A DNA stretch of 64,000 nt from Acaryochloris sp. CCMEE 5410 (GCF_000238775.2 NZ_AFEJ02000002.1:1-64000), one strand, 5' to 3'. Shown: positions 1 through 64,000, numbered from the stretch's first letter. Numbers and translations are program-made. Notes: generated by a model from the sequence alone, not told the origin.

Positions 1-440
1 GCTTCTTAAAGAGGAGTTTCGACAATCTCATGAACCCACTACGGCCGAGAGATTATTTGGAGCGTCAAACTCGTCTAAGACACCCCTGAAATCTATGAGT
101 TTTATCCAACCAACTCATTCGGGTTTTTAACCAGCTAACCTAAAATATGACTTTAAATCTATATGAACAACTGAGAAAGTAGAAACTAGCAATGAATCGC
201 TTTACTTGAGAATTCTCCCCATTATTCCATTTTAAGGCATGAAAAATCGTCACTGTATTAGAGACCTCTGGAATGATTAGATTCAAATCGATCCTAACCT
301 TGGCAAAATGCCGAAGATTGATCATCGTATATGCCAAGCTTCAAGCATAGTGCAGTTTGCTGATCCGTTCGAATCGCAGCAACAAGCGCTTGAATTTATC
401 CTCCCAGGCAAAGACTCGCTCAATGGTATTGAATCTTCTT

Positions 441-1798
441 GGCTCTCCGGGAATAGCGTGGTAACCGCTAGATATAGTGTTTAGTCACAGCAATGTCTGA
501 TACCCATTGAGGTCAAGAGAATCCTTTGGAAGAGTCTTTCATATCGAAATACCGTAGCATCGCCTTTTAAGACCTTGATCGGTTATTAAATCCTTCCACA
601 AGCCACTGGTCCACCCTTCCAGGAATAGTTGGTCATCTCGTCCATCCAATTATTGATAGTAGTCAGAAAACTATCAAATTCCTTGATATCACTTTGATAC
701 TTGTTTACACCAGGCTCGGATGGCGCATTAGCGCCGTGCTTGGTGTACCTGCCCTCAATATCTACGTGAATTTCTCTCGGAGGTTGTACGCCTGCTTCAG
801 CAGTGGAGAAAAGCAACAATCGCTCAAGGAGTTGTTGCTCTGACTCTTTCAGATTCTCTGGTCGTTTTCTAAAGGCCACATCGCGCCTTTGATGCTGTCA
901 TACTCTTGCTTAGAGAGTTCTCGTCGTAGTCGTTGACCTCACGTTACGAACCGTATCAGCACAATTACGATAGGCTTTGGTCACATGAAACCGGTCAATG
1001 ACAATTTGGATTGTGGGAGATGTTCACGGACCGCACTAACAAATCCTTGTACATGTCCGTACAGACGCGCTCATGGTTTGGCGTAAATCGATGGGAATTG
1101 ATTCAAGGAAATTGGCCACTGTCTGCTGTTTACGGTCGGATAGAACTGCCAATATGTCCACTCCATCCGTCGTAGGAATCGTGACCAAAACCACAAATCA
1201 CGATGGCCTCGTTGGAGAGAAATCTCATCAATTCCAATGACTTTGAGGTCTAAATATTCGTTCCAGTCAACTTGAGCGTCAATCCAACGATCAATGGTTC
1301 CACTGACGATATCCTCACTAACGCCTAGTTTTCTAGCAACATCTGAAACCGTTGAATTGATCAGGATTCGCAGAAGCCAATGCTCATATGCTTTTGTATT
1401 GGGACTGCGAGGTTCGTGCCATTCTAACTGTTGAGTGGTCGTGGGATGGTCATCGCAATACCTGCATCGATAACGCTTGGGCCGGATTCTAAGTAAACGG
1501 GGACTTCAAATAATGGCAGGTGACGAATCCGAAAAGGCTGATCATGACAATGGAGGTCAGTAATCTCACGTCCGCATGATGACAGGTTGTTCCTTGAAGC
1601 GTACTCTCAATCTTGATGAGCCAATCCCTCTCTCAGTCTTCGTTAGCTCTAGAACTCGAACATCAGGAAGGTTGAGCGGGATGTGAATTGAGTTATCCAT
1701 GACGCCATTGCTCTGAAGTACTACCTCAGATCATTCCATAGGGATGGAAAAGGACACACACTAATGTAGGGCTGCTACACGCTAATTCCCAGAGAGCC
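441..1798 (-). mobile_element. ISL3-family insertion sequence, decayed
   Basis: The left end begins GGCTCTCCGGGAATAGCG at 441. The reverse complement of the right end begins GGCTCTCTGGGAATTAGCG at 1798, so the terminal repeats match with small differences. Flanks are TCTTCTT (434-440) and TCTTTCTT (1799-1806), an 8-bp target duplication with one base lost. The uninterrupted copy of the host element at 8632-8645 has a single TCTTTCTT equivalent, confirming the insertion point. Eight-base duplications are typical of ISL3. Confidence 0.85.
586..1690 (-). pseudogene. ISL3-family transposase, multiply frameshifted
   Basis: Read on the minus strand, around 1180-1330 there is an N-terminal helix-turn-helix region followed by the hallmark segment GIDEISLQRGHRD of ISL3 DDE transposases. 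A further block at 586-879 encodes the C-terminal third (RKRPENLKESEQQLLERLL ... NNWMDEMTNYSW). Frames change several times and no continuous product is possible. The N-terminal zinc-ribbon portion near 1440-1600 is recognisable only as scattered cysteine and histidine codons. Confidence 0.75.
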
Positions 1799-2659
1799 TC
1801 TTTCTTGGAAGATGGATGAATCGAACAGCTTTTTGGACCTGGCTTTGGCGTCTTTCTCCCACGTAGATTTTATTGATATTCGGCACCATACCCCGATTAA
1901 AAATGGCCTTGCGATTCTCACGACTATCGTACACGCCATCCAAGCTGACGACAGTCCCAATCAAGTCTATGCCTACTGTTCGGGCCGTACTCATCACTTG
2001 CGTCAGTGCCGTTTTGAATAGAGGTGACTCGTTCCGGTTACCTGGGGCACTCACAAATGGAGAGATGATATTGCAGTTGCGATGACCGAAGGTCGGTCTT
2101 CGACCATCACAGAAAGCAACCACTTTGTCACCCTTCATGTGCTTGGTCCACTAAATCCAGATTGTCGCCCCTTTTTGGCTGCAGTGGTCGTCCCATCCCA
2201 TGAATAACGCTGGCATCCAACTTCCTTTTCATTAAGCATTGAGACTGACGCTTTGAAAATGTCTTCAAACACCCATGGGTTTCATAGCGTCGAAAGGCTC
2301 GATAAACACTGGAGTGGTGAATTCCGGTCGCCCATTTTTGTCCTTTTCAATGGGTAACTCACTCCACTGACATCCCAAGTGCAGCAACTTCAAATGTAGT
2401 TGAAGATGGCATGCAAAGAGAGCTTTGGTTGAGGTCCCGAGTGCCGATGTGCAAATGGGTAAGACAAATGTCTCAAACTGCTCAAGGGTTAAGAATGTTG
2501 GAATCCATTTATGGACTTAGTTGAGGCATCTGCACTCCTCACGAACGGTAAACTAAATGACGCCAGTCATTTAGTCTGTAACGATGAAGGCTATGCAGGG
2601 AATGGGTGTTAGCTGATCTGAACCATGGAATAAAACCCGAATGAGTTGTAACTATGGTT

Positions 2660-3142
2660 TCAGGGGCATTTGAAGACGGCGTGAGGAATTACCTCAGTAT
2701 TTACTGTGGCAATCGGTTTACTGCCTCCTTGTTCCGTCACTTGATAAGTGATGTTTAACAACCGATACGGGTCAGAAGAACTTGTATAATGGCGGTTCGA
2801 GTAAGGGTATAGTATTTCCCACCTAATGCTCTCGGGCCAATGGTTGTGGAGGCTCCCCCTAACCCGTGACCGAGTCATTGAGAAAGCCTGCTGCAAACCC
2901 ATCACTGCTGAGGGTGGCTAGGCACCGAGAGGAGTAGGGCTGGGTCGTCATCTCATATTGCGCCGCTTGATTGACGACGGTTTCTAAATCTTCCTGGATC
3001 CAACTGACGGCTTCATCATATTGAGTGGCAACTACCCGAAAGGCCGCTGAAGTCACGATGGCCTGCATGGTCATGGACACAAACACAGCGGCAACAATCA
3101 TCGCCACCAACACTTCGATTAAGGTAAACCTCTATTAGCCAT
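2660..3142 (-). pseudogene. prepilin-type minor pilin/pseudopilin, frameshifted
   Basis: From the ATG at 3142 the sequence reads MANRG. One frame over it continues FTLIEVLVAMIVAAVFVS, the classic type IV prepilin leader and hydrophobic helix. A single missing T in the GGTTTACC run (expected GGTTTTACC) separates them. The mature part continues to about 2870, then shifts frame again to the segment ending AVFKCP at 2660. The intact gene would have encoded a pseudopilin of about 155 residues, inserted in the inner membrane and cleaved by PilD. Resemblance to the HpsB/HpsC type of cyanobacterial pseudopilins is possible but unproven. Both frameshifts make this a dead gene, next to the IS element at 2648. 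Confidence 0.65.
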
Positions 3143-3162
3143 GGAGGAAGACTTTGAAGAAT

Positions 3163-3640
3163 CTAGCCATGGGAATTAGTAGGGCTATTTATGAACAGTC
3201 TTAACCACTGATGTATCATTACAACCTCACCCGTTGCCATTGCAATACACCACCGATCGATAGCGGGCTGGCCAGTCCACATATTGAGAATATCGATTAG
3301 ACTACTCACATCTTCAGGAACAGCGATACCAGAGGTCGCATTGGGAGTAATGATGGTGTCATAGGGTTCCCTACCTCCCGATGAAGTTGACATCTCGATT
3401 GCTAGCAGCATTTTTAGAACTGAGGATATCCTCAACCCAGACAACCCCTCAATATTGGTATTCTGACCGCCTGGACAACCTGGGCCAGAGGTGAGCAATT
3501 GAATTTCATCCCGAGCGGACCAATAAAGGCATTTGGATACAGGTTTGGTCATATAACAGAATCGTGTCCTCTCCTCCTCTTAAATTCAGACGTAAGCCTC
3601 CGACCCGAGGCGGTTCGCCATCGGTACGAATATAAGGATT
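3163..3640 (-). pseudogene. possible second pseudopilin remnant
   Basis: This stretch lies between the prepilin remnant and the PilX-like remnant on the same strand. One open frame (3163-3552) encodes 129 residues rich in small polar residues. A neighbouring frame further upstream reads GLRLNLRGGEDTILLYDQ-like sequence, compatible with the globular part of a minor pilin. No intact prepilin leader is visible. The position within a decayed pilin operon and the broken frames suggest a third pilin-like gene or the tail of its neighbour. I do not recognise a family from the sequence alone. Confidence 0.35.
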
Positions 3641-3739
3641 TTGGCTGAATCCGTAAGCTAATGCTTTGTTTGGGGCACTATTTTGACAAAATCTAGAACA
3701 ACTGGGCCATTGGTAGTGTCAATAGTCAACACATCATTA

Positions 3740-4751
3740 CCGGCAAGATCTATTTGCTCAATCTGATATAGCGTTGGCGATGTGGCACTAACGCCATTGA
3801 GGGTCTGGCTAGTGGTGATTTCCCGAAGTTAGTGCCCTTGATCCCATCCGGGATGTTAGGTCTCAACAAGCAGGCAAACAATGTGCCGGAAACAGTGTCA
3901 CCACTAGCTCCGTCGGATACTGCTGAAGAGAATACTGCATTGAGATATTCCGAACGCGTTGAGTCTCCAGGTGCTGAACTGCCTGTCAAGAGGGATCGGG
4001 TGAAGATGGGGGATAATAGTAGACATTACCTTTACTCCCAGAATTTGTCTACCTCGAAGGGCTAGCACCCCAACTGCCCCTCCACTACCGGGATTCGGAT
4101 CATGCAAGACAACCCCTGGAAAACCCTCTAAATCAGGTTTCACCGCAATGGTGATTAAACCCCTGTGGTCTTCCCATCTCGACTTGCTTCAACAAATAGG
4201 GTGCCTTTCTGCTCTTGCGGATTAAACGATAGGCCCTGAGGGTGTAGCTTCCCGTTGCACCCATAGCCCTGTTGTAGCAAATTGGGGCTTCCCCATCCTT
4301 TGGATTGGTGACAGGGTTGACTACTAGGGTCATAGCCTGTCCACTCATCAATGGCACTGGTTTCCTCATCTCCGTTGTTAAACATGCCATCTGGGCCAAG
4401 ATAGGTCTTGCCCGTTTTGGGATTAATTGTATCGTAGTTACGATTGAGCAATACGGCATTATTGGGGATAGTTAATTGGGCTAAGGACCGGGCCATTCCT
4501 CCTTCAGCAATGGCTAAACTCGCCCCGGCTTCTTTGCGGTTAAAAGCAGAGATGCGATCGCTTTGGGCAATCATCATCGTCGATAATCCCAAAATGACCA
4601 TTACAAAGCCCAAACCAAGGGCAAGGGGCAACGCAACCCCTGTTCCTGTTGTTTGGACTTCAATCGTCGAGAACGATGGATAACTAAGTAATAGAGCAGT
4701 GTGGACAATGTCTTCCTTCCAATGTTGCGCCTGCCAAGAGTGAGCCTCCAA
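3740..4751 (-). pseudogene. PilX-like minor pilin/pseudopilin, frameshifted
   Basis: The N-terminal part (4155-4751) contains GVALPLALGLGFVMVILGL followed by an amphipathic segment with SFNRKEAG-like and LAIAEGGMARSLAQL sequence, the pattern of PilX-type minor pilins. The 43 residues before the hydrophobic helix are unusual and the true start may lie nearer 4650. The protein continues in other frames at 4143-3904 (KPDLEGFPGVVLHDPNPGSG) and 3989-3750, showing at least two frameshifts. An intact product would be a membrane-anchored pilus or secretion pseudopilin. It is the first gene of the decayed minus-strand locus. Confidence 0.6.
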
Positions 4752-5220
4752 ACAGCATCAGTATCAAGATTCCTGTCTTAACGGGTGCATAAAAGCCAAG
4801 CTTTATGAGAAAAAGCTATTTGCATAGTATGCCTCTTGCAATATTCGTTTCATGATGTGCTACTTACGTAAAATGTCGCGATCTGACTCGAATTTAAGTC
4901 CTCTACCATATCGTTAGTTGAATTATGCAAGAGGTCTAGTGATACTTGGAAAAATCAATGCAAAGTAGGCTTATGGACCACGCAATACAAGACAACACTC
5001 TCTTAATCGTGGCTTTATCCGTTTGCCACTGGCGACCGGGAATACACTCAATTCCCGGTCAGTGAAGTATATAAGTCCTTGGATGATTCCGTGATCCTAT
5101 GGAGAAATCAATTCACTGCTAATCAACGTTAGATACCACGAAGGTACCATCCAGCCTAAAGACCTGTAACCTTCCTTGTTACTTTGTATTCCCAACTCAA
5201 ATTAGAGGGGCAAAATCATT
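4752..5220. other. intergenic stretch with no gene seen
   Basis: This 470-bp AT-rich stretch separates the decayed pilin locus from the small ORF at 5221. I see no open frame of note, no tRNA and no strong hairpin with a T tract. Confidence 0.5.
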
Positions 5221-5508
5221 ATGCATCAACGATTCTGGACTTATACAAGCCCTATTCGGGCAGGGGCGAAAACTGTTTCAGTTTATAACGATGGCCTCAC
5301 GGTCTTCCTGTATGATGCCGCTAATGAATCCAAAATCCAGTCAGCCAATCCACCCGTTTTGACCGAAGGCTGCGCTGAAGACACCCTCAACGAGGATTCT
5401 AAAGCCCTCGTTGAAGTCGATCTATCTCTATTAGAACCCAATCCTATTGCTGCGCCCTTTGGACTCAAACTTGGTAAGTCAAAAGGGGATTGCTCAGCAA
5501 GCTTTTAA
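5221..5508 (+). CDS. hypothetical protein, 95 residues, possibly truncated
   Basis: An ATG at 5221 lies about nine bases after AGAGGGG, a plausible ribosome binding site. The product is acidic in its middle part and has no signal peptide, membrane segment or motif that I recognise. The last 10-12 codons run into the GC-rich block starting about 5500, and the composition changes there, so the original C-terminus may have been replaced. The ribosome binding site and normal codon composition argue for a real or recently broken gene. Confidence 0.4.
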   Translation: MHQRFWTYTSPIRAGAKTVSVYNDGLTVFLYDAANESKIQSANPPVLTEGCAEDTLNEDSKALVEVDLSLLEPNPIAAPFGLKLGKSKGDCSASF

Positions 5509-6054
5509 TTCTGAGGTTCGCCACATCCTCCCGCCACCCTCGGCACACCCCTCGCGATCCCGTCGTCCTCCCCCGCGCTCTCAGGGGGCTGCTCCAATCG
5601 TTGCGTTGCATCGGGCTGATCTTTCCGTGCTCCGCACCGAGAAGGGGCATCATGGGTCTGATTGATACTCTCGTTCCCCCTCGCACCTCTGCCCTCGGGG
5701 CCTGCTCCAGCAGTGCGCTCCGCGCGGCTACCAACAACAGCGCCGATAAAGGTACCACACAGCGGCTTTCTTGCAACCCCTCCGGTACTCCTGCTCTCCG
5801 CTTCGCTAGGTAATAGTTCTGCGATAGTCTTCGACCGGCCTTCGGCCATCGCATTCAGTAACTGGCTCCGCTGCGTTTAGTCCGTGTCCTCGCAAGCGGT
5901 TGGGGGCCGATATCGATGTGCGATCGCACTTTTTCCTTGGGGCACTCCATACCCCCGACCCAACCGGGGTGGCAACGCCGGGCAACATGTGGTTTCCAGA
6001 GAAGCGTTGTTGCTGGTTATTCGCCATGCTTCTTCAGTTGTTTCTATTCGTTTT
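5509..6054. other. GC-rich, hairpin-rich block of unknown nature
   Basis: The block is clearly richer in G+C than its surroundings and carries many short self-complementary units, such as GGCCTTCGGCC near 5838, GTGCGATCGCAC near 5919 and CCGACCCAACCGGGG near 5957. Several overlapping frames stay open on both strands, the expected artefact of high GC, and none has a ribosome binding site or recognisable domain. It may be a structured RNA, a retroelement remnant or a palindrome cluster. It ends at the IS5-type element. Confidence 0.4.
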
Positions 6055-6121
6055 TATAGAACTCATTTGAGATCTTTTGCCTAATACGCGAAACTGCTAG
6101 AAGCGTTCTATTTCAATTGTT

Positions 6122-6975
6122 ATGGCCTACTCAAGCAGTCTGACTGATGCCGAATGGGACATCCTCAAACCACTGTTACCAGAATTTCTACCACCCAAGA
6201 AAAAGACAAGGCCTCTGATCTGGAGTTACAGAGAGCTGATTGATGGGATGCTTTATCGACTCAAAAATGGCTGCAACTGGGAGGACTTGCCCAAAGACTT
6301 TCCTCCCTCCTCAACGGTCTTTTGGCACTACAACGAGTGGCGCAAAGCAGGCTCGATTGAGACATTGATGACGCTGCTGCATGGACAGGTTCGTGAGCAG
6401 GTAAAAAAAAGTCCAAATGGACAACGTTGATAATGGCAGACTCGCAAGCGGTGAAGAACACCTGCAATGCGAGGGTGGAGTCGAAAGGGTTCTGTTTCTA
6501 CAAAGCCACCAATGGAATCAAGCGACATCTAGCTGTTGATACCCTTGGCTTTCCATTCTTTACCCTTTGCACACCCACAAATGTCTCAGACGATATGGGC
6601 TTACTGATGATGTTGACCCTCAATATTGAGTACTTCAAAGCCAAGCCGGTCAATATCCCTAAAATCACCTTTTTGTTGGACAACGGCTATCACGTGGACA
6701 CCTTAACTCAGAAGCTTGAGGCTATCTATCCAGCCATCATGAGAAAGATCCGATTTGAGCTGTCGCCGAAGCCTTCAAAAGCAGACAAAGCGGCTCAAGG
6801 GAAAACGGGATTTGTTCCAGTTGCGACCCGGTGGGTCATTGAGCGTTCCAACGCTTGGATGGAGCGCTGTAAAAGCCTGACTAAGAACTTTGAGCGAACG
6901 CTTGTGAATGCAAAAGCGCAAATGGATTTGTGCTTCGTCAGGCTTATGCTGAAGAGACTTGCGGCTAGTTCTTGA
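6122..6975 (+). CDS. IS5-family transposase, OrfA-OrfB fused by -1 frameshift
   Basis: OrfA (6122-6430) gives the DUF4096 DNA-binding half (SSLTDAEWDILKPLLPEF ... NGCNWEDLPKDFPPSSTVF). OrfB (frame -1, open from before 6400 to 6975) gives the DDE catalytic half, beginning IMADSQAVKNT with the first catalytic Asp and including LLDNGYHVD and WVIERSNAWMERCK (the family's W-x-x-E-R-x-x-x-W region). The frames overlap at eight A residues, 6403-6410. In OrfA the heptamer A AAA AAA is in phase, and a -1 slip continues as KKSKWTTLIMADSQ without a stop. This arrangement is known for IS1031/IS427-type elements. Product length after slippage is about 284 residues, full size. Confidence 0.85.
6403..6410 (+). 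promoter_or_regulatory. A8 slippery site for programmed -1 frameshifting
   Basis: Eight consecutive A residues lie at the OrfA/OrfB overlap. OrfA ends nine codons later at a TGA (6428-6430) while OrfB stays open through the site. The phase is correct for a -1 slip on A-AAA-AAA. Confidence 0.75.
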
Positions 6976-6995
6976 GATCTCAAATGGGTTCTATA

Positions 6996-7480
6996 GGGGT
7001 TACCATGCTGACTTTGCTTCGTTCTCCCGCGCCCTTCCGTCCAGTTGGTTGCCTTCAGCCATGCCTTCTGGGGCTTGGTCTTGCTGCTTCTTGCGGTTGT
7101 CCGGGTCGGGCTGGGCCGAGTTAGCGGGGGTTCCCGTGGCCTCCGTCGATCCGGCGGTGGCCAAGCTCCAGGCCATGGGGAGTCTCGGGTCTCTGTGGTG
7201 TCTTCTGGCCCTCAGTTGTGCGTCATTCGGTGCCAGGCTCAGCGGTCGGTGTTGCTGGAGTTGTCCAATGCATTTCCCAGTGCTTGCCGGGTTGCCTAGT
7301 TTACTTGGGTTGGGGTCCTGTGGGGCCTCGACCCTTTTTTTATTGGCTGGTATCCATAAAGAAACAAACACCAGAAATGTAGAGTACTTCATTTTGAGGA
7401 GAGGATGCATTCAGCCAGCTTATCTCCTCTCAGGCCAATCTTCTTCCAAGCCAACAGCAGCAATATCTTTGAAACCAATG
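6996..7480. other. second GC-rich block, no supported gene
   Basis: From 7010 to about 7340 the composition is again GC-rich, with long open frames on both strands that overlap each other (plus 6959-7483 and minus 7000-7410). None has a recognisable domain. The minus frame begins with a hydrophobic stretch that could mimic a signal peptide, but its remainder is low-complexity Pro/Ala/Arg/Gln-rich sequence. Because an IS5-type element lies between the two blocks, they could be halves of one older element. Confidence 0.35.
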
Positions 7481-7631
7481 TAGTCTAGAACACGATAGAC
7501 AACCTACGTTACCGGGAGGTTGGCATCCCTCAGTTACAATCAAGCTAGATTCCAAAGCATGATCTTGGGTCGTGCATCAAAAAAGTGTGGGTTTGTTAAA
7601 CCTATAGGGAGTTGAGTTATCCTATCTTCTG

Positions 7632-7775
7632 ATGCAATGTCCTCTATGTGGTCATCCAAAGACCCACAAACACGGTAAAACCAGTAAAGGCAGCCAACGT
7701 TACCGTTGCCCCCACTGTCACCAAACCTTCAGTGAGACCTTTGATACCCTTTATTATCGCCGTCAGATTTCTTCT
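7632..7775 (+). pseudogene. IS1-type transposase N-terminus (zinc finger), truncated
   Basis: The frame encodes MQCPLCGHPKTHKHGKTSKG and continues with RYRCPHCHQTF, two CxxC pairs forming the InsA-like zinc finger of IS1-type transposases. After about 48 codons it is cut by the left end of the IS5-type copy B at 7776. The catalytic part is not present downstream. The sequence just upstream (7580-7620) probably contains the element's left terminus. Confidence 0.7.
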
Positions 7776-8873
7776 CAACTCATTTCGGGTTTTATTCCAT
7801 GGTTCAGATCAGCTAACACCCATTCCCTGCATAGCCTTTCATCGTTACAGACTAAAATGACTGGCGTCATTTAGTTTACCGTTCGTGAGGAGTGCAGATG
7901 CCTCAAACTAAGTCCCATAAATGGATTCCAACATTCTTAACCCTTGAGCAGTTTGAGACATTTGTCTTACCCCATTTGCACATCGGCACTCGGGGACCTC
8001 AACCAAAGCTCTCTTTGCATGCCATCTTCAACTACATTTTGAAGTTGCTGCACTTGGGATGTCAGTGGAGTGAGTTACCCATTGAAAAGGACAAAAATGG
8101 GCGACCGGAAATTCACCACTCCAGTGTTTATCGAGCCTTTCGACGCTATGAAACCCATGGGTGTTTTGAAGACATTTTCAAAGCGTCAGTCTCAATGCTT
8201 AATGAAAAAGGGAAGTTGGATGCCAGCGTTATTCATGGGGATGGGACGACCACTGCAGCCAAAAAAGGGGGCGACAATCTGGGATTTAGTGGACACAAGC
8301 ACATGAAGGGTGACAAAGTGGTTGCTTTCTGTGATGGTCGAAGACCGACCTTCGGTCATCGCAACTGCAATATCATCTCTCCATTTGTGAGTGCCCCAGG
8401 TAACCGGAACGAGTCACCTCTATTCAAAACGGCACTGACGCAAGTGATGAGTACGGCCCGAACAGTAGGCATAGACTTGATTGGGACTGTCGTCAGCTTG
8501 GATGGCGTGTACGATAGTCGTGAGAATCGCAAGGCCATTTTTAATCGGGGTATGGTGCCGAATATCAATAAAAATCTACGTGGGAGAAAGACGCCAAAGC
8601 CAGGTCCAAAAAGGCTGTTCGATTCATCCATCTTCCAAGAAAGATTCAATACCATTGAGCGAGTCTTTGCCTGGGAGGATAAATTCAAGCGCTTGTTGCT
8701 GTGATTCAAACGGATCAGCAAACTGCACTATGCCTTGAAAAGCTTGGCATATACGATGATCAATCTTCGGCATTTTTGCCAAGGTTAGGATCGATTTGAA
8801 ATCTAATCATTCCAGAGGTCTCTAATACAGTGACCGATTTTTCATGCCTATAAAATGGAATAATGGGGAGAAT
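7776..8873 (+). mobile_element. IS5-type insertion sequence, copy B, 3' truncated
   Basis: The left end CAACTCATTTCGGGTTTT at 7776 corresponds to the terminal repeat of copy A (111-2648), and the interior matches copy A in inverse orientation. Identity stops after GGGGAGAAT at about 8873, some 90 bases short of the right terminus seen in copy A, where the IS4 element begins. It interrupts an IS1-type transposase gene. Confidence 0.8.
7898..8704 (+). pseudogene. IS5-type transposase with premature stop
   Basis: From the ATG at 7898, behind GAGGAG, the frame encodes MPQTKSHKWIPTFLTLEQF, a DUF4096-like N-terminus. The DDE core follows, with SVIHGDGTTTAAKKGG, a KHMKGDKVVAFCDGRRPTFG segment and SLDGVYDSRENRKAIF. 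It stops at a TGA (8702-8704) where copy A has CGA and continues to the C-terminal helix. About 45 residues are therefore missing, and the continuation is also truncated by the IS4 element. Most of the fold is complete but the product is probably inactive. Confidence 0.75.
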
Positions 8874-10185
8874 CTTTGGAGATGACAAGGCGCTTCAAAT
8901 CTAGAGTCAGTAGTAGATGTAGCAGTCTAATTTCAAAGAAAATAGGGTGGTCGAAACGACTACCCTATCCAAAATATGTTGCCAACATGCTACCAAAAGT
9001 ACTACGTGCTCACCTGAGCGAAAGCCAATATTTGACCTTGCAACTGTTGATACTGTTATTGCAAAGTCATCGCCAAATCCAACTGGCTCGGCTAGCCAGC
9101 ATGTTTCCTCAACCGATTCATTACAGCAGTCGCATCCGCAACTTGCAGCGGTTCTTAGTCCTACCCCAGTTGAGTGTACGTCTGTTATGGTTTCCCATTC
9201 TTAAGCACTGGCTTTCAGAAGAATTCAAGACAGGCCATGGCAATCGAGCCTATCGCCGAGCCCGCCTCAAACGCACCGTTAATGGCTATGTGGTGATGGC
9301 CGTTGACCGCACCCAATGGAAGGGACGTAATCTGATGATGGTGACAGTGGTATGGGGTAAACATGCCTTGCCTGTGTACTGGGAACCCTTGCCTAAATCA
9401 GGCAGTAGTAGTCTCAAACAGCAACTCCGTTTGTTGAAAACGGCTCTAAAAATCTTCAAACCCTATCCAGTTGTGGTACTAGCAGACCGAGAATTCCACA
9501 GTCCTAAACTGGCTCTGTGGTTGAGCCAACGACAGGTTGAGTTTGTGCTCAGGCAAAAGAAGAGTGCTTATGTTCAACTCCAGGGTGAAGTACTATCAAC
9601 CCCTCAAACAGAGGGGATTTACCCCAGGCCAGAAAGGGTTCCTTCGCGATGTCTATTGGGGAAAGCGAGACCAGTTGGGACCGTTTAACCTCGCGTTTTA
9701 CTGGAAGCGACAGTATCGAGGCAAGGGGGGAAAGATCCTTGGTTTATCATGACGAGTTTACCGACACTGGAGCAGGCTCTCTCGCTTTACGCTTGCCGAT
9801 GGGGAATAGAGATGATGTTCAAAGACTGCAAGAGTGGGGGATACAATCTCGAACGAACGAAAGTCAATGATGCTCGTTTCCTTGCTTTGGTACTGGTGAT
9901 GGCGATGGCCTATTGTTTAGCAATAGTCGCTGGCTATGGATTGAAAAAATTGAAAGTCAACCACTATGTTGCTCGGCTCAATGAGCACTCTCGGCGGCGG
10001 CCTCGACACAGTGATTTTGGCACGGCGTTGTTTGGACATTTATGGTGTTGTGGCATGGAAATTTGGACCTCATTCGCCACTGAATTAATGCAACTGATAC
10101 CCCATAAACGACTCAATTATCAGAGGGGCATGAGGGCGCTATCACTGATTCAGACTATGTTGTAAAACCCTTGTCATCCCCAAAG
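8874..10185 (+). mobile_element. IS4-family insertion sequence
   Basis: The left end CTTTGGAGATGACAAGG (8874-8890) and the right end (10169-10185, reverse complement CTTTGGGGATGACAAGG) match in 16 of 17 bases. The 1.31-kb interval encodes an IS4-type transposase. No matching flank duplication is visible. The left neighbour is the truncated IS5-type copy B and the right neighbour is a fragment of another IS4-like gene, so the junction was rearranged rather than being a simple insertion. Confidence 0.75.
8876..10165 (+). pseudogene. IS4-family transposase with two frameshifts
   Basis: The N-terminal two thirds (to about 9600) contain MAVDRTQWKG with the first catalytic Asp and VVLADREFHS with the second. 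The frame then moves to another phase for about 150 bases (YYQPLKQRGFTPGQKGFLRD ... WKRQYRGKGGK). It returns at 9749 to the C-terminal part with YACRWGIEMMFKDCK, the exact Y-(2)-R-(3)-E-(6)-K signature of IS4. The true start is probably the ATG near 8990, since the first codons overlap the terminal repeat. The two shifts compensate, but the product would be interrupted. Confidence 0.75.
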
Positions 10186-10675
10186 CCTCCTCTATCTTTG
10201 ACTGTTGGACGCTTCGGGTCCCGAGTCCACAGTTGAAGTGCACTTAATCCTAATGGAAACCCCGTCTCGGCATCTAGGGCGAGGGTCGGGTGTATGAAAA
10301 AGCCCACATCGCGATCATTACCGACGACACCCAACTCTTCTCGCTTTAAGCGTCCTACATGAGATTGTAAATTGATCTCACTCGTGTCACTGACGGCTAA
10401 CACGTGTCGCCCTTTGACCTGTTGCTGGCAGTGATCACTAAGGCTTTTGACCAACTCAGATATGGACACATTCTCATTCTCTAAGAAGCGGTAGAAGCCC
10501 ACTTGCTCGGCGCGATTCTGGCTGATTTGACGGATACTGACGCTCTGATTGTGATTAATGGCATCGAATAATGAAGCCCCCTTTTGAGCAATCGAAGGTC
10601 ACCAAAGGTGGTGCTATCGATGAGTTCTTCATGTACCAAAATAGGATTATCCATAGCGTTGAGGATGTGCTGCAA
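10186..10675 (-). pseudogene. fragment of a second, different IS4-type transposase
   Basis: Reading leftwards, one frame gives MDNPILVHEELIDSTTFGDL and a second continues YRFLENENVSISELVKSL, then HVLAVSDTSEINLQ with the first catalytic Asp. The remainder reads GVVGNDRDVGFFIHPTLALD and LQLWTRDPKRP. This is the N-terminal third of an IS4-type transposase, different from the one at 8876. It has one frameshift near 10490 and is cut off at the edge of the IS4 element. Confidence 0.65.
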
Positions 10676-11048
10676 AGCTTCCTTTCAGTCTAAAACCGAC
10701 TTGTGTGTACACCGTAGGTTCCATAGGCTTGTTGCAGTTTTTTGATCCGTTGACGGCCTCGGCGAAGGTTGTCGTTTCTGATTTGGATGCGGTCATGCAG
10801 TACGCGGAACCCGACAAAGTTAGCTCCTTGCTGAGTTTCAAATTGCTGACTTTTTACGGGATGGATCTTGAGGCGTAAGGTCGCTAAGTAGTTTTCAATG
10901 GAGGTACGGCAGTGTTGGAGATATTGCCAGTCATCTGAGAATAAGGCGAGGTCATCTACGTAGCGCAGATACTTTGGACAACGCAGGTTTTCTTTAACGT
11001 AATGATCAAAGCTGTTGAGATAGACGTTAGCGAAGAATTGGCTGGTTA

Positions 11049-12350
11049 GGGATCTACAAATAAATAAGGTACCCATCAATTGGGCACAATCTTGATATCC
11101 CATTTGGGTAACGCTTCAGAACATAGCCATTGTTGTTTGTAGGCTTCTAGCTCATCTGAGGGCACAGTAATGTTCTTTTCATAGGTGCCCTCAATCAAAT
11201 GAACCAAAGGCTTCAATCCATTCCAGGTCATATTCGATGCCCACTGGACAGCCGTATCAATGGAGTTGAGGATAGTGCCATTCCAATATTGTTCCAAGGC
11301 TGCCCAACATCGCTCAATCGGATTGTATTTGCTGTGATAGGGCGGATAGTAAATCAGATGAACCGATAATCGTGTCATTTGGACAAACTCAACCATACGC
11401 TTGATAAATTGTGTGCGGTTACTGCGCACTGCAGAGCCGCCATCAAGGTTAATTTCTAATCCCTCTATCTGAGGATAGTTATCGTGATGTTCGCGCCACC
11501 AAGCCTCTAAACAATCAACAATAAAATCAGTAGTTTCAGCAGACTGACCAAAGTAAATTGACAGTTGCCCTGCGAGCACATCGAGAATCCCGAAGGGTAC
11601 CAAAATAGCGTCCCAATGGTCATCATGGTCATTGGCTTTTGTCGCGTCTAGGGTACGAGCTTTGCCGCCACGAGAGAGGTTGCCAATTTTAACTTTGGCT
11701 TTGCTATCAATCGAGATGCGCAATAGGTTGGGGGCCGCATCGGCAGCATAATTGGCTTGAGCGACATTTGCGAAAATCGCATCGGTTTGCGGCAGTTTTT
11801 TCAGGGGTTTAACTTTTTGGGTTTTTAAGCGATAACCCATTCGATTCAATAGATTGCCGATGGTTTGACGGGTTGGTAATGCCTCATCGCTGTAGCCTTT
11901 CTCCTCAATCAATGCCTCACGCACGGCCCTGGCACTGATACGGGTGTAGTACAACGTTGATTTGAACTTCGGATCAGCTTGGGCTTCACCATCAACTAAA
12001 TCCCGAATGTCAGTTGCTAAATGGGGTAGTTTCGTTTCGCTAAGCTGACGACCTCGGGCTTGATAGTTGTCAACGCATCTAATGCCAGTCCGTCGTTCAT
12101 CAAGGCCCAGTTGAACACTGGTACGTCTCCAACCTAAATGACGCTCAGCTTTGCGGGCAGAGCCGTCCAGGTAGTCTTCAGCCACTTTTGCCATGAATGC
12201 TCGCTTGTGTGGGCCTGTCAGTTTCTTGGCGGCATCTCGAAACGTCTCTTTTATAGGGGCATCTAGCATCAGATATCCTCAAAACAATCGGTCAATCATG
12301 TATTGACTTGTTTCTTAGATTCGCAGGTACTTTATTTCTTGGCAAGTCCC
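11049..12350 (-). mobile_element. ISAzo13-type insertion sequence inside the RT gene
   Basis: The outer bases form imperfect inverted repeats (GGGATCTACAAATAAATAAGG at the left starting 11049, GGGACTTGCCAAGAAATAAAG reading inward from 12350). TTA flanks both sides (11046-11048 and 12351-12353), a 3-bp duplication that restores the RT codons GNLTSQ when one copy is removed. Length is 1302 bp with one long transposase gene. Confidence 0.8.
11076..12269 (-). CDS. ISAzo13-family transposase
   Basis: A 397-residue uninterrupted product. The N-terminal half has helix-turn-helix-like segments (HLGWRRTSVQLGLDERRTG; TRQTIGNLLNRMGYRLKTQK). The catalytic core has LLRISIDSKAKVKIGNLSRG with the first acidic residue, then ISAzo13 signatures such as DHWDAILVPFGILDV, EINLDGGSAVRSNRTQFIK and YYPPYHSKYNPIERCWAALE. 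The ATG at 12269 gives the family's usual length. It is intact, so the element may still be mobile, although its insertion destroyed the host reverse transcriptase gene. Confidence 0.85.
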   Translation of the reverse strand: MLDAPIKETFRDAAKKLTGPHKRAFMAKVAEDYLDGSARKAERHLGWRRTSVQLGLDERRTGIRCVDNYQARGRQLSETKLPHLATDIRDLVDGEAQADPKFKSTLYYTRISARAVREALIEEKGYSDEALPTRQTIGNLLNRMGYRLKTQKVKPLKKLPQTDAIFANVAQANYAADAAPNLLRISIDSKAKVKIGNLSRGGKARTLDATKANDHDDHWDAILVPFGILDVLAGQLSIYFGQSAETTDFIVDCLEAWWREHHDNYPQIEGLEINLDGGSAVRSNRTQFIKRMVEFVQMTRLSVHLIYYPPYHSKYNPIERCWAALEQYWNGTILNSIDTAVQWASNMTWNGLKPLVHLIEGTYEKNITVPSDELEAYKQQWLCSEALPKWDIKIVPN

Positions 12351-12609
12351 TTAGGTTACCGATGGGCAACCCTCGTTTGCGGGTCAGTGGGGTTAGCAGG
12401 GTGTCCCCAGGGAAATATTCAATGGAAGGGTCTTGTTCATTGCTATTGTCGATAATTTTATCGATCAACCAAAGGGTTGAGGGACAGCGGATCTTCTTGT
12501 GCAGGACATTGTTGAGGATGTCTAGATCAATGGAGGGGAAGTATTTGCGGATATCGCACTGCAAGATATATCGGCTGCTACACAGCCCTATTTTTCAAGC
12601 GCTTTAATC

Positions 12610-13302
12610 TCAAACTTCAAAGTTAAATCCCTGTTGTCTCAATCGCTCGTATTTGCTTTGGTCAAACCGATAGAGCCTGGCAGCACGATGAGCAACTCCA
12701 GTTTGTTGCTCATCAAGGGGGATTAAGAGATCCATTTTTAGCAATTTCTTACGAAAGTTCCGTTTATCTAGTGGATGGCCAAGAACCGTTTCGTAAAGCT
12801 GCTGAATTTGGGTGAGTGTAAATTTTTGCGGCAGGAGTTCAAAGCCAATCGGTTCGTAGCGAACTTTGCCCTGTAAACGCTGGTTAGCTTGTTTCAAGAT
12901 TTGAGTATGATCGAAAGCTAGAGATGGTAAATTTTTCAGGCAATACCAGGCCGCATCCTCAGCATCAGTAGAGGCTTGTAAAGGATATTCAATTAGGTTG
13001 ATTAACGCGTAGTAGGCAACGGAGATGATGCGATCGCGTGGATCTCGACCCAAATCGCCAAAGGTATAGAGCTGCTCTAGGAAAATACCCTGAACCCCTG
13101 TTTCTTCTTGCAGCTCCCGGCGAGCCGCGTCCTCTAAAGATTCATCCATCTGTACAAAGCCTCCGGGCAATGCCCACTGATGTTGAAAAGGGGGAATCTG
13201 ACGCTGAATCAGTAGGACTTTGAGATCAATCTGTTCGTCTAGGCCAAACACCACGCAGTCAACGGTCAGGCCAGGGCGCGGATAGTCATAGGTATGGGGC
13301 AT
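12610..13302 (-). CDS. nrtR: NrtR-type Nudix transcriptional regulator
   Basis: The 230-residue product has an N-terminal Nudix domain with a complete catalytic box at residues 48-70 (from GFVQMDES to REL-QEETGV, fitting GX5EX7REUXEEXGU). A C-terminal winged-helix part follows ([24 protein letters not shown]). This is the NrtR architecture: in characterised members the Nudix fold senses ADP-ribose and related NAD metabolites and the winged helix represses NAD-metabolism genes. The intact box leaves open real hydrolase activity. The gene is divergent from a phosphatase/ADP-ribosylglycohydrolase/nicotinamidase-like cluster, with two inverted-repeat sites in between, which supports a local regulatory role. 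Confidence 0.8.
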
Positions 13303-13325
13303 AGGATGGAGGCAATCTTGACATC

Positions 13326-13340
13326 GTGTAAAAACGACAC
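13326..13340. promoter_or_regulatory. candidate NrtR operator, site 1
   Basis: GTGTAAAAACGACAC has inverted GTGT/ACAC arms, extended by CAT/ATG outside. It lies in the divergent promoter between nrtR and the PP2C gene and matches the reverse complement of site 2 in 13 of 15 positions. Confidence 0.5.
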
Positions 13341-13360
13341 TATGATGAATTCATCCAAGT

Positions 13361-13379
13361 TAGTGTCACTTTTACACTA
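13361..13379. promoter_or_regulatory. candidate NrtR operator, site 2
   Basis: TAGTGTCACTTTTACACTA has perfect TAGTGT/ACACTA arms. It ends eight bases before the chosen ATG of the phosphatase gene (13387), where a bound repressor would block transcription or translation initiation. Confidence 0.55.
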
Positions 13380-13386
13380 TAAAACA

Positions 13387-14238
13387 ATGCACCAGCATTT
13401 TGAAGTCGCAGCTGGGTCTATTTTGGGCCAGAACCATCGACGAGTGAATCAGAATAATCAAGATGCTTGGGCAAGTCTGGCGCTCGATCAAGCAACCATT
13501 GCGGTGGTATGCGATGGGTGCGGGAGTCGACCTAAAAGTGAAGTGGGAGCGCAACTTGGGGCTCAGTTAACGGTGCATGCTCTTGCCCAACTAGTAGCAG
13601 AGGAGCGACCAGAAGACGAGTTGTTTTGGCAGATGTTGAATAAGCGCCTATTAGGAGGGATGCAGACTTTACAGAAGCAGTTAGGAGCGGACTCACAGAG
13701 GCTGGTGGAGTACTTGTTATTCACCCTGATGGGGTGTTTAGTGACCCCAGAAACAACCTGGATTTTTGGCCTAGGGGATGGGGTATTTGTCATCAATGAG
13801 GAGTTCCATCGGATTGGTCCATTTACTAATAATGCCCCGCCCTATTTGGCCTACAGCTTGCTATGGGACACCGAGAAGAGCCCCGATCCATTTCAACTCC
13901 AGATTTATGCTCAACACCCCACAGAACAGGTGCAGTCTGTGCTGATCGGGAGCGATGGAGTGGGGGATTTAGTTGATATAGCGACAGATTATCTCCCTGG
14001 GAAGGCGGAACCTGTAGGACCACTGAATCAGTTCTGGCGTTGCGATCGCTATTTCCAGAACCCTGATCAGGTGCGACGACGGCTCGCTCAAATTAATCGA
14101 GAGGTGATACAGCCAGATTGGCAGACCCGGCAGGTGCGGAAGATACCAGGGTTATTACCAGACGACACTACGTTAATCAGTATTAGACGGAAAGGGACAA
14201 AAGAAGGAGATAGCGATGCTAGGTGCAATTGCAGGTGA
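13387..14238 (+). CDS. PP2C-family serine/threonine phosphatase
   Basis: A 283-residue cytosolic protein with PP2C metal-binding motifs: NQNNQDAW near residue 24, VCDGCGS with Asp43, GSDGVGD with Asp190 and PDDTTLI with Asp259/Asp260. It should remove phosphate from Ser/Thr or related targets using Mg or Mn. I start it at ATG 13387 because upstream ATGs in this frame lie inside or before the two operator-like repeats. The vWA, PP2C and kinase genes of this cluster correspond to the trio described as TerY-P triads in gene-neighbourhood work. Its natural antagonist is the kinase at 15153. It overlaps the next gene by 23 bases. Confidence 0.8.
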   Translation: MHQHFEVAAGSILGQNHRRVNQNNQDAWASLALDQATIAVVCDGCGSRPKSEVGAQLGAQLTVHALAQLVAEERPEDELFWQMLNKRLLGGMQTLQKQLGADSQRLVEYLLFTLMGCLVTPETTWIFGLGDGVFVINEEFHRIGPFTNNAPPYLAYSLLWDTEKSPDPFQLQIYAQHPTEQVQSVLIGSDGVGDLVDIATDYLPGKAEPVGPLNQFWRCDRYFQNPDQVRRRLAQINREVIQPDWQTRQVRKIPGLLPDDTTLISIRRKGTKEGDSDARCNCR

Positions 14239-14995
14239 CATCATTGGGTCGGTATTTGAACCCCATTGGCGACGAATTAAACGGAAAGAGTTTGACCTAT
14301 TTAGTAAGAAATCGAAATTTACAGATGATACAGTGCTGACCATTGCAGTTGCTGATGCCATTCTCCATCAAAAAGAGTATGTCCATACCATCAAGGACTA
14401 TTACCGGCGTTATCCCAAAGCTGGCTATGGCAAGACTTTTCGGGAGTGGGGAGCATCAGACAGTATGGAGCCGTATCACAGTTGGGGAAATGGTTCGGCC
14501 ATGCGGGTCAGTGCCGTTGGGTTCGCCTTTGATGATTTAGAAACGGTATTGCAGGAGGCGGAGCAGAGTGCAGCCGTCACCCACAATCACCCGGAAGGGA
14601 TTAAGGGAGCACAGGCAACAGCAGTAGCGATTTACCTGGGACGACAGGGACGGTCTAAAGCGGAGATTAAAACCTATATCGAAACCACCTTTGGCTATAA
14701 CTTGAGTTCTAGATTGGAAGAGATTCGGCCCCAGTATCAGTTTGATAGCTCCTGTCAGGGGTCAGTGCCCCAGGCGATTACGGCGTTTCTAGAGTCGACG
14801 GATTTTGAGGATGCCATTCGCAATGCTGTATCTCTGGGAGGCGATAGCGATACCCAAGCCTGTATTGCGGGTGGTATTGCCCAAGGATTCTATGGTGGGG
14901 TGCCAGAACGGATTGCCCAGGAGACCTGGACGCGATTAGATGCAGATTTACAGCAGGTGGTAGAGGCATTTAATGCGATTTACCAGATTCAATAG
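14216..14995 (+). CDS. ADP-ribosylglycohydrolase (DraG/ARH family)
   Basis: The 259-residue product starts LGAIAGDIIGSVFE and contains KFTDDTVLTIAV, the Thr-Asp-Asp metal ligands of ARH/DraG enzymes, then WGNGSAMRVSAVG, THNHPEG and LGGDSDTQACIAGGIAQ with the second metal-binding DSDT. Such enzymes cleave ADP-ribose from modified proteins, nucleic acids or small molecules. A GGAG sequence precedes the ATG, and the gene overlaps the PP2C gene, so the two are translationally linked. Release of ADP-ribose next to an ADP-ribose-sensing NrtR regulator suggests feedback control, which is an inference. Confidence 0.85.
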   Translation: MLGAIAGDIIGSVFEPHWRRIKRKEFDLFSKKSKFTDDTVLTIAVADAILHQKEYVHTIKDYYRRYPKAGYGKTFREWGASDSMEPYHSWGNGSAMRVSAVGFAFDDLETVLQEAEQSAAVTHNHPEGIKGAQATAVAIYLGRQGRSKAEIKTYIETTFGYNLSSRLEEIRPQYQFDSSCQGSVPQAITAFLESTDFEDAIRNAVSLGGDSDTQACIAGGIAQGFYGGVPERIAQETWTRLDADLQQVVEAFNAIYQIQ

Positions 14996-15008
14996 GTGCA
15001 TTAAAGAT

Positions 15009-15020
15009 GTATTGCGATAC
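15009..15020. repeat. near-palindromic 12-mer GTATTGCGATAC, copy 1
   Basis: This is one of two identical 12-base units in the 157-bp gap before the kinase gene. The unit is close to its own reverse complement (GTATCGCAATAC), suggesting a binding site for a dimeric regulator. Confidence 0.4.
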
Positions 15021-15117
15021 GCATTTATCTTAGATGCATTATTAAATATACGCTAACCTCTTTCTCCAAGAAGCATTAACAGCAATACCATAAATCATAA
15101 ACTCGTATCACCAATTG

Positions 15118-15129
15118 GTATTGCGATAC
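15118..15129. repeat. near-palindromic 12-mer GTATTGCGATAC, copy 2
   Basis: Second copy, 24 bases upstream of the kinase ATG. Just before it, CGTATC at 15104 together with this unit forms a larger inverted repeat around ACCAATTGGT, so the sites may act together as an internal operator. Confidence 0.4.
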
Positions 15130-15152
15130 GGGAATCTACTTTCTCAATTTTT

Positions 15153-16976
15153 ATGGACGTTTATATTAATCAAAAACGAGTTCGTCTGCGCCCCCAGCAA
15201 GCCATTGGTAAGGGGGGAGAAGCGGATGTGTATCGCCTCAATCGAACAACGGCGGTGAAGCTGTTTAAACCACCCAGTCATCCAGATTTTGAGGGCATGG
15301 CTGAAGCTCAGCAGGGCGCACGAGAACGGTTGGCGCTGCATCAGCAAAAGCTACGGCAGTTTCCCCAGTCGTTGCCTGAGCGAGTGATTTCCCCCCAAGC
15401 GTTGGTAATGAATCAAAATGGACAGCGCATTTTGGGCTATACGATGCCGCTGCTCACCCATGCAGAGGTGTTGTTACGGTATTGCGATCTGCGATTTAGG
15501 CAGACGATAGATACTCAGGCGGTCGTTGACCTGTTTTTAGATCTACACGAGACCGTCGCCAAGCTGCATTTTGCGGATGTGGTGATTGGGGACTTTAACG
15601 ACCTCAATATTTTGGTCCAGGGCACCCAGGCATTTGTGATTGATGCCGATTCATTCCAGTTTGGTTCATTTCCCTGTTCGGTCTTTACCGCCCGGTTTGT
15701 CGATCCACTACTGTGCGATCCGCAAGGGACACAGCCGATATTATGTCGCCCCTATTCCTGGGAATCGGATTGGTACGCCTTTACGGTGATGTTGATGCAG
15801 GCCCTGCTGTTTGTTGATCCCTATGGAGGGGTTTATAAGCCTTCTGATCCAGCTCAGCGATTACCACAGGCCGCTCGACCGTTACATCGGGTGACGGTAT
15901 TTCATCCTCAGGTGCGCTATCCAAAGCCAGCTTTACCTTGCGATCGCTTGCCGGAACCCTTACTCAATCATTTTCGCCAGGTGTTTGAGCAGGATTGGCG
16001 GGGGGAGTTCCCGCGATCGCTCTTGGAAAATTTGCGCTGGCACATCTGTCCGTCCTGTGGGGCGGAGCATGCTCGCTCTACTTGTCCAAGCTGTGCGAAA
16101 TCCATAGGAATTGCTCCACCGCCAGGCTCAGTTCAGGTGACAACGGTTCTGCAAACAGATGGCGTGATCTTAGCGGCGACGTTAACGTCGGGGCAGCTAC
16201 AGTGGCTGGTTTGGGAGGAAGGACAGTTTAAACGGGAAGACGGAACAGTGGTGCTCACGGGGGATCTTAGTCCTATGTTTGACTGGCATCTCCAGGGTCA
16301 AACCACCTGGATTGCCCAGCAGGGTCAGGCGGTGGGATTGCCGACCACGGAGCGGATCGCGGTGGATAGTTATCAAGGTCGGCCCCAGTTTGCGGTCAAT
16401 AATCGGCATCGCTATTGGCTCCACCAGGGACAGTTGCTACGCGACCATGCCGTAGTGGGGGAGGTATTGGCCGGGCAAACCCAATTTTGGGTGGGGCCTC
16501 GGTTTGGTCTGGGCTTTTATCGAGCTGGACAACTGAACGGGGCTTTCGTCTTTGATGCTGATCGTTCAGGCATCAATGATCGGCTGTCTTTGTCTATGGG
16601 AACGGGAACGATGGTGGCGGCCCACTGTACGTTTAGTCAGTCCCTCGGGTGGCTCTTTGTCACCCTGCAGGAGCAAGGGATGCTGCAACAGCGCTGTTGG
16701 GTGATTGCGCCGACGGGACAAGTGGTCGCGCTGGCGGAGGTGGGGGAATGGGCCACCACGGCATCCGGCCTTTGTCCCCACTGGGCGGTGGAGGAGGCAC
16801 TGCTGGTAGCCACGGATGAGGGCATTATCCGGGTGCAGGTGGAGCAGGGACGGTTGATCGTGCAGCGGCGATTCCCGGAAACGGAGCCCTTTGTACAGTC
16901 GGGCTGTCAGTTGTTGGCGGCCCCCCAGGGACTCTATACCGTCGGGTCCCAAACGATTCAGTTATTGCAGTTATAG
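15153..16976 (+). CDS. protein kinase with zinc ribbon (TerY-P triad type)
   Basis: The 607-residue protein has a kinase-like N-terminus: nucleotide loop GKGGEADV at 19-26, Lys36 in AVKLF, catalytic segment GDFNDLNI with Asp147 and Asn152, and DAD at 164-166 in place of DFG. At about 299-316 lies a double CPSC zinc ribbon. The last 290 residues are made of Trp/Gln/Gly-rich beta segments that look like a degenerate propeller. No membrane segment is seen. It presumably phosphorylates partners that the PP2C protein dephosphorylates. The context of PP2C, ARH, nicotinamidase-like and vWA genes fits a signalling cluster. Confidence 0.75.
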
Positions 16977-16987
16977 GAGTGTTTGAG

Positions 16988-18019
16988 ATGATGTTGACAC
17001 CATTACCGATTCCTGATTTCTTTGACCCTCAGCGGGTGGGAGAGGTGTGGCGGGTTCCTTACCAGGAACGAGCCCAACAGGCCCAGGATTGGGCTAATCA
17101 ACGGAGGATACAGCCAGCGGCGAAGGATAAAACGCGGGTTTGCCTGATGGCGATTGATGTCCAAAATACGTTCTGTATTCCTGAGTTTGAACTGTTTGTG
17201 GGGGGACATTCTGGCATGGGGGCGGTGGAGGATAATCGCCGACTCTGTGAGTTTATCTACCGCAATTTAGGGACGATTACGGAAATTGCACCGACGATGG
17301 ATACCCATACGGCGATGCAGATCTTCCATGCTGATTTTTGGGTGAATGATCGCGGTGAGTCTCCAGGGCCGCTGACGATGATTTCTTTGGCGGAGGTAGA
17401 ACAGGGGGCCTGGAAGGTGAATCCAGCCATGGCCTATAGTCTGGGCAATTATATGGCGCTGCAGAATTTTGCCCGCCATTATGTCCAACGTCTTTCCCAA
17501 GAGGGGAAATATCCCCTGACGATTTGGCCCTATCACTCGATGCTGGGGGGGATTGGTCATGCCCTAGTGGCGGCGGTGGAGGAGGCCTGTTTTTTCCATA
17601 ATCTGGCCCGCCATAGTCAAACCCATTTTGAAATTAAGGGGGGCAATCCGCTGACGGAAAATTACTCGGTGCTCCGACCGGAGGTCCTCGATGATTCCAA
17701 GGGGCGGCCCATTGCCCAAAAGAATACTCGATTTATCCAAAAGCTGCTGGATTTTGATGCGGTGATTATTGCCGGGCAGGCCAAGAGTCACTGTGTGGCC
17801 TGGACCATTGATGACTTACTGACGGACATTCAGGCCCAGGACCCGGAATTGGCAAAGAAAATTTACTTGCTGGAAGATTGTTCTTCGCCGGTGGTGGTGC
17901 CGGGGGTGGTCGATTTTACGGAGCAGGCGAATGAGGCGTTCCTCCGGTTCCAACAAGCGGGGATGCATGTGGTGCGGTCTACGGATGCGATCGCAACTTG
18001 GCCTGGATTCCATCCTTAG
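16988..18019 (+). CDS. nicotinamidase-like cysteine hydrolase (isochorismatase superfamily)
   Basis: The ATG at 16988 follows AGGAG by nine bases; a GTG nine bases earlier is less likely. The 343-residue product has [12 protein letters not shown] with the catalytic Asp57, a lysine-containing segment in between and [15 protein letters not shown] with the nucleophile Cys269, followed by a typical C-terminal Rossmann-like end ([11 protein letters not shown] region). The superfamily hydrolyses nicotinamide, isochorismate or carbamoyl compounds. This protein is about 130 residues longer than ordinary PncA, with large insertions between the catalytic residues, so its substrate may differ. Genomic company (NrtR, ADP-ribosylglycohydrolase) favours a nicotinamide-type substrate. 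It starts 11 bases after the kinase gene. Confidence 0.75.
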
Positions 18020-18183
18020 GCAGAAGGGTTAGGCAGCATCCCCATAAGGATGAGCTGCTAGGGCTTCTCAACAATGCGTTAATCATCATTTGTTAATCCA
18101 CTTGGCCTCTTTTGAGGGTTGGGAGCGATTGTGATCGCTTCACAGGATACGTTTGTCTTTTTTTTCAATGTTTTGGTTTATTC

Positions 18184-18190
18184 AAGGAGG
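18184..18190 (+). promoter_or_regulatory. strong ribosome binding site deciding the vWA start
   Basis: AAGGAGG stands five bases before the ATG at 18196 (and two before the ATG at 18193), arguing against the earlier in-frame start at 18112. Confidence 0.7.
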
Positions 18191-18195
18191 ATATG

Positions 18196-18975
18196 ATGTC
18201 TCAAGTCCCAAATTTAAATACGTTATTCCAATCTGCCCAGGCGGATGGGGTGCTCTCTAATGCCTCGATGCAGGCGCTCAATATTGTCGATATTGGGGCA
18301 CAGATCCAGGCAGGCCTGGGGACGCCAGTAGATGATGTGATGGCCAGTGAGGTAGTGCTGGTGACGATTATGCCGGATGATTCGGGCTCGATTCGGTTTG
18401 CTGGTAATGGAGCGGTGGTCCGAGCGGGACATAATATGGTGCTGGATACCTTGGCTATGTCCCCGCAACATGATCAGATTCTGGTTCACAACCGCTATCT
18501 CAATGGGGCAGTGCTTTATCCCTACTGTCCGGTTGACCAAGCGATTCGGATGGATCAACACAATTATGCTCCGAATCTGGGTACGCCGCTCTACGACCAA
18601 ACCCTGGTGTTACTCGCTACGGTGCTGGCAAAGGCCCAAGCGTTTATCGATAATGGGGTGCCGGTGCGGACGGTATCTCTGATTATTACGGATGGGGCGG
18701 ATGCCCATTCTCAGCGCTCGGTGCGGGAGGTGAAGGGGATGGTCGAGGATATGCTGCGCACGGAAGACCATATTATTGCGGCGATGGGCATCCATGATGG
18801 ACAGACGGACTTTAAGCGGGTGTTTAGAGAGATGGGGGTGTGTGAGCAATGGATCTTGACGCCGGGCAATTCCCAAAATGAGATTCGTAAGGCGTTTCAA
18901 CTGTTCTCTCAGTCGGTATTGAGGGCTAGTCAGTCGGCGTACAACTTTAAGTCCTGGGGCGGTTTTGGACCTTAA
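18196..18975 (+). CDS. vWA-domain protein (TerY-like)
   Basis: The 259-residue protein carries a von Willebrand A fold. The MIDAS metal site is DDSGS at residues 61-65, a later threonine lies in NLGTPLYDQT and the acidic loop is LIITDGADAHS. There is no signal peptide or membrane segment, so it is cytosolic. TerY-like vWA proteins occur with PP2C and kinase partners in Ter-linked stress systems and are thought to act as metal-dependent scaffolds. A gap of 176 bases separates it from the hydrolase gene, so it may have its own promoter as well as being read through. The C-terminus ends in a short aromatic tail. Confidence 0.75.
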   Translation: MSQVPNLNTLFQSAQADGVLSNASMQALNIVDIGAQIQAGLGTPVDDVMASEVVLVTIMPDDSGSIRFAGNGAVVRAGHNMVLDTLAMSPQHDQILVHNRYLNGAVLYPYCPVDQAIRMDQHNYAPNLGTPLYDQTLVLLATVLAKAQAFIDNGVPVRTVSLIITDGADAHSQRSVREVKGMVEDMLRTEDHIIAAMGIHDGQTDFKRVFREMGVCEQWILTPGNSQNEIRKAFQLFSQSVLRASQSAYNFKSWGGFGP

Positions 18976-19049
18976 CAGGCGCGTCCCCTAGACAGGCACT
19001 ATGATTGAAATCACTATTGAAGGCTGCGGTGGTTGATCAAAGGCCCATA

Positions 19050-19541
19050 TCAATCAGGAAGTGATTCATAGGTTACGGCAGGCTTTAATGCGCGCACTAA
19101 ATCATGCCGTGTAATGATGCCTATCAAATATTGGTCGTTATCAACCACTGGTAAACGGTTGATCTTTTTTGACAACATCAAGTTGGCTGCAGACGTTAAA
19201 GGGATATCTGGCTTAGTGGTAATCGGTTGGCTCGTCATAACGTCCTGAACCAACATACCCAACGCCTTTTGCATATGCTGATGGAATTGCTTTGGAGACT
19301 CAAAGTATATGACGCTCCCTAGCAAGGTCATATACAAAGGTGGTTGCATGGGGGATTCTCTAACGAGCAAATCGCCTTCTGAGATAATGCCAACTACATG
19401 ATTCGAGGCATCCACCACGGGCATTCCACTGATTCGATGATCCTCTATTAGCTTGATCACTTTCTCTATTGAGTCCGTAGGAGAGATAGTAATAGGATCA
19501 GGGGTCATAAAGTCTTTGACTACGGGATGAGATTCTGCCAT
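19050..19541 (-). CDS. tandem CBS-domain protein
   Basis: I start at the ATG at 19541, preceded by AGGTGGG; the open frame continues upstream without other support. The 163-residue product is two CBS motifs: VKDFMTPDPITISPTDSIEKV with GMPVVDASNHVVGIISEGDL, then VQDVMTSQPITTKPDIPL with RLPVVDNDQYLIGIITRHDLV. CBS pairs bind adenine nucleotides and report energy state. No effector domain is attached. It is the distal gene on the minus strand after chorismate mutase, 47 bases downstream. Confidence 0.85.
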   Translation of the reverse strand: MAESHPVVKDFMTPDPITISPTDSIEKVIKLIEDHRISGMPVVDASNHVVGIISEGDLLVRESPMQPPLYMTLLGSVIYFESPKQFHQHMQKALGMLVQDVMTSQPITTKPDIPLTSAANLMLSKKINRLPVVDNDQYLIGIITRHDLVRALKPAVTYESLPD

Positions 19542-19588
19542 TAGCCCACCTATTTGATATGTGAATTGTCCAAATGGACGCGCTAGGA

Positions 19589-20008
19589 TTACAACGATGA
19601 GGAAGTGGAAACTCTTGCTTTGATAAAACCCCAATCTGGGCGTAAATGTCTGGCCCCTCTTTGGTAGATATGATGGATCGCTTGGTTCGGATCTGCAGTA
19701 TTGAAATGGATCAAACAGCGGATACAATAATCCAGATCACTTGATACATGCATCTGCTGCACATCTAGGAGAGGGACGGCATCCCAGTTGGGACGCTGGC
19801 GAGCGATTGCTGCAGGAAAAACGGCATCTAAATCCCGAGTCACGGAAAACGTTACGCTGATAATTTCATTCACATCCAGAGAATTCTCTGACTCAATGGC
19901 CGACATGAGATCATTCACGGCTTCCCGTATTGCGGCTACGGAATTCTCAGTCGCTGTCGTCGCTCCGCGGATTGCCCTCACTTTCCATGACACAGAATTA
20001 TCCTCCAT
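19589..20008 (-). CDS. aroH: chorismate mutase, AroH class
   Basis: The 139-residue product reads WKVRAIRGATTATENSVAAI, then NEIISVTFSVTRDLDAVFPA and WDAVPLLDVQQMHV, the conserved signature of trimeric AroH chorismate mutases; the active-site Arg in VRAIRG and Glu/Arg positions are visible. It converts chorismate to prephenate in the cytosol for Phe and Tyr synthesis. Its last 10-15 residues extend a little beyond the usual AroH end. The ATG at 20008 gives the family's normal N-terminus. Confidence 0.9.
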   Translation of the reverse strand: MEDNSVSWKVRAIRGATTATENSVAAIREAVNDLMSAIESENSLDVNEIISVTFSVTRDLDAVFPAAIARQRPNWDAVPLLDVQQMHVSSDLDYCIRCLIHFNTADPNQAIHHIYQRGARHLRPDWGFIKARVSTSSSL

Positions 20009-20200
20009 AGCTAGATCATGCCTCAGGATTTACGAAAACCTGCGCCATGTTAGCAAACTTGACATCTTCAGGGAATTGACCCACATCACAGAAAATCTAC
20101 GATTCCCCATACTACCTGTTTATTGAAACATGTAAGGTTGATTAAAGCTAAATTGAATGCAATGTCAATTTAGCTTTAAACCCTTGAGAAACATTAAGAT

Positions 20201-21022
20201 TTAAGGCCGATAAAGCCACAAGGGTAAGCCATTCGTTGCTATCTCAAAATTCACCCAATCCGCAACTTGGGGAGGTACAGACCAGGAAGATTGGCGACTA
20301 CCGGGTAGCAGCTTACTCCAAAAGGATTTCTGTTCTTCTATGGTGTTGCATTTGGCCTTCTCAGGATCTAGGCCTGCCAGTTCAGCCGCCCAGCACCGGG
20401 CATCTTCTTCTGTTCCTAATCGATCTACTAGACCGAGTTCAAGGGCTTGCTGTCCCGTGAAGACACGCCCATCAGCAAATTGCTTAACGGCGTCTACTTC
20501 TAAGTTTCGACCTTCTGCCACAATCTCCACAAATTGAGAATAGCTGCTGTCAATCAAATCTTGGAGGATTTGACGTTCCGGCTCGGTCAACTCTCGATCA
20601 AAGGCCAGAATGTCTTTGTAGGGGCCAGACTTGATGACCTTAAAGGAAACCCCCACCTTATCTAAAAGACGCTCTAGGTTATTCCCTCGGAGAATCACGC
20701 CAATACTGCCGGTTATGGTGCCTGGGTTAGCCATGATATGTTCAGCCCCCATGCCAATATAGACCCCGCCAGAAGCAGAAATATTACCAAAGCTGGCAAC
20801 AATCTTGATCTTTTCTCGTAATTTGATCAGGGCACTGTAAATTTCATGGGAATCAACGACCGTTCCTCCTGGACTGTCGATGCGGAGGAGAAGTACTGGA
20901 TAGCCTTTATCTTCAATCGTTTTGAGAGCTTCCAAGACATGCTTTCGGGTTGCACCTGCGATCGCACCTTTGATCTCCAAACGGGCTATTTGTTTGCGGG
21001 CACCTTTAAACGGCCAAATCAT
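20201..21022 (-). CDS. sppA: signal peptide peptidase SppA, short form
   Basis: The 273-residue product contains LLLRIDSPGGTVVDSHEIY, the nucleophile region ISASGGVYIGMGA with the catalytic Ser, GSIGVI and the lysine region VIKSGPYKD, all typical of the half-size SppA serine/lysine protease that degrades cleaved signal peptides at the membrane. I prefer ATG 21022 (MIWPFKG) over a TTG two codons earlier. No clear N-terminal membrane span is visible, so association may be peripheral or by oligomerisation. Confidence 0.9.
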   Translation of the reverse strand: MIWPFKGARKQIARLEIKGAIAGATRKHVLEALKTIEDKGYPVLLLRIDSPGGTVVDSHEIYSALIKLREKIKIVASFGNISASGGVYIGMGAEHIMANPGTITGSIGVILRGNNLERLLDKVGVSFKVIKSGPYKDILAFDRELTEPERQILQDLIDSSYSQFVEIVAEGRNLEVDAVKQFADGRVFTGQQALELGLVDRLGTEEDARCWAAELAGLDPEKAKCNTIEEQKSFWSKLLPGSRQSSWSVPPQVADWVNFEIATNGLPLWLYRP

Positions 21023-21034
21023 GGGCAATATTTA

Positions 21035-21238
21035 TCACTGACTGTTTTCAACACTATCAATCTGGGAATGGATTAAAAAATGATCGGCCCAAGCGTAACA
21101 CTCCAGGACCAGCCCATTGTGAAAGCACACCGCCCATTCAATCACCTTTAAGGCTCCCAAAGCCTGTATTGTAACTTGGTCATCTCTACAATGCTCACAT
21201 CGGATAACCGCCCCACTAAATTGTGAACACCGAAGCAT
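21035..21238 (-). CDS. small hypothetical protein with CxxC
   Basis: This 67-residue frame lies only 12 bases upstream of sppA on the same strand, so co-transcription is likely. It contains RCEHCRDDQ, a possible metal or redox pair, and otherwise a compact mixed sequence (IQALGALKVIEWAVCFHNGL). I do not recognise a family. The start ATG has no strong ribosome binding site. The operon-like spacing is the main support. Confidence 0.45.
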   Translation of the reverse strand: MLRCSQFSGAVIRCEHCRDDQVTIQALGALKVIEWAVCFHNGLVLECYAWADHFLIHSQIDSVENSQ

Positions 21239-21393
21239 CGATCTTATAATCGAAACAAAGGTTACAGAAAGTTTAAATTTCTCAGACTAGATTTACTAAA
21301 CCTGGGGCGTTTGTGACTTTCTTTCATCCGTTGTGCTTTGAGACCAGCTTAAATAAAGCCAATTTCTCTTTTCAATCCTTGCTACGGGTCATT

Positions 21394-22461
21394 ATGCAAT
21401 TTAGTCTGCCTCACTCTCAACGCTTTCCCAGTCGCCTGATTCTGATCGCCCCCTTCTTCTTATGGGGAACCGCGATGGTTGCCATGAAGGGAGTTTTAGC
21501 CCACACCACTCCCCTGTTTATGGGTGGTTTGCGCATTGCCCCTGCTGGACTGTTGGTTATAGGAGTAGCTCTACTTCTGGGTAAAGCTCAACCCAAGGGA
21601 TGGCGAGCCTGGCTATGGATATTGCTATTTGCCCTAGTCGATGTCACCTTATTCCAAGGTTTTCTAGCATTAGGGCTCTCCCATACCTCTGCAGGGCTTG
21701 GATCTGTAATGATCGATTCACAGCCCCTCGTGGTGGCCTTACTGGCGCTGATCCTATATGGGGAGCGAATTGGGCTGTGGGGATGGTTAGGATTAGGCAT
21801 TGGTGTGGGCGGGATTAGCTGTATTGGGTTGCCCGATAAATGGATTTTGCAGTTGGGGTCTGGGGAATGGCTGCAACAGGACTGGCAGCAATTTCTTAAT
21901 TGGCAATACCTCAATCAGCTTACTCAAAGTGGGGAGTTTCTGATGCTGCTAGCAGCCCTGTCAATGGCAGTGGGAACCGTGATGATCCGCCAAGTGTGCC
22001 GCTATGCCGACCCTATCAGTGCCACCGGTTGGCATATGGTCATTGGGGGACTTCCCCTGTTTATAGGGTCTGGGCTTTGGGAATCTGAGCAATGGGCCCA
22101 TTTAACCCAAATTGACTGGCTATCCATTAGCTATGCTGCCGTTTTTGGTAGTGCGGTTGCCTATGGCCTCTTTTTCTATTTCGCATCCAAAGGCAACTTA
22201 ACCAGCCTCAGTTCCTTAACATTTTTGACGCCAGTCTTTGCCCTAGTCTTTGGCAACCTGTTTTTGGCAGAAGTTCTCAGCCCGATCCAAACCCTGGGCG
22301 TCTGCCTCACCCTCGTCAGTATTTATTTTGTTAACCAAAGAGAGCAGCTTCCCACCCTGGGACATCTATGGTTATCTCTAGAGCTTCGGATATTGGGTAC
22401 CAAAGATTCCAAGACTGCGGAGATCCCGGTCCGAGTTGATTCCAAGACGACCGCTAAATAA
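21394..22461 (+). CDS. DMT/EamA-family transporter
   Basis: About 355 residues with roughly ten hydrophobic segments and the two-repeat EamA pattern: LILIAPFFLWGTAMVAMKGVL near the N-terminus, GLRIAPAGLLVIGVALLLG, then a second repeat starting near SGEFLMLLAALSMAVGTVMI and ending LTPVFALVFGNLFLAEVL. It exports or imports small metabolites across the plasma membrane; the substrate cannot be told. I use the ATG at 21394, since the 27 residues encoded upstream do not match the family. The C-terminal tail after 22350 is cytosolic. It converges with the permease gene, seven bases apart. Confidence 0.85.
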   Translation: MQFSLPHSQRFPSRLILIAPFFLWGTAMVAMKGVLAHTTPLFMGGLRIAPAGLLVIGVALLLGKAQPKGWRAWLWILLFALVDVTLFQGFLALGLSHTSAGLGSVMIDSQPLVVALLALILYGERIGLWGWLGLGIGVGGISCIGLPDKWILQLGSGEWLQQDWQQFLNWQYLNQLTQSGEFLMLLAALSMAVGTVMIRQVCRYADPISATGWHMVIGGLPLFIGSGLWESEQWAHLTQIDWLSISYAAVFGSAVAYGLFFYFASKGNLTSLSSLTFLTPVFALVFGNLFLAEVLSPIQTLGVCLTLVSIYFVNQREQLPTLGHLWLSLELRILGTKDSKTAEIPVRVDSKTTAK

Positions 22462-22467
22462 TAGCCC

Positions 22468-23718
22468 CTATTCACCCGGACTAGGATTCGGTAGAACGCT
22501 ATTTAACAACACTCCCATTAGGCTGGACAGCCCAATACCTTCCAAGGAGAACTGGCCTATGGTTAGGCTCATATTCCCCGCTCCTAACACTAGAATCACC
22601 CCCACAATAATCATGTTGCGGGACTGCAACAGGTTACTCCCAGACTGAACCAAGCTGTTAATTCCCACCACGACAATGGTGCCGAACAGCACCACCAATA
22701 CTCCTCCCATAACGGGTGGGGGAATGGTCCTTAATAAAGCTCCTAATTTACCGGAGAAGGACAGCATAATGGCAATGAGGGCAGCCCAAGTCATAATGCC
22801 AGGATTAAAGGCCCGGGTCAGGGCAACTGCACCCGTCACTTCTGAGTAGGTGGTATTGGGAGGGCCCCCCAACAATGCTGCCATTGAAGTGGCCACACCA
22901 TCGCCTAAGAGGGTGCGATGCAGTCCTGGATCACGCAATAAAGGATTGCCAGTGATGGAGCTGATCACGAGGATATCGCCGATATGCTCAATGGCCGGGG
23001 CAATCGCAACGGGCACAAAGAATGCGATCGCAGGCCAATGCAGGGTCGGTAAGGTAAATTGAGGCCGCATGAGCCAAGGCGCTGCCACAACGGGAGAGAA
23101 ATCCACAATCCCCAACAACAAGGCACCGACATATCCCACACTAATCCCCATCAAAATCGGGACTAATTGAAACGTTCCTCGGGCCAACAGGGCCGCCACA
23201 ATCGTTGTGATTAAGGCCAAAGCAGCTAGGAACTGTGCTGTTCCCACACCATAATTAGAGCCTGCCTCAGACGCCATTTGAATCGCGATGGGGGCCAACG
23301 ATAGGCCAATCACCATGATCACAGGCCCCGTCACGATCGGTGGTAACACTTTCAAAATTGAGTCTGGCCCCCGCCACAGCACCAACATACTTAAAAGCAT
23401 GTACAAGAAACCAGCCGCGACCAACCCGGACATCGTTGCAGCCAAACCAAATTGTTGGATACCAGCGGTAATCGGCGCAATAAAGGCAAAGGAAGAAGCC
23501 AAAAAAACAGGGACTTTGCCTTTGGTAATCAGTTGAAAGACCAGCGTTCCTACTCCCGCCGTGAATAAAGCCACATTCGGATCTAAGCCTGCCAGGATAG
23601 GAACTAAGACCAACGCCCCAAAGGCGATAAAAAGCATTTGCGCCCCCAGGATGATGTCCTTGAGGCGGAAGGAGTAGGAACTGGGAGATTCAACCGGATG
23701 AGGCGGGCTAAGGTTCAT
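22468..23718 (-). CDS. nucleobase permease, NCS2 (uracil/xanthine) family
   Basis: The 416-residue membrane protein has the NCS2 order: an N-terminal segment LGAQMLFIAFGALVLVPILAG, the substrate segment VAIAPAIEHIGDILVISSI with the conserved Glu in the unwound helix, GDGVATSMAALLGGPPNTTYSE and ALLRTIPPPVMGGVLVVLFG. These are marks of the UraA-like branch that imports uracil or related bases with protons. The ATG at 23718 (MNLSPPHP) is preferred over a TTG two codons upstream. No purine genes are nearby to fix the substrate. Confidence 0.85.
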   Translation of the reverse strand: MNLSPPHPVESPSSYSFRLKDIILGAQMLFIAFGALVLVPILAGLDPNVALFTAGVGTLVFQLITKGKVPVFLASSFAFIAPITAGIQQFGLAATMSGLVAAGFLYMLLSMLVLWRGPDSILKVLPPIVTGPVIMVIGLSLAPIAIQMASEAGSNYGVGTAQFLAALALITTIVAALLARGTFQLVPILMGISVGYVGALLLGIVDFSPVVAAPWLMRPQFTLPTLHWPAIAFFVPVAIAPAIEHIGDILVISSITGNPLLRDPGLHRTLLGDGVATSMAALLGGPPNTTYSEVTGAVALTRAFNPGIMTWAALIAIMLSFSGKLGALLRTIPPPVMGGVLVVLFGTIVVVGINSLVQSGSNLLQSRNMIIVGVILVLGAGNMSLTIGQFSLEGIGLSSLMGVLLNSVLPNPSPGE

Positions 23719-23820
23719 AAACAAACGGTACCGGTTTTGAAATTTCTGTTTTCCCAGTATCAGTCAGCCTTTTTGGGGATCAAGATAGCGCCAGGATTTT
23801 CTTCATACTTGGCTCAAACA

Positions 23821-24915
23821 TCAATCTCGATCCATTTGGGTGATCCACTGCATCTTTTGATGAATGGCTAATAATTGCCGATGAATGTGCCGTAACTGGC
23901 AAGCCTGGTACACAAGCCCTTGTATATCTACCTCAAACAGCTCCAGTTCATTGACAAGGGACACATACTGAACTTGCAAGGGGGTTAATGTTGTCACGAT
24001 CTGTTCTTCAATCTGAATCTGAGAAAGGGCCATATCTGATGTTGACAACTTCACGCTATTGAGATCATGATGCAACCTTGCCATCTCCTCCCGCAGCTGA
24101 TGGAGAGAACGCTGCAGGTCTTGTTGATCCGTATTGAAGGGGAGCAATTGTTCTGATAACACCTTTTGGATAGATATCAACTGATGATCCAAAGATGAAC
24201 TTTGCTCATAAAGGCAACTTAAGCTCTCTCCCTGGGAGGCTGCGAGATCAGACGAATTTTTTGGGTTCATAGAGGAAGTAAGAGTGTCTAGCTGAGCCTG
24301 TAAAGACTGCACCTCCCCACACCAATCTCGAACCAGTTCTGCTACTTTTGGGTTTTGATCTATCGAGCGCGGAATATTTTGGTGACGATGCAGGATCGTT
24401 TTCAGAGCTGCCAACCTAGCTGTAGGGGTGCTAATTTCCTGTAAGTCTTGCATTAGGCCCATTAGCGTCTGTCCGCAATATTGGGCTTGCTCTTTTAAGT
24501 CTTCAATCTGATCCAGGAAGATCGGCAACTTTTTCGCATCTGCCCCACCCTTCTGTTGGGCTTCCAGACGCTTAATTTCACCTAACAAAGCATCAATAGA
24601 CTGATGAAATTGAGCTAACTCAGACTCAGTGCTATTTCGTTGAAGTAGGGACACATAATCCTGAATCGCCTGTAGGTCCTGCCGCAAAGAGATTTGAATC
24701 GTATTCCGTCTTAATCCTGCATAGTATTCAGTCAGACGATCCATCTGACGCCGATTTTGCAAATTGAGGACAACGGCCACACTTAGAGGGGCTGCAGCCA
24801 AAACCATATTTTGGGTCACACAGGTCGCAATCCCTCCAGCCATTACGATCAATGCCGATAAAGACTCTAGCCCTTTAGATCTAGAACATTTTGTTCGCTG
24901 GGATAAGCCCGTCAT
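23821..24915 (-). CDS. coiled-coil membrane protein of unknown function
   Basis: The 364-residue product has a short basic start, a hydrophobic hairpin at about 17-50 (SALIVMAGGIATCVTQNMVL and AAPLSVAVVLNL), then almost continuous helical heptad-rich sequence from about 55 to the end, rich in Gln, Leu and Glu. No enzymatic motif is visible. It probably sits in the membrane with a long cytosolic coiled coil. I do not recognise a named family. It lies 103 bases upstream of the permease on the same strand and may share transcription with it. Confidence 0.65.
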   Translation of the reverse strand: MTGLSQRTKCSRSKGLESLSALIVMAGGIATCVTQNMVLAAAPLSVAVVLNLQNRRQMDRLTEYYAGLRRNTIQISLRQDLQAIQDYVSLLQRNSTESELAQFHQSIDALLGEIKRLEAQQKGGADAKKLPIFLDQIEDLKEQAQYCGQTLMGLMQDLQEISTPTARLAALKTILHRHQNIPRSIDQNPKVAELVRDWCGEVQSLQAQLDTLTSSMNPKNSSDLAASQGESLSCLYEQSSSLDHQLISIQKVLSEQLLPFNTDQQDLQRSLHQLREEMARLHHDLNSVKLSTSDMALSQIQIEEQIVTTLTPLQVQYVSLVNELELFEVDIQGLVYQACQLRHIHRQLLAIHQKMQWITQMDRD

Positions 24916-25040
24916 GGCTGTTCGTCCTACATGCCTTGGCTATCAAAATGTGGGATTACCCGTATAACTTGCCCATCTCTCGCTCTTAATTCTTATTCTC
25001 TCTTTAGGTCACCCGGAGTGGAGAAAGTCTTTACAGGAAT

Positions 25041-27305
25041 TTAATTCTGCACATCCACAATAGGCGACGTAGATGGTGCTAGAAAGGAAAGATTAGGGTT
25101 CATGGGCTGTTGTTGAACGAACCATTGAGGTCCAGCCTGAAGATGTTCTTCCAACTTCTCCTGACTCATGGGTGGAGAGAACCAATATCCTTGTCCCCGC
25201 TCGCAACCCAGTTTCTTTAAGTGTAAAACTTCTTCTTCTGTTTCAATCCCTTCGGCAATTACATCCATATTCAAGGTGCGGGCCAGGGAGATGATGGTAT
25301 TCACAATCTCAGCATCTTTCGGTTCAGAAATCATCCGACTCACAAAAGATTGATCAATTTTGAGGGTGTCTAAGGGAAAGCGGTAAAGGTAGCTCAAAGA
25401 CGAATACCCCGTCCCAAAGTCATCCAGGCTGATGGTGATATTGCGATCGCGCAGTTGCTGCAGTGTCTTTATATGCTTCTCTTCATGGGACATTAGCATA
25501 CTTTCGGTGAGTTCAAGCTTTAAATATCGTCCGTCTAGCCCGGACTGAGATAAAACCCGATCTACAGTTTGGATAAAGTTGGGATCTTGCAGTTGTTCAC
25601 TGGATAAATTGACGCTAAATTTCAACTCCGTTGCAGAGGCAAACTGTTGTTGATAAACCCGTAGAGTCTGGCAAGCTTCCTGAAGCACCCACTGACCAAT
25701 CTCTACGATTAGACCCGTCTCTTCTGCTAAGGGGATAAATTCCGATGGCATCACTAGTCCCCGATCCGGATGTTGCCACCTAACCAAGACCTCAACATCC
25801 GTAAGGTCTCCTGACTGCAGGTCAATGATCGGCTGGTAATACAGCACAAATTCTTGTCGATCAACCGCAGACCGCAGATCTCGTTCAAGTTTGAGCAGGC
25901 TAAGGGTCTGGGCATGCATCTCTGGGCTAAATACCACAAAGCAACCTTTCCCTAAGGATTTAGCACGATACATGGCAATATCTGCATCCCGCAATAATAA
26001 GGTTGGATCGTCATACTGCACAGAGTTGTAAGCGATACCGATACTGGATCCCGTAAAGACACTATGTTCTCCCACCTGAAAGGGGGTTTTTAAGGTTTCC
26101 AGAATGCGTTCTGCCACCTGGATTGCATCCTCTATGCCCTGAATACCATCCAGGAGAATGGTAAATTCATCTCCCCCAAGACGGGCCACAGTATCAGAGG
26201 TGCGTACACAGTTTTCTAACAGGTGTGCGATCGCAACTAGCAGTTGGTCACCGACGATATGTCCCAAACTGTCGTTGATAATCTTAAATCGGTCCAGATC
26301 AATAAACAGCAGGGCAAATTGATAATCAGACCTGCGATGCTGGCGCTTCAAGGATTGAGAGATGCGCTCCATCATCAAATTACGGTTGGGTAGTCCCGTT
26401 AATTCATCATGAAAGGCATCGTGGATTAATTGAGCCTGAGCCCGTTTTTGCTCCGTAATATCGTAAATAATTCCATCTAGGCGATGGGGACATCCTTGAT
26501 CACCCATGATCACATGTCCTCGATTTTTCAGCCACCTAATTTCTCCATCAGGCCGCAATATTCGATATTCAATATTAAGGGAACCGGCAACGAGCAATTG
26601 ATCAAAGAAATGGATCATTTGATGACGATCCGCAGGATGAACCACCTCTAGCCATAAATCAGGATTACTGAGGAATGACGACACCGGATAGCCATGAACC
26701 GCTTCTGCTGCCGGATTCAAATACAACAGCTGAAATTCGTCAACCGCTGCTGACCACACCACATCATCTAATGAATTGAGGATGCTTTCTAAACGGGTTT
26801 CACTCTCCTGCAATTTCTGCTGGACGAGCTGACGCTCATCAATGACCCCCAGCAACTGAGCATTCATGGCTCGGAGGGTTCTATTTTGCTCAATCAACTG
26901 CTCATCTTGCAGATGACTCTTTAACGCCGCCTTTACCGTTAGCCCTAAGTCCGTTTCATCCCAGGGTTTAGCGATATATCGGTATAAATTGGCAGAATTA
27001 ACCGCATTAATCACAGCATCTAAATTCGCCTCCCCTGTTAACAGAATTTTTCGGGTTTTCGGATATTGAATTTGTAGATAACTGAGTAGAGAATCCCCCC
27101 CCATATCCGGCAAATTTTGGTCACAAATAACCAAGGGAATCGGGATTTGGTCCACCTCTAACTCAGTAAAGAGTTCAAGGGCTTCTCCACCACTTTCTGC
27201 CACCTCAATTTCGTAGCTATCGTCGATAATTCGCTGCAATTGATCTCGTAGCGTATTCAAAATCAATCGGTCATCATCAATGCAAATGATCGTGCCTTTG
27301 CTCAC
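25041..27305 (-). CDS. response regulator with PAS, GGDEF and EAL domains
   Basis: The 754-residue protein has an N-terminal receiver domain (IICIDDDRLIL, phospho-acceptor Asp in VICDQNLPDMGG, Lys in IAKPWDE). A coiled linker and a PAS domain follow (LQESETRLESILNSLDDVVW). The GGDEF domain has intact GGDEF and an RTSD inhibitory site five residues before it. The EAL domain has EVLVRWQ in place of EALxR, then SLDDFGTGYSSLSYL and AEGIETEE. It may make or break cyclic di-GMP, switched by phosphorylation. The start codon is GTG. It lies downstream of the histidine kinase and response regulator on the same strand. Confidence 0.9.
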   Translation of the reverse strand: MSKGTIICIDDDRLILNTLRDQLQRIIDDSYEIEVAESGGEALELFTELEVDQIPIPLVICDQNLPDMGGDSLLSYLQIQYPKTRKILLTGEANLDAVINAVNSANLYRYIAKPWDETDLGLTVKAALKSHLQDEQLIEQNRTLRAMNAQLLGVIDERQLVQQKLQESETRLESILNSLDDVVWSAAVDEFQLLYLNPAAEAVHGYPVSSFLSNPDLWLEVVHPADRHQMIHFFDQLLVAGSLNIEYRILRPDGEIRWLKNRGHVIMGDQGCPHRLDGIIYDITEQKRAQAQLIHDAFHDELTGLPNRNLMMERISQSLKRQHRRSDYQFALLFIDLDRFKIINDSLGHIVGDQLLVAIAHLLENCVRTSDTVARLGGDEFTILLDGIQGIEDAIQVAERILETLKTPFQVGEHSVFTGSSIGIAYNSVQYDDPTLLLRDADIAMYRAKSLGKGCFVVFSPEMHAQTLSLLKLERDLRSAVDRQEFVLYYQPIIDLQSGDLTDVEVLVRWQHPDRGLVMPSEFIPLAEETGLIVEIGQWVLQEACQTLRVYQQQFASATELKFSVNLSSEQLQDPNFIQTVDRVLSQSGLDGRYLKLELTESMLMSHEEKHIKTLQQLRDRNITISLDDFGTGYSSLSYLYRFPLDTLKIDQSFVSRMISEPKDAEIVNTIISLARTLNMDVIAEGIETEEEVLHLKKLGCERGQGYWFSPPMSQEKLEEHLQAGPQWFVQQQPMNPNLSFLAPSTSPIVDVQN

Positions 27306-27398
27306 CGTTGCTCCACCATTGTCGCTGTCGTCACTTTGGGCACATTCCGTTCAAATACAATGAGGATCAACCTGATATTCAAGCGCATTTTTAACTGA

Positions 27399-29723
27399 TT
27401 AGCTCACCTCAAGGGGTAACCAAACCTCAAACCTAGTATGCCCTGGCTGACTCTGACATTCGACCTTTCCTTGGTGTTTATCGACAATTTTACGGACGAT
27501 ATCTAGTCCCAAACCACTCCCTTCGCCAGCAGGTTTTGTCGTGAAAAAGGGATCAAAGATCTTGGCTTGCACATCCTCAGGAATACCACTGCCTGAATCT
27601 GTAACGCTGACCAGAATTCCCTGTTGATCCAATCCAATGGCTAATTCAATATGGCCTTTGTAATCCATGGCCTGCATGGCATTATGAAGCAGATTCGTCC
27701 ATACTTGGGCCAACTCTTCAGGATAGCAATAAATATCTGGTACTTCTTCAAAGGATTTCGTTAAATCAATGCCATGTTTAATCTGGTTATGGTACAAGGT
27801 CAGAACCGTCTCTACCGTGTCGGGGACTGACGCTTTGACTTTCTCATTACTCAGATCCTGGCGAGCATAGCTCTTCAGGGCAAATACAATTTTGGCTGCC
27901 CGTCCCACAGCCAAGCGGATATTCTGAGTGTTGTTATGTATGACCGTCAAATCATAGGCAACATCCAAAACTTCGGTATTATTCGGCAACGCCAGAATGG
28001 GTTCAAATGGTGAAAGATCAGCGGAGACCCCCATCTTACTGAGAATGCTGGCCATGTCATTAGCAGGCTCTAAGCTTTTCTCTGCCAGGATTTTCTTCAA
28101 GCTTCGCTTTAGCTTCCGTTCCTCGCGAGAAGTCAACAACTCCTGTTGTTGAGCCACCGCCAGCAACTCAAAGAATGCGTCAGATTGATCGGGCTGCAAT
28201 TGGTCCAGGATTTGGGGAAGCCGTTGCATCGACTTCTCTAGGGAAGAAGCAATATTTTCTCCGGCGGCTTGAATCGCTCCCAAGGGCGTATTGATTTCAT
28301 GGGCAACCCCTGCTGTGAGTTGGCCTAAAGCCACCATTTTTTCTGACTGGACCAGTTCCTGGGTTCGCTGTTGAACCTCCTGCTCCAGGGACCGATTATA
28401 TTCAGCTAACTGTTGCTCACTCTCTTTCAACGCCTCCACCATGACATTTCGCTCTTCCAAAGAGACCCTTAAGTCATTGACCATCAGGTTGAACGCTCGA
28501 GCTAATTCCCCCAACTCATCCGTCCGATTTAAGGAAACATGTCGTTGTAGATCCCCTGATGAAATTGCTGTTGCCGCTTCGTTAATTTGCAGGATAGGGT
28601 GAGTCACCCACCGAGCCGTTGCCACACCAATCAAAATAGCGGATAGCAGGGCAGCAAAGGATAAGCCAATCGTTGAACGGGTATTGGCATAAATTTGCTC
28701 CATAAAGTCTGATTCAGGCACGACAACAACACTTAGCCAATCTAAACCATGCTGATCCCGTAGGGGGTTCACTTGTAAAAAATGCCGCTGGCCGTCAATC
28801 ATGACATCCAGTTGTTGACGAACAGAAATCTCTTGTAATGTCCCAAAGCGCTCCAGTAGTTTCTCCGTCGTTGCGCGCACAACGGGGTCCTGACTGCTCA
28901 AAGCCGGTAATCGTTTGGGGCCTTCATCCGATGTGGTAAAAGGTTGTTCAGAAGTGGAGGTTGCCACGAGAAGCCCAGAACGCTCTAGGATAAAACTTTT
29001 TCCGGTTTTACCTATCTTGAGAGATTTTAGGAAATCACTAAACTGGGCAATGGTTAAGTCCGTTGCTAAGACACCCTGAAAGGTTCCAGACGGATCGTAA
29101 TAGGGCTGCCCCAAGGTAATCGCTAGGGTTGGCGGGTTGACCCAAGCATAAATATCAGTCCAAGTAGGCTTATCCGCTTTTTCCGGGACTAAGTACCAAG
29201 GGCGCTTTTGAGGAACAAAGTCAGGGGAGGTTTTGATCCGTTTCCCCCGTTTTCCATTTTTTTGAATGGTATAGGTTTGTAGATCTCCGGTATTTTCCGT
29301 GACTTGATAGGTGAAACTACCATCGTCGTTCGCCGCAAGTCCGACAAATTCGCCTTCGGGTGTTCCAAACTGGATATAGCTAATTTGGTTAAATATCTGA
29401 ATTTGCCGCCAAAAGTGACGCTCCATGCTGTTTAGGTTATTAACCTTAAGCTGGCCTAAATCAATCGCACTCTGATTAAGCTGATTGATATCATGGGGGG
29501 CAGATAAATAGGTTTGGGTCCGCTCAGCAATATGGATTTCTACTTCATCCGTAAGCTGTTGTGCCAAAGATTCAATCGAACGTTGGCCATTCTGAAAAGA
29601 TAAATAGCCCACTAAGCCGACGGCCGCACAAACCTGTAAGACGAAGGGCACCACTAAAACCGTTTTTAGCTTCTGGCGACGAGCGATTTTCCCTGGAAAG
29701 GATCGCAACGTTTGGATAAACAT
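27399..29723 (-). CDS. sensor histidine kinase with dCache, HAMP
   Basis: 774 residues: a membrane segment near 20-45 (TVLVVPFVLQVCAAVGLVGY), a periplasmic dCache region (PWYLVPEKADKPTWTD, LATDLTIAQFSDFL), a second membrane helix near 345-370, a HAMP linker, then HisKA with GQLTAGVAHEINTPLGAI carrying the phospho-His. An unusually long insert of about 150 residues separates it from the ATPase motifs QVWTNLLHNAMQAM (N box), VTDSGSGIPEDV (G1) and GEGSGLGLDIV (G2). It senses a small extracytoplasmic ligand. It begins 12 bases after the response regulator, its likely partner. Confidence 0.9.
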   Translation of the reverse strand: MFIQTLRSFPGKIARRQKLKTVLVVPFVLQVCAAVGLVGYLSFQNGQRSIESLAQQLTDEVEIHIAERTQTYLSAPHDINQLNQSAIDLGQLKVNNLNSMERHFWRQIQIFNQISYIQFGTPEGEFVGLAANDDGSFTYQVTENTGDLQTYTIQKNGKRGKRIKTSPDFVPQKRPWYLVPEKADKPTWTDIYAWVNPPTLAITLGQPYYDPSGTFQGVLATDLTIAQFSDFLKSLKIGKTGKSFILERSGLLVATSTSEQPFTTSDEGPKRLPALSSQDPVVRATTEKLLERFGTLQEISVRQQLDVMIDGQRHFLQVNPLRDQHGLDWLSVVVVPESDFMEQIYANTRSTIGLSFAALLSAILIGVATARWVTHPILQINEAATAISSGDLQRHVSLNRTDELGELARAFNLMVNDLRVSLEERNVMVEALKESEQQLAEYNRSLEQEVQQRTQELVQSEKMVALGQLTAGVAHEINTPLGAIQAAGENIASSLEKSMQRLPQILDQLQPDQSDAFFELLAVAQQQELLTSREERKLKRSLKKILAEKSLEPANDMASILSKMGVSADLSPFEPILALPNNTEVLDVAYDLTVIHNNTQNIRLAVGRAAKIVFALKSYARQDLSNEKVKASVPDTVETVLTLYHNQIKHGIDLTKSFEEVPDIYCYPEELAQVWTNLLHNAMQAMDYKGHIELAIGLDQQGILVSVTDSGSGIPEDVQAKIFDPFFTTKPAGEGSGLGLDIVRKIVDKHQGKVECQSQPGHTRFEVWLPLEVS

Positions 29724-29735
29724 GAATCCCTATCT

Positions 29736-30137
29736 CTATTTTTGAAATGTAGACAATCCGGCTTGAATCACACCCATTAAATCTTCTTCATTCCAGGGCT
29801 TGGAAACATAGGCATGAAGTTGCATGTTCTGGTGAATTCGCTCGACTGCAGATTGATCCGCTTGCCCTGATAACAACACCGTCACAATTTCTGGGAATTT
29901 TTGATTCAATTCAATCAGGAATTCGTCCCCTTTGATTCCGGGCATTAACCAATCTGAAATAATGAGGAGAATTTCAATATTATCTTCTTTCAATTCCTCG
30001 ATGACTTCCCACGCTTCTTCGACACTCTCAGCAATTTCACAGGTATGCTGTTCGCCAAAATACTTGCTAATTTGGTCTCGTAGACTTCTAAGGACTACAG
30101 ATTCATCATCAACACAAAGAATAGCTGAATTTGCCAT
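29736..30137 (-). CDS. single-domain response regulator
   Basis: About 133 residues forming one receiver domain: ILCVDDESVVL with the acidic pair, LLIISDWLMPGIKGDEF with the phospho-acceptor Asp, SGQADQS and YVSKPWNEEDL with the conserved Lys. I use the ATG at 30137 (MANSAIL), because 12 residues encoded further upstream do not belong to the fold. It has no output domain, so it may relay phosphate or bind targets directly. It shares a style of receiver with the GGDEF-EAL protein downstream, suggesting one branched pathway. Confidence 0.85.
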   Translation of the reverse strand: MANSAILCVDDESVVLRSLRDQISKYFGEQHTCEIAESVEEAWEVIEELKEDNIEILLIISDWLMPGIKGDEFLIELNQKFPEIVTVLLSGQADQSAVERIHQNMQLHAYVSKPWNEEDLMGVIQAGLSTFQK

Positions 30138-30351
30138 TTCTACTTTTATTAAGCCTCTAAACAATAGCCTCAATAATCCTTATTAATAACTAGAACCATG
30201 GATTATTGTATTTTGAAAATTATTTATTCTAAACAGTTCAAAATAGTCCGCATAGAAAGAAGAGCAGGGCGATCCCATAAACAGTAGAACCATACCCAGT
30301 TTGCCCAGTTATTTCTCTGACTTGAAACTTTAGGACCAGGAGTTTACTTTT

Positions 30352-31677
30352 CTACAGTAAGGCTGCTGCTCTTTCGGCCAAATCAGATCGTTCACCTTGA
30401 TACAGAGTGATATGGCCCGCTATGGGCTCAGATTTAAATCGCTCTACCACGTAGGTCAACCCATTACTGGCCGCATCTACATAGGGATTATCGATTTGCT
30501 CAGGGTCTCCAGTGAGCACCACTTTGGTCTCTTCCCCGGCCCGCGTCAAAATCGTTTTAACTTCATGGGGAGTCAGGTTTTGGGCTTCATCCACAATCAA
30601 AAATTGTTTGGGAATAGTCCGTCCGCGAATATAGGTGAGGGGTTCTATTTGGAGGAGCCCTTGGTCCATTAACTCTTCATGTCCCCGCCGCCAATGCTGA
30701 GGTTGCCCCACCGCTTCTTGAGTCCCAAAAATCAGATCAAAATTGTCATAGAGAGGCTGCATCCAAGGGGTGAGTTTTTCGTCAATATCCCCCGGTAAAT
30801 ACCCCAAATCTCGTCCCATGGGCACAACAGGACGGGCAATTAACAGACGGCTATAGTTCTTCTCATCCGCAACTTTATGTAAGCCTGCTGCGATCGCAAT
30901 CAACGTTTTGCCGGTTCCCGCTTTCCCGACCAAGGTGACTAAGGCAATATCGTCTCGCATGAGCAATTCAAAGGCGAATTTTTGTTCGCGATTCCGCGCC
31001 CGAATTCTAGAAATGCCGTTATGGGGAAATTTGGGCAACGGCATGACTTCGCCCGTAAGATCACCGGCTAAAGCTAAGGCTGTATGGGAAGGCTTGAGAC
31101 TATCCACTAAAGTGACCGCCTGATTGGGCCATGTTTTTTCGGCCAGGGTGGCTTGTCCCGATTGGAAGAGCTGACTAATCGTATCGCTCCCTACCATGAC
31201 TTCAGTCATGCCGGTATAGAGCCCTTCAACATCAACTTTATCGGTGGAGTAGTCCTCTGCGGCCAAACCTAAAACATCCGCTTTTATGCGGAGATTGGTA
31301 TCTTTGCTCACTAAAGCCACGGGACATTGGCACTGATTTTTCAGTTCCAAGGCCACGGCCAGAATTGCGTTATCGGCTTGGTCCCCTTCTAGTTCTGGGG
31401 GCAGCTCTTTGAGGGTGATGCGATCGCACAATGCAACCCGTATTGTTCCACCCTTTGGCAGTTCAATCCCTTTTGTCAGTTGCCCCTGCGCCCTCAGATC
31501 ATCCAAGGTTCGCGACACCTGACGGGCATTCCGCCCGGTTTCTTGGGGCTGCTTTTTGAACCGATCGAGTTCTTCAATAATCGTAATCGGCAAGACGACG
31601 TCGTTATCCTCAAAGCGAAAGATGGCATTTGGATCATGCAACAGTACATTCGTATCAAGGACAAACGCTTTTTTCAT
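30352..31677 (-). CDS. PhoH-family protein with N-terminal PIN domain
   Basis: 441 residues. An N-terminal PIN nuclease-like domain starts KAFVLDTNVLLHDPNAIF with further acidic residues (ITIIEELDRFKK, DQADNAILAVA). The C-terminal PhoH ATPase has VTLVGKAGTGKTLIAIAAGL (Walker A) and FLIVDEAQNLTPHEVKTIL (Walker B), plus RAGEETKVVLTGDPEQID. PhoH2-type proteins couple RNA nuclease and helicase-like activity. Full length and intact motifs indicate a functional gene. It is monocistronic as far as I can see. Confidence 0.9.
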   Translation of the reverse strand: MKKAFVLDTNVLLHDPNAIFRFEDNDVVLPITIIEELDRFKKQPQETGRNARQVSRTLDDLRAQGQLTKGIELPKGGTIRVALCDRITLKELPPELEGDQADNAILAVALELKNQCQCPVALVSKDTNLRIKADVLGLAAEDYSTDKVDVEGLYTGMTEVMVGSDTISQLFQSGQATLAEKTWPNQAVTLVDSLKPSHTALALAGDLTGEVMPLPKFPHNGISRIRARNREQKFAFELLMRDDIALVTLVGKAGTGKTLIAIAAGLHKVADEKNYSRLLIARPVVPMGRDLGYLPGDIDEKLTPWMQPLYDNFDLIFGTQEAVGQPQHWRRGHEELMDQGLLQIEPLTYIRGRTIPKQFLIVDEAQNLTPHEVKTILTRAGEETKVVLTGDPEQIDNPYVDAASNGLTYVVERFKSEPIAGHITLYQGERSDLAERAAALL

Positions 31678-31813
31678 AAGGGAGATTAAAACCGAATAAG
31701 GGAATGGTTAGCCGAAAGTTGATACTTCATTACAGCACATTGGCCTTGATCCTAGCGTCCCAATTGAAGCCATACCGATTCAGATTTTATAGTGCCTCCA
31801 GCTTTGTATGGAA

Positions 31814-31860
31814 AGCCATTAGAAAGCCCACCTTTTTAATGGGTGGGCTTTCTAATGGCT
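31814..31860. terminator. long hairpin, 19-bp perfect stem
   Basis: Arms 31814-31832 and 31842-31860 pair without mismatch around a nine-base loop (TTTTTAATG). The hairpin lies between the end of the secreted-protein gene (31939) and the phoH start (31677), both minus strand. No T tract follows on the minus strand, so it may act as a factor-assisted terminator or RNA-stabilising stem. Confidence 0.55.
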
Positions 31861-31938
31861 AATTTCTCTTAAACCAAGAGAATAGACTGATGCTAGTTGC
31901 TGCTACTGCAAGGGAAATTCCCCTGACAAAAGCAGCTA

Positions 31939-32406
31939 TTACTTGATTGACCTGAGTTTGCGAGATAGCACAGCTGCCGATCCCATCCCGCCAGAGAGAA
32001 CAATCGCCACTAGGGGAATTTGAGGAGACTGGTGGCGGGGAGCTTCGCTAATCTCATTCAGATTAATTCCCTTCGGGGTCACAGGTACTGTCAAAATATC
32101 TTGATGACCCGACTCGCCAATGCTAACTTCCCACTCTCCCGGCATTATTTCGCTGGTATCAAAGGTAAACTGGCCATTTTCATCCGTTTCGGTCTCCATC
32201 ACTGGCTCAGTCAAATTGTCAGGGGAATAGATTTTGACTTTGGCCTTTTTATGGGGCTCACCTGTACTGAATACAGCCGTAAACTGAACCTTATTCGCTT
32301 CTTCTAAGACATAGTTCGTCTCCAGGGCATGGGCCATCGCACGACCAGGAACTCCCAGTACAGCCAACAACAGAAGCGGCATTAATACTTTAGATTTCAT
32401 CTGCAT
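31939..32406 (-). CDS. secreted protein with carboxypeptidase-regulatory-like Ig domain
   Basis: 155 residues with an N-terminal signal peptide (MPLLLLAVLGVPGRAMAHA, cleavage after AMA-like site), an Ig-like beta domain (VQFTAVFSTGEPHKKAKVKIY, FDTSEIMPGEWEVSI) and a C-terminal membrane helix (IPLVAIVLSGGMGSAAVL) followed by Arg and Lys. It is probably exported and anchored by the C-terminal helix. Similar proteins are often found beside nickel or cobalt uptake genes, but none is visible here. Function unknown. Confidence 0.7.
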   Translation of the reverse strand: MQMKSKVLMPLLLLAVLGVPGRAMAHALETNYVLEEANKVQFTAVFSTGEPHKKAKVKIYSPDNLTEPVMETETDENGQFTFDTSEIMPGEWEVSIGESGHQDILTVPVTPKGINLNEISEAPRHQSPQIPLVAIVLSGGMGSAAVLSRKLRSIK

Positions 32407-32546
32407 TCTTCCCCTAAGGTCTCGTTTTCAACAAAGGTTTTAGCACCAAACACTCGAAGATTGGCTCTATCCTACCGATTAATTCTCAATCTTTCACCCC
32501 ATTCCAACCCAATTATGCCCCTTACCCCAAAAAATTCGCTCACGGG

Positions 32547-35500
32547 CTAATCCCGGCTCCAGACTTTAATAGCACTATTTTTACTGCTACTGACCAAAGA
32601 CTGACCATCGGCGGCAAAAGCCAAGGAATAAATATCGCCTTGATAGCCTGTGAGAGTATGACGTAAGGCCCCCGTCGAAAGGTTCCAGAGTTTGACCGTC
32701 CGATCTAAACTCCCCGTTGCCAATGTATTCCCATCAGGACTAAAGGTCACCGCCGTCACGGGTTTAGTATGCTCCTGAAGGGTTCGACTCAATTTTCCAG
32801 ATTTCAGATCCCAGAGCCTTACGGTTTTATCCTGACCAGCGCTGGCTAACTGTTGGCTGGAAGGTCCAAAGGCAATGGAAATTACCCGGCCCGTATGTCC
32901 CTTAAAGGTCCGCAGAAGCTTGCCTGACTTCAGTTCCCATAACTTCACCGTCTTATCACTGCTAGCACTGGCAATCATCTGACCATTGGCACTAATGGTC
33001 ACCGAGCGCACTTGCCCCGAATGTCCCTTGAGGGTGCGGACAAGCTTGCCCGTTTTAATATTCCAAACTTTCAGGGTTTGATCTTCACTCCCACTGACCA
33101 ACAACGTGCCGTCAGGGCTAATGGCCACAGACCATACGGTTGCTGGATGGGCGGCAAAGGTTCTAAGGAGCTTCCCGGTGGGTACATCCCACAATTTAAT
33201 CGTGCAATCCCCACTAGCACTGGCTAAGATTTTACCTTTAGGGCCTAGGGCAATCGTCCAAACCTGATCTTTGTGATCTGACAGAGTTCGAATGAGCTGG
33301 CCTTTCCCTAAGTTCCACAACTTAATATCGTTTTGGTCACCACTGCCAATCAAGGTCTTGCCATCTGGGCTGAGGGCAACAGACCAAATTGCCTGTTTCG
33401 GGGCATTCGACAAGGTTTTTAATTGAGCATTCTTCCAATTGATACCTGCCTGGCACTGGGAGAATAGTTTCTGAGCAGAAGGATAGAGTCGAGAATCTTT
33501 GGGAATATTTTGAGTCTGGGCAATACAGGTGTCATAGCGTTTCTGTTGGGCCAGGGATTGCCAAAACTCCATCTGCTGTGCCTCTTTCTGCCGCTGTTGC
33601 GCCTCTTGTTGTTGACGCAGAATAGACATTAGTAGCAGAAGTGCGATCGCACCCGCCCCCGCAAACCACCAAACCCGCTTGGGTACCGACTGCACCTGAC
33701 GCCAAGACACGGAAGACAAGTTCACCCGATATCGAGCATTCCGTACAGACTGACTCACGATCATAGACAGATTTTGCCCCAGGGAAGTCAGGCGCTGAGC
33801 TGAGGTCTTCAGGGTCTGTTGCCCAACCCCCAGAGCCTGATGGAGCGGCTGAATCACCGTTTGATTTGACCAGGTTGAACTAGGTACCGCACGTCTCGGC
33901 GGTTCAGGGGCCTGTCCAGGGAATTGGATCACCTGAACCTGACGAATAATCGCGGATTCAACTGGAATCGTATCTGCATCCGTTAACCCCAAGGTGGCTT
34001 GAAACTGCCGAAACTGATCCTGCAAATAATCACTGACCGGATATTCTTGGCGCACGGCCTCCACAAAGGCCATGGCATATTCTTGCAGTTTAGTCTGATA
34101 GGCTTTACCCGGTTTACTCACCTCCGCCTCAATCATCTTGGCCATCTCTAAGTCCAGATCAAGGCTGGACTGAAGATTATCCAAAATCACCCGATTTACC
34201 TGCGATACCTCTCCACGCCCTGCATAGAATTCGAACTGACGGCGATAGACAAATTGGGGTTCATCGATGGCAGCTTGAGCCAAAGCTAAATTCTGTACTG
34301 CCTTGACATTATAAATTTGCGGTTCAATTGCCGGAATCTCTTGTTTGACCTTGCGCTTCCCATAGGCATACCATTCCTCCACCGAAATACTGCCGTCACA
34401 ATTTTGATCTGCAGCACCAGTTCTTAACCCTTCCACTAAATAAAACGTGTAAAGGGATAGATCAGCTCCCTTATGCACAAATGCATGGCGAGCCTGAGTC
34501 GCTGAGGTCATAATCGTCCGCCCCAATCCACCTAAATATTGAGGGAGATTCACCCCCCCGAGATGGGGATTGATAGCAGAGGTGTCAGTTTGTCGATAGC
34601 AGCAATCTAAAACTACAACCTGTCGTTCTGCCTTACTATCATTCAAAATATCTTGGAGCAGATCGGCTGAAACTAGGGTTGACCGCACCACTTTACCTTT
34701 TGAGTTAGTGCGGCTCATACTAGTGGTTAACCCAAATCGGCCATGATCATCCAACACCACCCCATGGCCAGAAAAATAGACCACGAGCAGATCATCAACA
34801 TCTCGATCTTGGCAAAAGCTTTCTAGGGATTCTGCCAAAATTTGGGGATTCGGGTTCAGTAAGGTTTGGACCTCATCAAAAGCAGCGATTTTAGGATTTT
34901 CTAGGACTTGCTTCATCACCGCAATATCCTGCTGGACCCCTGGCAATGGTTCAAAGCCATGCTCACAATGGCTGACCCCAATCAACAGAGCATTCTTAGT
35001 CGTGGGTACCCGAGTCATCGAGTCTAAGGTAATTCTCGGAGACTCTAGCAAACGCTCCAGGGAAGACAAAAGGGGCTGATTGTCCATTTCTGGTACGAGG
35101 GCATCAGCCGATGTTTCTTGCGGCATTTCAGAATCATTCTCTTTGCCGTTCACCACCTCCGACTCGCCGGGGATAGCCACCGAGAAATTGAGTAGCTTAC
35201 CTTTGTTGAGTAGCAAACGACATCGTGCCCGGGTACCAGACGGAACCATCACGCCGGGCAATGTCGGCTGCAAGCCATCTATCTGGTCAATGACGACCCT
35301 ATGGAGATCAGACGAAACCCTGTGACGTTCAATAAACGTCACAGGACCTCTCTCCAAGCAGGCATAGATTGTATCCAAGAGAGGATTATCCAGGGCACCC
35401 GCTAAACAATAGGCAATAAAGTAGGGGATGTGACTTCGGCCTAAGTCATCATCCCCTTGGTTATACATCCAGCCAAATAAGGTTAGCTCAGGAGAGATTT

Positions 35501-35681
35501 GAGCAAGGTAAGCCGCTCGATATCCTGGCTGAGGCGGCGCGTAAGAATTCCAATACTTATAAACCACCTGGGTTAAAAAAACTTGTTTCACTTCCTCCGG
35601 GACATCAGCACTACTGAGAGTCTGAAAGCCCTGATCAGGGAAGCTAGTGTAAACCAGTTGACCAAGATCTAGCGTTAGCAT
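32547..35681 (-). CDS. caspase-family protease fused to a membrane segment and WD40 repeats
   Basis: 1044 residues. An N-terminal region of about 200 residues has no family I recognise. A caspase-like p20 domain follows from about 225 (KNALLIGVSHCEHGFEPLPG), with the catalytic His306 in YFSGHG and Cys361 in DCC (D-x-C), both intact. A helical region with an EF-like DQNCDGSISVEEW comes next, then one membrane helix (AGAGAIALLLLMSIL, about 683) and seven WD40 blades at about 745-1044, each ending in LW or VW. It should be a membrane-bound cytosolic protease scaffold. The GTPase gene lies directly upstream, 23 bases away. Confidence 0.85.
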   Translation of the reverse strand: MLTLDLGQLVYTSFPDQGFQTLSSADVPEEVKQVFLTQVVYKYWNSYAPPQPGYRAAYLAQISPELTLFGWMYNQGDDDLGRSHIPYFIAYCLAGALDNPLLDTIYACLERGPVTFIERHRVSSDLHRVVIDQIDGLQPTLPGVMVPSGTRARCRLLLNKGKLLNFSVAIPGESEVVNGKENDSEMPQETSADALVPEMDNQPLLSSLERLLESPRITLDSMTRVPTTKNALLIGVSHCEHGFEPLPGVQQDIAVMKQVLENPKIAAFDEVQTLLNPNPQILAESLESFCQDRDVDDLLVVYFSGHGVVLDDHGRFGLTTSMSRTNSKGKVVRSTLVSADLLQDILNDSKAERQVVVLDCCYRQTDTSAINPHLGGVNLPQYLGGLGRTIMTSATQARHAFVHKGADLSLYTFYLVEGLRTGAADQNCDGSISVEEWYAYGKRKVKQEIPAIEPQIYNVKAVQNLALAQAAIDEPQFVYRRQFEFYAGRGEVSQVNRVILDNLQSSLDLDLEMAKMIEAEVSKPGKAYQTKLQEYAMAFVEAVRQEYPVSDYLQDQFRQFQATLGLTDADTIPVESAIIRQVQVIQFPGQAPEPPRRAVPSSTWSNQTVIQPLHQALGVGQQTLKTSAQRLTSLGQNLSMIVSQSVRNARYRVNLSSVSWRQVQSVPKRVWWFAGAGAIALLLLMSILRQQQEAQQRQKEAQQMEFWQSLAQQKRYDTCIAQTQNIPKDSRLYPSAQKLFSQCQAGINWKNAQLKTLSNAPKQAIWSVALSPDGKTLIGSGDQNDIKLWNLGKGQLIRTLSDHKDQVWTIALGPKGKILASASGDCTIKLWDVPTGKLLRTFAAHPATVWSVAISPDGTLLVSGSEDQTLKVWNIKTGKLVRTLKGHSGQVRSVTISANGQMIASASSDKTVKLWELKSGKLLRTFKGHTGRVISIAFGPSSQQLASAGQDKTVRLWDLKSGKLSRTLQEHTKPVTAVTFSPDGNTLATGSLDRTVKLWNLSTGALRHTLTGYQGDIYSLAFAADGQSLVSSSKNSAIKVWSRD

Positions 35682-35704
35682 CAGAGGGTCTTCCTAAAGT
35701 GAGA

Positions 35705-37069
35705 TTATTGGCTAGATTTAGACTGAACTTTTTCAGCCATCTGCCGAATTTGCTGTTTTAACGGATCCGTTGGTGCAGCAGCCTCAGCCTTGGTAAATAG
35801 GACTTTTGCAGCTGCTTTATCCCCCTGTTCGACACGCAAGGAAGCTTTGCTAGTTAAAGCCAGAATATTATCAGGATCTAACTCAATGATTTTGTCATAG
35901 ACACCTTCTTCTTTCTGCTTGTTCCCTTTAACTGCATAGAGGAAAGCCAAATCACTCAGATGCAGTGTATTTTCAGGTTGTAAACTGACCAGTTTTTCCG
36001 TCAGTGGCAATGCTTTATCGTATTCAAGCAGATCTCGATATATTTGAGAAAGCTGTGTTAAAGCTTCAAGATCATTGGGGTCGTTTTCAAGTACTTTTTG
36101 ATTATTCTCAATCCTATCCGCTACGGTCAGTGTTCTTTTGGGTGAAAACAATACACGGGTGCCTAAGAAGATTGCTAAGATGACCGCTATCAATGCAGCT
36201 CCGAGACCTAGCATTCGTTTACTTCCAAATGAGGATCTTGATCGATTACTCGATTTGACGGTTGCTAATGGTTGGGCCGTATTGTCTAACAGACGGTTAA
36301 ATCCACTCGCTAAAGACTGGGGCTTACCTTTTCGATGAATTTTACTTAGTTCCGTCGCCAACCAGAGCAACGGCGCAGAAGCCCCTTTTGCCTGCAGAAC
36401 CGACATTTTTCCATTTTTAACGATGGGAATCGTAGAGTAAAACCTGCGGTATTGTATCTGATTCGCATCCAAACGAGCCATTAAGGGTCGAATATTTTCT
36501 TCTATTTTTAGCAATTTCTGGGGATTTTCCGCCAAAAGATCACATTTTGTTAGCACAATAGCAAAAATATAGGTCAAACCACTTTGTCGAGCCAGTGAGG
36601 CGATAGTTTCTACCTGTTTCACAATGCCTTGAAGCGTCTGGCTATAAGCAGAATTATTAAATAGCGTATAGGTATCAATAAAGACACAACAACCATGGGA
36701 GTCCATCACCATTTTCTGGAAATTGGGGTTGTCGTTGTTGCAGATTTCTCCTGGAATATCCCACCAGCGAAACTGACACAGATCCTTTTCACCAAAAAGG
36801 TTTTGAGTTTTCGCGGCAAAATTAAAATTCGTTATTTTCATCGTTGCTGGCGGATATTGACCTGTTTGGGCAATATATTCCAGCAAGGTATTCAGGTTAT
36901 GTTGAACCTGGGTATCCTGACAGTCAAACCAGGTAGATGATTTGCGCGACCCACTATTCGCTTTTTGCTCAGCATAGCTACCCACCAAAAAGACAGTTTT
37001 ACCCACACCCCGATGACCAATGCTGAGTAAGTTAAACGTCTGGGTTTTTGTTTTTGACGGAGCATTCAT
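35705..37069 (-). CDS. GTPase-like protein with membrane helix and TPR repeats
   Basis: 454 residues. The N-terminal P-loop domain has GHRGVGKTVFL (Walker A, residues 18-28), WWDIPGE (switch 2 DxxG) and VLTKCD (specificity motif). A membrane helix follows (MLGLGAALIAVILAIFLGT, about 285), then three or so TPR repeats (LEALTQLSQIYRDLLEYDKAL and following) outside or across the membrane. It resembles GTPases associated with bacterial conflict systems. It starts the transcription unit whose second gene is the caspase-WD40 protein, so the GTPase may be the sensor or switch. Confidence 0.75.
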   Translation of the reverse strand: MNAPSKTKTQTFNLLSIGHRGVGKTVFLVGSYAEQKANSGSRKSSTWFDCQDTQVQHNLNTLLEYIAQTGQYPPATMKITNFNFAAKTQNLFGEKDLCQFRWWDIPGEICNNDNPNFQKMVMDSHGCCVFIDTYTLFNNSAYSQTLQGIVKQVETIASLARQSGLTYIFAIVLTKCDLLAENPQKLLKIEENIRPLMARLDANQIQYRRFYSTIPIVKNGKMSVLQAKGASAPLLWLATELSKIHRKGKPQSLASGFNRLLDNTAQPLATVKSSNRSRSSFGSKRMLGLGAALIAVILAIFLGTRVLFSPKRTLTVADRIENNQKVLENDPNDLEALTQLSQIYRDLLEYDKALPLTEKLVSLQPENTLHLSDLAFLYAVKGNKQKEEGVYDKIIELDPDNILALTSKASLRVEQGDKAAAKVLFTKAEAAAPTDPLKQQIRQMAEKVQSKSSQ

Positions 37070-37409
37070 AAGTTAGTACTAACGAAAAAGTGGGAAAAAG
37101 TAAAAGTATTAATGCCAAGGTTTTGGGTATTGTCTCTAATTTACATAGAGCAAGATATCTTAGGGAAGCTTTGTTAATCATTGTTGCATAGGCTAGAACC
37201 ACTACCGCTAGGTATAGGTTTAGTGCTAGCCCACAACATATTGACCGTATCATCGTTTCCAGTAGCCTCCCTATTTATAGAGATAATGAACAGACTACAG
37301 TTAAATATCTGGCCTATCTGAACATTTTGCGGGAGCTATTGTTGTCAGGTTGGCAGAGAGAACCGTTTGCGATCGCACCCCAATCCCCTCAATACATCCA
37401 GGGCAACAT
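37070..37409. other. intergenic stretch, nothing recognised
   Basis: About 340 bp between the GTPase gene start and the end of the methyltransferase gene, both on the minus strand. It presumably holds the GTPase promoter. One GCGATCGC site lies near 37370. No RNA gene or repeat was recognised. Confidence 0.5.
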
Positions 37410-38363
37410 CTATTCAGAAGACCAACGAGCGTTCTCATCCAGCCATGCCCCTAAGGGTTGAACCATGGATTCTGCCCCTTGGGTATTGCGAAATAACATG
37501 GTGAAAGCACCTGCTCCCAAACCAGACTGGGGCCATATCCGATAACAAGGCATATCCGTTAGGTGGGATTGAAAAGTCAATAAGGCATCAACCGTTTGAG
37601 GTTCGAAGTTGAGAAAGCGGCGAGTAAACCAGCGACAGACCCGCTCATTTTCCGCTTCAGAGAACGCACAGGTCATATAGGCCAAATAGCCTCCTGGCAC
37701 CACTAAACGGGAGGCATTAGCCAGGATGCGTCTTTGTCGCTTCACATTATGTTGGATAGAAGCGGGATGGAAACAGCCGGGTGCAGACTCCCCCTTCGCC
37801 AACAAAGATTGCCCCGTACAAGGGGCATCGACTAACACCACATCAGCACTGGCAGGAATCGCTTCAGCTAGTACAGATGGGTCTGCGCTCAACACCTGTA
37901 CAGGCTTAACTTGACATCGTTTTAAATTGCTAATGAGCATTCCCACCCGCTTACCAATCACTTCGTTACTCACCAGCAAGTGGGGCTGTAGCAATCGCCA
38001 AGCTAAAAGGCTTTTCCCTCCCGGAGCTGCACATAGATCGAGCACGACATTAGGCTTTTTCCGAATAACCGTGAGAGGAGTTGCGGCAAATACCGAGGAG
38101 AAATCTAGGCAATAATAGGCTCCCTGGTGATGCAAATCATGCTTTCCGGGACGCTCTCCCACTGCCAATCGATCCACAAAGGGAAGCTGCCAAGGTAGGG
38201 CGTCAACCCGTTGAAAGAAGGCTTTATCTGTCCGTTCTTTGATCCAAGCAATACAAGGGCTATAGGGCTGTGGCTCCGTCAATGCCTGTATAAAGGCTTG
38301 TTGTTGCTGAGGGTCTGACCATAGCTTCAGACTAAATTTTGTCAACAACTTAGACACAGTCAA
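37410..38363 (-). CDS. RsmB/NOP-type RNA m5C methyltransferase
   Basis: 317 residues. Motif I is VVLDLCAAPGGKSLLAW, motif IV is VVLVDAPCTGQSLL with the PC cysteine, and motif VI is YLAYMTCAFSEAENE with the TC nucleophile; both catalytic cysteines are present. It transfers a methyl group from S-adenosylmethionine to cytosine C5 in rRNA or tRNA. The N-terminal NusB-like domain of full RsmB is absent, so it is a short member, closer to the YebU/NOP2 core. The start codon appears to be TTG, with a GTG two codons later. Confidence 0.85.
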   Translation of the reverse strand: MTVSKLLTKFSLKLWSDPQQQQAFIQALTEPQPYSPCIAWIKERTDKAFFQRVDALPWQLPFVDRLAVGERPGKHDLHHQGAYYCLDFSSVFAATPLTVIRKKPNVVLDLCAAPGGKSLLAWRLLQPHLLVSNEVIGKRVGMLISNLKRCQVKPVQVLSADPSVLAEAIPASADVVLVDAPCTGQSLLAKGESAPGCFHPASIQHNVKRQRRILANASRLVVPGGYLAYMTCAFSEAENERVCRWFTRRFLNFEPQTVDALLTFQSHLTDMPCYRIWPQSGLGAGAFTMLFRNTQGAESMVQPLGAWLDENARWSSE

Positions 38364-38512
38364 TTACTTTGCTTGGGGGTCAGGGCTGAAAAGATATCCC
38401 CAAACTGCCCCTTAGTATAAGGCGACAGTTTATGATTTGGGTGATTAAGGTTAACGCTTTTCCTTGTTCCGTCAACTGTTGGTTTGCAACATTATCCCCA
38501 AGACTGTTTGAA

Positions 38513-39148
38513 ATGTCTGTCATGCCAGAGAAACAACCCGATGTCCTAGATCAGGCGTTTGTGCAAGCAGCCCATGCTGCCTTAACGGGGTCTGCCCCCA
38601 AAATTCCGCCCCAGTCCTTAATTGAATCTCTATTACAACGGGAAAAGGTAACTCAATCCCAGTCGGATCTTAGGTTTGAGCAGTTTATAGGGACCTGGCG
38701 ACTTTGTTTTGTGACAGGAACGAAAAAACCCCATCAACATCAAAACAAAACTGTCGGTAACGGATTCTACATTCCCCGCTGGGTCAAGATGCAAATCGTC
38801 TATTCCCCCGGCAACCCGACGGATTATGGCCCCCAAACCTCAGACACCGTTGGACAAATTGTCAACCAAGTCCATTGGGCAGGATTGAGCTTATCTTTGA
38901 CTGGCCCAGCTCGTTGTTGGTCAAAAAAAAATATTATGGCCTTTGACTTTACAAGAGTGGAGTTTAAGGCCTTTGGTCGGACCCTATATCAGGGATTTAT
39001 CCGAGGAGGCCAAGAGAGCGAACAGACCTTTTGGGATGGGCATGTCCGCACCCAAGCCTTTTTTGTTTATTTTCTGATTAAAGATCAGGTCCTTGCGGCT
39101 CGTGGTCGGGGAGGAGGGATTGCCCTATGGGCAAAAACCGAGACTTAG
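38513..39148 (+). CDS. conserved hypothetical protein, possible lipid-associated fold
   Basis: 211 residues from the ATG at 38513 (an upstream ATG at 38432 would add a cysteine-rich stretch that looks like untranslated leader). The sequence FIGTWRLCFVTGT and later beta segments (FVYFLIKDQVLAARGRGGGI) recall PAP/fibrillin-like barrels of photosynthetic organisms, but the match is loose. No signal peptide is visible. It is followed by tRNA-Arg. Confidence 0.65.
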   Translation: MSVMPEKQPDVLDQAFVQAAHAALTGSAPKIPPQSLIESLLQREKVTQSQSDLRFEQFIGTWRLCFVTGTKKPHQHQNKTVGNGFYIPRWVKMQIVYSPGNPTDYGPQTSDTVGQIVNQVHWAGLSLSLTGPARCWSKKNIMAFDFTRVEFKAFGRTLYQGFIRGGQESEQTFWDGHVRTQAFFVYFLIKDQVLAARGRGGGIALWAKTET

Positions 39149-39236
39149 AAATTTTGTTTCACGCTCATTGGCCAAAGAGTCGACAAGTTAGCATCGACAA
39201 AGTTAGACAGTTAGCATAGTCTAGTTAGAGTCATTA

Positions 39237-39309
39237 GCGCTCGTAGCTCAGCGGATAGAGCAGTTGCCTTCTAAGCAATTGGTCGCAGGTTCGAGTCCTG
39301 CCGAGCGCG
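39237..39309 (+). tRNA. tRNA-Arg (anticodon TCT)
   Basis: The 73-base cloverleaf has acceptor arms GCGCTCG / CGAGCGC with discriminator G, D arm GCTC-AGCGGATA-GAGC, anticodon arm TTGCC-TTCTAAG-CAA-type with TCT at the middle, and T arm GCAGG-TTCGAGT-CCTGC. CCA is not encoded. Confidence 0.95.
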
Positions 39310-39411
39310 TTTTACCTCTGAAAGGGTTGATTCACCTTTAATCAATGCAAATGCATTACAGTGTTCATGATCCGCTGAAGAATCAGCGATTTGATGAGTA
39401 CAGGATGACAG

Positions 39412-40419
39412 ATGGCAAAATACGACGTTTACGGTCTCGGCAACGCCCTCGTAGATATTGAATGCGAAGTTTCTGTAGAGGTCTTGCAGAACCTTGGGGT
39501 CGATAAGGGCGTGATGACCCTATTAGAAGAAGCTGATCAACAGCGAATCATTGACCATCTCAGTAGCTATTCCCTGAAGCGAGGATGTGGTGGCTCGGCA
39601 GCCAACACCCTGATTGCCATTAGCCAGTTTGGGGGGAAGTCTTGCTACTCTTGCAAAGTTGCCAGTGATGAACCGGGACAGTTTTACCTGGATGATTTGA
39701 TCCGGTGTGGCGTCGATACTAATTTACAACAGCATCAGCCAGAAGCGGGCGTCACGGGTAAGTGCCTGGTTTTCGTTACCCCAGATGCTGACCGAACTAT
39801 GAATACCTTTCTGGGTATCTCTGGACGCTTTTCTGAAGCTGAATTGTTGCCGGATGCGATCGCAGATTCCACCTACACCTATATCGAAGGCTACCTAGTC
39901 ACCTCTCCCGATGCCAAAGCAGCTGCCATCAAAGCCAGAGATATGGCTAAAGCCGCAGGCCAAAAAGTCTCCCTGACCCTATCTGACTTCAACATGGTCA
40001 GCTTTTTCAAAGACGGTCTATTGGAGATGATTGGCTCCGGTTTAGATTTAATCTTTGCCAATGAAAGTGAAGCCCTAAAAATGGCAGAGACCGAGGATAT
40101 TTCCGCTGCCATTGACCATATGAAGACCCTGGCAACCTATTTTGCCATCACTCGGGGTCCCCAAGGCTCTTTGATTTACGATGGTCAGCAAGTCATAGAA
40201 ATTGCACCGACCCCAGTACAGGCCATCGATACCGTTGGAGCTGGCGATATGTATGCCGGAGCTGTGCTCTATGGCATTACCAATGGCATGAGCTATAGGG
40301 AAGCTGGACAACTCGGATCCGTTGCCGCAGCTAAACTCGTCGCCAGTCTTGGTCCCCGCATGCCTACGGAAGTGACTCGTAGTCTTTTAACTGAAGTAAA
40401 AACGGCTTCCCAAGGTTAG
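39412..40419 (+). CDS. PfkB-family sugar/nucleoside kinase
   Basis: 335 residues. It opens YDVYGLGNALVDIECEV, contains KRGCGGSAANTLIAISQFGG (PfkB signature 1) and ends with IDTVGAGDMYAGAVLYGI (signature 2 with the catalytic Asp and anion-hole glycines). The general shape fits adenosine-kinase-like or ribokinase-like members. It phosphorylates a sugar or nucleoside using ATP in the cytosol; the substrate is not certain. Its last 33 bases overlap the convergent MAPEG gene. Confidence 0.9.
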   Translation: MAKYDVYGLGNALVDIECEVSVEVLQNLGVDKGVMTLLEEADQQRIIDHLSSYSLKRGCGGSAANTLIAISQFGGKSCYSCKVASDEPGQFYLDDLIRCGVDTNLQQHQPEAGVTGKCLVFVTPDADRTMNTFLGISGRFSEAELLPDAIADSTYTYIEGYLVTSPDAKAAAIKARDMAKAAGQKVSLTLSDFNMVSFFKDGLLEMIGSGLDLIFANESEALKMAETEDISAAIDHMKTLATYFAITRGPQGSLIYDGQQVIEIAPTPVQAIDTVGAGDMYAGAVLYGITNGMSYREAGQLGSVAAAKLVASLGPRMPTEVTRSLLTEVKTASQG

Positions 40420-40890
40420 GCAAGCGCCTGCACCTATCAAATACACCAACAGCGTCAAAAAGTAACCTATGGCTCTCCCTGGGGAGGGACCATAGGTCTC
40501 CATCACGCCTATAGCATGGGCCATTCTGCCCACGCTATAGGCTATCCCCAATCCCCAAAGGAGAGGAGATGGGGCCTGCATAAGTTCTAAAACGACTAAA
40601 AACAGAATGACCAAAGGGGTGTATTCAACAAAGTTGCCAAACGCGCGTACCTTCCGTTGTAAACGGCCCTGATTAGGCTCGAAAGTCAAGAACCATCCCT
40701 TCGTCAGTTTCTCTACCCAAGCTGCCCATCGATTTGGATCATCCAGGTAGTCCCGTTGATGAACAATATCCGCTGGGCACACACCATGCCAAAGTCGAGC
40801 TTGGGCTCGCTCCCAGACAACCGTGAGAGATAAGACAACCGCGAGCAAACTGTTGAGGCTCAAAAAAATGCTGGATATTGGAAGAACCAT
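40387..40890 (-). CDS. MAPEG-family membrane protein
   Basis: 167 residues with four predicted membrane helices (ISSIFLSLNSLLAVVLSLTVV; VEYTPLVILFLVVLELM; LLWGLGIAYSVGRMAHAIGV; AIGYFLTLLVYLIGAGACLTL). The loop RKVRAFGNFVEYTPL contains the family's conserved Arg/Asn/Glu pattern (R-x-x-x-N-x-x-E-x-x-P). Such proteins bind glutathione and act on lipid peroxides or related lipophiles. The gene converges on and overlaps the PfkB gene. Confidence 0.85.
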   Translation of the reverse strand: MVLPISSIFLSLNSLLAVVLSLTVVWERAQARLWHGVCPADIVHQRDYLDDPNRWAAWVEKLTKGWFLTFEPNQGRLQRKVRAFGNFVEYTPLVILFLVVLELMQAPSPLLWGLGIAYSVGRMAHAIGVMETYGPSPGRAIGYFLTLLVYLIGAGACLTLGSRFYFS

Positions 40891-40954
40891 AGGATTGACA
40901 TAGATTTGAACGGGTTCACCTTATCCAAATACATACTGATTTCCGAGTCCCCAA

Positions 40955-41677
40955 ATGGGTACAACTATGGGATTGACACCCTTAATCCATGCCATTATCT
41001 CTGCCAAGACCGAATCTGAGTTGCGATCGCAGCTATTGGACAAGGCAGGTTATTGCACAGGATCCCAAGCTTGGGGGCTAGATCTTCTGGACTATCAGCA
41101 AAAAATCATGGGCTCAGATCTGCAAGGACTCCCCGTATCCTTTTGCAATCGCTATCAAGCCATTGGTCGTGATCAAGACATTACCAGCCAGCAGATGCTT
41201 CGTCAGCACATTCCTATACAGCTGTGCTCCCTTTCTTCTCAAAAGCAACCATCCAATGAAATGGATGATCTGTTCAAGACCTACCATATCGAACATGGCG
41301 TGGTAGCTCCAATTTTAGGTTCAGGTCAATTACTGGGTGGCCTCTACTTTCTGCGTCATCAAGGTTATCCTCCCTTCAAAACCAGGGATTTACTGCGTAT
41401 CAGCACTTTATGCCAGCATTTAGCCGTTCAATTTACGACCCTTCGCTTCAATCACCAAGCTTCGGCGAAACACGCCGTCCTCACAGATCGAGAATTAGAG
41501 ATCGTTGATCTTGTAGCCCAAGGGTTCACCAATCGAGAGATTAGTCATTACCTACACATCAGTGTAGATGGGGTGAAACAAAGGTTGAAACGTCTATACA
41601 GAAAAGTTGGTGTTGCCAATCGAGCTGCCCTAGTAGCCAAGGTGAAGGGCGTAGCTAATGGATCGGGGATGCCTTAG
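40955..41677 (+). CDS. LuxR-family regulator with GAF-like sensor
   Basis: 240 residues. The N-terminal 160 residues form a GAF-like or autoinducer-like sensor (VVAPILGSGQLLGGLYFLRHQ). The C-terminus is a LuxR/FixJ helix-turn-helix (LTDRELEIVDLVAQGFTNRE, then HISVDGVKQRLKRLYRKVGV). It binds DNA as a dimer on receiving an unknown signal. No receiver Asp domain is present. It is divergent from the MAPEG gene, 64 bases away, which is a possible target. Confidence 0.85.
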   Translation: MGTTMGLTPLIHAIISAKTESELRSQLLDKAGYCTGSQAWGLDLLDYQQKIMGSDLQGLPVSFCNRYQAIGRDQDITSQQMLRQHIPIQLCSLSSQKQPSNEMDDLFKTYHIEHGVVAPILGSGQLLGGLYFLRHQGYPPFKTRDLLRISTLCQHLAVQFTTLRFNHQASAKHAVLTDRELEIVDLVAQGFTNREISHYLHISVDGVKQRLKRLYRKVGVANRAALVAKVKGVANGSGMP

Positions 41678-41689
41678 ACTTCGGAATGG

Positions 41690-43039
41690 TTACCCCTGGG
41701 AATAGGGAGTCAAACCGTTGATTGACCCAGGCAAGCCGCAGCATGAGTAGATGATTGAAACCATCCTCACTCCAGCGCATACCAACCCCTTAAAGCGCTG
41801 TTGAATCAGCCACTTACAAGCACTTTCGACCATTCCTGACCCCAGCGGTATCTGTAGTTGTTCAAAGTGGCGATATTGGATGTGTCGCAGATGGCGCTGG
41901 AAATAAGCCTGTACCTGGAGCAACGTCGTAAAAGATTTGCCCGTAAACAATTGTGAGTGAATCAACATCGTCAAGGACCGCAATACTAATAGGTGTTGCC
42001 CATGTCGCAATTGGTGTCGCCAGCGCCGGAACCAGGCTTGGGCTTGAGCAGAGCGAACATCCCCAAACATCACTTTTGTTGCTCGTGCAAGATGGCCTGC
42101 TGCATGAAAAAATCGAGAACTGCCACAGCACAGTGAGAGAACAAGGTGCGGTAGACTCGCCAGAAGCCTCGCCCCCATCACTCAACCAGATGACGCTTGG
42201 GGCCGATTCAAAGTCTTGTTTGCGGGCTTCGAGTTGCAGTAAGGGGATGAACTGGTCGATATCGCCCAATACTGCTACCAGTCTTCGACGCAGTAGTTGG
42301 GGACACTCTTTTAGCTCGGGTGAGCCGTGTTCCCAGGCGGGCTAAGATAGCGACTTTAACTTCTCGCCACTGGATTTTCCCTTGGGGGTTTTGGAGTGGG
42401 GCGAAAGGGCACCATCACACCGTCAGCAGCAATGGCCAAAGGCAGAGCAGACAACACCTCTGAAATCGCTTCACTAGGAGCCTGTTCACCTGATGCTTGA
42501 GCTTTGAGTTGAGCCTCTAGCTCCTGATAAGCTTTGTTGCCCATGACTTGCACCCAATTCCACAAGCTTGATGAACTGACGGATAAACCACTCCACTGAC
42601 TCAGCATCCAACTGGCCAGTTCATAGGGCATAAATAGACTTAACAAGCAGCCTAGACGCACCAGTTCTTTACTGCTGTGCTGGTAAGAGGTAATCCCAAT
42701 GGATTGATCCAGAGGAGCTGATAGACTACCTGGACACCCTTTTGGACAACGACCCACCCGTCGCTTTCAGTAAATATTTCCCACCAGTGTCTGCATCTGA
42801 CGAGATTCCCATCCCTTCGAGTGCAAGCGGGTTCCGCAGGTGCTACACCTAGGCCATTCAAATACTGTTTTTGCTCGCCGTGAGAGTTCATCCTCCAGAA
42901 GCCATCGAGCCAAAAACAAACCCATTTGCAGAACGATATAAACCATCTGACTCAGGCTGGGTGATTCTTTGAGTGCTTCGACCTGTTCTAGAAATTCGTG
43001 ATGGGCTAGTACGGCTGGCAATTGCGATGTTAGGCTCAT
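41690..43039 (-). pseudogene. ISKra4-type transposase, several frameshifts
   Basis: Reading leftwards from the ATG at 43039, an N-terminal region contains CSTCGTRLHSKGW (zinc pair). ASWMLSQWSGLSVSSSSLWN follows in the next frame with LPLAIAADGVMVPFRP and its catalytic Asp. Then come IWLSDGG in a third frame and FFHAAGHLARATKVMFGD in a fourth. It ends with LGSGMVESACKWLIQQRFKG, the family's C-terminal acidic block. At least three frame changes make it inactive. I could not resolve terminal repeats. It ends 13 bases after the LuxR gene. Confidence 0.7.
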
Positions 43040-43349
43040 GACAAGTTTTTGATTCGGGTACAGGATCTATTGTCCTTGACCCGTTTTTCTTTGAGCCATA
43101 CATCCCCGATTCTGTGCTTACGCCCCAAGGTGAAATAGACCACTCAAACTTTAAATAATTTGAGTTCTAGTCTGATCTTAGGGAGGCAAATATTATGCGA
43201 AAAAGGAATATATCCTGAGAAATAGTGAGTATTTTAACTATCAAACGCCTTATAATTGATAAATTTGAGTTTCAAAGTAATTTTTAGAATCAATTGGTCA
43301 ATACTTCTAAATACTGCATTGGAATCATTTGTGACGGGGGGTCAACAGA

Positions 43350-44801
43350 ATGAAACGTTTGTTGGAATGGGGGAGTATCCCCTGGCTAGCACTGGCTATC
43401 GGTAGCTTTCAAACACCAGCCCAAGCGCTAGACTCAGTACAATTTTTACTCAATGAGGGGTTTTGCCAAGCCTGTACCCTTAGTAATTCAGACCTATCGG
43501 GGCTGGATCTAGCAAATGTCAAACTGAACCATGCCATTCTTATCAAGGCTGACTTGTCCGGAGCTAATTTATCGGGAGCTGACCTCACAGGTGCCAACCT
43601 TTCCGGCGCGAATCTGAGCGGGGCCGATCTCACGAATGCCAATCTTACGAATGCCAACTTAGACCAAGTTAATTTAACTGGTGCTCGCCTCAATAACACC
43701 AACTTAGCTGGAGCAAATGTACAAATTGCTGTAAATGCTCCAGTGCCTTCTACAGCTCAATCCTCTTTTGTCAGTTACTACAATCCACCAGAAGAGTCCA
43801 CTGACATTAGCCCTATTTCTCCCATCCCCTCAGCTCCACCTCCAACCTATGGGCGTGTATTAAATCCACCTAAATCCGGCTATCAACCCCCGACGGCAGT
43901 CGCCACTCGTGCCCCATCCTTACCACTTCCATCCGCCCCACCAATTCCCACAGAATCACCCACAGTAGCGGATAACAGCATTGGGGGAGCGGATGATCCG
44001 AGCCAAGCTGCTGCCCTAACAACAGATGGTATTGGCATTATCGACGGGGGAACCGTTCCTAAAGGCAGAGTCCTAGTGAGTCTCAAAGGGGGACCTCAGG
44101 GTATTCAAAGCACCGTACGATATGGCATTTTGGGAGATCTCGAAGCCTTAGGCTATCTTGACTACTCCTTTGGTACTGTTGACGAGTCCGAGCAAGGTTT
44201 CGGCCTAAAATATCGCTTCCTCGACCAGGCGAAAGGCAAACCCTTAACCATTAGTGCTGCCGTCAACGTAGGGCTCACGGGCGAAACCTTTATCAACTAT
44301 GCCACCAATAATCGAAATGAGTTCCAACAACGGGGCCTGAATAAAGCAGTTCCCACGATCTTCCAAGGCACCGATGGCAATGTCGGCAATAATCTGATCT
44401 ATAGCGTCTCGTTGCCTGTCCATTATCAAGCGACGGACCGGTTAAATTTATGGGTCACCCCTACCTTTAGCTACGTTCAAGATAGAGATATTGCGGTCGG
44501 AGGCTTTAATTTTGGCGGCTCCTACGAAATCGTTAATAATCTAAATTTCATTGCCGAAGTCGGGGCTAGTTTTGCTGGCCGAGGCAACGCCTTCCTCAAT
44601 AACACCTTGGGTGACGCTATTCCTTGGAATGTGGGGTTCCGGTATGATTCCTCAACACTATTTGGATTTACTCCCGGCAGTAAACAACTCATTTTTGACT
44701 TGTATGCCACCAACCGAGTGGGAACATCACCCTGGAACCAACTTCGAGTCCGAGACCAGGATGAGCCCACAATTGGCGTAGGGGTTCACCTCTTGTGGTA
44801 G
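43350..44801 (+). CDS. pentapeptide-repeat protein with outer-membrane barrel
   Basis: 483 residues. A signal peptide (WLALAIGSFQTPAQA) precedes about 15 pentapeptide repeats (A-D/N-L-x-x pattern, LSGANLSGADLTGANLSG). A Pro-rich linker (about 140-215) follows, then a C-terminal domain of alternating beta strands ending in the aromatic LLW, typical of an outer-membrane barrel. The pentapeptide part folds as a right-handed square helix in the periplasm. Fusion of the two is known in cyanobacteria; function is unknown. An upstream GGGGGG-rich spacer weakly resembles a ribosome site. Confidence 0.8.
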   Translation: MKRLLEWGSIPWLALAIGSFQTPAQALDSVQFLLNEGFCQACTLSNSDLSGLDLANVKLNHAILIKADLSGANLSGADLTGANLSGANLSGADLTNANLTNANLDQVNLTGARLNNTNLAGANVQIAVNAPVPSTAQSSFVSYYNPPEESTDISPISPIPSAPPPTYGRVLNPPKSGYQPPTAVATRAPSLPLPSAPPIPTESPTVADNSIGGADDPSQAAALTTDGIGIIDGGTVPKGRVLVSLKGGPQGIQSTVRYGILGDLEALGYLDYSFGTVDESEQGFGLKYRFLDQAKGKPLTISAAVNVGLTGETFINYATNNRNEFQQRGLNKAVPTIFQGTDGNVGNNLIYSVSLPVHYQATDRLNLWVTPTFSYVQDRDIAVGGFNFGGSYEIVNNLNFIAEVGASFAGRGNAFLNNTLGDAIPWNVGFRYDSSTLFGFTPGSKQLIFDLYATNRVGTSPWNQLRVRDQDEPTIGVGVHLLW

Positions 44802-44833
44802 CTCAGAACAAACCATCCCTGAGGGATAATACC

Positions 44834-46300
44834 CTAACGACCTTTTTTCTCCGGGTAATTTCGAGGTGGGATAGATCGCCCTCTTAGAAATCTTTTCTCT
44901 AATTGACCTAAGCTTAGCCAGGCCACAGCCGAAGAAAAGATCGTAACGGTCGCAGCAATAGACAATTTGATCGAGAATACCCCAAAGCCAAAGGCCAAAA
45001 GCGGTGTAAGGGTCCAAGCGACCAAGGCTAGTCCAACCATTACTTTCCGCAGGCGTTTGACATTTTTCAATGCCTGGGAACAGCTGGCACAGTTCACCGT
45101 GTGTGAATGGTACCGATCAAGTAACTGCTCGCGAGTCCGCTCTGGGGGTAGACTTTGCCCGGGGAAAGGATCAGCCTGGAAGCGTTCTTGCCATTGATGC
45201 AATGCCAGCACAAACCGATCGGCCCGTGTGGGCAGATAAAAGGCTTGAGCAATGGACTTACTGTCTTTGGTCCGCTCTAAATACCGTTCTTGGAAATGCA
45301 AGAAGATTTGGTCATCTTCTAATATGGCATTCTGCCCTAGATGAGAAAACCAAGTCGGCGTATGACTAATCATCCAAGCAGGCACTTTAGATGAAAATTG
45401 AAACGGGAATCGAGCAAAAATGCGACACTCACCTTTACGGACTGGTGTAGCATAGACAACGGTCAAGGTTCGACCAAACTGGCTAGATGTTAAGTCATGC
45501 CACATCAAGCCGGGAGCCACAAATGTTGTTGTTTGTGTTCCCAATTTTCCTTGGCGAGGGCCTTCTTCCCACACACCGTAAAACCCTTGTTTTCCTGATT
45601 CCATGACCTCCAATTCCACCGGCCCCGCATTGCTGCGGTTCCCAACAGAACGGTGATGAGTATAGGGTAAATGGCTAGGGTCTAAAACATTTTCAAGTAG
45701 CGTGAGCACATCGTAGGGCAGGTCACGAAATCCATCGAGAATAATCCAGTCGTCAGGTGACTCTTCAATGGGTCCAACAATGGGTACAGGGGTTAGAGCC
45801 GCCCGTTCTGGCTGCCCCGCATAGGCGAATAACAAACCTTGTTGAATACTAATCGGCAGGGAGTCCACACAGGCCCTTGGAGAACTCTCGGCAGAACGGC
45901 CACTCACCTGCTGAGGAATCCGTTCACAATCACCCGTCCCCGAAAAAGCCCAGCCATGATAGGGGCACTCAATCAGCCCATCTTCATCGATCCGGCCCTC
46001 AGACAGTCGAGCTAATCGATGGGGGCATTGATCTGCAAAAACTCGCCAGGTGTTGGCGTTGTGATCCCACCAAATCACAAGATCCCGGTCTAACAAAGTA
46101 AAGGTAGTGAGTTTTTCTTTATCTAGATCCTTAACGTAGGCAATAGGATACCAAACTTCTTGCCAATCAAAGCGGTTGGGATCATTCCCCCCCGCAGGCA
46201 ATGTTTGGACCCTGCGAGAAATGTCGGCAGTCGTCAAAGGTGTATCTGACAAATGTGGAGGGGTTTGCTCAACGTCAACCAAAGTCAGAGAAGATTTCAT
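44834..46300 (-). CDS. Rieske [2Fe-2S] oxygenase of the pheophorbide a oxygenase/Tic55 type
   Basis: 488 residues. The Rieske cluster ligands are in CPHRLARLSEG and CPYHGW, preceded by DWQEVWYPIAYVKDL. The mononuclear iron site follows (LLENVLDPSHLPYTHH with the Asp and two His). After the PaO domain comes the NCASC pair near 410, typical of PaO, PTC52 and Tic55, then two C-terminal membrane helices. Plant relatives oxidise chlorophyll-type rings or act in translocons. In a cyanobacterium it likely acts on a tetrapyrrole or related lipophile at the thylakoid or plasma membrane. Substrate unknown. Confidence 0.85.
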   Translation of the reverse strand: MKSSLTLVDVEQTPPHLSDTPLTTADISRRVQTLPAGGNDPNRFDWQEVWYPIAYVKDLDKEKLTTFTLLDRDLVIWWDHNANTWRVFADQCPHRLARLSEGRIDEDGLIECPYHGWAFSGTGDCERIPQQVSGRSAESSPRACVDSLPISIQQGLLFAYAGQPERAALTPVPIVGPIEESPDDWIILDGFRDLPYDVLTLLENVLDPSHLPYTHHRSVGNRSNAGPVELEVMESGKQGFYGVWEEGPRQGKLGTQTTTFVAPGLMWHDLTSSQFGRTLTVVYATPVRKGECRIFARFPFQFSSKVPAWMISHTPTWFSHLGQNAILEDDQIFLHFQERYLERTKDSKSIAQAFYLPTRADRFVLALHQWQERFQADPFPGQSLPPERTREQLLDRYHSHTVNCASCSQALKNVKRLRKVMVGLALVAWTLTPLLAFGFGVFSIKLSIAATVTIFSSAVAWLSLGQLEKRFLRGRSIPPRNYPEKKGR

Positions 46301-46839
46301 GGGATTAAATGGGGGTAGGAGTCTGAAACTAAAATGAGGCGTATCAAATCAGGTACTCGGTGTGCCCGACTCGTCATGCCCCAGCTCACACTTGAGTGCA
46401 TAATTGCAATGTAACAAAATTTCAAGCATTTATGTTTTTTTGTTGCAATTAAAGCCTTATCTATTGCCCATAAAGACATCTTATGGTTATAGGCTGGCAA
46501 ATTACATAGCACTTTACCTTCACATCATTCCCCAAAGTTGTTAAGGCTAAACTTTTATGCAAAAACTTCATCCAAATCTGCCCAGGATGAGTCCCGTCCC
46601 CCATAAACAGGGCATACGCCTGGATGCAAGCCCAAAAAAGCCAACAGCGGTCTTCTAGTATAGAAGACCGCTGTTGGCTAAGGTATTTAAGATTTATCTT
46701 TAGAGCCTTTATTGGGCTGGCTCCAATAATTTATGTTTATATATTGACAAATATTTCCTTATTTTGCGACTTCTATAATATTTATTTTATATTTTTACTT
46801 TCCATGACTTTTCTGTAATCATCCTTGAAATTCGGATGT
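46301..46839. other. intergenic stretch between oxygenase and YqeG genes
   Basis: It contains the presumed promoter of the oxygenase gene and, at 46639-46679, the terminator of the minus-strand YqeG gene. The part 46690-46820 is very AT-rich, with no supported gene. Confidence 0.5.
46639..46679 (-). terminator. rho-independent terminator of the yqeG-mltG series
   Basis: A 19-bp perfect stem with a three-base loop (arms 46639-46657 and 46661-46679). On the minus strand it is followed immediately by TTTTTT. It lies 160 bases after the end of the YqeG gene. Confidence 0.85.
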
Positions 46840-47346
46840 TTAATCCAATATTCGTTCCAAGTTTTGGTAAAGCCACAGTTCAATTTTACGCAATGTACTC
46901 CCGTGGCCTACCGGCTCTACCAAAATTGTAAATACACCCAGGCGATTTCCAGCCAAAACATCCGTAAATAGCCGGTCTCCAACCATTGCCACATTCTCAT
47001 AGGGCAAGTCCATCGCTGTTACTGCCTGACGCAGTTTGCGGCGGGACGGTTTACCAGCTCCATAAATATAAGGCAAGTCAAGGCCGACTGCGATTCTTTC
47101 AATCCGAGAGCGTTTTAAGTTGTTGCTAACTAACCAAATGGGAACCTTGGCTTTTATGTCAGTTAGCCACGTTAACAATTCAGGAGAAACATCGGCAGAT
47201 CTAGAGGACACAACGGTATCATCAACATCCAACACCAACCCTTTAAGCTGATGTTGCTCCAACAGAGAAGGGGTCAATTGGAGAATAGAATTTTGAAGCC
47301 GTAGATCTGGTTGTAAAAGAGAAACCCAGGAAGAAGCTGGAGACAT
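46840..47346 (-). CDS. YqeG-family HAD phosphatase
   Basis: 168 residues with the HAD motifs: LVLDVDDTVVSSRS (nucleophile Asp), IWLVSNN (motif II Ser), KPSRRKLRQAV (Lys) and VAMVGDRLFTDVLAGNRLG (motif III Asp pair). YqeG-type enzymes are class III phosphatases; plant and cyanobacterial relatives act on phosphatidylglycerophosphate. It is the last gene of a minus-strand run with mltG, 23 bases downstream of it, and is followed by a clear terminator. Confidence 0.9.
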   Translation of the reverse strand: MSPASSWVSLLQPDLRLQNSILQLTPSLLEQHQLKGLVLDVDDTVVSSRSADVSPELLTWLTDIKAKVPIWLVSNNLKRSRIERIAVGLDLPYIYGAGKPSRRKLRQAVTAMDLPYENVAMVGDRLFTDVLAGNRLGVFTILVEPVGHGSTLRKIELWLYQNLERILD

Positions 47347-47369
47347 CAGGCTATATTCAGTAGGACGAA

Positions 47370-48470
47370 CTATAGATTTGTGGAGTTTTGCTTGGCATCT
47401 TGTTGATCACGAATTTTAGCTTGAGCTCGTAAGTGCTCGGTCAAAGTCCGGCTAAACACATGGGTTCCATCGTATCGAGCAACAAAATACAGAAAATCTG
47501 TTTTCTCGGGAGAAACAGTGGCTTTAAGACTGGCCAGACCTGGGCTAGCAATCGGCGTTGGGGTTAATCCGGCGTTGATGTAGGTGTTATAAGGGGAAGG
47601 GGTTTCAACTTGGGCATAAGTGAGGGGTTGGTCAGGGGTTTGAGTGATTCCTAAACCATATTCAACTGTCGGATCAGACCCTAAGGTGATATTGTCCCGT
47701 AACCGATTCCAAAAAACTCCAGCAATTCGACCCCTTTCCTCGGCAACCACTGACTCTTTTTCAACAATGCTGGCCAAGGTGACCCAATCATCTAAGCTTA
47801 AATCGGTATAGCCGGTTCGGTTCTTATAGACTGGCAAGGCGGACGCTTCAAAATGATTCAACATCACGCCAATGACGGCATCAGGGGTGCGTTGATCAAC
47901 TGAAATTTGGTAGGTATCGGGAAAGAGATACCCCTCCAGAAAGGGGATGTCTTCCGGTAACCAGGGGTAGCGATCGTGAGGAATATTGTTGGTCGCATCC
48001 AGGAACTCTTGAGCCGAAAACCAGCCTAACTCTTCAAAGTATTTAGCCATCTGCTTTTGGGACCAGCCCTCTGGCACGGTGAAGCTAACCTGCTGGACCT
48101 TCCCAGACCAGATCGTTTGGGCGATATCGGCCATAGAAGCTTGGGGCGAAAGCTGGTAGGTTCCCGCGTGGAATCCACCAGAAGATTCCCACAAGCCTTG
48201 CCATCGAGTCCAAACCTTCCAGGCAGTGATTGAGCGAATGAGTCCTGCTTCTTCTAAAATCTGACCGATTTCGTTAGCAGACGCACCTTCTGGAATTTGG
48301 ACCTGAAGTAACTCTTGCGAGGGTTGAGCGTTCTTCTCAACAGGTGCGATCGCAGATTGCCACCAATACCAACCTCCCCCTCCAACTCCACCGGCTATCG
48401 CAACAATGGCAACGACCGAGGTAATAGCCAATTTGCGGAAAGGCAATGATTTCTTTTTGTTCACATTCAA
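47370..48470 (-). CDS. mltG: endolytic murein transglycosylase MltG
   Basis: 366 residues. A single N-terminal membrane helix (LAITSVVAIVAIAGGVGGGG) is followed by a LysM-like region (IPEGASANEIGQILEEAGLI). The YceG catalytic domain has FLEGYLFPDTYQIS, ASIVEKESVVAEERGRIAGV with the catalytic Glu, and GSDPTVEYGLG and NTYINAGLTPTPIASPG motifs. It cleaves nascent glycan strands in the periplasm and terminates polymerisation. The start codon is TTG, or possibly a GTG six bases later. Confidence 0.9.
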   Translation of the reverse strand: MNVNKKKSLPFRKLAITSVVAIVAIAGGVGGGGWYWWQSAIAPVEKNAQPSQELLQVQIPEGASANEIGQILEEAGLIRSITAWKVWTRWQGLWESSGGFHAGTYQLSPQASMADIAQTIWSGKVQQVSFTVPEGWSQKQMAKYFEELGWFSAQEFLDATNNIPHDRYPWLPEDIPFLEGYLFPDTYQISVDQRTPDAVIGVMLNHFEASALPVYKNRTGYTDLSLDDWVTLASIVEKESVVAEERGRIAGVFWNRLRDNITLGSDPTVEYGLGITQTPDQPLTYAQVETPSPYNTYINAGLTPTPIASPGLASLKATVSPEKTDFLYFVARYDGTHVFSRTLTEHLRAQAKIRDQQDAKQNSTNL

Positions 48471-48498
48471 AAGCAGACGTCGTCTATTAAATCAGCAG

Positions 48499-49053
48499 TT
48501 AGTCTAAATCGTCCATTAGACGTTCCTCCAGCAGAGGTTGAAGCTTGGGTTGAAGAGCTTGGAACTCTTGAGGAGAAAGCAGCTCCGGCTGCATATTCTC
48601 ACGCAATCTCACAACAAACAGCACTGGATCTATTGGAGTATAGATCGAATACTCTTGTTCCTCCTCAAAAAAAGTCGCTAAGAGTTGATATTCCTCTTGT
48701 TCCGAAATCTCATCCCCCTCCTCCATTTCCAAAACCAGAATTTCTTCTTCATCAATATCCGGAAGATCACCTTCTACGGTTAAAGACAAGGCACTTCGCT
48801 TCAATTTCAAGTTCTGTTCGGATAATACAGCTTGAGCCGTGGGGAATATCTTCGCCAGCTCTTGTTCTTCTACAGGCTGGACAATCTCATCCTCTTCATC
48901 GGTAACAACCCAACCAAAAATGTCTACTGGATAATCGACAGGGTTCAGGAGAGCATATTCTTCTTGATCGATTGGCACAGATACTTCAACGTAGCAGGTC
49001 AAAGAACGTCCTGCTTCATCCATCAACGTCACCGTAGAACGGTCCATTTCCAT
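48499..49053 (-). CDS. DUF3727-type cyanobacterial protein
   Basis: 184 residues, very acidic, with TVTLMDEAGRSLTCYVEVSV at the N-terminus and a second similar segment (TPIDPVLFVVRLRENM). It matches what I know of DUF3727 proteins, commonly placed between mltG and ruvX in cyanobacteria, as here. No membrane segment or catalytic motif is visible. It lies 28 bases upstream of mltG. The function is unknown; a plastid relative is known but assignment from sequence alone is weak. Confidence 0.75.
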   Translation of the reverse strand: MEMDRSTVTLMDEAGRSLTCYVEVSVPIDQEEYALLNPVDYPVDIFGWVVTDEEDEIVQPVEEQELAKIFPTAQAVLSEQNLKLKRSALSLTVEGDLPDIDEEEILVLEMEEGDEISEQEEYQLLATFFEEEQEYSIYTPIDPVLFVVRLRENMQPELLSPQEFQALQPKLQPLLEERLMDDLD

Positions 49054-49177
49054 GGGTATTTTACCTCTACTCCCCAGATTACTGGTCCACCATCAGGACC
49101 CATAGGCTTAAGTTTAGGGGGTAATGGACTTAATAGGCGAGAAAATTAAACGAAAAAACGAAATAGTGGAACCAAGT

Positions 49178-49612
49178 CTAGGTCGAAGATAGCCATGGTT
49201 TTTGATCCAGCCAACGTTGTAGAATCAACGCGGCCGCTTTGCGATCAATCATTCCCTTTTGTTCTGCTGGATTGATACGCTGTTCACGCATCATGGACTC
49301 AGCCTCATGGGAAGTCAACCGTTCATCAATAAAATCCAAAGGTAGATCAAGTGCTTTAGCAATCCGCTTGGCTAATTTCTGGGTCTTTTGAGCTTGAGTT
49401 CCCACTTCACCCTTCATCGTATAGGGCAGACCCACGACCAAGGTTTTAACCTGGCGGTCCACCACAATTTGCCGCAGTATTTCCATGTCTTTGGTAAAAG
49501 ACGTACGTCGAATCGTGGTGAGTCCAGTGGCAATTAAGCCCGTGCCATCACAGCCAGCAACTCCAATCCGACGATGTCCTAGATCTAGTCCTAACGCGGA
49601 TATTCGCTGCAT
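49178..49612 (-). CDS. ruvX: RuvX/YqgF Holliday-junction-resolvase-like nuclease
   Basis: 144 residues with an RNase-H fold: ALGLDLGHRRIGVAGCDGTG (first catalytic Asp), VVGLPYTMKGEVG, LPLDFIDERLTSHEAESMM with an acidic pair and KGMIDRKAAALILQRWLD with the last Asp. Homologues process the 5' end of pre-16S rRNA. It lies just downstream of the acetyltransferase gene (5 bases) and upstream of the DUF3727 and mltG genes. Confidence 0.9.
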   Translation of the reverse strand: MQRISALGLDLGHRRIGVAGCDGTGLIATGLTTIRRTSFTKDMEILRQIVVDRQVKTLVVGLPYTMKGEVGTQAQKTQKLAKRIAKALDLPLDFIDERLTSHEAESMMREQRINPAEQKGMIDRKAAALILQRWLDQKPWLSST

Positions 49613-49617
49613 ACCGG

Positions 49618-50832
49618 TTAAAATTCTGATGGCCAGGGGCGCTGATTTCGCTTTGAGGAAACCTGTTTATTCTGACTCGTGGTAGATCCTTGACAATGAC
49701 GTTTGCCAGCAACAGGAGTGCGAGTGAGCCAATAGGTCATGCGGCCAGGGACTGGCTTATGATTGGGCTGCAACCCTTGCAACATATCTGACAACTGCAG
49801 AGTTTCAAAAGAAATAGAACGAGATTCTCGTAATTTATGCCAAACGGAACGAGACATCATCAAGGTTTGCTCTAAATCTTCAGCGCCAATTTGCTTTAGA
49901 TATTCTTCCCGCTCAGGTTGATAGTCCGTTGAGTCTAAACACAACGGAGCAGAAGGATAGGCTTGAGTCAGCTGAGCCATATGGGCCAGCAGCTCCGGGT
50001 ATAGCCAAGTATAGGCAGGATGCACCGTGAGTCGAGCTTCATGAGGGTGCGACCCATTTCGACACAGCTTCATTTCAAAATAGCCAATGGCAGCCTTTCG
50101 TTGGGGCTCAAAGACATAAGCTTGGACCAACTCTTTGGTGTCGCCCCAAAGCTGAATCCCCGCCAACAAAGAGTCTACTAAATTCGTTTTAAAGTCCTGA
50201 ATATGCCGATCAAACACCTGGCGGACCAAAGGAGGCATAGATGCTGTATCGAGCTGGTATAGCAAAGAAGCATCTGCATTATTAACAGGCAAGAGGTTTG
50301 GTAGTACTGGTTCTCGCTCTGCTAGACAGCTCAACTGTTCAGGAGCCAGGGACCAATACGTAATTTGGGCGAGGGGCTGAAAGCCATTATGGCGATATAG
50401 GGCCAGGGCTGCTGATTGACTCACATCGATCTCTGTCAACCAGGTGCGGGCTTCCCAGATATTTTCAAGGCAATATCGCAATAATTGCGTTCCCACATCT
50501 TGCTGACCAACCGCAGGTGAAACACTGACTTGATCAAATCGCCAGGTACTTCGGGAATGGTTAAAGGGTGACACCTGAACTACCCCAGCCAGCTCATGGG
50601 TTTGTTCCCAAACATAGGTGCGTTGCTGATCAGATAGGCGATTGGGAAACAGCCTCAACAACTTCAATAATTCAGACCAGCGTTGAAGCTGTAGCAACTG
50701 CCGCTCATGGCCGTAAAAAGTGCCAATACTGGACTGATCGTAATCATCCACCAATATCCGCTTGATCGCTTCCAGATCGCGGTACTGAACTGGACGAATG
50801 ATGGGTTCTAACTTTGGAGCTACTGTCGTCAT
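49618..50832 (-). CDS. GNAT-family acetyltransferase
   Basis: 404 residues. The N-terminal 170 residues form a GNAT domain (DLEAIKRILVDDYDQSS, VSVSPAVGQQDVGTQLLRYC with the acetyl-CoA loop Q-x-x-V/D-G, ALYRHNGFQPL). A second half (about 190-360) looks like another, degenerate GNAT-type region (IGYFEMKLCRNGSHPHEARL). The basic C-terminal tail (KRHCQGSTTSQNKQ) is disordered. The substrate is unknown. It begins the ruvX-mltG run. Confidence 0.8.
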   Translation of the reverse strand: MTTVAPKLEPIIRPVQYRDLEAIKRILVDDYDQSSIGTFYGHERQLLQLQRWSELLKLLRLFPNRLSDQQRTYVWEQTHELAGVVQVSPFNHSRSTWRFDQVSVSPAVGQQDVGTQLLRYCLENIWEARTWLTEIDVSQSAALALYRHNGFQPLAQITYWSLAPEQLSCLAEREPVLPNLLPVNNADASLLYQLDTASMPPLVRQVFDRHIQDFKTNLVDSLLAGIQLWGDTKELVQAYVFEPQRKAAIGYFEMKLCRNGSHPHEARLTVHPAYTWLYPELLAHMAQLTQAYPSAPLCLDSTDYQPEREEYLKQIGAEDLEQTLMMSRSVWHKLRESRSISFETLQLSDMLQGLQPNHKPVPGRMTYWLTRTPVAGKRHCQGSTTSQNKQVSSKRNQRPWPSEF

Positions 50833-51065
50833 ACGAGTTGCTAAGCTTGCAGAACTAATTGTCCAGAGTGGGTGGATGGACCAACTGAAACCAGCTTGCT
50901 AATTTACTCACTAGGAGACATACAAGTTATACAAATTAGCTTGAAGAAGGAAATTTAGGGTATTAATCTCACTCTATGGTATCGGATCTCTCTCCAAAAC
51001 GGGGATAGAGGCAACAAGTTTTCAGACTTTTGTCAAGGGAAAATCCCTGAACAAAACGTAATCCC

Positions 51066-52232
51066 CTAAGACTGATTGGGGCGAATCAAGACAACAGGGG
51101 TTTGCTCATCCGCATTACCCGCAGGATTACTCCGAAGTGCTTCTTCAATCAACGGCAGCGGGGTACCTTGGGTTGCAGAGAGAATTTTGACTCTCTTGAG
51201 GTCGTTCACATCGACAATTGCTGCGGCTAAACCGGTTTCTGCCTGAATTTGGTCAACCACTTTTTGCGGATCGTCGGGACCTAACACAATAAATTGATCA
51301 AAGGGTGGCAGGGTACCCGTCACATCATCGATCAACCGGGCCTGTTCCCCAGCCAGGCGATAAAAGACCCCTGCTTGTCCGAATACTTTTGCAATCGCAC
51401 CCACCACAAACGCTAAAAAGACCCGTACTGGCCCCTCAATATTGACAAGGGTTTGCATACCACAGGCCGTGGCCAAACTAGATGTGGGTAAAAAGAAATA
51501 AACTAATCGCTGGGCCACCCATCCAGGTTTTATCGTACTGGGATGAAAGATACGGCCTTGCATAATCGCCACGGGAGTTTCCCCAATGGTGACAATATCA
51601 CCGGGCTGAGCGTGGGGACTGACATAGCGACGAACAATATCAGGACAGGTATCCAGTTGAGTCAACAAGTGGGTGGGCACAGGTAAGACTTGCCCTCCTG
51701 CAACCGAACGCCACTGTAATGGTTCCTCGGGGTCAGGGAAGCGAAGAGGAACCACTTCATGGTGGGTATTCTCAATACGGCCTTTTGGACCATAGGATAC
51801 GTAGTTTACCCGCACCCAAACCGCTTTCAGTTGAGTCAGATCAGGCCCGGTGATATCTAGCTTAATTTCAACAGAGGTTTGGTAGCGTGACTTAACAATA
51901 TAAGCAAACCAATACCCATCTTCGCGGGGTTCAGCATCGGGATGCTTGGGCACCACCTTGATTTTGTAATCAATCTCATCCAGACTCCCCTTCGATAAAA
52001 GGGTTACATCCACTGACAATTCAGGGATCATTACTTCTAACTTACGGGTGGGGTTAAAAAAGGTTTGCTCCCCTACCAGCTGATAATGCTGGGGTTCTCG
52101 ACTTTCAAATTGCCAATTTCCTGGCAAGGCGTCTAAGGCATTCCCCTGGCGACGACGATGAGTCCACTCTAAGCCTCCCCAAGCGATGAGAAGGACTGCA
52201 ACGATACCAATTCCAATGCTTTCGATGATCAT
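51066..52232 (-). CDS. membrane protein with F420-0:glutamate-ligase (CofE)-like domain
   Basis: About 388 residues. I start at ATG 52232 because the earlier TTG would only add 12 residues before the membrane helix (IGIGIVAVLLIAWGGLEW). A beta domain of about 150 residues follows, then a CofE-like domain: PGDIVTIGETPVAIMQGRIF, VNIEGPVRVFLAFVVGAIAK and VFYRLAGEQARLIDD, ending with LIEEALRSNPAGN. In F420 producers CofE adds glutamate to F420-0. Here the fused membrane helix and the lack of other F420 genes leave the role uncertain. Confidence 0.6.
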   Translation of the reverse strand: MIIESIGIGIVAVLLIAWGGLEWTHRRRQGNALDALPGNWQFESREPQHYQLVGEQTFFNPTRKLEVMIPELSVDVTLLSKGSLDEIDYKIKVVPKHPDAEPREDGYWFAYIVKSRYQTSVEIKLDITGPDLTQLKAVWVRVNYVSYGPKGRIENTHHEVVPLRFPDPEEPLQWRSVAGGQVLPVPTHLLTQLDTCPDIVRRYVSPHAQPGDIVTIGETPVAIMQGRIFHPSTIKPGWVAQRLVYFFLPTSSLATACGMQTLVNIEGPVRVFLAFVVGAIAKVFGQAGVFYRLAGEQARLIDDVTGTLPPFDQFIVLGPDDPQKVVDQIQAETGLAAAIVDVNDLKRVKILSATQGTPLPLIEEALRSNPAGNADEQTPVVLIRPNQS

Positions 52233-52268
52233 TCCGTATATTGAATCCTTACCTTGAGACTCCTGCAA

Positions 52269-52883
52269 GACCTGGCAATTACTTGATTACTTTATTTTCA
52301 CTAGAAAAAAAGTATCAAACCGAGATGATCATGCCACATGGCTGACAGTTCGGCACTTATTTCAGCTAACTCAGAGTTTCGATAGACCGATGGGTTTAGC
52401 CAAAGAAATCGGTACCGCCGATGAACAACACCATCATTTACTGAAGTTAATACTCTTTACAGCCCATACTTCTCAGAAATAAACTTACCTTGCAAATAGC
52501 CTCCTATCCACCTAGAAACTTCTATACTCAGAGGTGAAGCACAATATGCTTCCCTGGCAGATAAAGCAGCCAAATTCAAATCCATTAAAGAGGTTAAAGA
52601 GCTGTTGATAAAAACGTCTGTCTCGTCAAATCAGAATAACACCCAATTCTGGCGTTAAACATCCTTAAATGTAGCGATGGGAGATAGGTCTCAAAGGGTA
52701 ATTCCTAAACGGGCTAAAGTCTCTAAATACTCTTTATTGATGTGAGGAAGTCATTAAACGACGGATTCTGGGTGTTATTTGCTTTTAAAGATGTTTTTTG
52801 CTGGTTTTTCAATTCTTTGCCAATGCTAAGCCCCAAGCTCTGCTTAGAGAACTTGGGGCTTAAGGTTAGTCTAATTCTCTAGA
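52269..52883. other. intergenic stretch with imperfect inverted repeat
   Basis: About 615 bp between two minus-strand genes. It includes a decayed-looking frame (PIHLETSILRGEAQYASL-like, ending QFWR near 52658) and inverted AATAACACCCA units at about 52634 and 52770 that bound a small interval. Near its end lies the porin-side hairpin. No intact gene is evident. Confidence 0.45.
52827..52862 (-). terminator. hairpin after the porin gene
   Basis: TAAGCCCCAAGCTCT (52827-52841) pairs with 52848-52862, 14 of 15 positions, around a six-base loop. It starts 22 bases after the porin stop on the minus strand. There is no strong T tract. Confidence 0.6.
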
Positions 52884-54674
52884 TTAGAACTTAAAGGTGG
52901 TTCGAATGACTGGAATAAAGATAGGGTCATTCGAAGAAGTGTTGTTGGCATTGAAAATGACAATTAATCCAGGTGAGATCTTGATATTGTCATTGACCTT
53001 AAACTGATACTGTGCTTCAGCAGTAAAGTTGGAAGAAGTCCCATCATCAATGTTTAGATTACCACCATCGATAATGTAAGGCTGCTGACCAAACGATAGG
53101 GAACCTCTGCCACCTTCTAGGAGCAAGTCAGGGAAGACGAGGTTAGCGGCCCAAGTCAACAATTTAATTTGAGAATTTGCAATATCAGGAGTACGGGCTA
53201 AGGTTAAACCACCCCAACCAGACACATGAAACCCGTCAACAACTCTGGCATTAAATGAAAGGCCAAAGTTATCAGTAATGGTTTCCAGTCCATTGAAAGG
53301 ATCGGAAGTATCACCACCTAGAGCTAGGCCACCTGTAAGAACTGGCGCATCTCCCGTATCGGATGTGATGTCAACATTACCCGCTGTGTACTCGTTACGA
53401 GAATATTGAACACCAATACCGATATCATCGGTTGGATTAAAGCCAATCTGGGCAAACACCCCATAGGTGCCATTTTCAAAATCAAATAAACCGTTGTTAG
53501 CACCATTACCAGCTGTAGTAGCAAACTGGGCATCATCAGCTGCATAGACAACAGAGAGATTGACCTTTTCGCTGACATCATAGACAGCACTGAGGGTCGT
53601 TCCTCCTGGTCCCCGCTGCGTTAGTGGGTTGAAACGGAAGAAGCGAGATAAAGCACCACTACCACTACTCTTCAAGAAGGGGTTAAAGGTTTCTACATCG
53701 TCCTTGTAGTCACCACCCACAATTGCAATTTTGAGCGTTAGATCCTCAGCTGGCTTAAAACGATAGTTAAGCTCGTCTAGGATGACCGTGTTGCCAGCAG
53801 GGTCGTTTTCATCAAAACCAAATCTGGCTAAACTTGTCCCTGCAGAACCGAATTCATCTAGTTCAGGAATATCAGCGGCTTCTAAACGCACACGAAGTCG
53901 ATCAGTACCACTGAAGCTAGAATCAAAGTTCAGGCGAGTTCGGTGGCCAAGAAAGAAACGATCTGCAACATTCACACCACCACTTTGGGTATTGCCAGTA
54001 TCCGTATCGACTCCAAGGATGCTATCTAGTGGATCATTATTGCCATCAAATACAAAGGCAGACCCGAATACGACTTCACCGTTAAGTTTGGTGGTGGTGG
54101 AAAACTGCTGGGATTCAACAGTTGCCACTCTTGCCTCTAAACCATCGACTCGTCCACGTAAGGTAGCCAGTTCAGCGGCGAACTCATCTTGAAGCGCTTT
54201 GAGGGCGTCCAGATCCTCTTTAGTCGCAAATCGATTGCTGAGGTTATCTAAACAAGCATTGACAAGCGCAGCTGCTTCTCGACGAGACATGGCCCGGCTG
54301 GGGCGGAAAGTGCCGTTAGGGTAACCGGCGACACAACCATAACGCTCAACTAGAGACTGAATAGCTTGAAACGCCCAATCGTCGGGCTGGACATCGGACA
54401 GCTGAGAAACAGAGGTAACCTGAGCTAAATTGTCGTCTTGAGTTTCGCTCATTAACTCTGAAACGGATGGGGTGGGTACATCAGCATCAGCTAGTACTAG
54501 GGGCTCAGAAGCCTCCACTGCCTCTGTGTCTAGTTGCTCGACTGCAGAAATTTCAGGTACAACTTCCTTAGTCAATTCTAGTGACTCGGCTGCGATCGCA
54601 GTCGTCGGCAATAAAAGAGCTAGACCCACTAAAGCAGGGTTAATCAACCCAAGCTTACGCCAAATCATTGACAT
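52884..54674 (-). CDS. SLH-OprB outer-membrane porin (iron-uptake-porin type)
   Basis: 596 residues. A signal peptide (LVGLALLLPTTAIAAES) is followed by an SLH domain (VQPDDWAFQAIQSLVERYG, GYPNGTFRPSRAMSRREAA). A short coiled coil (LDALKALQDEFAAELATLRG) comes next, then an OprB-type barrel rich in beta segments and ending RTTFKF, the aromatic C-terminal signal. The SLH domain binds the peptidoglycan-linked polymer and the barrel forms the channel. Such porins in cyanobacteria are linked to iron or inorganic ion uptake. The leader is preceded by an unusually long intergenic region. Confidence 0.85.
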   Translation of the reverse strand: MSMIWRKLGLINPALVGLALLLPTTAIAAESLELTKEVVPEISAVEQLDTEAVEASEPLVLADADVPTPSVSELMSETQDDNLAQVTSVSQLSDVQPDDWAFQAIQSLVERYGCVAGYPNGTFRPSRAMSRREAAALVNACLDNLSNRFATKEDLDALKALQDEFAAELATLRGRVDGLEARVATVESQQFSTTTKLNGEVVFGSAFVFDGNNDPLDSILGVDTDTGNTQSGGVNVADRFFLGHRTRLNFDSSFSGTDRLRVRLEAADIPELDEFGSAGTSLARFGFDENDPAGNTVILDELNYRFKPAEDLTLKIAIVGGDYKDDVETFNPFLKSSGSGALSRFFRFNPLTQRGPGGTTLSAVYDVSEKVNLSVVYAADDAQFATTAGNGANNGLFDFENGTYGVFAQIGFNPTDDIGIGVQYSRNEYTAGNVDITSDTGDAPVLTGGLALGGDTSDPFNGLETITDNFGLSFNARVVDGFHVSGWGGLTLARTPDIANSQIKLLTWAANLVFPDLLLEGGRGSLSFGQQPYIIDGGNLNIDDGTSSNFTAEAQYQFKVNDNIKISPGLIVIFNANNTSSNDPIFIPVIRTTFKF

Positions 54675-55612
54675 ATAAATTATCTCCTCACACTAAATAA
54701 AAATAGCCAAATTGGCTATTTGAGATGGAAACAGGCTTCGAACAATATCTTCAGCCTGTGCATAAAGGATAAGAATTTGAACACTTGAGTATGAGTCTTA
54801 GCAACTCATCGAAGATGGTTGACGGTATAATCAATCACCTTTTAGTCTTCAAAACGCTTATCCATACCTTCAACCTTGATCTTTACCAGCAATCAATACC
54901 ATCAGAGAAAAGATAGAAACAACAAAGACAAGGTTAAGGGAATAACACCAAAGGTATATCTTTCCTAGATCTTTGCCTGGGTTGATATGTTGACAGTTTC
55001 CAAACTTACACAATCAGTTTCAAAAACAGCAATTTACCGAACAGAACAGTCCTACATGAATTTATGCAATTCATACCTTTTGTATTGGGCATTCAGGACT
55101 GTTTTTCGATAACACTGAGTCTAAGTTACATCCGTTCTGGAGTAGGCCCAGTGGTTTGTGCTAACTGACACATAGAAGCTGTGATCCAAAAACAATATTG
55201 ATATTAATCATCAATCCTCCCACAACTAGCATCTAAGTAATCAAGGTGGCATTTGGCCTAATTGCATAATTAAAGCTACTAGTATCCTTAATATGCTCAA
55301 ATAAGAAAAATCTATGCAGCATATCTGGAGACACAGCCCTAAAACAGTGTTAAACAGTTTTCTCAGGGAAACTTAGCTGTTTAAGTTTGCGAATTAGACT
55401 CATCAAATACTATCAGCTTGTTGAAACTATTTTCAATAGCGACCCAGAAATTCACTTCAATTTATCAAAATCTCTGAGATCAGAGTCTGGTAAAGGCACA
55501 GACAGATTCCCAAGGACAGCTAAAACCCGCTATTCACCTAACCCAGAAGAGAAGCAGGAAATTTGGCCCATTCTCTTTTAAAATTTGAGTAACGGTGAAA
55601 ACAGAAGGTTCT
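54675..55612. promoter_or_regulatory. long upstream region of the porin and HEAT-protein genes
   Basis: About 940 bp of AT-rich DNA between divergent genes, presumably holding both promoters and a long 5' leader of the porin. A 19-base dyad, ATTGATATTAATCATCAAT at 55197-55215, with ATTGAT/ATCAAT arms, resembles AT-rich Fur-type boxes, though its distance from the porin start (about 520 bases) is large. No gene is supported; a frame at 55387 has a TTG start and no homology. Confidence 0.35.
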
Positions 55613-56278
55613 ATGCCCCATCCCCGACTTCAAGAATTGACCTTGAAGTTAAAAAGTGAAAACGCTAGCGATCGTCTGTTAGCATTGGTGGCCTTAAGAA
55701 GCCTCCCCAGCGCTGAAGCATTCCCGTTGATCAAACCGATGCTGTTTGACGACTATTTACCCGTTCGCTCCATGGCCATCCGTTCGTTGATCCATCACCC
55801 TTCAGCCGAATCGGTATCACTTCTGATACAGCTATTAGACGATCCAAACTACGAAATCCGGGCAGGTGCTGCTGGAGCCTTAGGACATGTCGGTGATCAT
55901 GATATTGTTCAAGCCCTGTCTAGAGTTTTCCTTGAAGATACCGAGTGGTTGGTGTGTTTTAGTGCTGCCGTTTCGTTGGGAAACCTCAAGGATCCAGGGG
56001 CCTATACGGTGCTCCTCCATGCCCTAGACCATCCGGAAACGATTGTGCAACAAGCTGCGATCGCAGCCCTGGGAGAAATTAAAGCCTTCGATGCCCTAGA
56101 ATCCCTCCTTCCCTTTGTTCAAGCTGAAGATTGGATGATCCGTAAGAGTCTCGCTACTACCTTGGGTAACCTTCCCGGTCCAAAAAGCATCTCAGCGCTG
56201 AAATACTTAGCCAAAGACGATAATCCTCAGGTTGCAGCCGCAGCCACTGTTGCCTTAGAGCTAATACATGAGCCGTAA
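55613..56278 (+). CDS. HEAT-repeat protein
   Basis: 221 residues from ATG 55613 behind GAAGGT; a GTG at 55595 is an alternative. The sequence is built of five or six HEAT/PBS-lyase-like repeats (SDRLLALVALRSLPSAEAFP, VRSMAIRSLIHHPSAESVSL, YEIRAGAAGALGHVGDHDIV and so on). Such repeats occur in phycobilin lyase chaperones CpcE/NblB, but no lyase-specific feature is visible. It likely scaffolds other proteins. It overlaps the SDR gene by 11 bases. Confidence 0.8.
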   Translation: MPHPRLQELTLKLKSENASDRLLALVALRSLPSAEAFPLIKPMLFDDYLPVRSMAIRSLIHHPSAESVSLLIQLLDDPNYEIRAGAAGALGHVGDHDIVQALSRVFLEDTEWLVCFSAAVSLGNLKDPGAYTVLLHALDHPETIVQQAAIAALGEIKAFDALESLLPFVQAEDWMIRKSLATTLGNLPGPKSISALKYLAKDDNPQVAAAATVALELIHEP

Positions 56279-56948
56279 AATTGTCATTACCGGAGTCACC
56301 CAGGGACTGGGGGAAGCCCTCGCGATTGGGTTTATTCAAGCAGGGCATACCGTATGGGGTTGCGGTCGGACCACTGCCTCTATCAATCATCTGGCGCAGC
56401 AATATACATCCCCCCATCATTTTTCGACTGTTGATGTTACCCAAGCCCAGCAGGTTCAAGCTTGGGCAGACCAGCTTTTACAAACCGATGCCCCCCCTGA
56501 TATCGTCATCAATAATGCAGGGGTCATCAATACCGTCGCTCCCCTATGGGAAGTGCCCGAACCAGACATTAGCGATGTATTGGATGTCAACGTCAAAGGC
56601 ACCATCAACATCATTCGTAGTTTTCTCCCCAGCATGAAAACCAAAGGCCAAGGGATCATTATCAATTTCAGTTCTGGGTGGGGACGGTCAACGTCCCCTG
56701 GTGTAGCCCCCTACTGCGCATCTAAATGGGCGATTGAAGGTCTAAATCAGGCTTTTGCCCAAGAAGTTCCTCCCGGCATCGCCACGATTGCATTGAACCC
56801 AGGCATCATTCATACTGAGATGCTGGAAACCTGTTTTGGTCAGCAAGCCCGCAGTTATCCCTCCCCCATCGCATGGGCACAAAAAGCCGTTCCATTTATT
56901 CTGGGCCTTTCTGAAAACGACAATGGTCAAGCCTTGACTGTCTACTAG
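56268..56948 (+). CDS. SDR-family oxidoreductase
   Basis: 226 residues. The Rossmann entry is VITGVTQGLGEALAIGF (TGxxxGxG), followed by VINNAGVINTVAP (NNAG). The catalytic Ser is in IINFSSGWGRS, and Tyr and Lys in YCASKWAIEGLNQA (YxxxK). It uses NAD(P) to oxidise or reduce an unknown substrate. It is shorter than typical SDRs (about 250) but all catalytic residues are present. Translationally coupled to the HEAT gene. Confidence 0.9.
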   Translation: MSRKIVITGVTQGLGEALAIGFIQAGHTVWGCGRTTASINHLAQQYTSPHHFSTVDVTQAQQVQAWADQLLQTDAPPDIVINNAGVINTVAPLWEVPEPDISDVLDVNVKGTINIIRSFLPSMKTKGQGIIINFSSGWGRSTSPGVAPYCASKWAIEGLNQAFAQEVPPGIATIALNPGIIHTEMLETCFGQQARSYPSPIAWAQKAVPFILGLSENDNGQALTVY

Positions 56949-56975
56949 TGCATCAGATTTAAACAAGAACTCCTC

Positions 56976-57464
56976 GTGGCCGAACTCACTCTATTCCTAG
57001 AAAACCTGGAAATGACCCAACGGTTTGGGAAAGTCTTGGGGCAAATGCTACCTGCGGGAAATACCTTGTTACTAGAAGGTGATTTGGGAACCGGTAAAAC
57101 ATCCCTGATTCAGGGATTAGGGAAGGGACTCGGTATCTCTGATGCGATCGTCAGTCCTACTTTCACATTAATTAACGAGTACCACGACGGACGAGTTCCC
57201 CTATACCATCTAGACCTTTACCGCCTTACCTCTCAACAAGTGGATGAACTCTATCTCGAAACCTACTGGCAAGGAATTGAAGTGCCCCCCGGAATTGTTG
57301 CCATTGAATGGTCTGAGCGCCTTCTACATCGACCGTCTAGCTACCTTTTTATCACGTTAAGCCACCAGGAAGAGTCTAGACAAGCAACCTTGCAAGCGGT
57401 TGGATCTGACCAAAACTTAGACCTAGATCAAATACCGTTAGCCTTGAATTCTACTTCAGCCTAG
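56976..57464 (+). CDS. tsaE: TsaE, tRNA t6A synthesis ATPase
   Basis: 162 residues. TLLLEGDLGTGKTSLIQGLG is the Walker A region, VSPTFTLINEYHDGRVPLYH and LDLYRLTSQQVDELYLETYW follow, with GIVAIEWSERL the Walker-B-like end. TsaE works with TsaB and TsaD to form threonylcarbamoyladenosine at position 37 of tRNAs reading ANN codons. The start codon is GTG. It lies 27 bases after the SDR gene on the same strand. Confidence 0.95.
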   Translation: MAELTLFLENLEMTQRFGKVLGQMLPAGNTLLLEGDLGTGKTSLIQGLGKGLGISDAIVSPTFTLINEYHDGRVPLYHLDLYRLTSQQVDELYLETYWQGIEVPPGIVAIEWSERLLHRPSSYLFITLSHQEESRQATLQAVGSDQNLDLDQIPLALNSTSA

Positions 57465-57513
57465 TACTCAATGCGGATTGGGTTGGTTATATTGGGCTGA
57501 GAGAGAAAAGCCC

Positions 57514-58074
57514 TTGAACAATCTTCTTGTGCGGCTACAACACCGTATGCGCCAGCCCCATCAACGCTCCCATCGAAAACGTTTCTTACAACGCACTCAG
57601 TCTCATCGCAAGAATTTAACGTGGAAACGGCGAGGGCGATATTTATACCTGCGGTTTATCCGGTTACAGGGAAGCCCAGATGCGATCGCACGGGGACTAT
57701 CCGTTGGCGCTTTTGCGGGCATGTTTCCCATTTTTGGATTTCAAATTATTTTTGGCGTATTCCTCGCAGCCTGCGTCCGTGGCAACAAATTAACGGCAGC
57801 AGCAGCAACTTGGATTAGTAACCCTTTCACCTATTTACCGCTATTTGCCTTTAACTTCCATCTGGGCCAATGGCTTCTGCAAGCTAACGAATTTGACTTT
57901 AATCAGCTCCAAAAGCTGGACTGGCAAGAACTCTTAGTTCTAGGACCTGGATTTATCGTAACTTGGTTTACAGGGTGTTTCGTTATGGGATGTCTGGCCG
58001 CAGTCATTGGCTATCTTCTGGGTCTATGGTTGGTTCTACATCTAAGGAAAAAACATCGTTCCCAGCGTAGCTAA
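57514..58074 (+). CDS. DUF2062-type membrane protein
   Basis: About 186 residues, probably starting at TTG 57514 behind a GAGAGAGAAAAG sequence; ATG 57547 is an alternative. After a strongly basic start (RQPHQRSHRKRFLQR) comes RGLSVGAFAGMFPIFGFQII and a hydrophobic region with three or four membrane helices, ending GYLLGLWLVLHLRKKH. DUF2062 proteins are small inner-membrane proteins of unknown role. It follows tsaE. Confidence 0.8.
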   Translation: MNNLLVRLQHRMRQPHQRSHRKRFLQRTQSHRKNLTWKRRGRYLYLRFIRLQGSPDAIARGLSVGAFAGMFPIFGFQIIFGVFLAACVRGNKLTAAAATWISNPFTYLPLFAFNFHLGQWLLQANEFDFNQLQKLDWQELLVLGPGFIVTWFTGCFVMGCLAAVIGYLLGLWLVLHLRKKHRSQRS

Positions 58075-58229
58075 TCCCTTCTTTCGATAAAATCTTTGAG
58101 CTATAAGCAAATAGTAATAATCACAATCTTTTGAGCATGAATGACTAGATTATAGATTCCAGCTATCGTAGAAAAACACCTTATCTGATTGCATTTATTT
58201 TCTTTCATCATCATAAAATCTCACGATTA

Positions 58230-58255
58230 CACCACTAGCAACCTACCTAGTGGTG
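58230..58255. other. nine-bp perfect hairpin in the intergenic space
   Basis: CACCACTAG and CTAGTGGTG pair around an eight-base loop. It lies between two plus-strand genes. No T tract follows, so its role as terminator is unsure. Confidence 0.4.
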
Positions 58256-58364
58256 CAGAGGCCTGAGTGGGTTAGAGGGGCACATCATTCAGGTTTGAGA
58301 ACGAACTGAATCCATAAAATTTTGAAGATAAAAATCTACACCTTTCAACCATGAGGTTTGCACA

Positions 58365-60797
58365 GTGACGCCGTCATCTCTTCCACCATCCAAACCTGAA
58401 CAATCCGACCCCGAACAGATAGAATTTTCGTCTTTATCCTCTTCAGAACTCCCTGTCGATCAACCCAATACCAAACATACTACTGCGAAAAAAGAGTATC
58501 TAACCTCCATCAAGGCCAGATTAATCGCTTGGGGCATTGCCTTGAGTACATTACCTGTCTTAGCTGTAGGCACAGCAACCTACCTGACAAGTGAAACACT
58601 GAACCAGCAGCTCAGCGCCAATCCCGAAATCACCACCAGCTGGGATGAAGCCCAATCCACGCTTCAAAATCGAATTCCCCCTCTATTGGTAGGGACTGGA
58701 ATCGTGGCAATCCTATCGGGGGGCCTTGCCGTTTGGTTGATCAATCGTGAATTACGTCCCCTTCGTCAAGCAGGTCGGCATTCAAATCAACTCGTTAACC
58801 GGTTGTATCGCTTAGAAACAGGTCCTGAAATCGAGAGCGAACCCAAAGATGAGCTTTTGGCGCTGGCCAACAATATCAGCCTTATCGATGCCCAAATCCC
58901 CAACCTGATCCATTCTCAAGAACATGAAGCGGCTCGCGCAGAGCTATTGATGCAGTTCATTGGTGAACTCCATGTCGCTTTATCAGAAGAAGATTTATTA
59001 AAAACGACCGTCGCCGAAGTGCGCCAAATTTTACAAACCGATCGAGTCACCATCTTTGCCCTCAACCATAACGGTGAGGGTACCTTTGTCGCCGAATCTG
59101 TTGCCCCAGGTTATCCCAAGTTACAGTGGTCTACCCTACATGATCCTTGCTTTAACGAAGGCTATCAGGAGCAATATCGTCAGGGACGAGTGAGTGCAAT
59201 TGACAACATTTACAATTCAGGATTGAACGACTGTCATATCGGTTTGCTAGAGCGATTTGCCGTCAAAGCAAACCTTGTCGCGCCCATTCTCCAAAACGAG
59301 AATTTGTATGGTCTGTTAATAGCCCATCAATGTGCAAGACCCAGGGAGTGGAATCAATCTGAAATCGGCCTGTTTAAGCAATTAGCATTGCAAGTAGGCT
59401 ATGCTTTGGACCGGGCTAGAGTCATGAGCCATCTCGATAGCCAAGTCAATCAATTGCAGCAGTTATTACACTTTACGCAATTAATCCGAGAATCATTACA
59501 CACAGAAGAAATCCTAACCAATGCGGTTCAAGAGAGTCGCAAGGTTCTTAGAGCGGATCGGGTGATTGTTTATAGTTTCGATGAAAATTGGCAAGGCACT
59601 GTTGCAGCAGAAGCAGTCCAACCAGGTATCTCCAAAATGGTGTGGGCCGAAATCTTAGACCCATGCTTTGCAAACAAATATGTTGAGCAATATCGACGGG
59701 GACGAGTGCAGGCGATCAGTAATGTTAATGATGCTGGACTGACTGAGTGTCATGTTCAACAGTTGGAAAAATACGGCGTACAAGCTAACTTAGTTGTTCC
59801 TATCCTGATGGGAGAAGATTTGTTTGGTTTACTCATTGCCCATCAATGCTCTGGCCCCAGAATATGGCAGTCCTCTGAAATCGATCTCTTTACTCAAATT
59901 GGTGTCCAATTGGGCCATGCGTTGGGACAAGCCAACGTTCTCACCCAAACGGAGCAAGAATGGATAGCCAATACCTCTCAAATTGATATAGATAATCAGC
60001 AACTCACGAACTTACAGCAGCAACTTTCAGACTATCTACAGGCAAATCGCCCTAGCATTCAATTTTTAGTGGATGGGGTCCATCAACATACTGAAACGGC
60101 TCAGTCCGCCTATTCCCATTTACAAGCCATCATGGATTTTGCCCAAGAGGTTAACACCCTTACTCGGCAGATTCAGTCTCAAAATCACCAGATTGTGACT
60201 CAAGTCGAAATAGCTCAAAATCATCCCCTCCACCTTCCACCCGCCGCTCAATCCGCCATCACTCAACTTCAAGAACTGGAGAAACCCTTACAGCAGCTTT
60301 CTCAAATTCGCATATTAGTCAATCAACTGTCCTCCCAGATGCAGCTACAGGTGATGAATATCACAGCAAAAGCACCTCAGGACTCAGAGGCCTATCCTGA
60401 ATTATCTGGTTCAGCCCAAAAGATCAGCATTGTCGCTCAAAAGATAGAAGACAATTTGGCCCAAATGAAGCCAATACTAGAGTCTTTGCAACGAGATCTG
60501 CAACAAAATACGGCTATTCTAAAGCCCCTAGCCCAACAAACTAGTACCGTTTCTACAGAACGATTTAGATCTGAGCAGCTATCCTCTAATCTAAATACTG
60601 AGTTGGCTCAGCTTAATGATCAGATGATGAAACTGACTCAGCTCGTGAGTAGCCATCTGCAAACATCTTCCACCGCAAGTCATCAGATCTTTGAATTGAA
60701 CCAGTTTCTGCAGCGTCTTGCACCACAAGCCCAATCGATGCAGGCCTCTATACAAAAGATGGAAACAGCGGTAACTCCTGAACAATCTCCAAGTTGA
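58365..60797 (+). CDS. membrane protein with two DXCF cyanobacteriochrome GAF domains
   Basis: 810 residues, GTG start. Two membrane helices flank a short loop near 50-125. A HAMP-like linker follows. GAF1 has DPCF at 260-263 and the bilin-site DCH with Cys290-His291; GAF2 has DPCF at 432-435 and ECH with Cys462-His463. Both pairs are 28 residues apart, as in TePixJ (494 and 522). This predicts covalent bilin binding and blue/green-type photochemistry. After about residue 540 the protein is long coiled-coil with no recognisable methyl-accepting hairpin tip, histidine kinase or cyclase. It may be a degenerate PixJ-type phototaxis receptor. Confidence 0.8.
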   Translation: MTPSSLPPSKPEQSDPEQIEFSSLSSSELPVDQPNTKHTTAKKEYLTSIKARLIAWGIALSTLPVLAVGTATYLTSETLNQQLSANPEITTSWDEAQSTLQNRIPPLLVGTGIVAILSGGLAVWLINRELRPLRQAGRHSNQLVNRLYRLETGPEIESEPKDELLALANNISLIDAQIPNLIHSQEHEAARAELLMQFIGELHVALSEEDLLKTTVAEVRQILQTDRVTIFALNHNGEGTFVAESVAPGYPKLQWSTLHDPCFNEGYQEQYRQGRVSAIDNIYNSGLNDCHIGLLERFAVKANLVAPILQNENLYGLLIAHQCARPREWNQSEIGLFKQLALQVGYALDRARVMSHLDSQVNQLQQLLHFTQLIRESLHTEEILTNAVQESRKVLRADRVIVYSFDENWQGTVAAEAVQPGISKMVWAEILDPCFANKYVEQYRRGRVQAISNVNDAGLTECHVQQLEKYGVQANLVVPILMGEDLFGLLIAHQCSGPRIWQSSEIDLFTQIGVQLGHALGQANVLTQTEQEWIANTSQIDIDNQQLTNLQQQLSDYLQANRPSIQFLVDGVHQHTETAQSAYSHLQAIMDFAQEVNTLTRQIQSQNHQIVTQVEIAQNHPLHLPPAAQSAITQLQELEKPLQQLSQIRILVNQLSSQMQLQVMNITAKAPQDSEAYPELSGSAQKISIVAQKIEDNLAQMKPILESLQRDLQQNTAILKPLAQQTSTVSTERFRSEQLSSNLNTELAQLNDQMMKLTQLVSSHLQTSSTASHQIFELNQFLQRLAPQAQSMQASIQKMETAVTPEQSPS

Positions 60798-60889
60798 TTC
60801 AGGAGTGTGTTCAAAGAATCAACTGATTTTGCAGCCTATTGAATGAACTGCCTCTATCAATGGCTCATGCCAAAATATGTCTGCTTCCA

Positions 60890-61654
60890 TCACAATCCAG
60901 GGGTGGTTTGGGCAAAAAGGGCGGCAAAATCCGAGGTGGGAGGAGCTTCTTCCTCCTCACGGGTCACCACATCAAACGCTTTATTCTGAGCATTCGATTC
61001 GAGTAGAGCCTGCACCACCACTTCAGCCACATCCGCCCGAGGGAGCTTGTGGGGCATATTGCGATCAGGGATAAAGAATGAATCATCTTTCCCCACAATA
61101 ATTTCACGGCGTCCCCCTGGCTCATCGATTAATCCACCTGCCCGCACAATGGTGTAGGTGATACCAGAATCAATGAGATATTGTTCAGTTCGACGTTTCC
61201 AAATTAGGACTTTGCCGTTACCAAGGGTATTGAGGTAGTGGTTTTCATCGGTTCCTCCCATGGAACCCACAATAACGATATGCTTTACGCCTGCCGCCGC
61301 TGCCGCATCAATCACATTTCTATGACCGTTATAGTCGACATCTTCGGGGTAGCCTCCTTGAGGAAATTCAAATTCGGGTCTTTGGCCGGGCTGAGGTGGA
61401 CCTTTCATCACTAGCACTGAACTGGATAGAATCACCAGGGCATCACACCCTGCGATCGCAGAATCAATACTGGCACGATCTGTGACATCTCCAATCACCA
61501 CACCATCCAAAGAGCCCAGCTTTTCCTGTGCCTTCGCTTCAGAACGGGCAAAGCCAACCACTTCAAATTCATCTGCACGTTCGCGGAGTTTGTGCACCAC
61601 AATGGATCCGGTCTGTCCCGTTGCCCCTGTGACCAAAACTTTTTTCGTCGCCAT
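60890..61654 (-). CDS. atypical SDR, NAD(P)-binding epimerase-like
   Basis: 254 residues. VLVTGATGQTGSIVVHKL has the TGxTGxxG pattern of atypical (a5) SDRs. DYNGHRNVIDAAAAAGVKHI follows, with VGSMGGTD and YLIDSGITYTIVRAGGLIDE toward the C-terminus. The classical YxxxK is not obvious. Plant relatives of this group bind NADP and work in chloroplasts. The short size and position next to the photoreceptor do not fix a function. Confidence 0.85.
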   Translation of the reverse strand: MATKKVLVTGATGQTGSIVVHKLRERADEFEVVGFARSEAKAQEKLGSLDGVVIGDVTDRASIDSAIAGCDALVILSSSVLVMKGPPQPGQRPEFEFPQGGYPEDVDYNGHRNVIDAAAAAGVKHIVIVGSMGGTDENHYLNTLGNGKVLIWKRRTEQYLIDSGITYTIVRAGGLIDEPGGRREIIVGKDDSFFIPDRNMPHKLPRADVAEVVVQALLESNAQNKAFDVVTREEEEAPPTSDFAALFAQTTPGL

Positions 61655-61785
61655 AGCTTCTGACTCTATCTATCAAAGAGTGTCCAACTTGTTTCTCCTT
61701 GACTTTATCAGAAGCTGATCAACAGATTCGTCTCATTTCTTCACCAAAGGCGAATCTGTATGATCAACACGAAGAAGTTATTCCA

Positions 61786-62085
61786 TTAGTGACCTAGTGG
61801 AGAGATAAAGTCTCCTCGAATCCAGCCTTCGGCACCTGAAGCAAATCTGACGTAAAACCAAGCGTATCCATCATCCCCTACGACTTGATTAATAATCCAG
61901 ACCTGATCACCGACCAATCCATAGTGTGGAGAATAGGTAGCAGTACTAGGTCCAGAACGAACATTCACACGGCTACCTGGTTGAGAACCTGCAAGAACTG
62001 CTGGTTCAGCAACGACTGGAGTCGCAGCCATAATGGTCAAGCAAGAAACTGAAATAGTAGAAAGAAGATATCGGGTTAGTTTCAT
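61786..62085 (-). CDS. small secreted SH3-domain protein, copy 1
   Basis: 99 residues. A signal peptide (ISVSCLTIMAATPVVAEP) is followed by one bacterial SH3 domain: SRVNVRSGPSTATYSPHYGL and AEGWIRGDFISP. Such domains bind peptidoglycan peptides or other proteins. It is strongly similar to the gene at 63462, which encodes nearly the same protein, so the two are tandem duplicates with the TIM-like gene in between. Confidence 0.85.
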   Translation of the reverse strand: MKLTRYLLSTISVSCLTIMAATPVVAEPAVLAGSQPGSRVNVRSGPSTATYSPHYGLVGDQVWIINQVVGDDGYAWFYVRFASGAEGWIRGDFISPLGH

Positions 62086-62210
62086 TAATTTAAGTAATAA
62101 TTTGCATGTGTCTACATACCACTAGGCTAAAGACAAACAGCACTTTTATCGTCAGTATTTATTCTGATTTTCAAGTCAATTATTTAAGTATTAATAGACT
62201 AAATTATTTA

Positions 62211-62263
62211 ATCCTAAAAGTATTTCAGCCAATAACAAACACAAGCTGAAATACTTTTAGGAT
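62211..62263. terminator. 19-bp hairpin, bidirectional terminator candidate
   Basis: ATCCTAAAAGTATTTCAGC (62211-62229) pairs perfectly with 62245-62263 around a 15-base loop. T-rich sequence follows on the plus strand. It sits between the two minus-strand genes ending at 62279 and starting at 62085, so it ends the upstream one. Confidence 0.65.
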
Positions 62264-62278
62264 ATTTATTTTTCTGAT

Positions 62279-63040
62279 CTATCTCAACTCAGTCGGCATC
62301 ACTGTAGATATAGCCGCTTCACTGAGCACTAGTGAGGTAACCTCTAGCACACTATTTATATTCTCTTGGGCTTCTACCTGACTCGTCCTTTTAAAAAAGT
62401 CGTTGGTATGAGGCCATAGGAATACATTAAACTTTCGATTCCCTAATTTTTGCCGATATTTTAAGGTGCGTTTTGTGGCCAAGCTCGTCACGGCATTTAG
62501 CCTATCTGCCAGTCCCATACAACGACGAAGGGTTGTGGGAGTATAGCATTGAACATCAACCTGATAGCAGCCTTGGGCTGGAACTTGCCTAGCTTGAAAC
62601 GGCTGAATACTACAGTAAATCGGTTTGTCATAAGCTGAGCGCAGTTCAGCAAAATCCTGAGATGAGTAATGCTTAAAGTAATGATCATCTACTTGAAGAC
62701 CATCCGTATGCTTTGCCTCATTAATGAGCTGTGATACCGATAGCGATCGCAACTGTGGCGACTGAATCCACACCACAGGCTTCAGCTGATTTTCCCGAGC
62801 CGCCTGACTGACTTTTTGTTGGACATCATCTGGGACATTTCGATAGTCCAGAAAAACAACTTTATAATTTTGCTTTTTGATCTTGGCCATCGCCTCAGTC
62901 AAAGTATTTGAAGAAACGTGGTACCGAATTTGAGGCTGCGAGAGCCATGTACCTGTTGGTGCAGCTTGGGAGACCTTAGGTACTGCTAATAAAAAAGAAG
63001 CAAATAGCAAGCTTTTCAAGATTAATTTAAAACTGGACAT
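62279..63040 (-). CDS. secreted protein, probable TIM-barrel
   Basis: 253 residues with a signal peptide (LKSLLFASFLLAVPKVSQAA). The mature protein has TEAMAKIKKQNYKVVFLDYR, KPVVWIQSPQLRSL, TDGLQVDDHYF and NRKFNVFLWPHT, a repetitive beta-alpha pattern with acidic residues at strand ends, like glycoside-hydrolase-type barrels. I could not assign a family. It lies between the two SH3 duplicates on the same strand. Confidence 0.6.
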   Translation of the reverse strand: MSSFKLILKSLLFASFLLAVPKVSQAAPTGTWLSQPQIRYHVSSNTLTEAMAKIKKQNYKVVFLDYRNVPDDVQQKVSQAARENQLKPVVWIQSPQLRSLSVSQLINEAKHTDGLQVDDHYFKHYSSQDFAELRSAYDKPIYCSIQPFQARQVPAQGCYQVDVQCYTPTTLRRCMGLADRLNAVTSLATKRTLKYRQKLGNRKFNVFLWPHTNDFFKRTSQVEAQENINSVLEVTSLVLSEAAISTVMPTELR

Positions 63041-63461
63041 TAGCTTATAGATATTATATACTTGGTTATTATTATCAGACTTATAAAAAGTTAATTATTT
63101 CCTAATTAACTCAATACTTTTTTATTCAAAAATCGATTAGATTTCTGAGTAAACAGCAATCACTAGATCATAGAGATATGCATGTAAAGAGTCACCTAAT
63201 CTCTTTCCGTAGAGTGGCAAGGCAATTAGGTTTAATCAATTATTTGGAAAAATCTAGAATAGACATTACTGGATATGCCTAGGAATGATTAATCATTCCT
63301 ATTTTGATTATTATCCCTTTAACCCAATGAGACTTATATGTCTTAACTGAGAATTAAATCATCCAACCATATCCTTTATCTTTGGTCTTCTTGACCTGAA
63401 CAAGAAAGCAGTAATGATTCAATATAGTATTACCTAAATCGAATCATTGCTGGAAATAAAT
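63041..63461. other. intergenic stretch with a 22-base palindrome
   Basis: This AT-rich 420 bp contains a perfect palindrome at 63280-63301 (arms TAGGAATGATT / AATCATTCCTA), probably a short hairpin or binding site. No gene is visible. It holds the promoter of the TIM-like gene and the terminator zone of the SH3 copy 2. Confidence 0.45.
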
Positions 63462-63770
63462 TTAAAATCTACGGGGTTGTTGTACTTGAACAAAATCACC
63501 CCGAATCCAACCTCGGGCACCCGAGGGGAATTCAACGTAGTACCAGTAATAGCCGTCATTACCTGTCGTTGAATTAATAACCTGTACACGATCGCCCACC
63601 AATCCATAATGAGGGGAATAGGAAGAGGTGCTAGGAGCAGAACGCACATTAACTCGACTGCCTGGCTGTGCACCCACCAAATAAGCAGGTGCAGCTAATG
63701 CTGGAACTGCAGCTAGGATAGACAAGACAGTTATTGAAGCAAAAGAAAGGAGAGATCGGGTAAGTTTCAT
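63462..63770 (-). CDS. small secreted SH3-domain protein, copy 2
   Basis: 102 residues. Signal peptide SLLSFASITVLSILAAVPALA, then one SH3 domain (SRVNVRSAPSTSSYSPHYGL, GDRVQVINSTTGNDGYYWYY, GARGWIRGDFVQ). It aligns along its full length with the protein at 61786, including the YSPHYGLVGD and WIRGDF blocks. The ending QQPRRF is its own. Secreted or periplasmic, possibly binding cell-wall peptides. Confidence 0.85.
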   Translation of the reverse strand: MKLTRSLLSFASITVLSILAAVPALAAPAYLVGAQPGSRVNVRSAPSTSSYSPHYGLVGDRVQVINSTTGNDGYYWYYVEFPSGARGWIRGDFVQVQQPRRF

Positions 63771-64000
63771 CTACTTAAGAAAAAGTCTTCATGTGTTCAC
63801 GTTCTTCTAATTTAATCCTGAGAAAAAAAGACGTCGTCAGTGAGAATGCGTAATTTAGCTATAATCGGAGCAGCTAGTATCTAAGTAGCGAACTTTTATT
63901 ATTTTCTGGTAGATAAATATTTTTGCGATGTAATTCGTTTAAATATCTAAGTTTTAGGTACTCAATCCTTTCAGGTGGACAAGTTTTTCTAAGTAGAGGT

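Follow-up and report, generated by a model that had tools for sequence, protein, structure and literature searches.

The window examined here, a stretch of 64,000 nucleotides from Acaryochloris sp. CCMEE 5410 (NZ_AFEJ02000002.1:1-64000), belongs to a genome of 8.1 Mb and carries on its minus strand a GTPase gene followed, after 23 bp, by a caspase-WD40 gene. The features of the pair are as follows.

35705-37069, minus strand: GTPase gene (454 aa) encoding a G domain, a single transmembrane (TM) helix and a C-terminal TPR domain
36326-37042, minus strand: TRAFAC-type G domain, residues ~10-248, DO-GTPase2-related and structurally Rag-like (DO-GTPase2 profile and fold match)
36995-37018, minus strand: G1/P-loop GHRGVGKT, residues 18-25, with G18, R20, G21, G23, K24 and T25 invariant
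36746-36760, minus strand: G3 motif DIPGE (D104IPG107, then E108) with invariant Pro-Gly-Glu (alignment)
36539-36550, minus strand: G4 motif T174KCD177 (alignment)
36149-36211, minus strand: membrane helix of the GTPase protein, residues 287-307, basic on its N side (hydropathy)
35708-36136, minus strand: TPR domain of the GTPase protein, residues 312-454, predicted periplasmic from the basic N-flank
35682-35704, minus strand: 23-bp intergenic stretch with a ribosome-site-like GGAAGA 5' of the second ATG
32547-35681, minus strand: longin-like–caspase–TM–WD40 gene (1044 aa)
35160-35681, minus strand: N-terminal longin-like domain, residues 1-174, serving as core marker for the module in cyanobacteria (conserved family, AF2 model, fold matches)
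34317-35006, minus strand: caspase (peptidase C14) domain, residues 226-455 (PF00656)
34764-34766, minus strand: catalytic His306 codon (alignment)
34599-34601, minus strand: catalytic Cys361 codon (alignment)
33612-33674, minus strand: membrane helix of the second protein, residues 670-690 (hydropathy)
32550-33431, minus strand: seven-blade WD40 propeller, residues 751-1044, predicted to be periplasmic

A preliminary description of this DNA had reported two proteins encoded 23 bases apart with one membrane helix each, the first with an intact P-loop, DxxG and TKCD and the second with a His306/Cys361 dyad and seven WD40 blades. Open reading frames, hydropathy and flanking charge agree with the spacing and the helices, and every motif was recovered (GHRGVGKT, DIPG and TKCD in the GTPase; H306 in YFSGH, C361 in LDCC and seven WD40 stretches in its partner). 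Since these motifs are intact and an orthologous pair is found in five other Acaryochloris genomes, in identical order and with a gap of 20-23 bp, which is far beyond chance, the observation is real. The window pair is flanked upstream by an RsmB-like (rRNA methyltransferase-like) gene and downstream by a small NikL-like gene and PhoH, and the order rRNA methyltransferase-like gene, pair, NikL-like gene, PhoH is, as far as ORF maps show, a chromosomal synteny across the genus. Promoter and terminator scans returned fewer sites than in shuffled sequences. Elsewhere in the window (41690-42757), overlapping ORFs resemble transposase remnants of a broken insertion sequence.

The DO-GTPase2 profile (PF19993) matched 16 of the 22 members of the GTPase family (best E 3.4e-7), with the GTPase of locus L114 exceeding the curated cut-off and the window GTPase, taken singly, falling below it (E 0.002-0.011). 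P106, G107 and E108 are invariant in the 22 family sequences; in DO-GTPases, which belong to the TRAFAC GTPases, a Glu is conserved around Walker B (PMC7159879). Structural comparison of the GTPase model with VIA returned the Asgard RagA-like protein LokiRagO (Z 14.7 over 169 residues) as the sole GTPase among the best 50 matches, and the Foldseek matches of the full model were filled by TPR proteins. Taken together, profile and motifs suggest that the family is related to DO-GTPase2 as a divergent branch.

Residues 1-174 of the second protein constitute a separate conserved domain that the preliminary description had overlooked. Its invariant positions include Y11, F35, FGW 69-71, R82, PYF 86-88 and GP 112-113. 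Pfam gave no match for this domain in the 15 members tested, save one chance hit, and a PDB sequence search with the family profile returned no significant chain and thus no sequence-level link to longins. The AlphaFold2 model of the domain (pLDDT 88.9) is ordered b-b-a-b-b-b-a, the secondary-structure order expected of longins (b1-b2-a1-b3-b4-b5-a2). The top fold match was TagF, a type VI secretion accessory (Foldseek probability 0.97; VIA Z 8.5 over 156 residues), followed by a Lokiarchaeal (Asgard) longin at Z 8.4, values of about 8 being borderline; FLCN-complex/FNIP2, Lst4 and Nprl-type subunits of GATOR1/SEA came next at Z 6-7, and TRAPP and SNARE longins were also among the matches. Foldseek gave no match at E below 0.001. 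The likeness to TagF is confined to this predicted fold; the sequence is dissimilar, type VI genes are absent nearby and the partners are others. Single Z scores are borderline; that so many longins rank high among the fold matches is what persuades us that the domain probably has the longin-type fold predicted by the model. In other organisms the longin fold often handles GTP switches.

The remainder of the second protein comprises a caspase p20 fold (PF00656, E 4.8e-14) with the orthocaspase (C14B) dyad H306/C361, the membrane helix and the propeller. The NCBIfam model caspase_w_EACC1 scored 130.2 bits, below its cut-off of 140, and no EACC1 gene lies beside the caspase gene, the window neighbours being otherwise assigned. 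A K/R-rich flank was found on the N side of the membrane helix in both proteins. Because basic residues precede each helix, hydropathy and charge most likely place the G domain, longin and caspase in the cytoplasm and the TPR and WD40 domains in the periplasm.

The longin family was detected at E 1e-53 or better, with no weak tail, in 12 of 292 cyanobacterial genomes, and the 26 loci found in GTDB genomes are cyanobacterial without exception. On plasmids there was no significant match, only one chance-level partial match, and viral contigs held no relatives. The contig scan used a four-row alignment as its query. The GTPase family, counted at E below 1e-60 with five more genomes of weak partial matches left out, was present in 9 of the 292 genomes, all of them among the 12 (hypergeometric 6e-15, phylogeny ignored). 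A GTPase gene lies within 600 bp of 33 of the 52 non-redundant longin-domain ORFs (fragments included), on the same strand in 32 cases and usually first. Tree distances of the 33 paired GTPase and longin domains correlate (r 0.87), as shared ancestry alone could also bring about. A pair that is not conserved, which by the preliminary description would have refuted its reading, is as such not what was found: GTPase and longin protein are conserved together, GTPase and caspase within one genus only. Caspase-longin proteins persist without this GTPase family in three near-complete genomes (G009, G012 and G015), hence this GTPase is not a strict requirement for the longin protein. In genome G010 (L081/L132) the whole module is broken, with stops through the GTPase and longin genes, and in G167 (L146) a short GTPase remnant lies just upstream of an intact longin gene. 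These two genomes are cited in support of decay as a unit, which we count in favor of a GTPase–longin module.

The longin domain is joined to exchangeable parts, and most members of the GTPase–longin family carry no caspase. Longin–caspase–TM–WD40 proteins occur in Acaryochloris and in G009/G017; longin–TM–WD40 proteins lacking the caspase, the commonest form outside Acaryochloris, occur in Nostocales, G007 and G041; and longin–caspase–TM proteins occur in G012, G014 and G015. At a second Acaryochloris locus, the paralogous pair of the same genome, the longin is accompanied by Roadblock/LC7, another GTPase-partner fold, whose match (E 5e-4) falls slightly short of the cut-off. The remaining longin-domain proteins have no recognised extra domain. 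Caspase-bearing longins come exclusively from the window's (Acaryochloris) family, and a single branch (95/91 support) separates them and the caspase-less L073 from the rest; a single clade of them has a p-AU of 0.40 and is thus compatible with one origin. The His/Cys dyad is intact in five of the six Acaryochloris proteins (the window protein and four relatives) versus one of six outside the genus (G009). In the other five outside the genus the His is replaced by Tyr, with the Cys also lost in two; within the genus, otherwise intact, the exception is Acaryochloris CRU_2_0 (L056/L134), which has YYSGYG. The contrast between proteins with an adjacent GTPase (dyad intact in five of six) and those without (one of six) was not accepted as proof that the GTPase keeps the dyad intact, the six with a GTPase representing one genus. 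Given the one-branch fusion and the dyad mostly lost outside Acaryochloris, the protease is accessory rather than core: as read from these sequences, the caspase is a late, family-specific accessory output, and GTPase plus longin is the conserved cyanobacterial unit. The caspase-less L073 protein (9167-12949; G014) adjoins a CheA-like Hpt/kinase/CheW gene, which suggests another output for the longin family.

The nested distribution of the two families, their conserved gene orders, the predicted longin and Rag-like folds and the paralog with Roadblock make it probable, in our judgment, that the pair represents the version found in Acaryochloris of a GTPase–longin signaling module of cyanobacteria. 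The first protein would be a membrane-anchored DO-GTPase2/Rag-like switch with a cytoplasmic G domain and a periplasmic TPR domain, and the longin-like domain of the second would partner it as GAP, GEF or effector platform. The second protein would also carry what the longin controls, namely a cytoplasmic caspase-type domain and, across one membrane helix, the periplasmic WD40 propeller. The TPR and WD40 domains may sense binding events or assembly state and so alter the GTP cycle through the GTPase–longin contact; the longin protein would change in turn, and in Acaryochloris this could switch the orthocaspase domain on or off. Of this scheme, the topology, the direct GTPase–longin contact, nucleotide control of the protease and its substrates are inferred. 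A broader proposition, which we consider possible while leaning against it, is that Cyanobacteria own cross-membrane switches of Rag-like GTPase and longin with outputs that can be exchanged (propeller, caspase, Roadblock or peptide export), as a bacterial counterpart of Rag-FLCN/GATOR in which a caspase is under direct GTPase control. If the module works as proposed, a longin-type partner of a Rag-like GTPase would exist in bacteria as a simple two-gene operon, some cyanobacterial caspases would gain a concrete candidate controller, and GTPase-centric systems would extend into cyanobacteria, which are reported to be nearly devoid of them (PMC7159879); it would also bear on how long ago GTPases and longins, partners in Asgard archaea and in eukaryotes, came together. 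We found no description in the literature of this GTPase and longin–caspase pair.

The preliminary description had seen in the pair a nucleotide-switch protein tied to a protease at the membrane and had proposed a membrane-associated abortive response, in which the GTPase would sense infection and trigger a suicidal caspase. The first part is sustained insofar as the GTPase is paired with a caspase-bearing protein and is kin to the DO-GTPases, core components of described conflict systems whose effectors include caspase (PMC7159879), and the window protein and four relatives retain both dyad residues. The immune role itself is improbable because the locus is stably syntenic in the genus, among housekeeping neighbours with no adjoining defense genes and thus no defense island, PADLOC found only weak generic caspase and repeat matches at the window, and the caspase is dispensable, since most modules lack it and many copies are catalytically defective, frequently through Tyr in place of His; in addition, the longin family was not found in the viral contigs and plasmids searched. 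The same substitutions, seen in CRU_2_0 and in five of the six proteins outside the genus, could mean that the caspase is a scaffold on its way to a pseudo-orthocaspase, with catalysis not its function, and cyanobacteria are known to have pseudo-orthocaspases with Tyr for His (PMC2853523; PMC6426788). The dyad retained in most Acaryochloris proteins and in G009 speaks against this, and we hold it to be unlikely. Rather unlikely too, and nevertheless a serious rival, is control of peptide or protein export or of envelope state, in which the periplasmic WD40/TPR domains scaffold an export machine gated by GTPase–longin and the caspase does local processing or is part of the scaffold. It is serious because ten loci, some of them near-relatives (L051, L115, L122, L126-L129, L137-L139), have three genes ahead of the module, one HlyD-like, one for a C39-peptidase ABC exporter and one for a ~100-aa peptide with a double-glycine-type leader, and these ten include the paralog in the same genome; however, the window locus has no exporter or peptide gene nearby and many modules are without them.

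A further alternative, doubtful in our view, retains the GTPase and partner and takes the longin-like domain for a divergent GAP1-N, which would make the module a cyanobacterial branch of the DO-GTPase/GAP1 systems. The QLxYTS..GF start of the domain resembles what we take to be that of GAP1-N2. Shared with those systems are a partner encoded downstream of the GTPase, membrane linkage of both, the Glu after DxxG and the DO-GTPase2 kinship, as well as a GTPase with C-terminal TM and extracytoplasmic repeats and a partner fused to variable domains that include TM parts (Kaur et al., 2020; PMC7159879). Against it, no GAP1-M/C, FNIII or GASH partner was seen, the window neighbours being NikL-like, PhoH and RsmB-like genes with no FNIII or GASH third component, and in 386 cyanobacterial genomes nothing scored above the cut-off of the GAP1-N2 model, which did not match the longin-like domain either. 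A probe sequence for GAP1-N2 found nothing on plasmids or in viral contigs, and no GAP1-N2 was found in a Streptomyces plasmid. The systems also differ in that GAP1-N/M/C are undetectable here, the partner being longin-like with WD40, caspase or Roadblock, and in that the module turned up in our searches in cyanobacteria alone, a phylum from which the known systems are, according to their authors, nearly absent (PMC7159879). Since the GAP1-N2 model stayed below its cut-off in the 386 genomes, we do not assign the module formally to DO-GTPase/GAP1 systems; profile-profile comparison might prove the partner domains to be homologous.

The GTPase–longin module as we propose it shares the predicted folds of both partners with the eukaryotic Rag GTPases and their longin regulators (FLCN–FNIP2/Lst4 and Nprl2/Nprl3 of GATOR1) and with Asgard Rag-like and longin proteins; combinations of longin, Roadblock and GTPase domains are known from Asgard archaea as well (PMC10933270). 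It differs from the Rag systems in having no Rag heterodimer, no Roadblock on the GTPase and a TM anchor, and no sequence-level homology was found between them. In common with MglA–MglB and with the conservons of Streptomyces (CvnD GTPase and CvnB Roadblock; PMC4316618), it is a bacterial operon that encodes a small GTPase together with its own partner from the longin/Roadblock class of folds, the paralog in the same genome even having a Roadblock domain, whereas the partner here is longin-type with a membrane helix, WD40 and caspase, and the GTPase falls in DO-GTPase2 and is not shown to be an MglA. Cyanobacterial orthocaspases/metacaspases with WD40 (PMC2853523; PMC8283722) likewise combine C14 and WD40 with one TM and Tyr-for-His variants, and Acaryochloris caspase–WD40 proteins have been listed as metacaspases (PMC2853523); the N-terminal longin-like domain and the operonic GTPase set the present protein apart, the word GTPase being absent from the main text of both papers (PMC2853523 and PMC8283722).

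Several minor observations concern related loci. In the ten exporter-linked loci, among them the paralogous pair of the same genome (L051 5543-11024, corresponding to C2 at about 1,637,500-1,643,000), the HlyD-like, exporter and peptide genes stand directly before the GTPase and longin genes. The exporter-linked peptides have leaders such as ELSDPEQETISAG and ELSETEQESLAGG and a conserved core RTTFAFGG or RTGYSFRQTTLAF, and are possibly an uncharacterised family of secreted peptides. The window's genome encodes one more member of the GTPase family, the third, which stands alone (L052 9072-9878, with orthologues L086-L089); it is conserved in the genus, where it adjoins alanine dehydrogenase and epimerase-like genes and has neither a longin neighbour nor a clear membrane anchor, and the missing longin neighbour counts against the module reading. 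Finally, a conserved five-gene cluster occurs on cyanobacterial plasmids (L148 103-5773 and L149 5995-11710, Anabaena sp. 90 plasmid); its Calothrix plasmid version consists of three DO-GTPase-like genes and two proteins of no known kind, and its Geminocystis version lies near an anti-phage dCTP deaminase gene.
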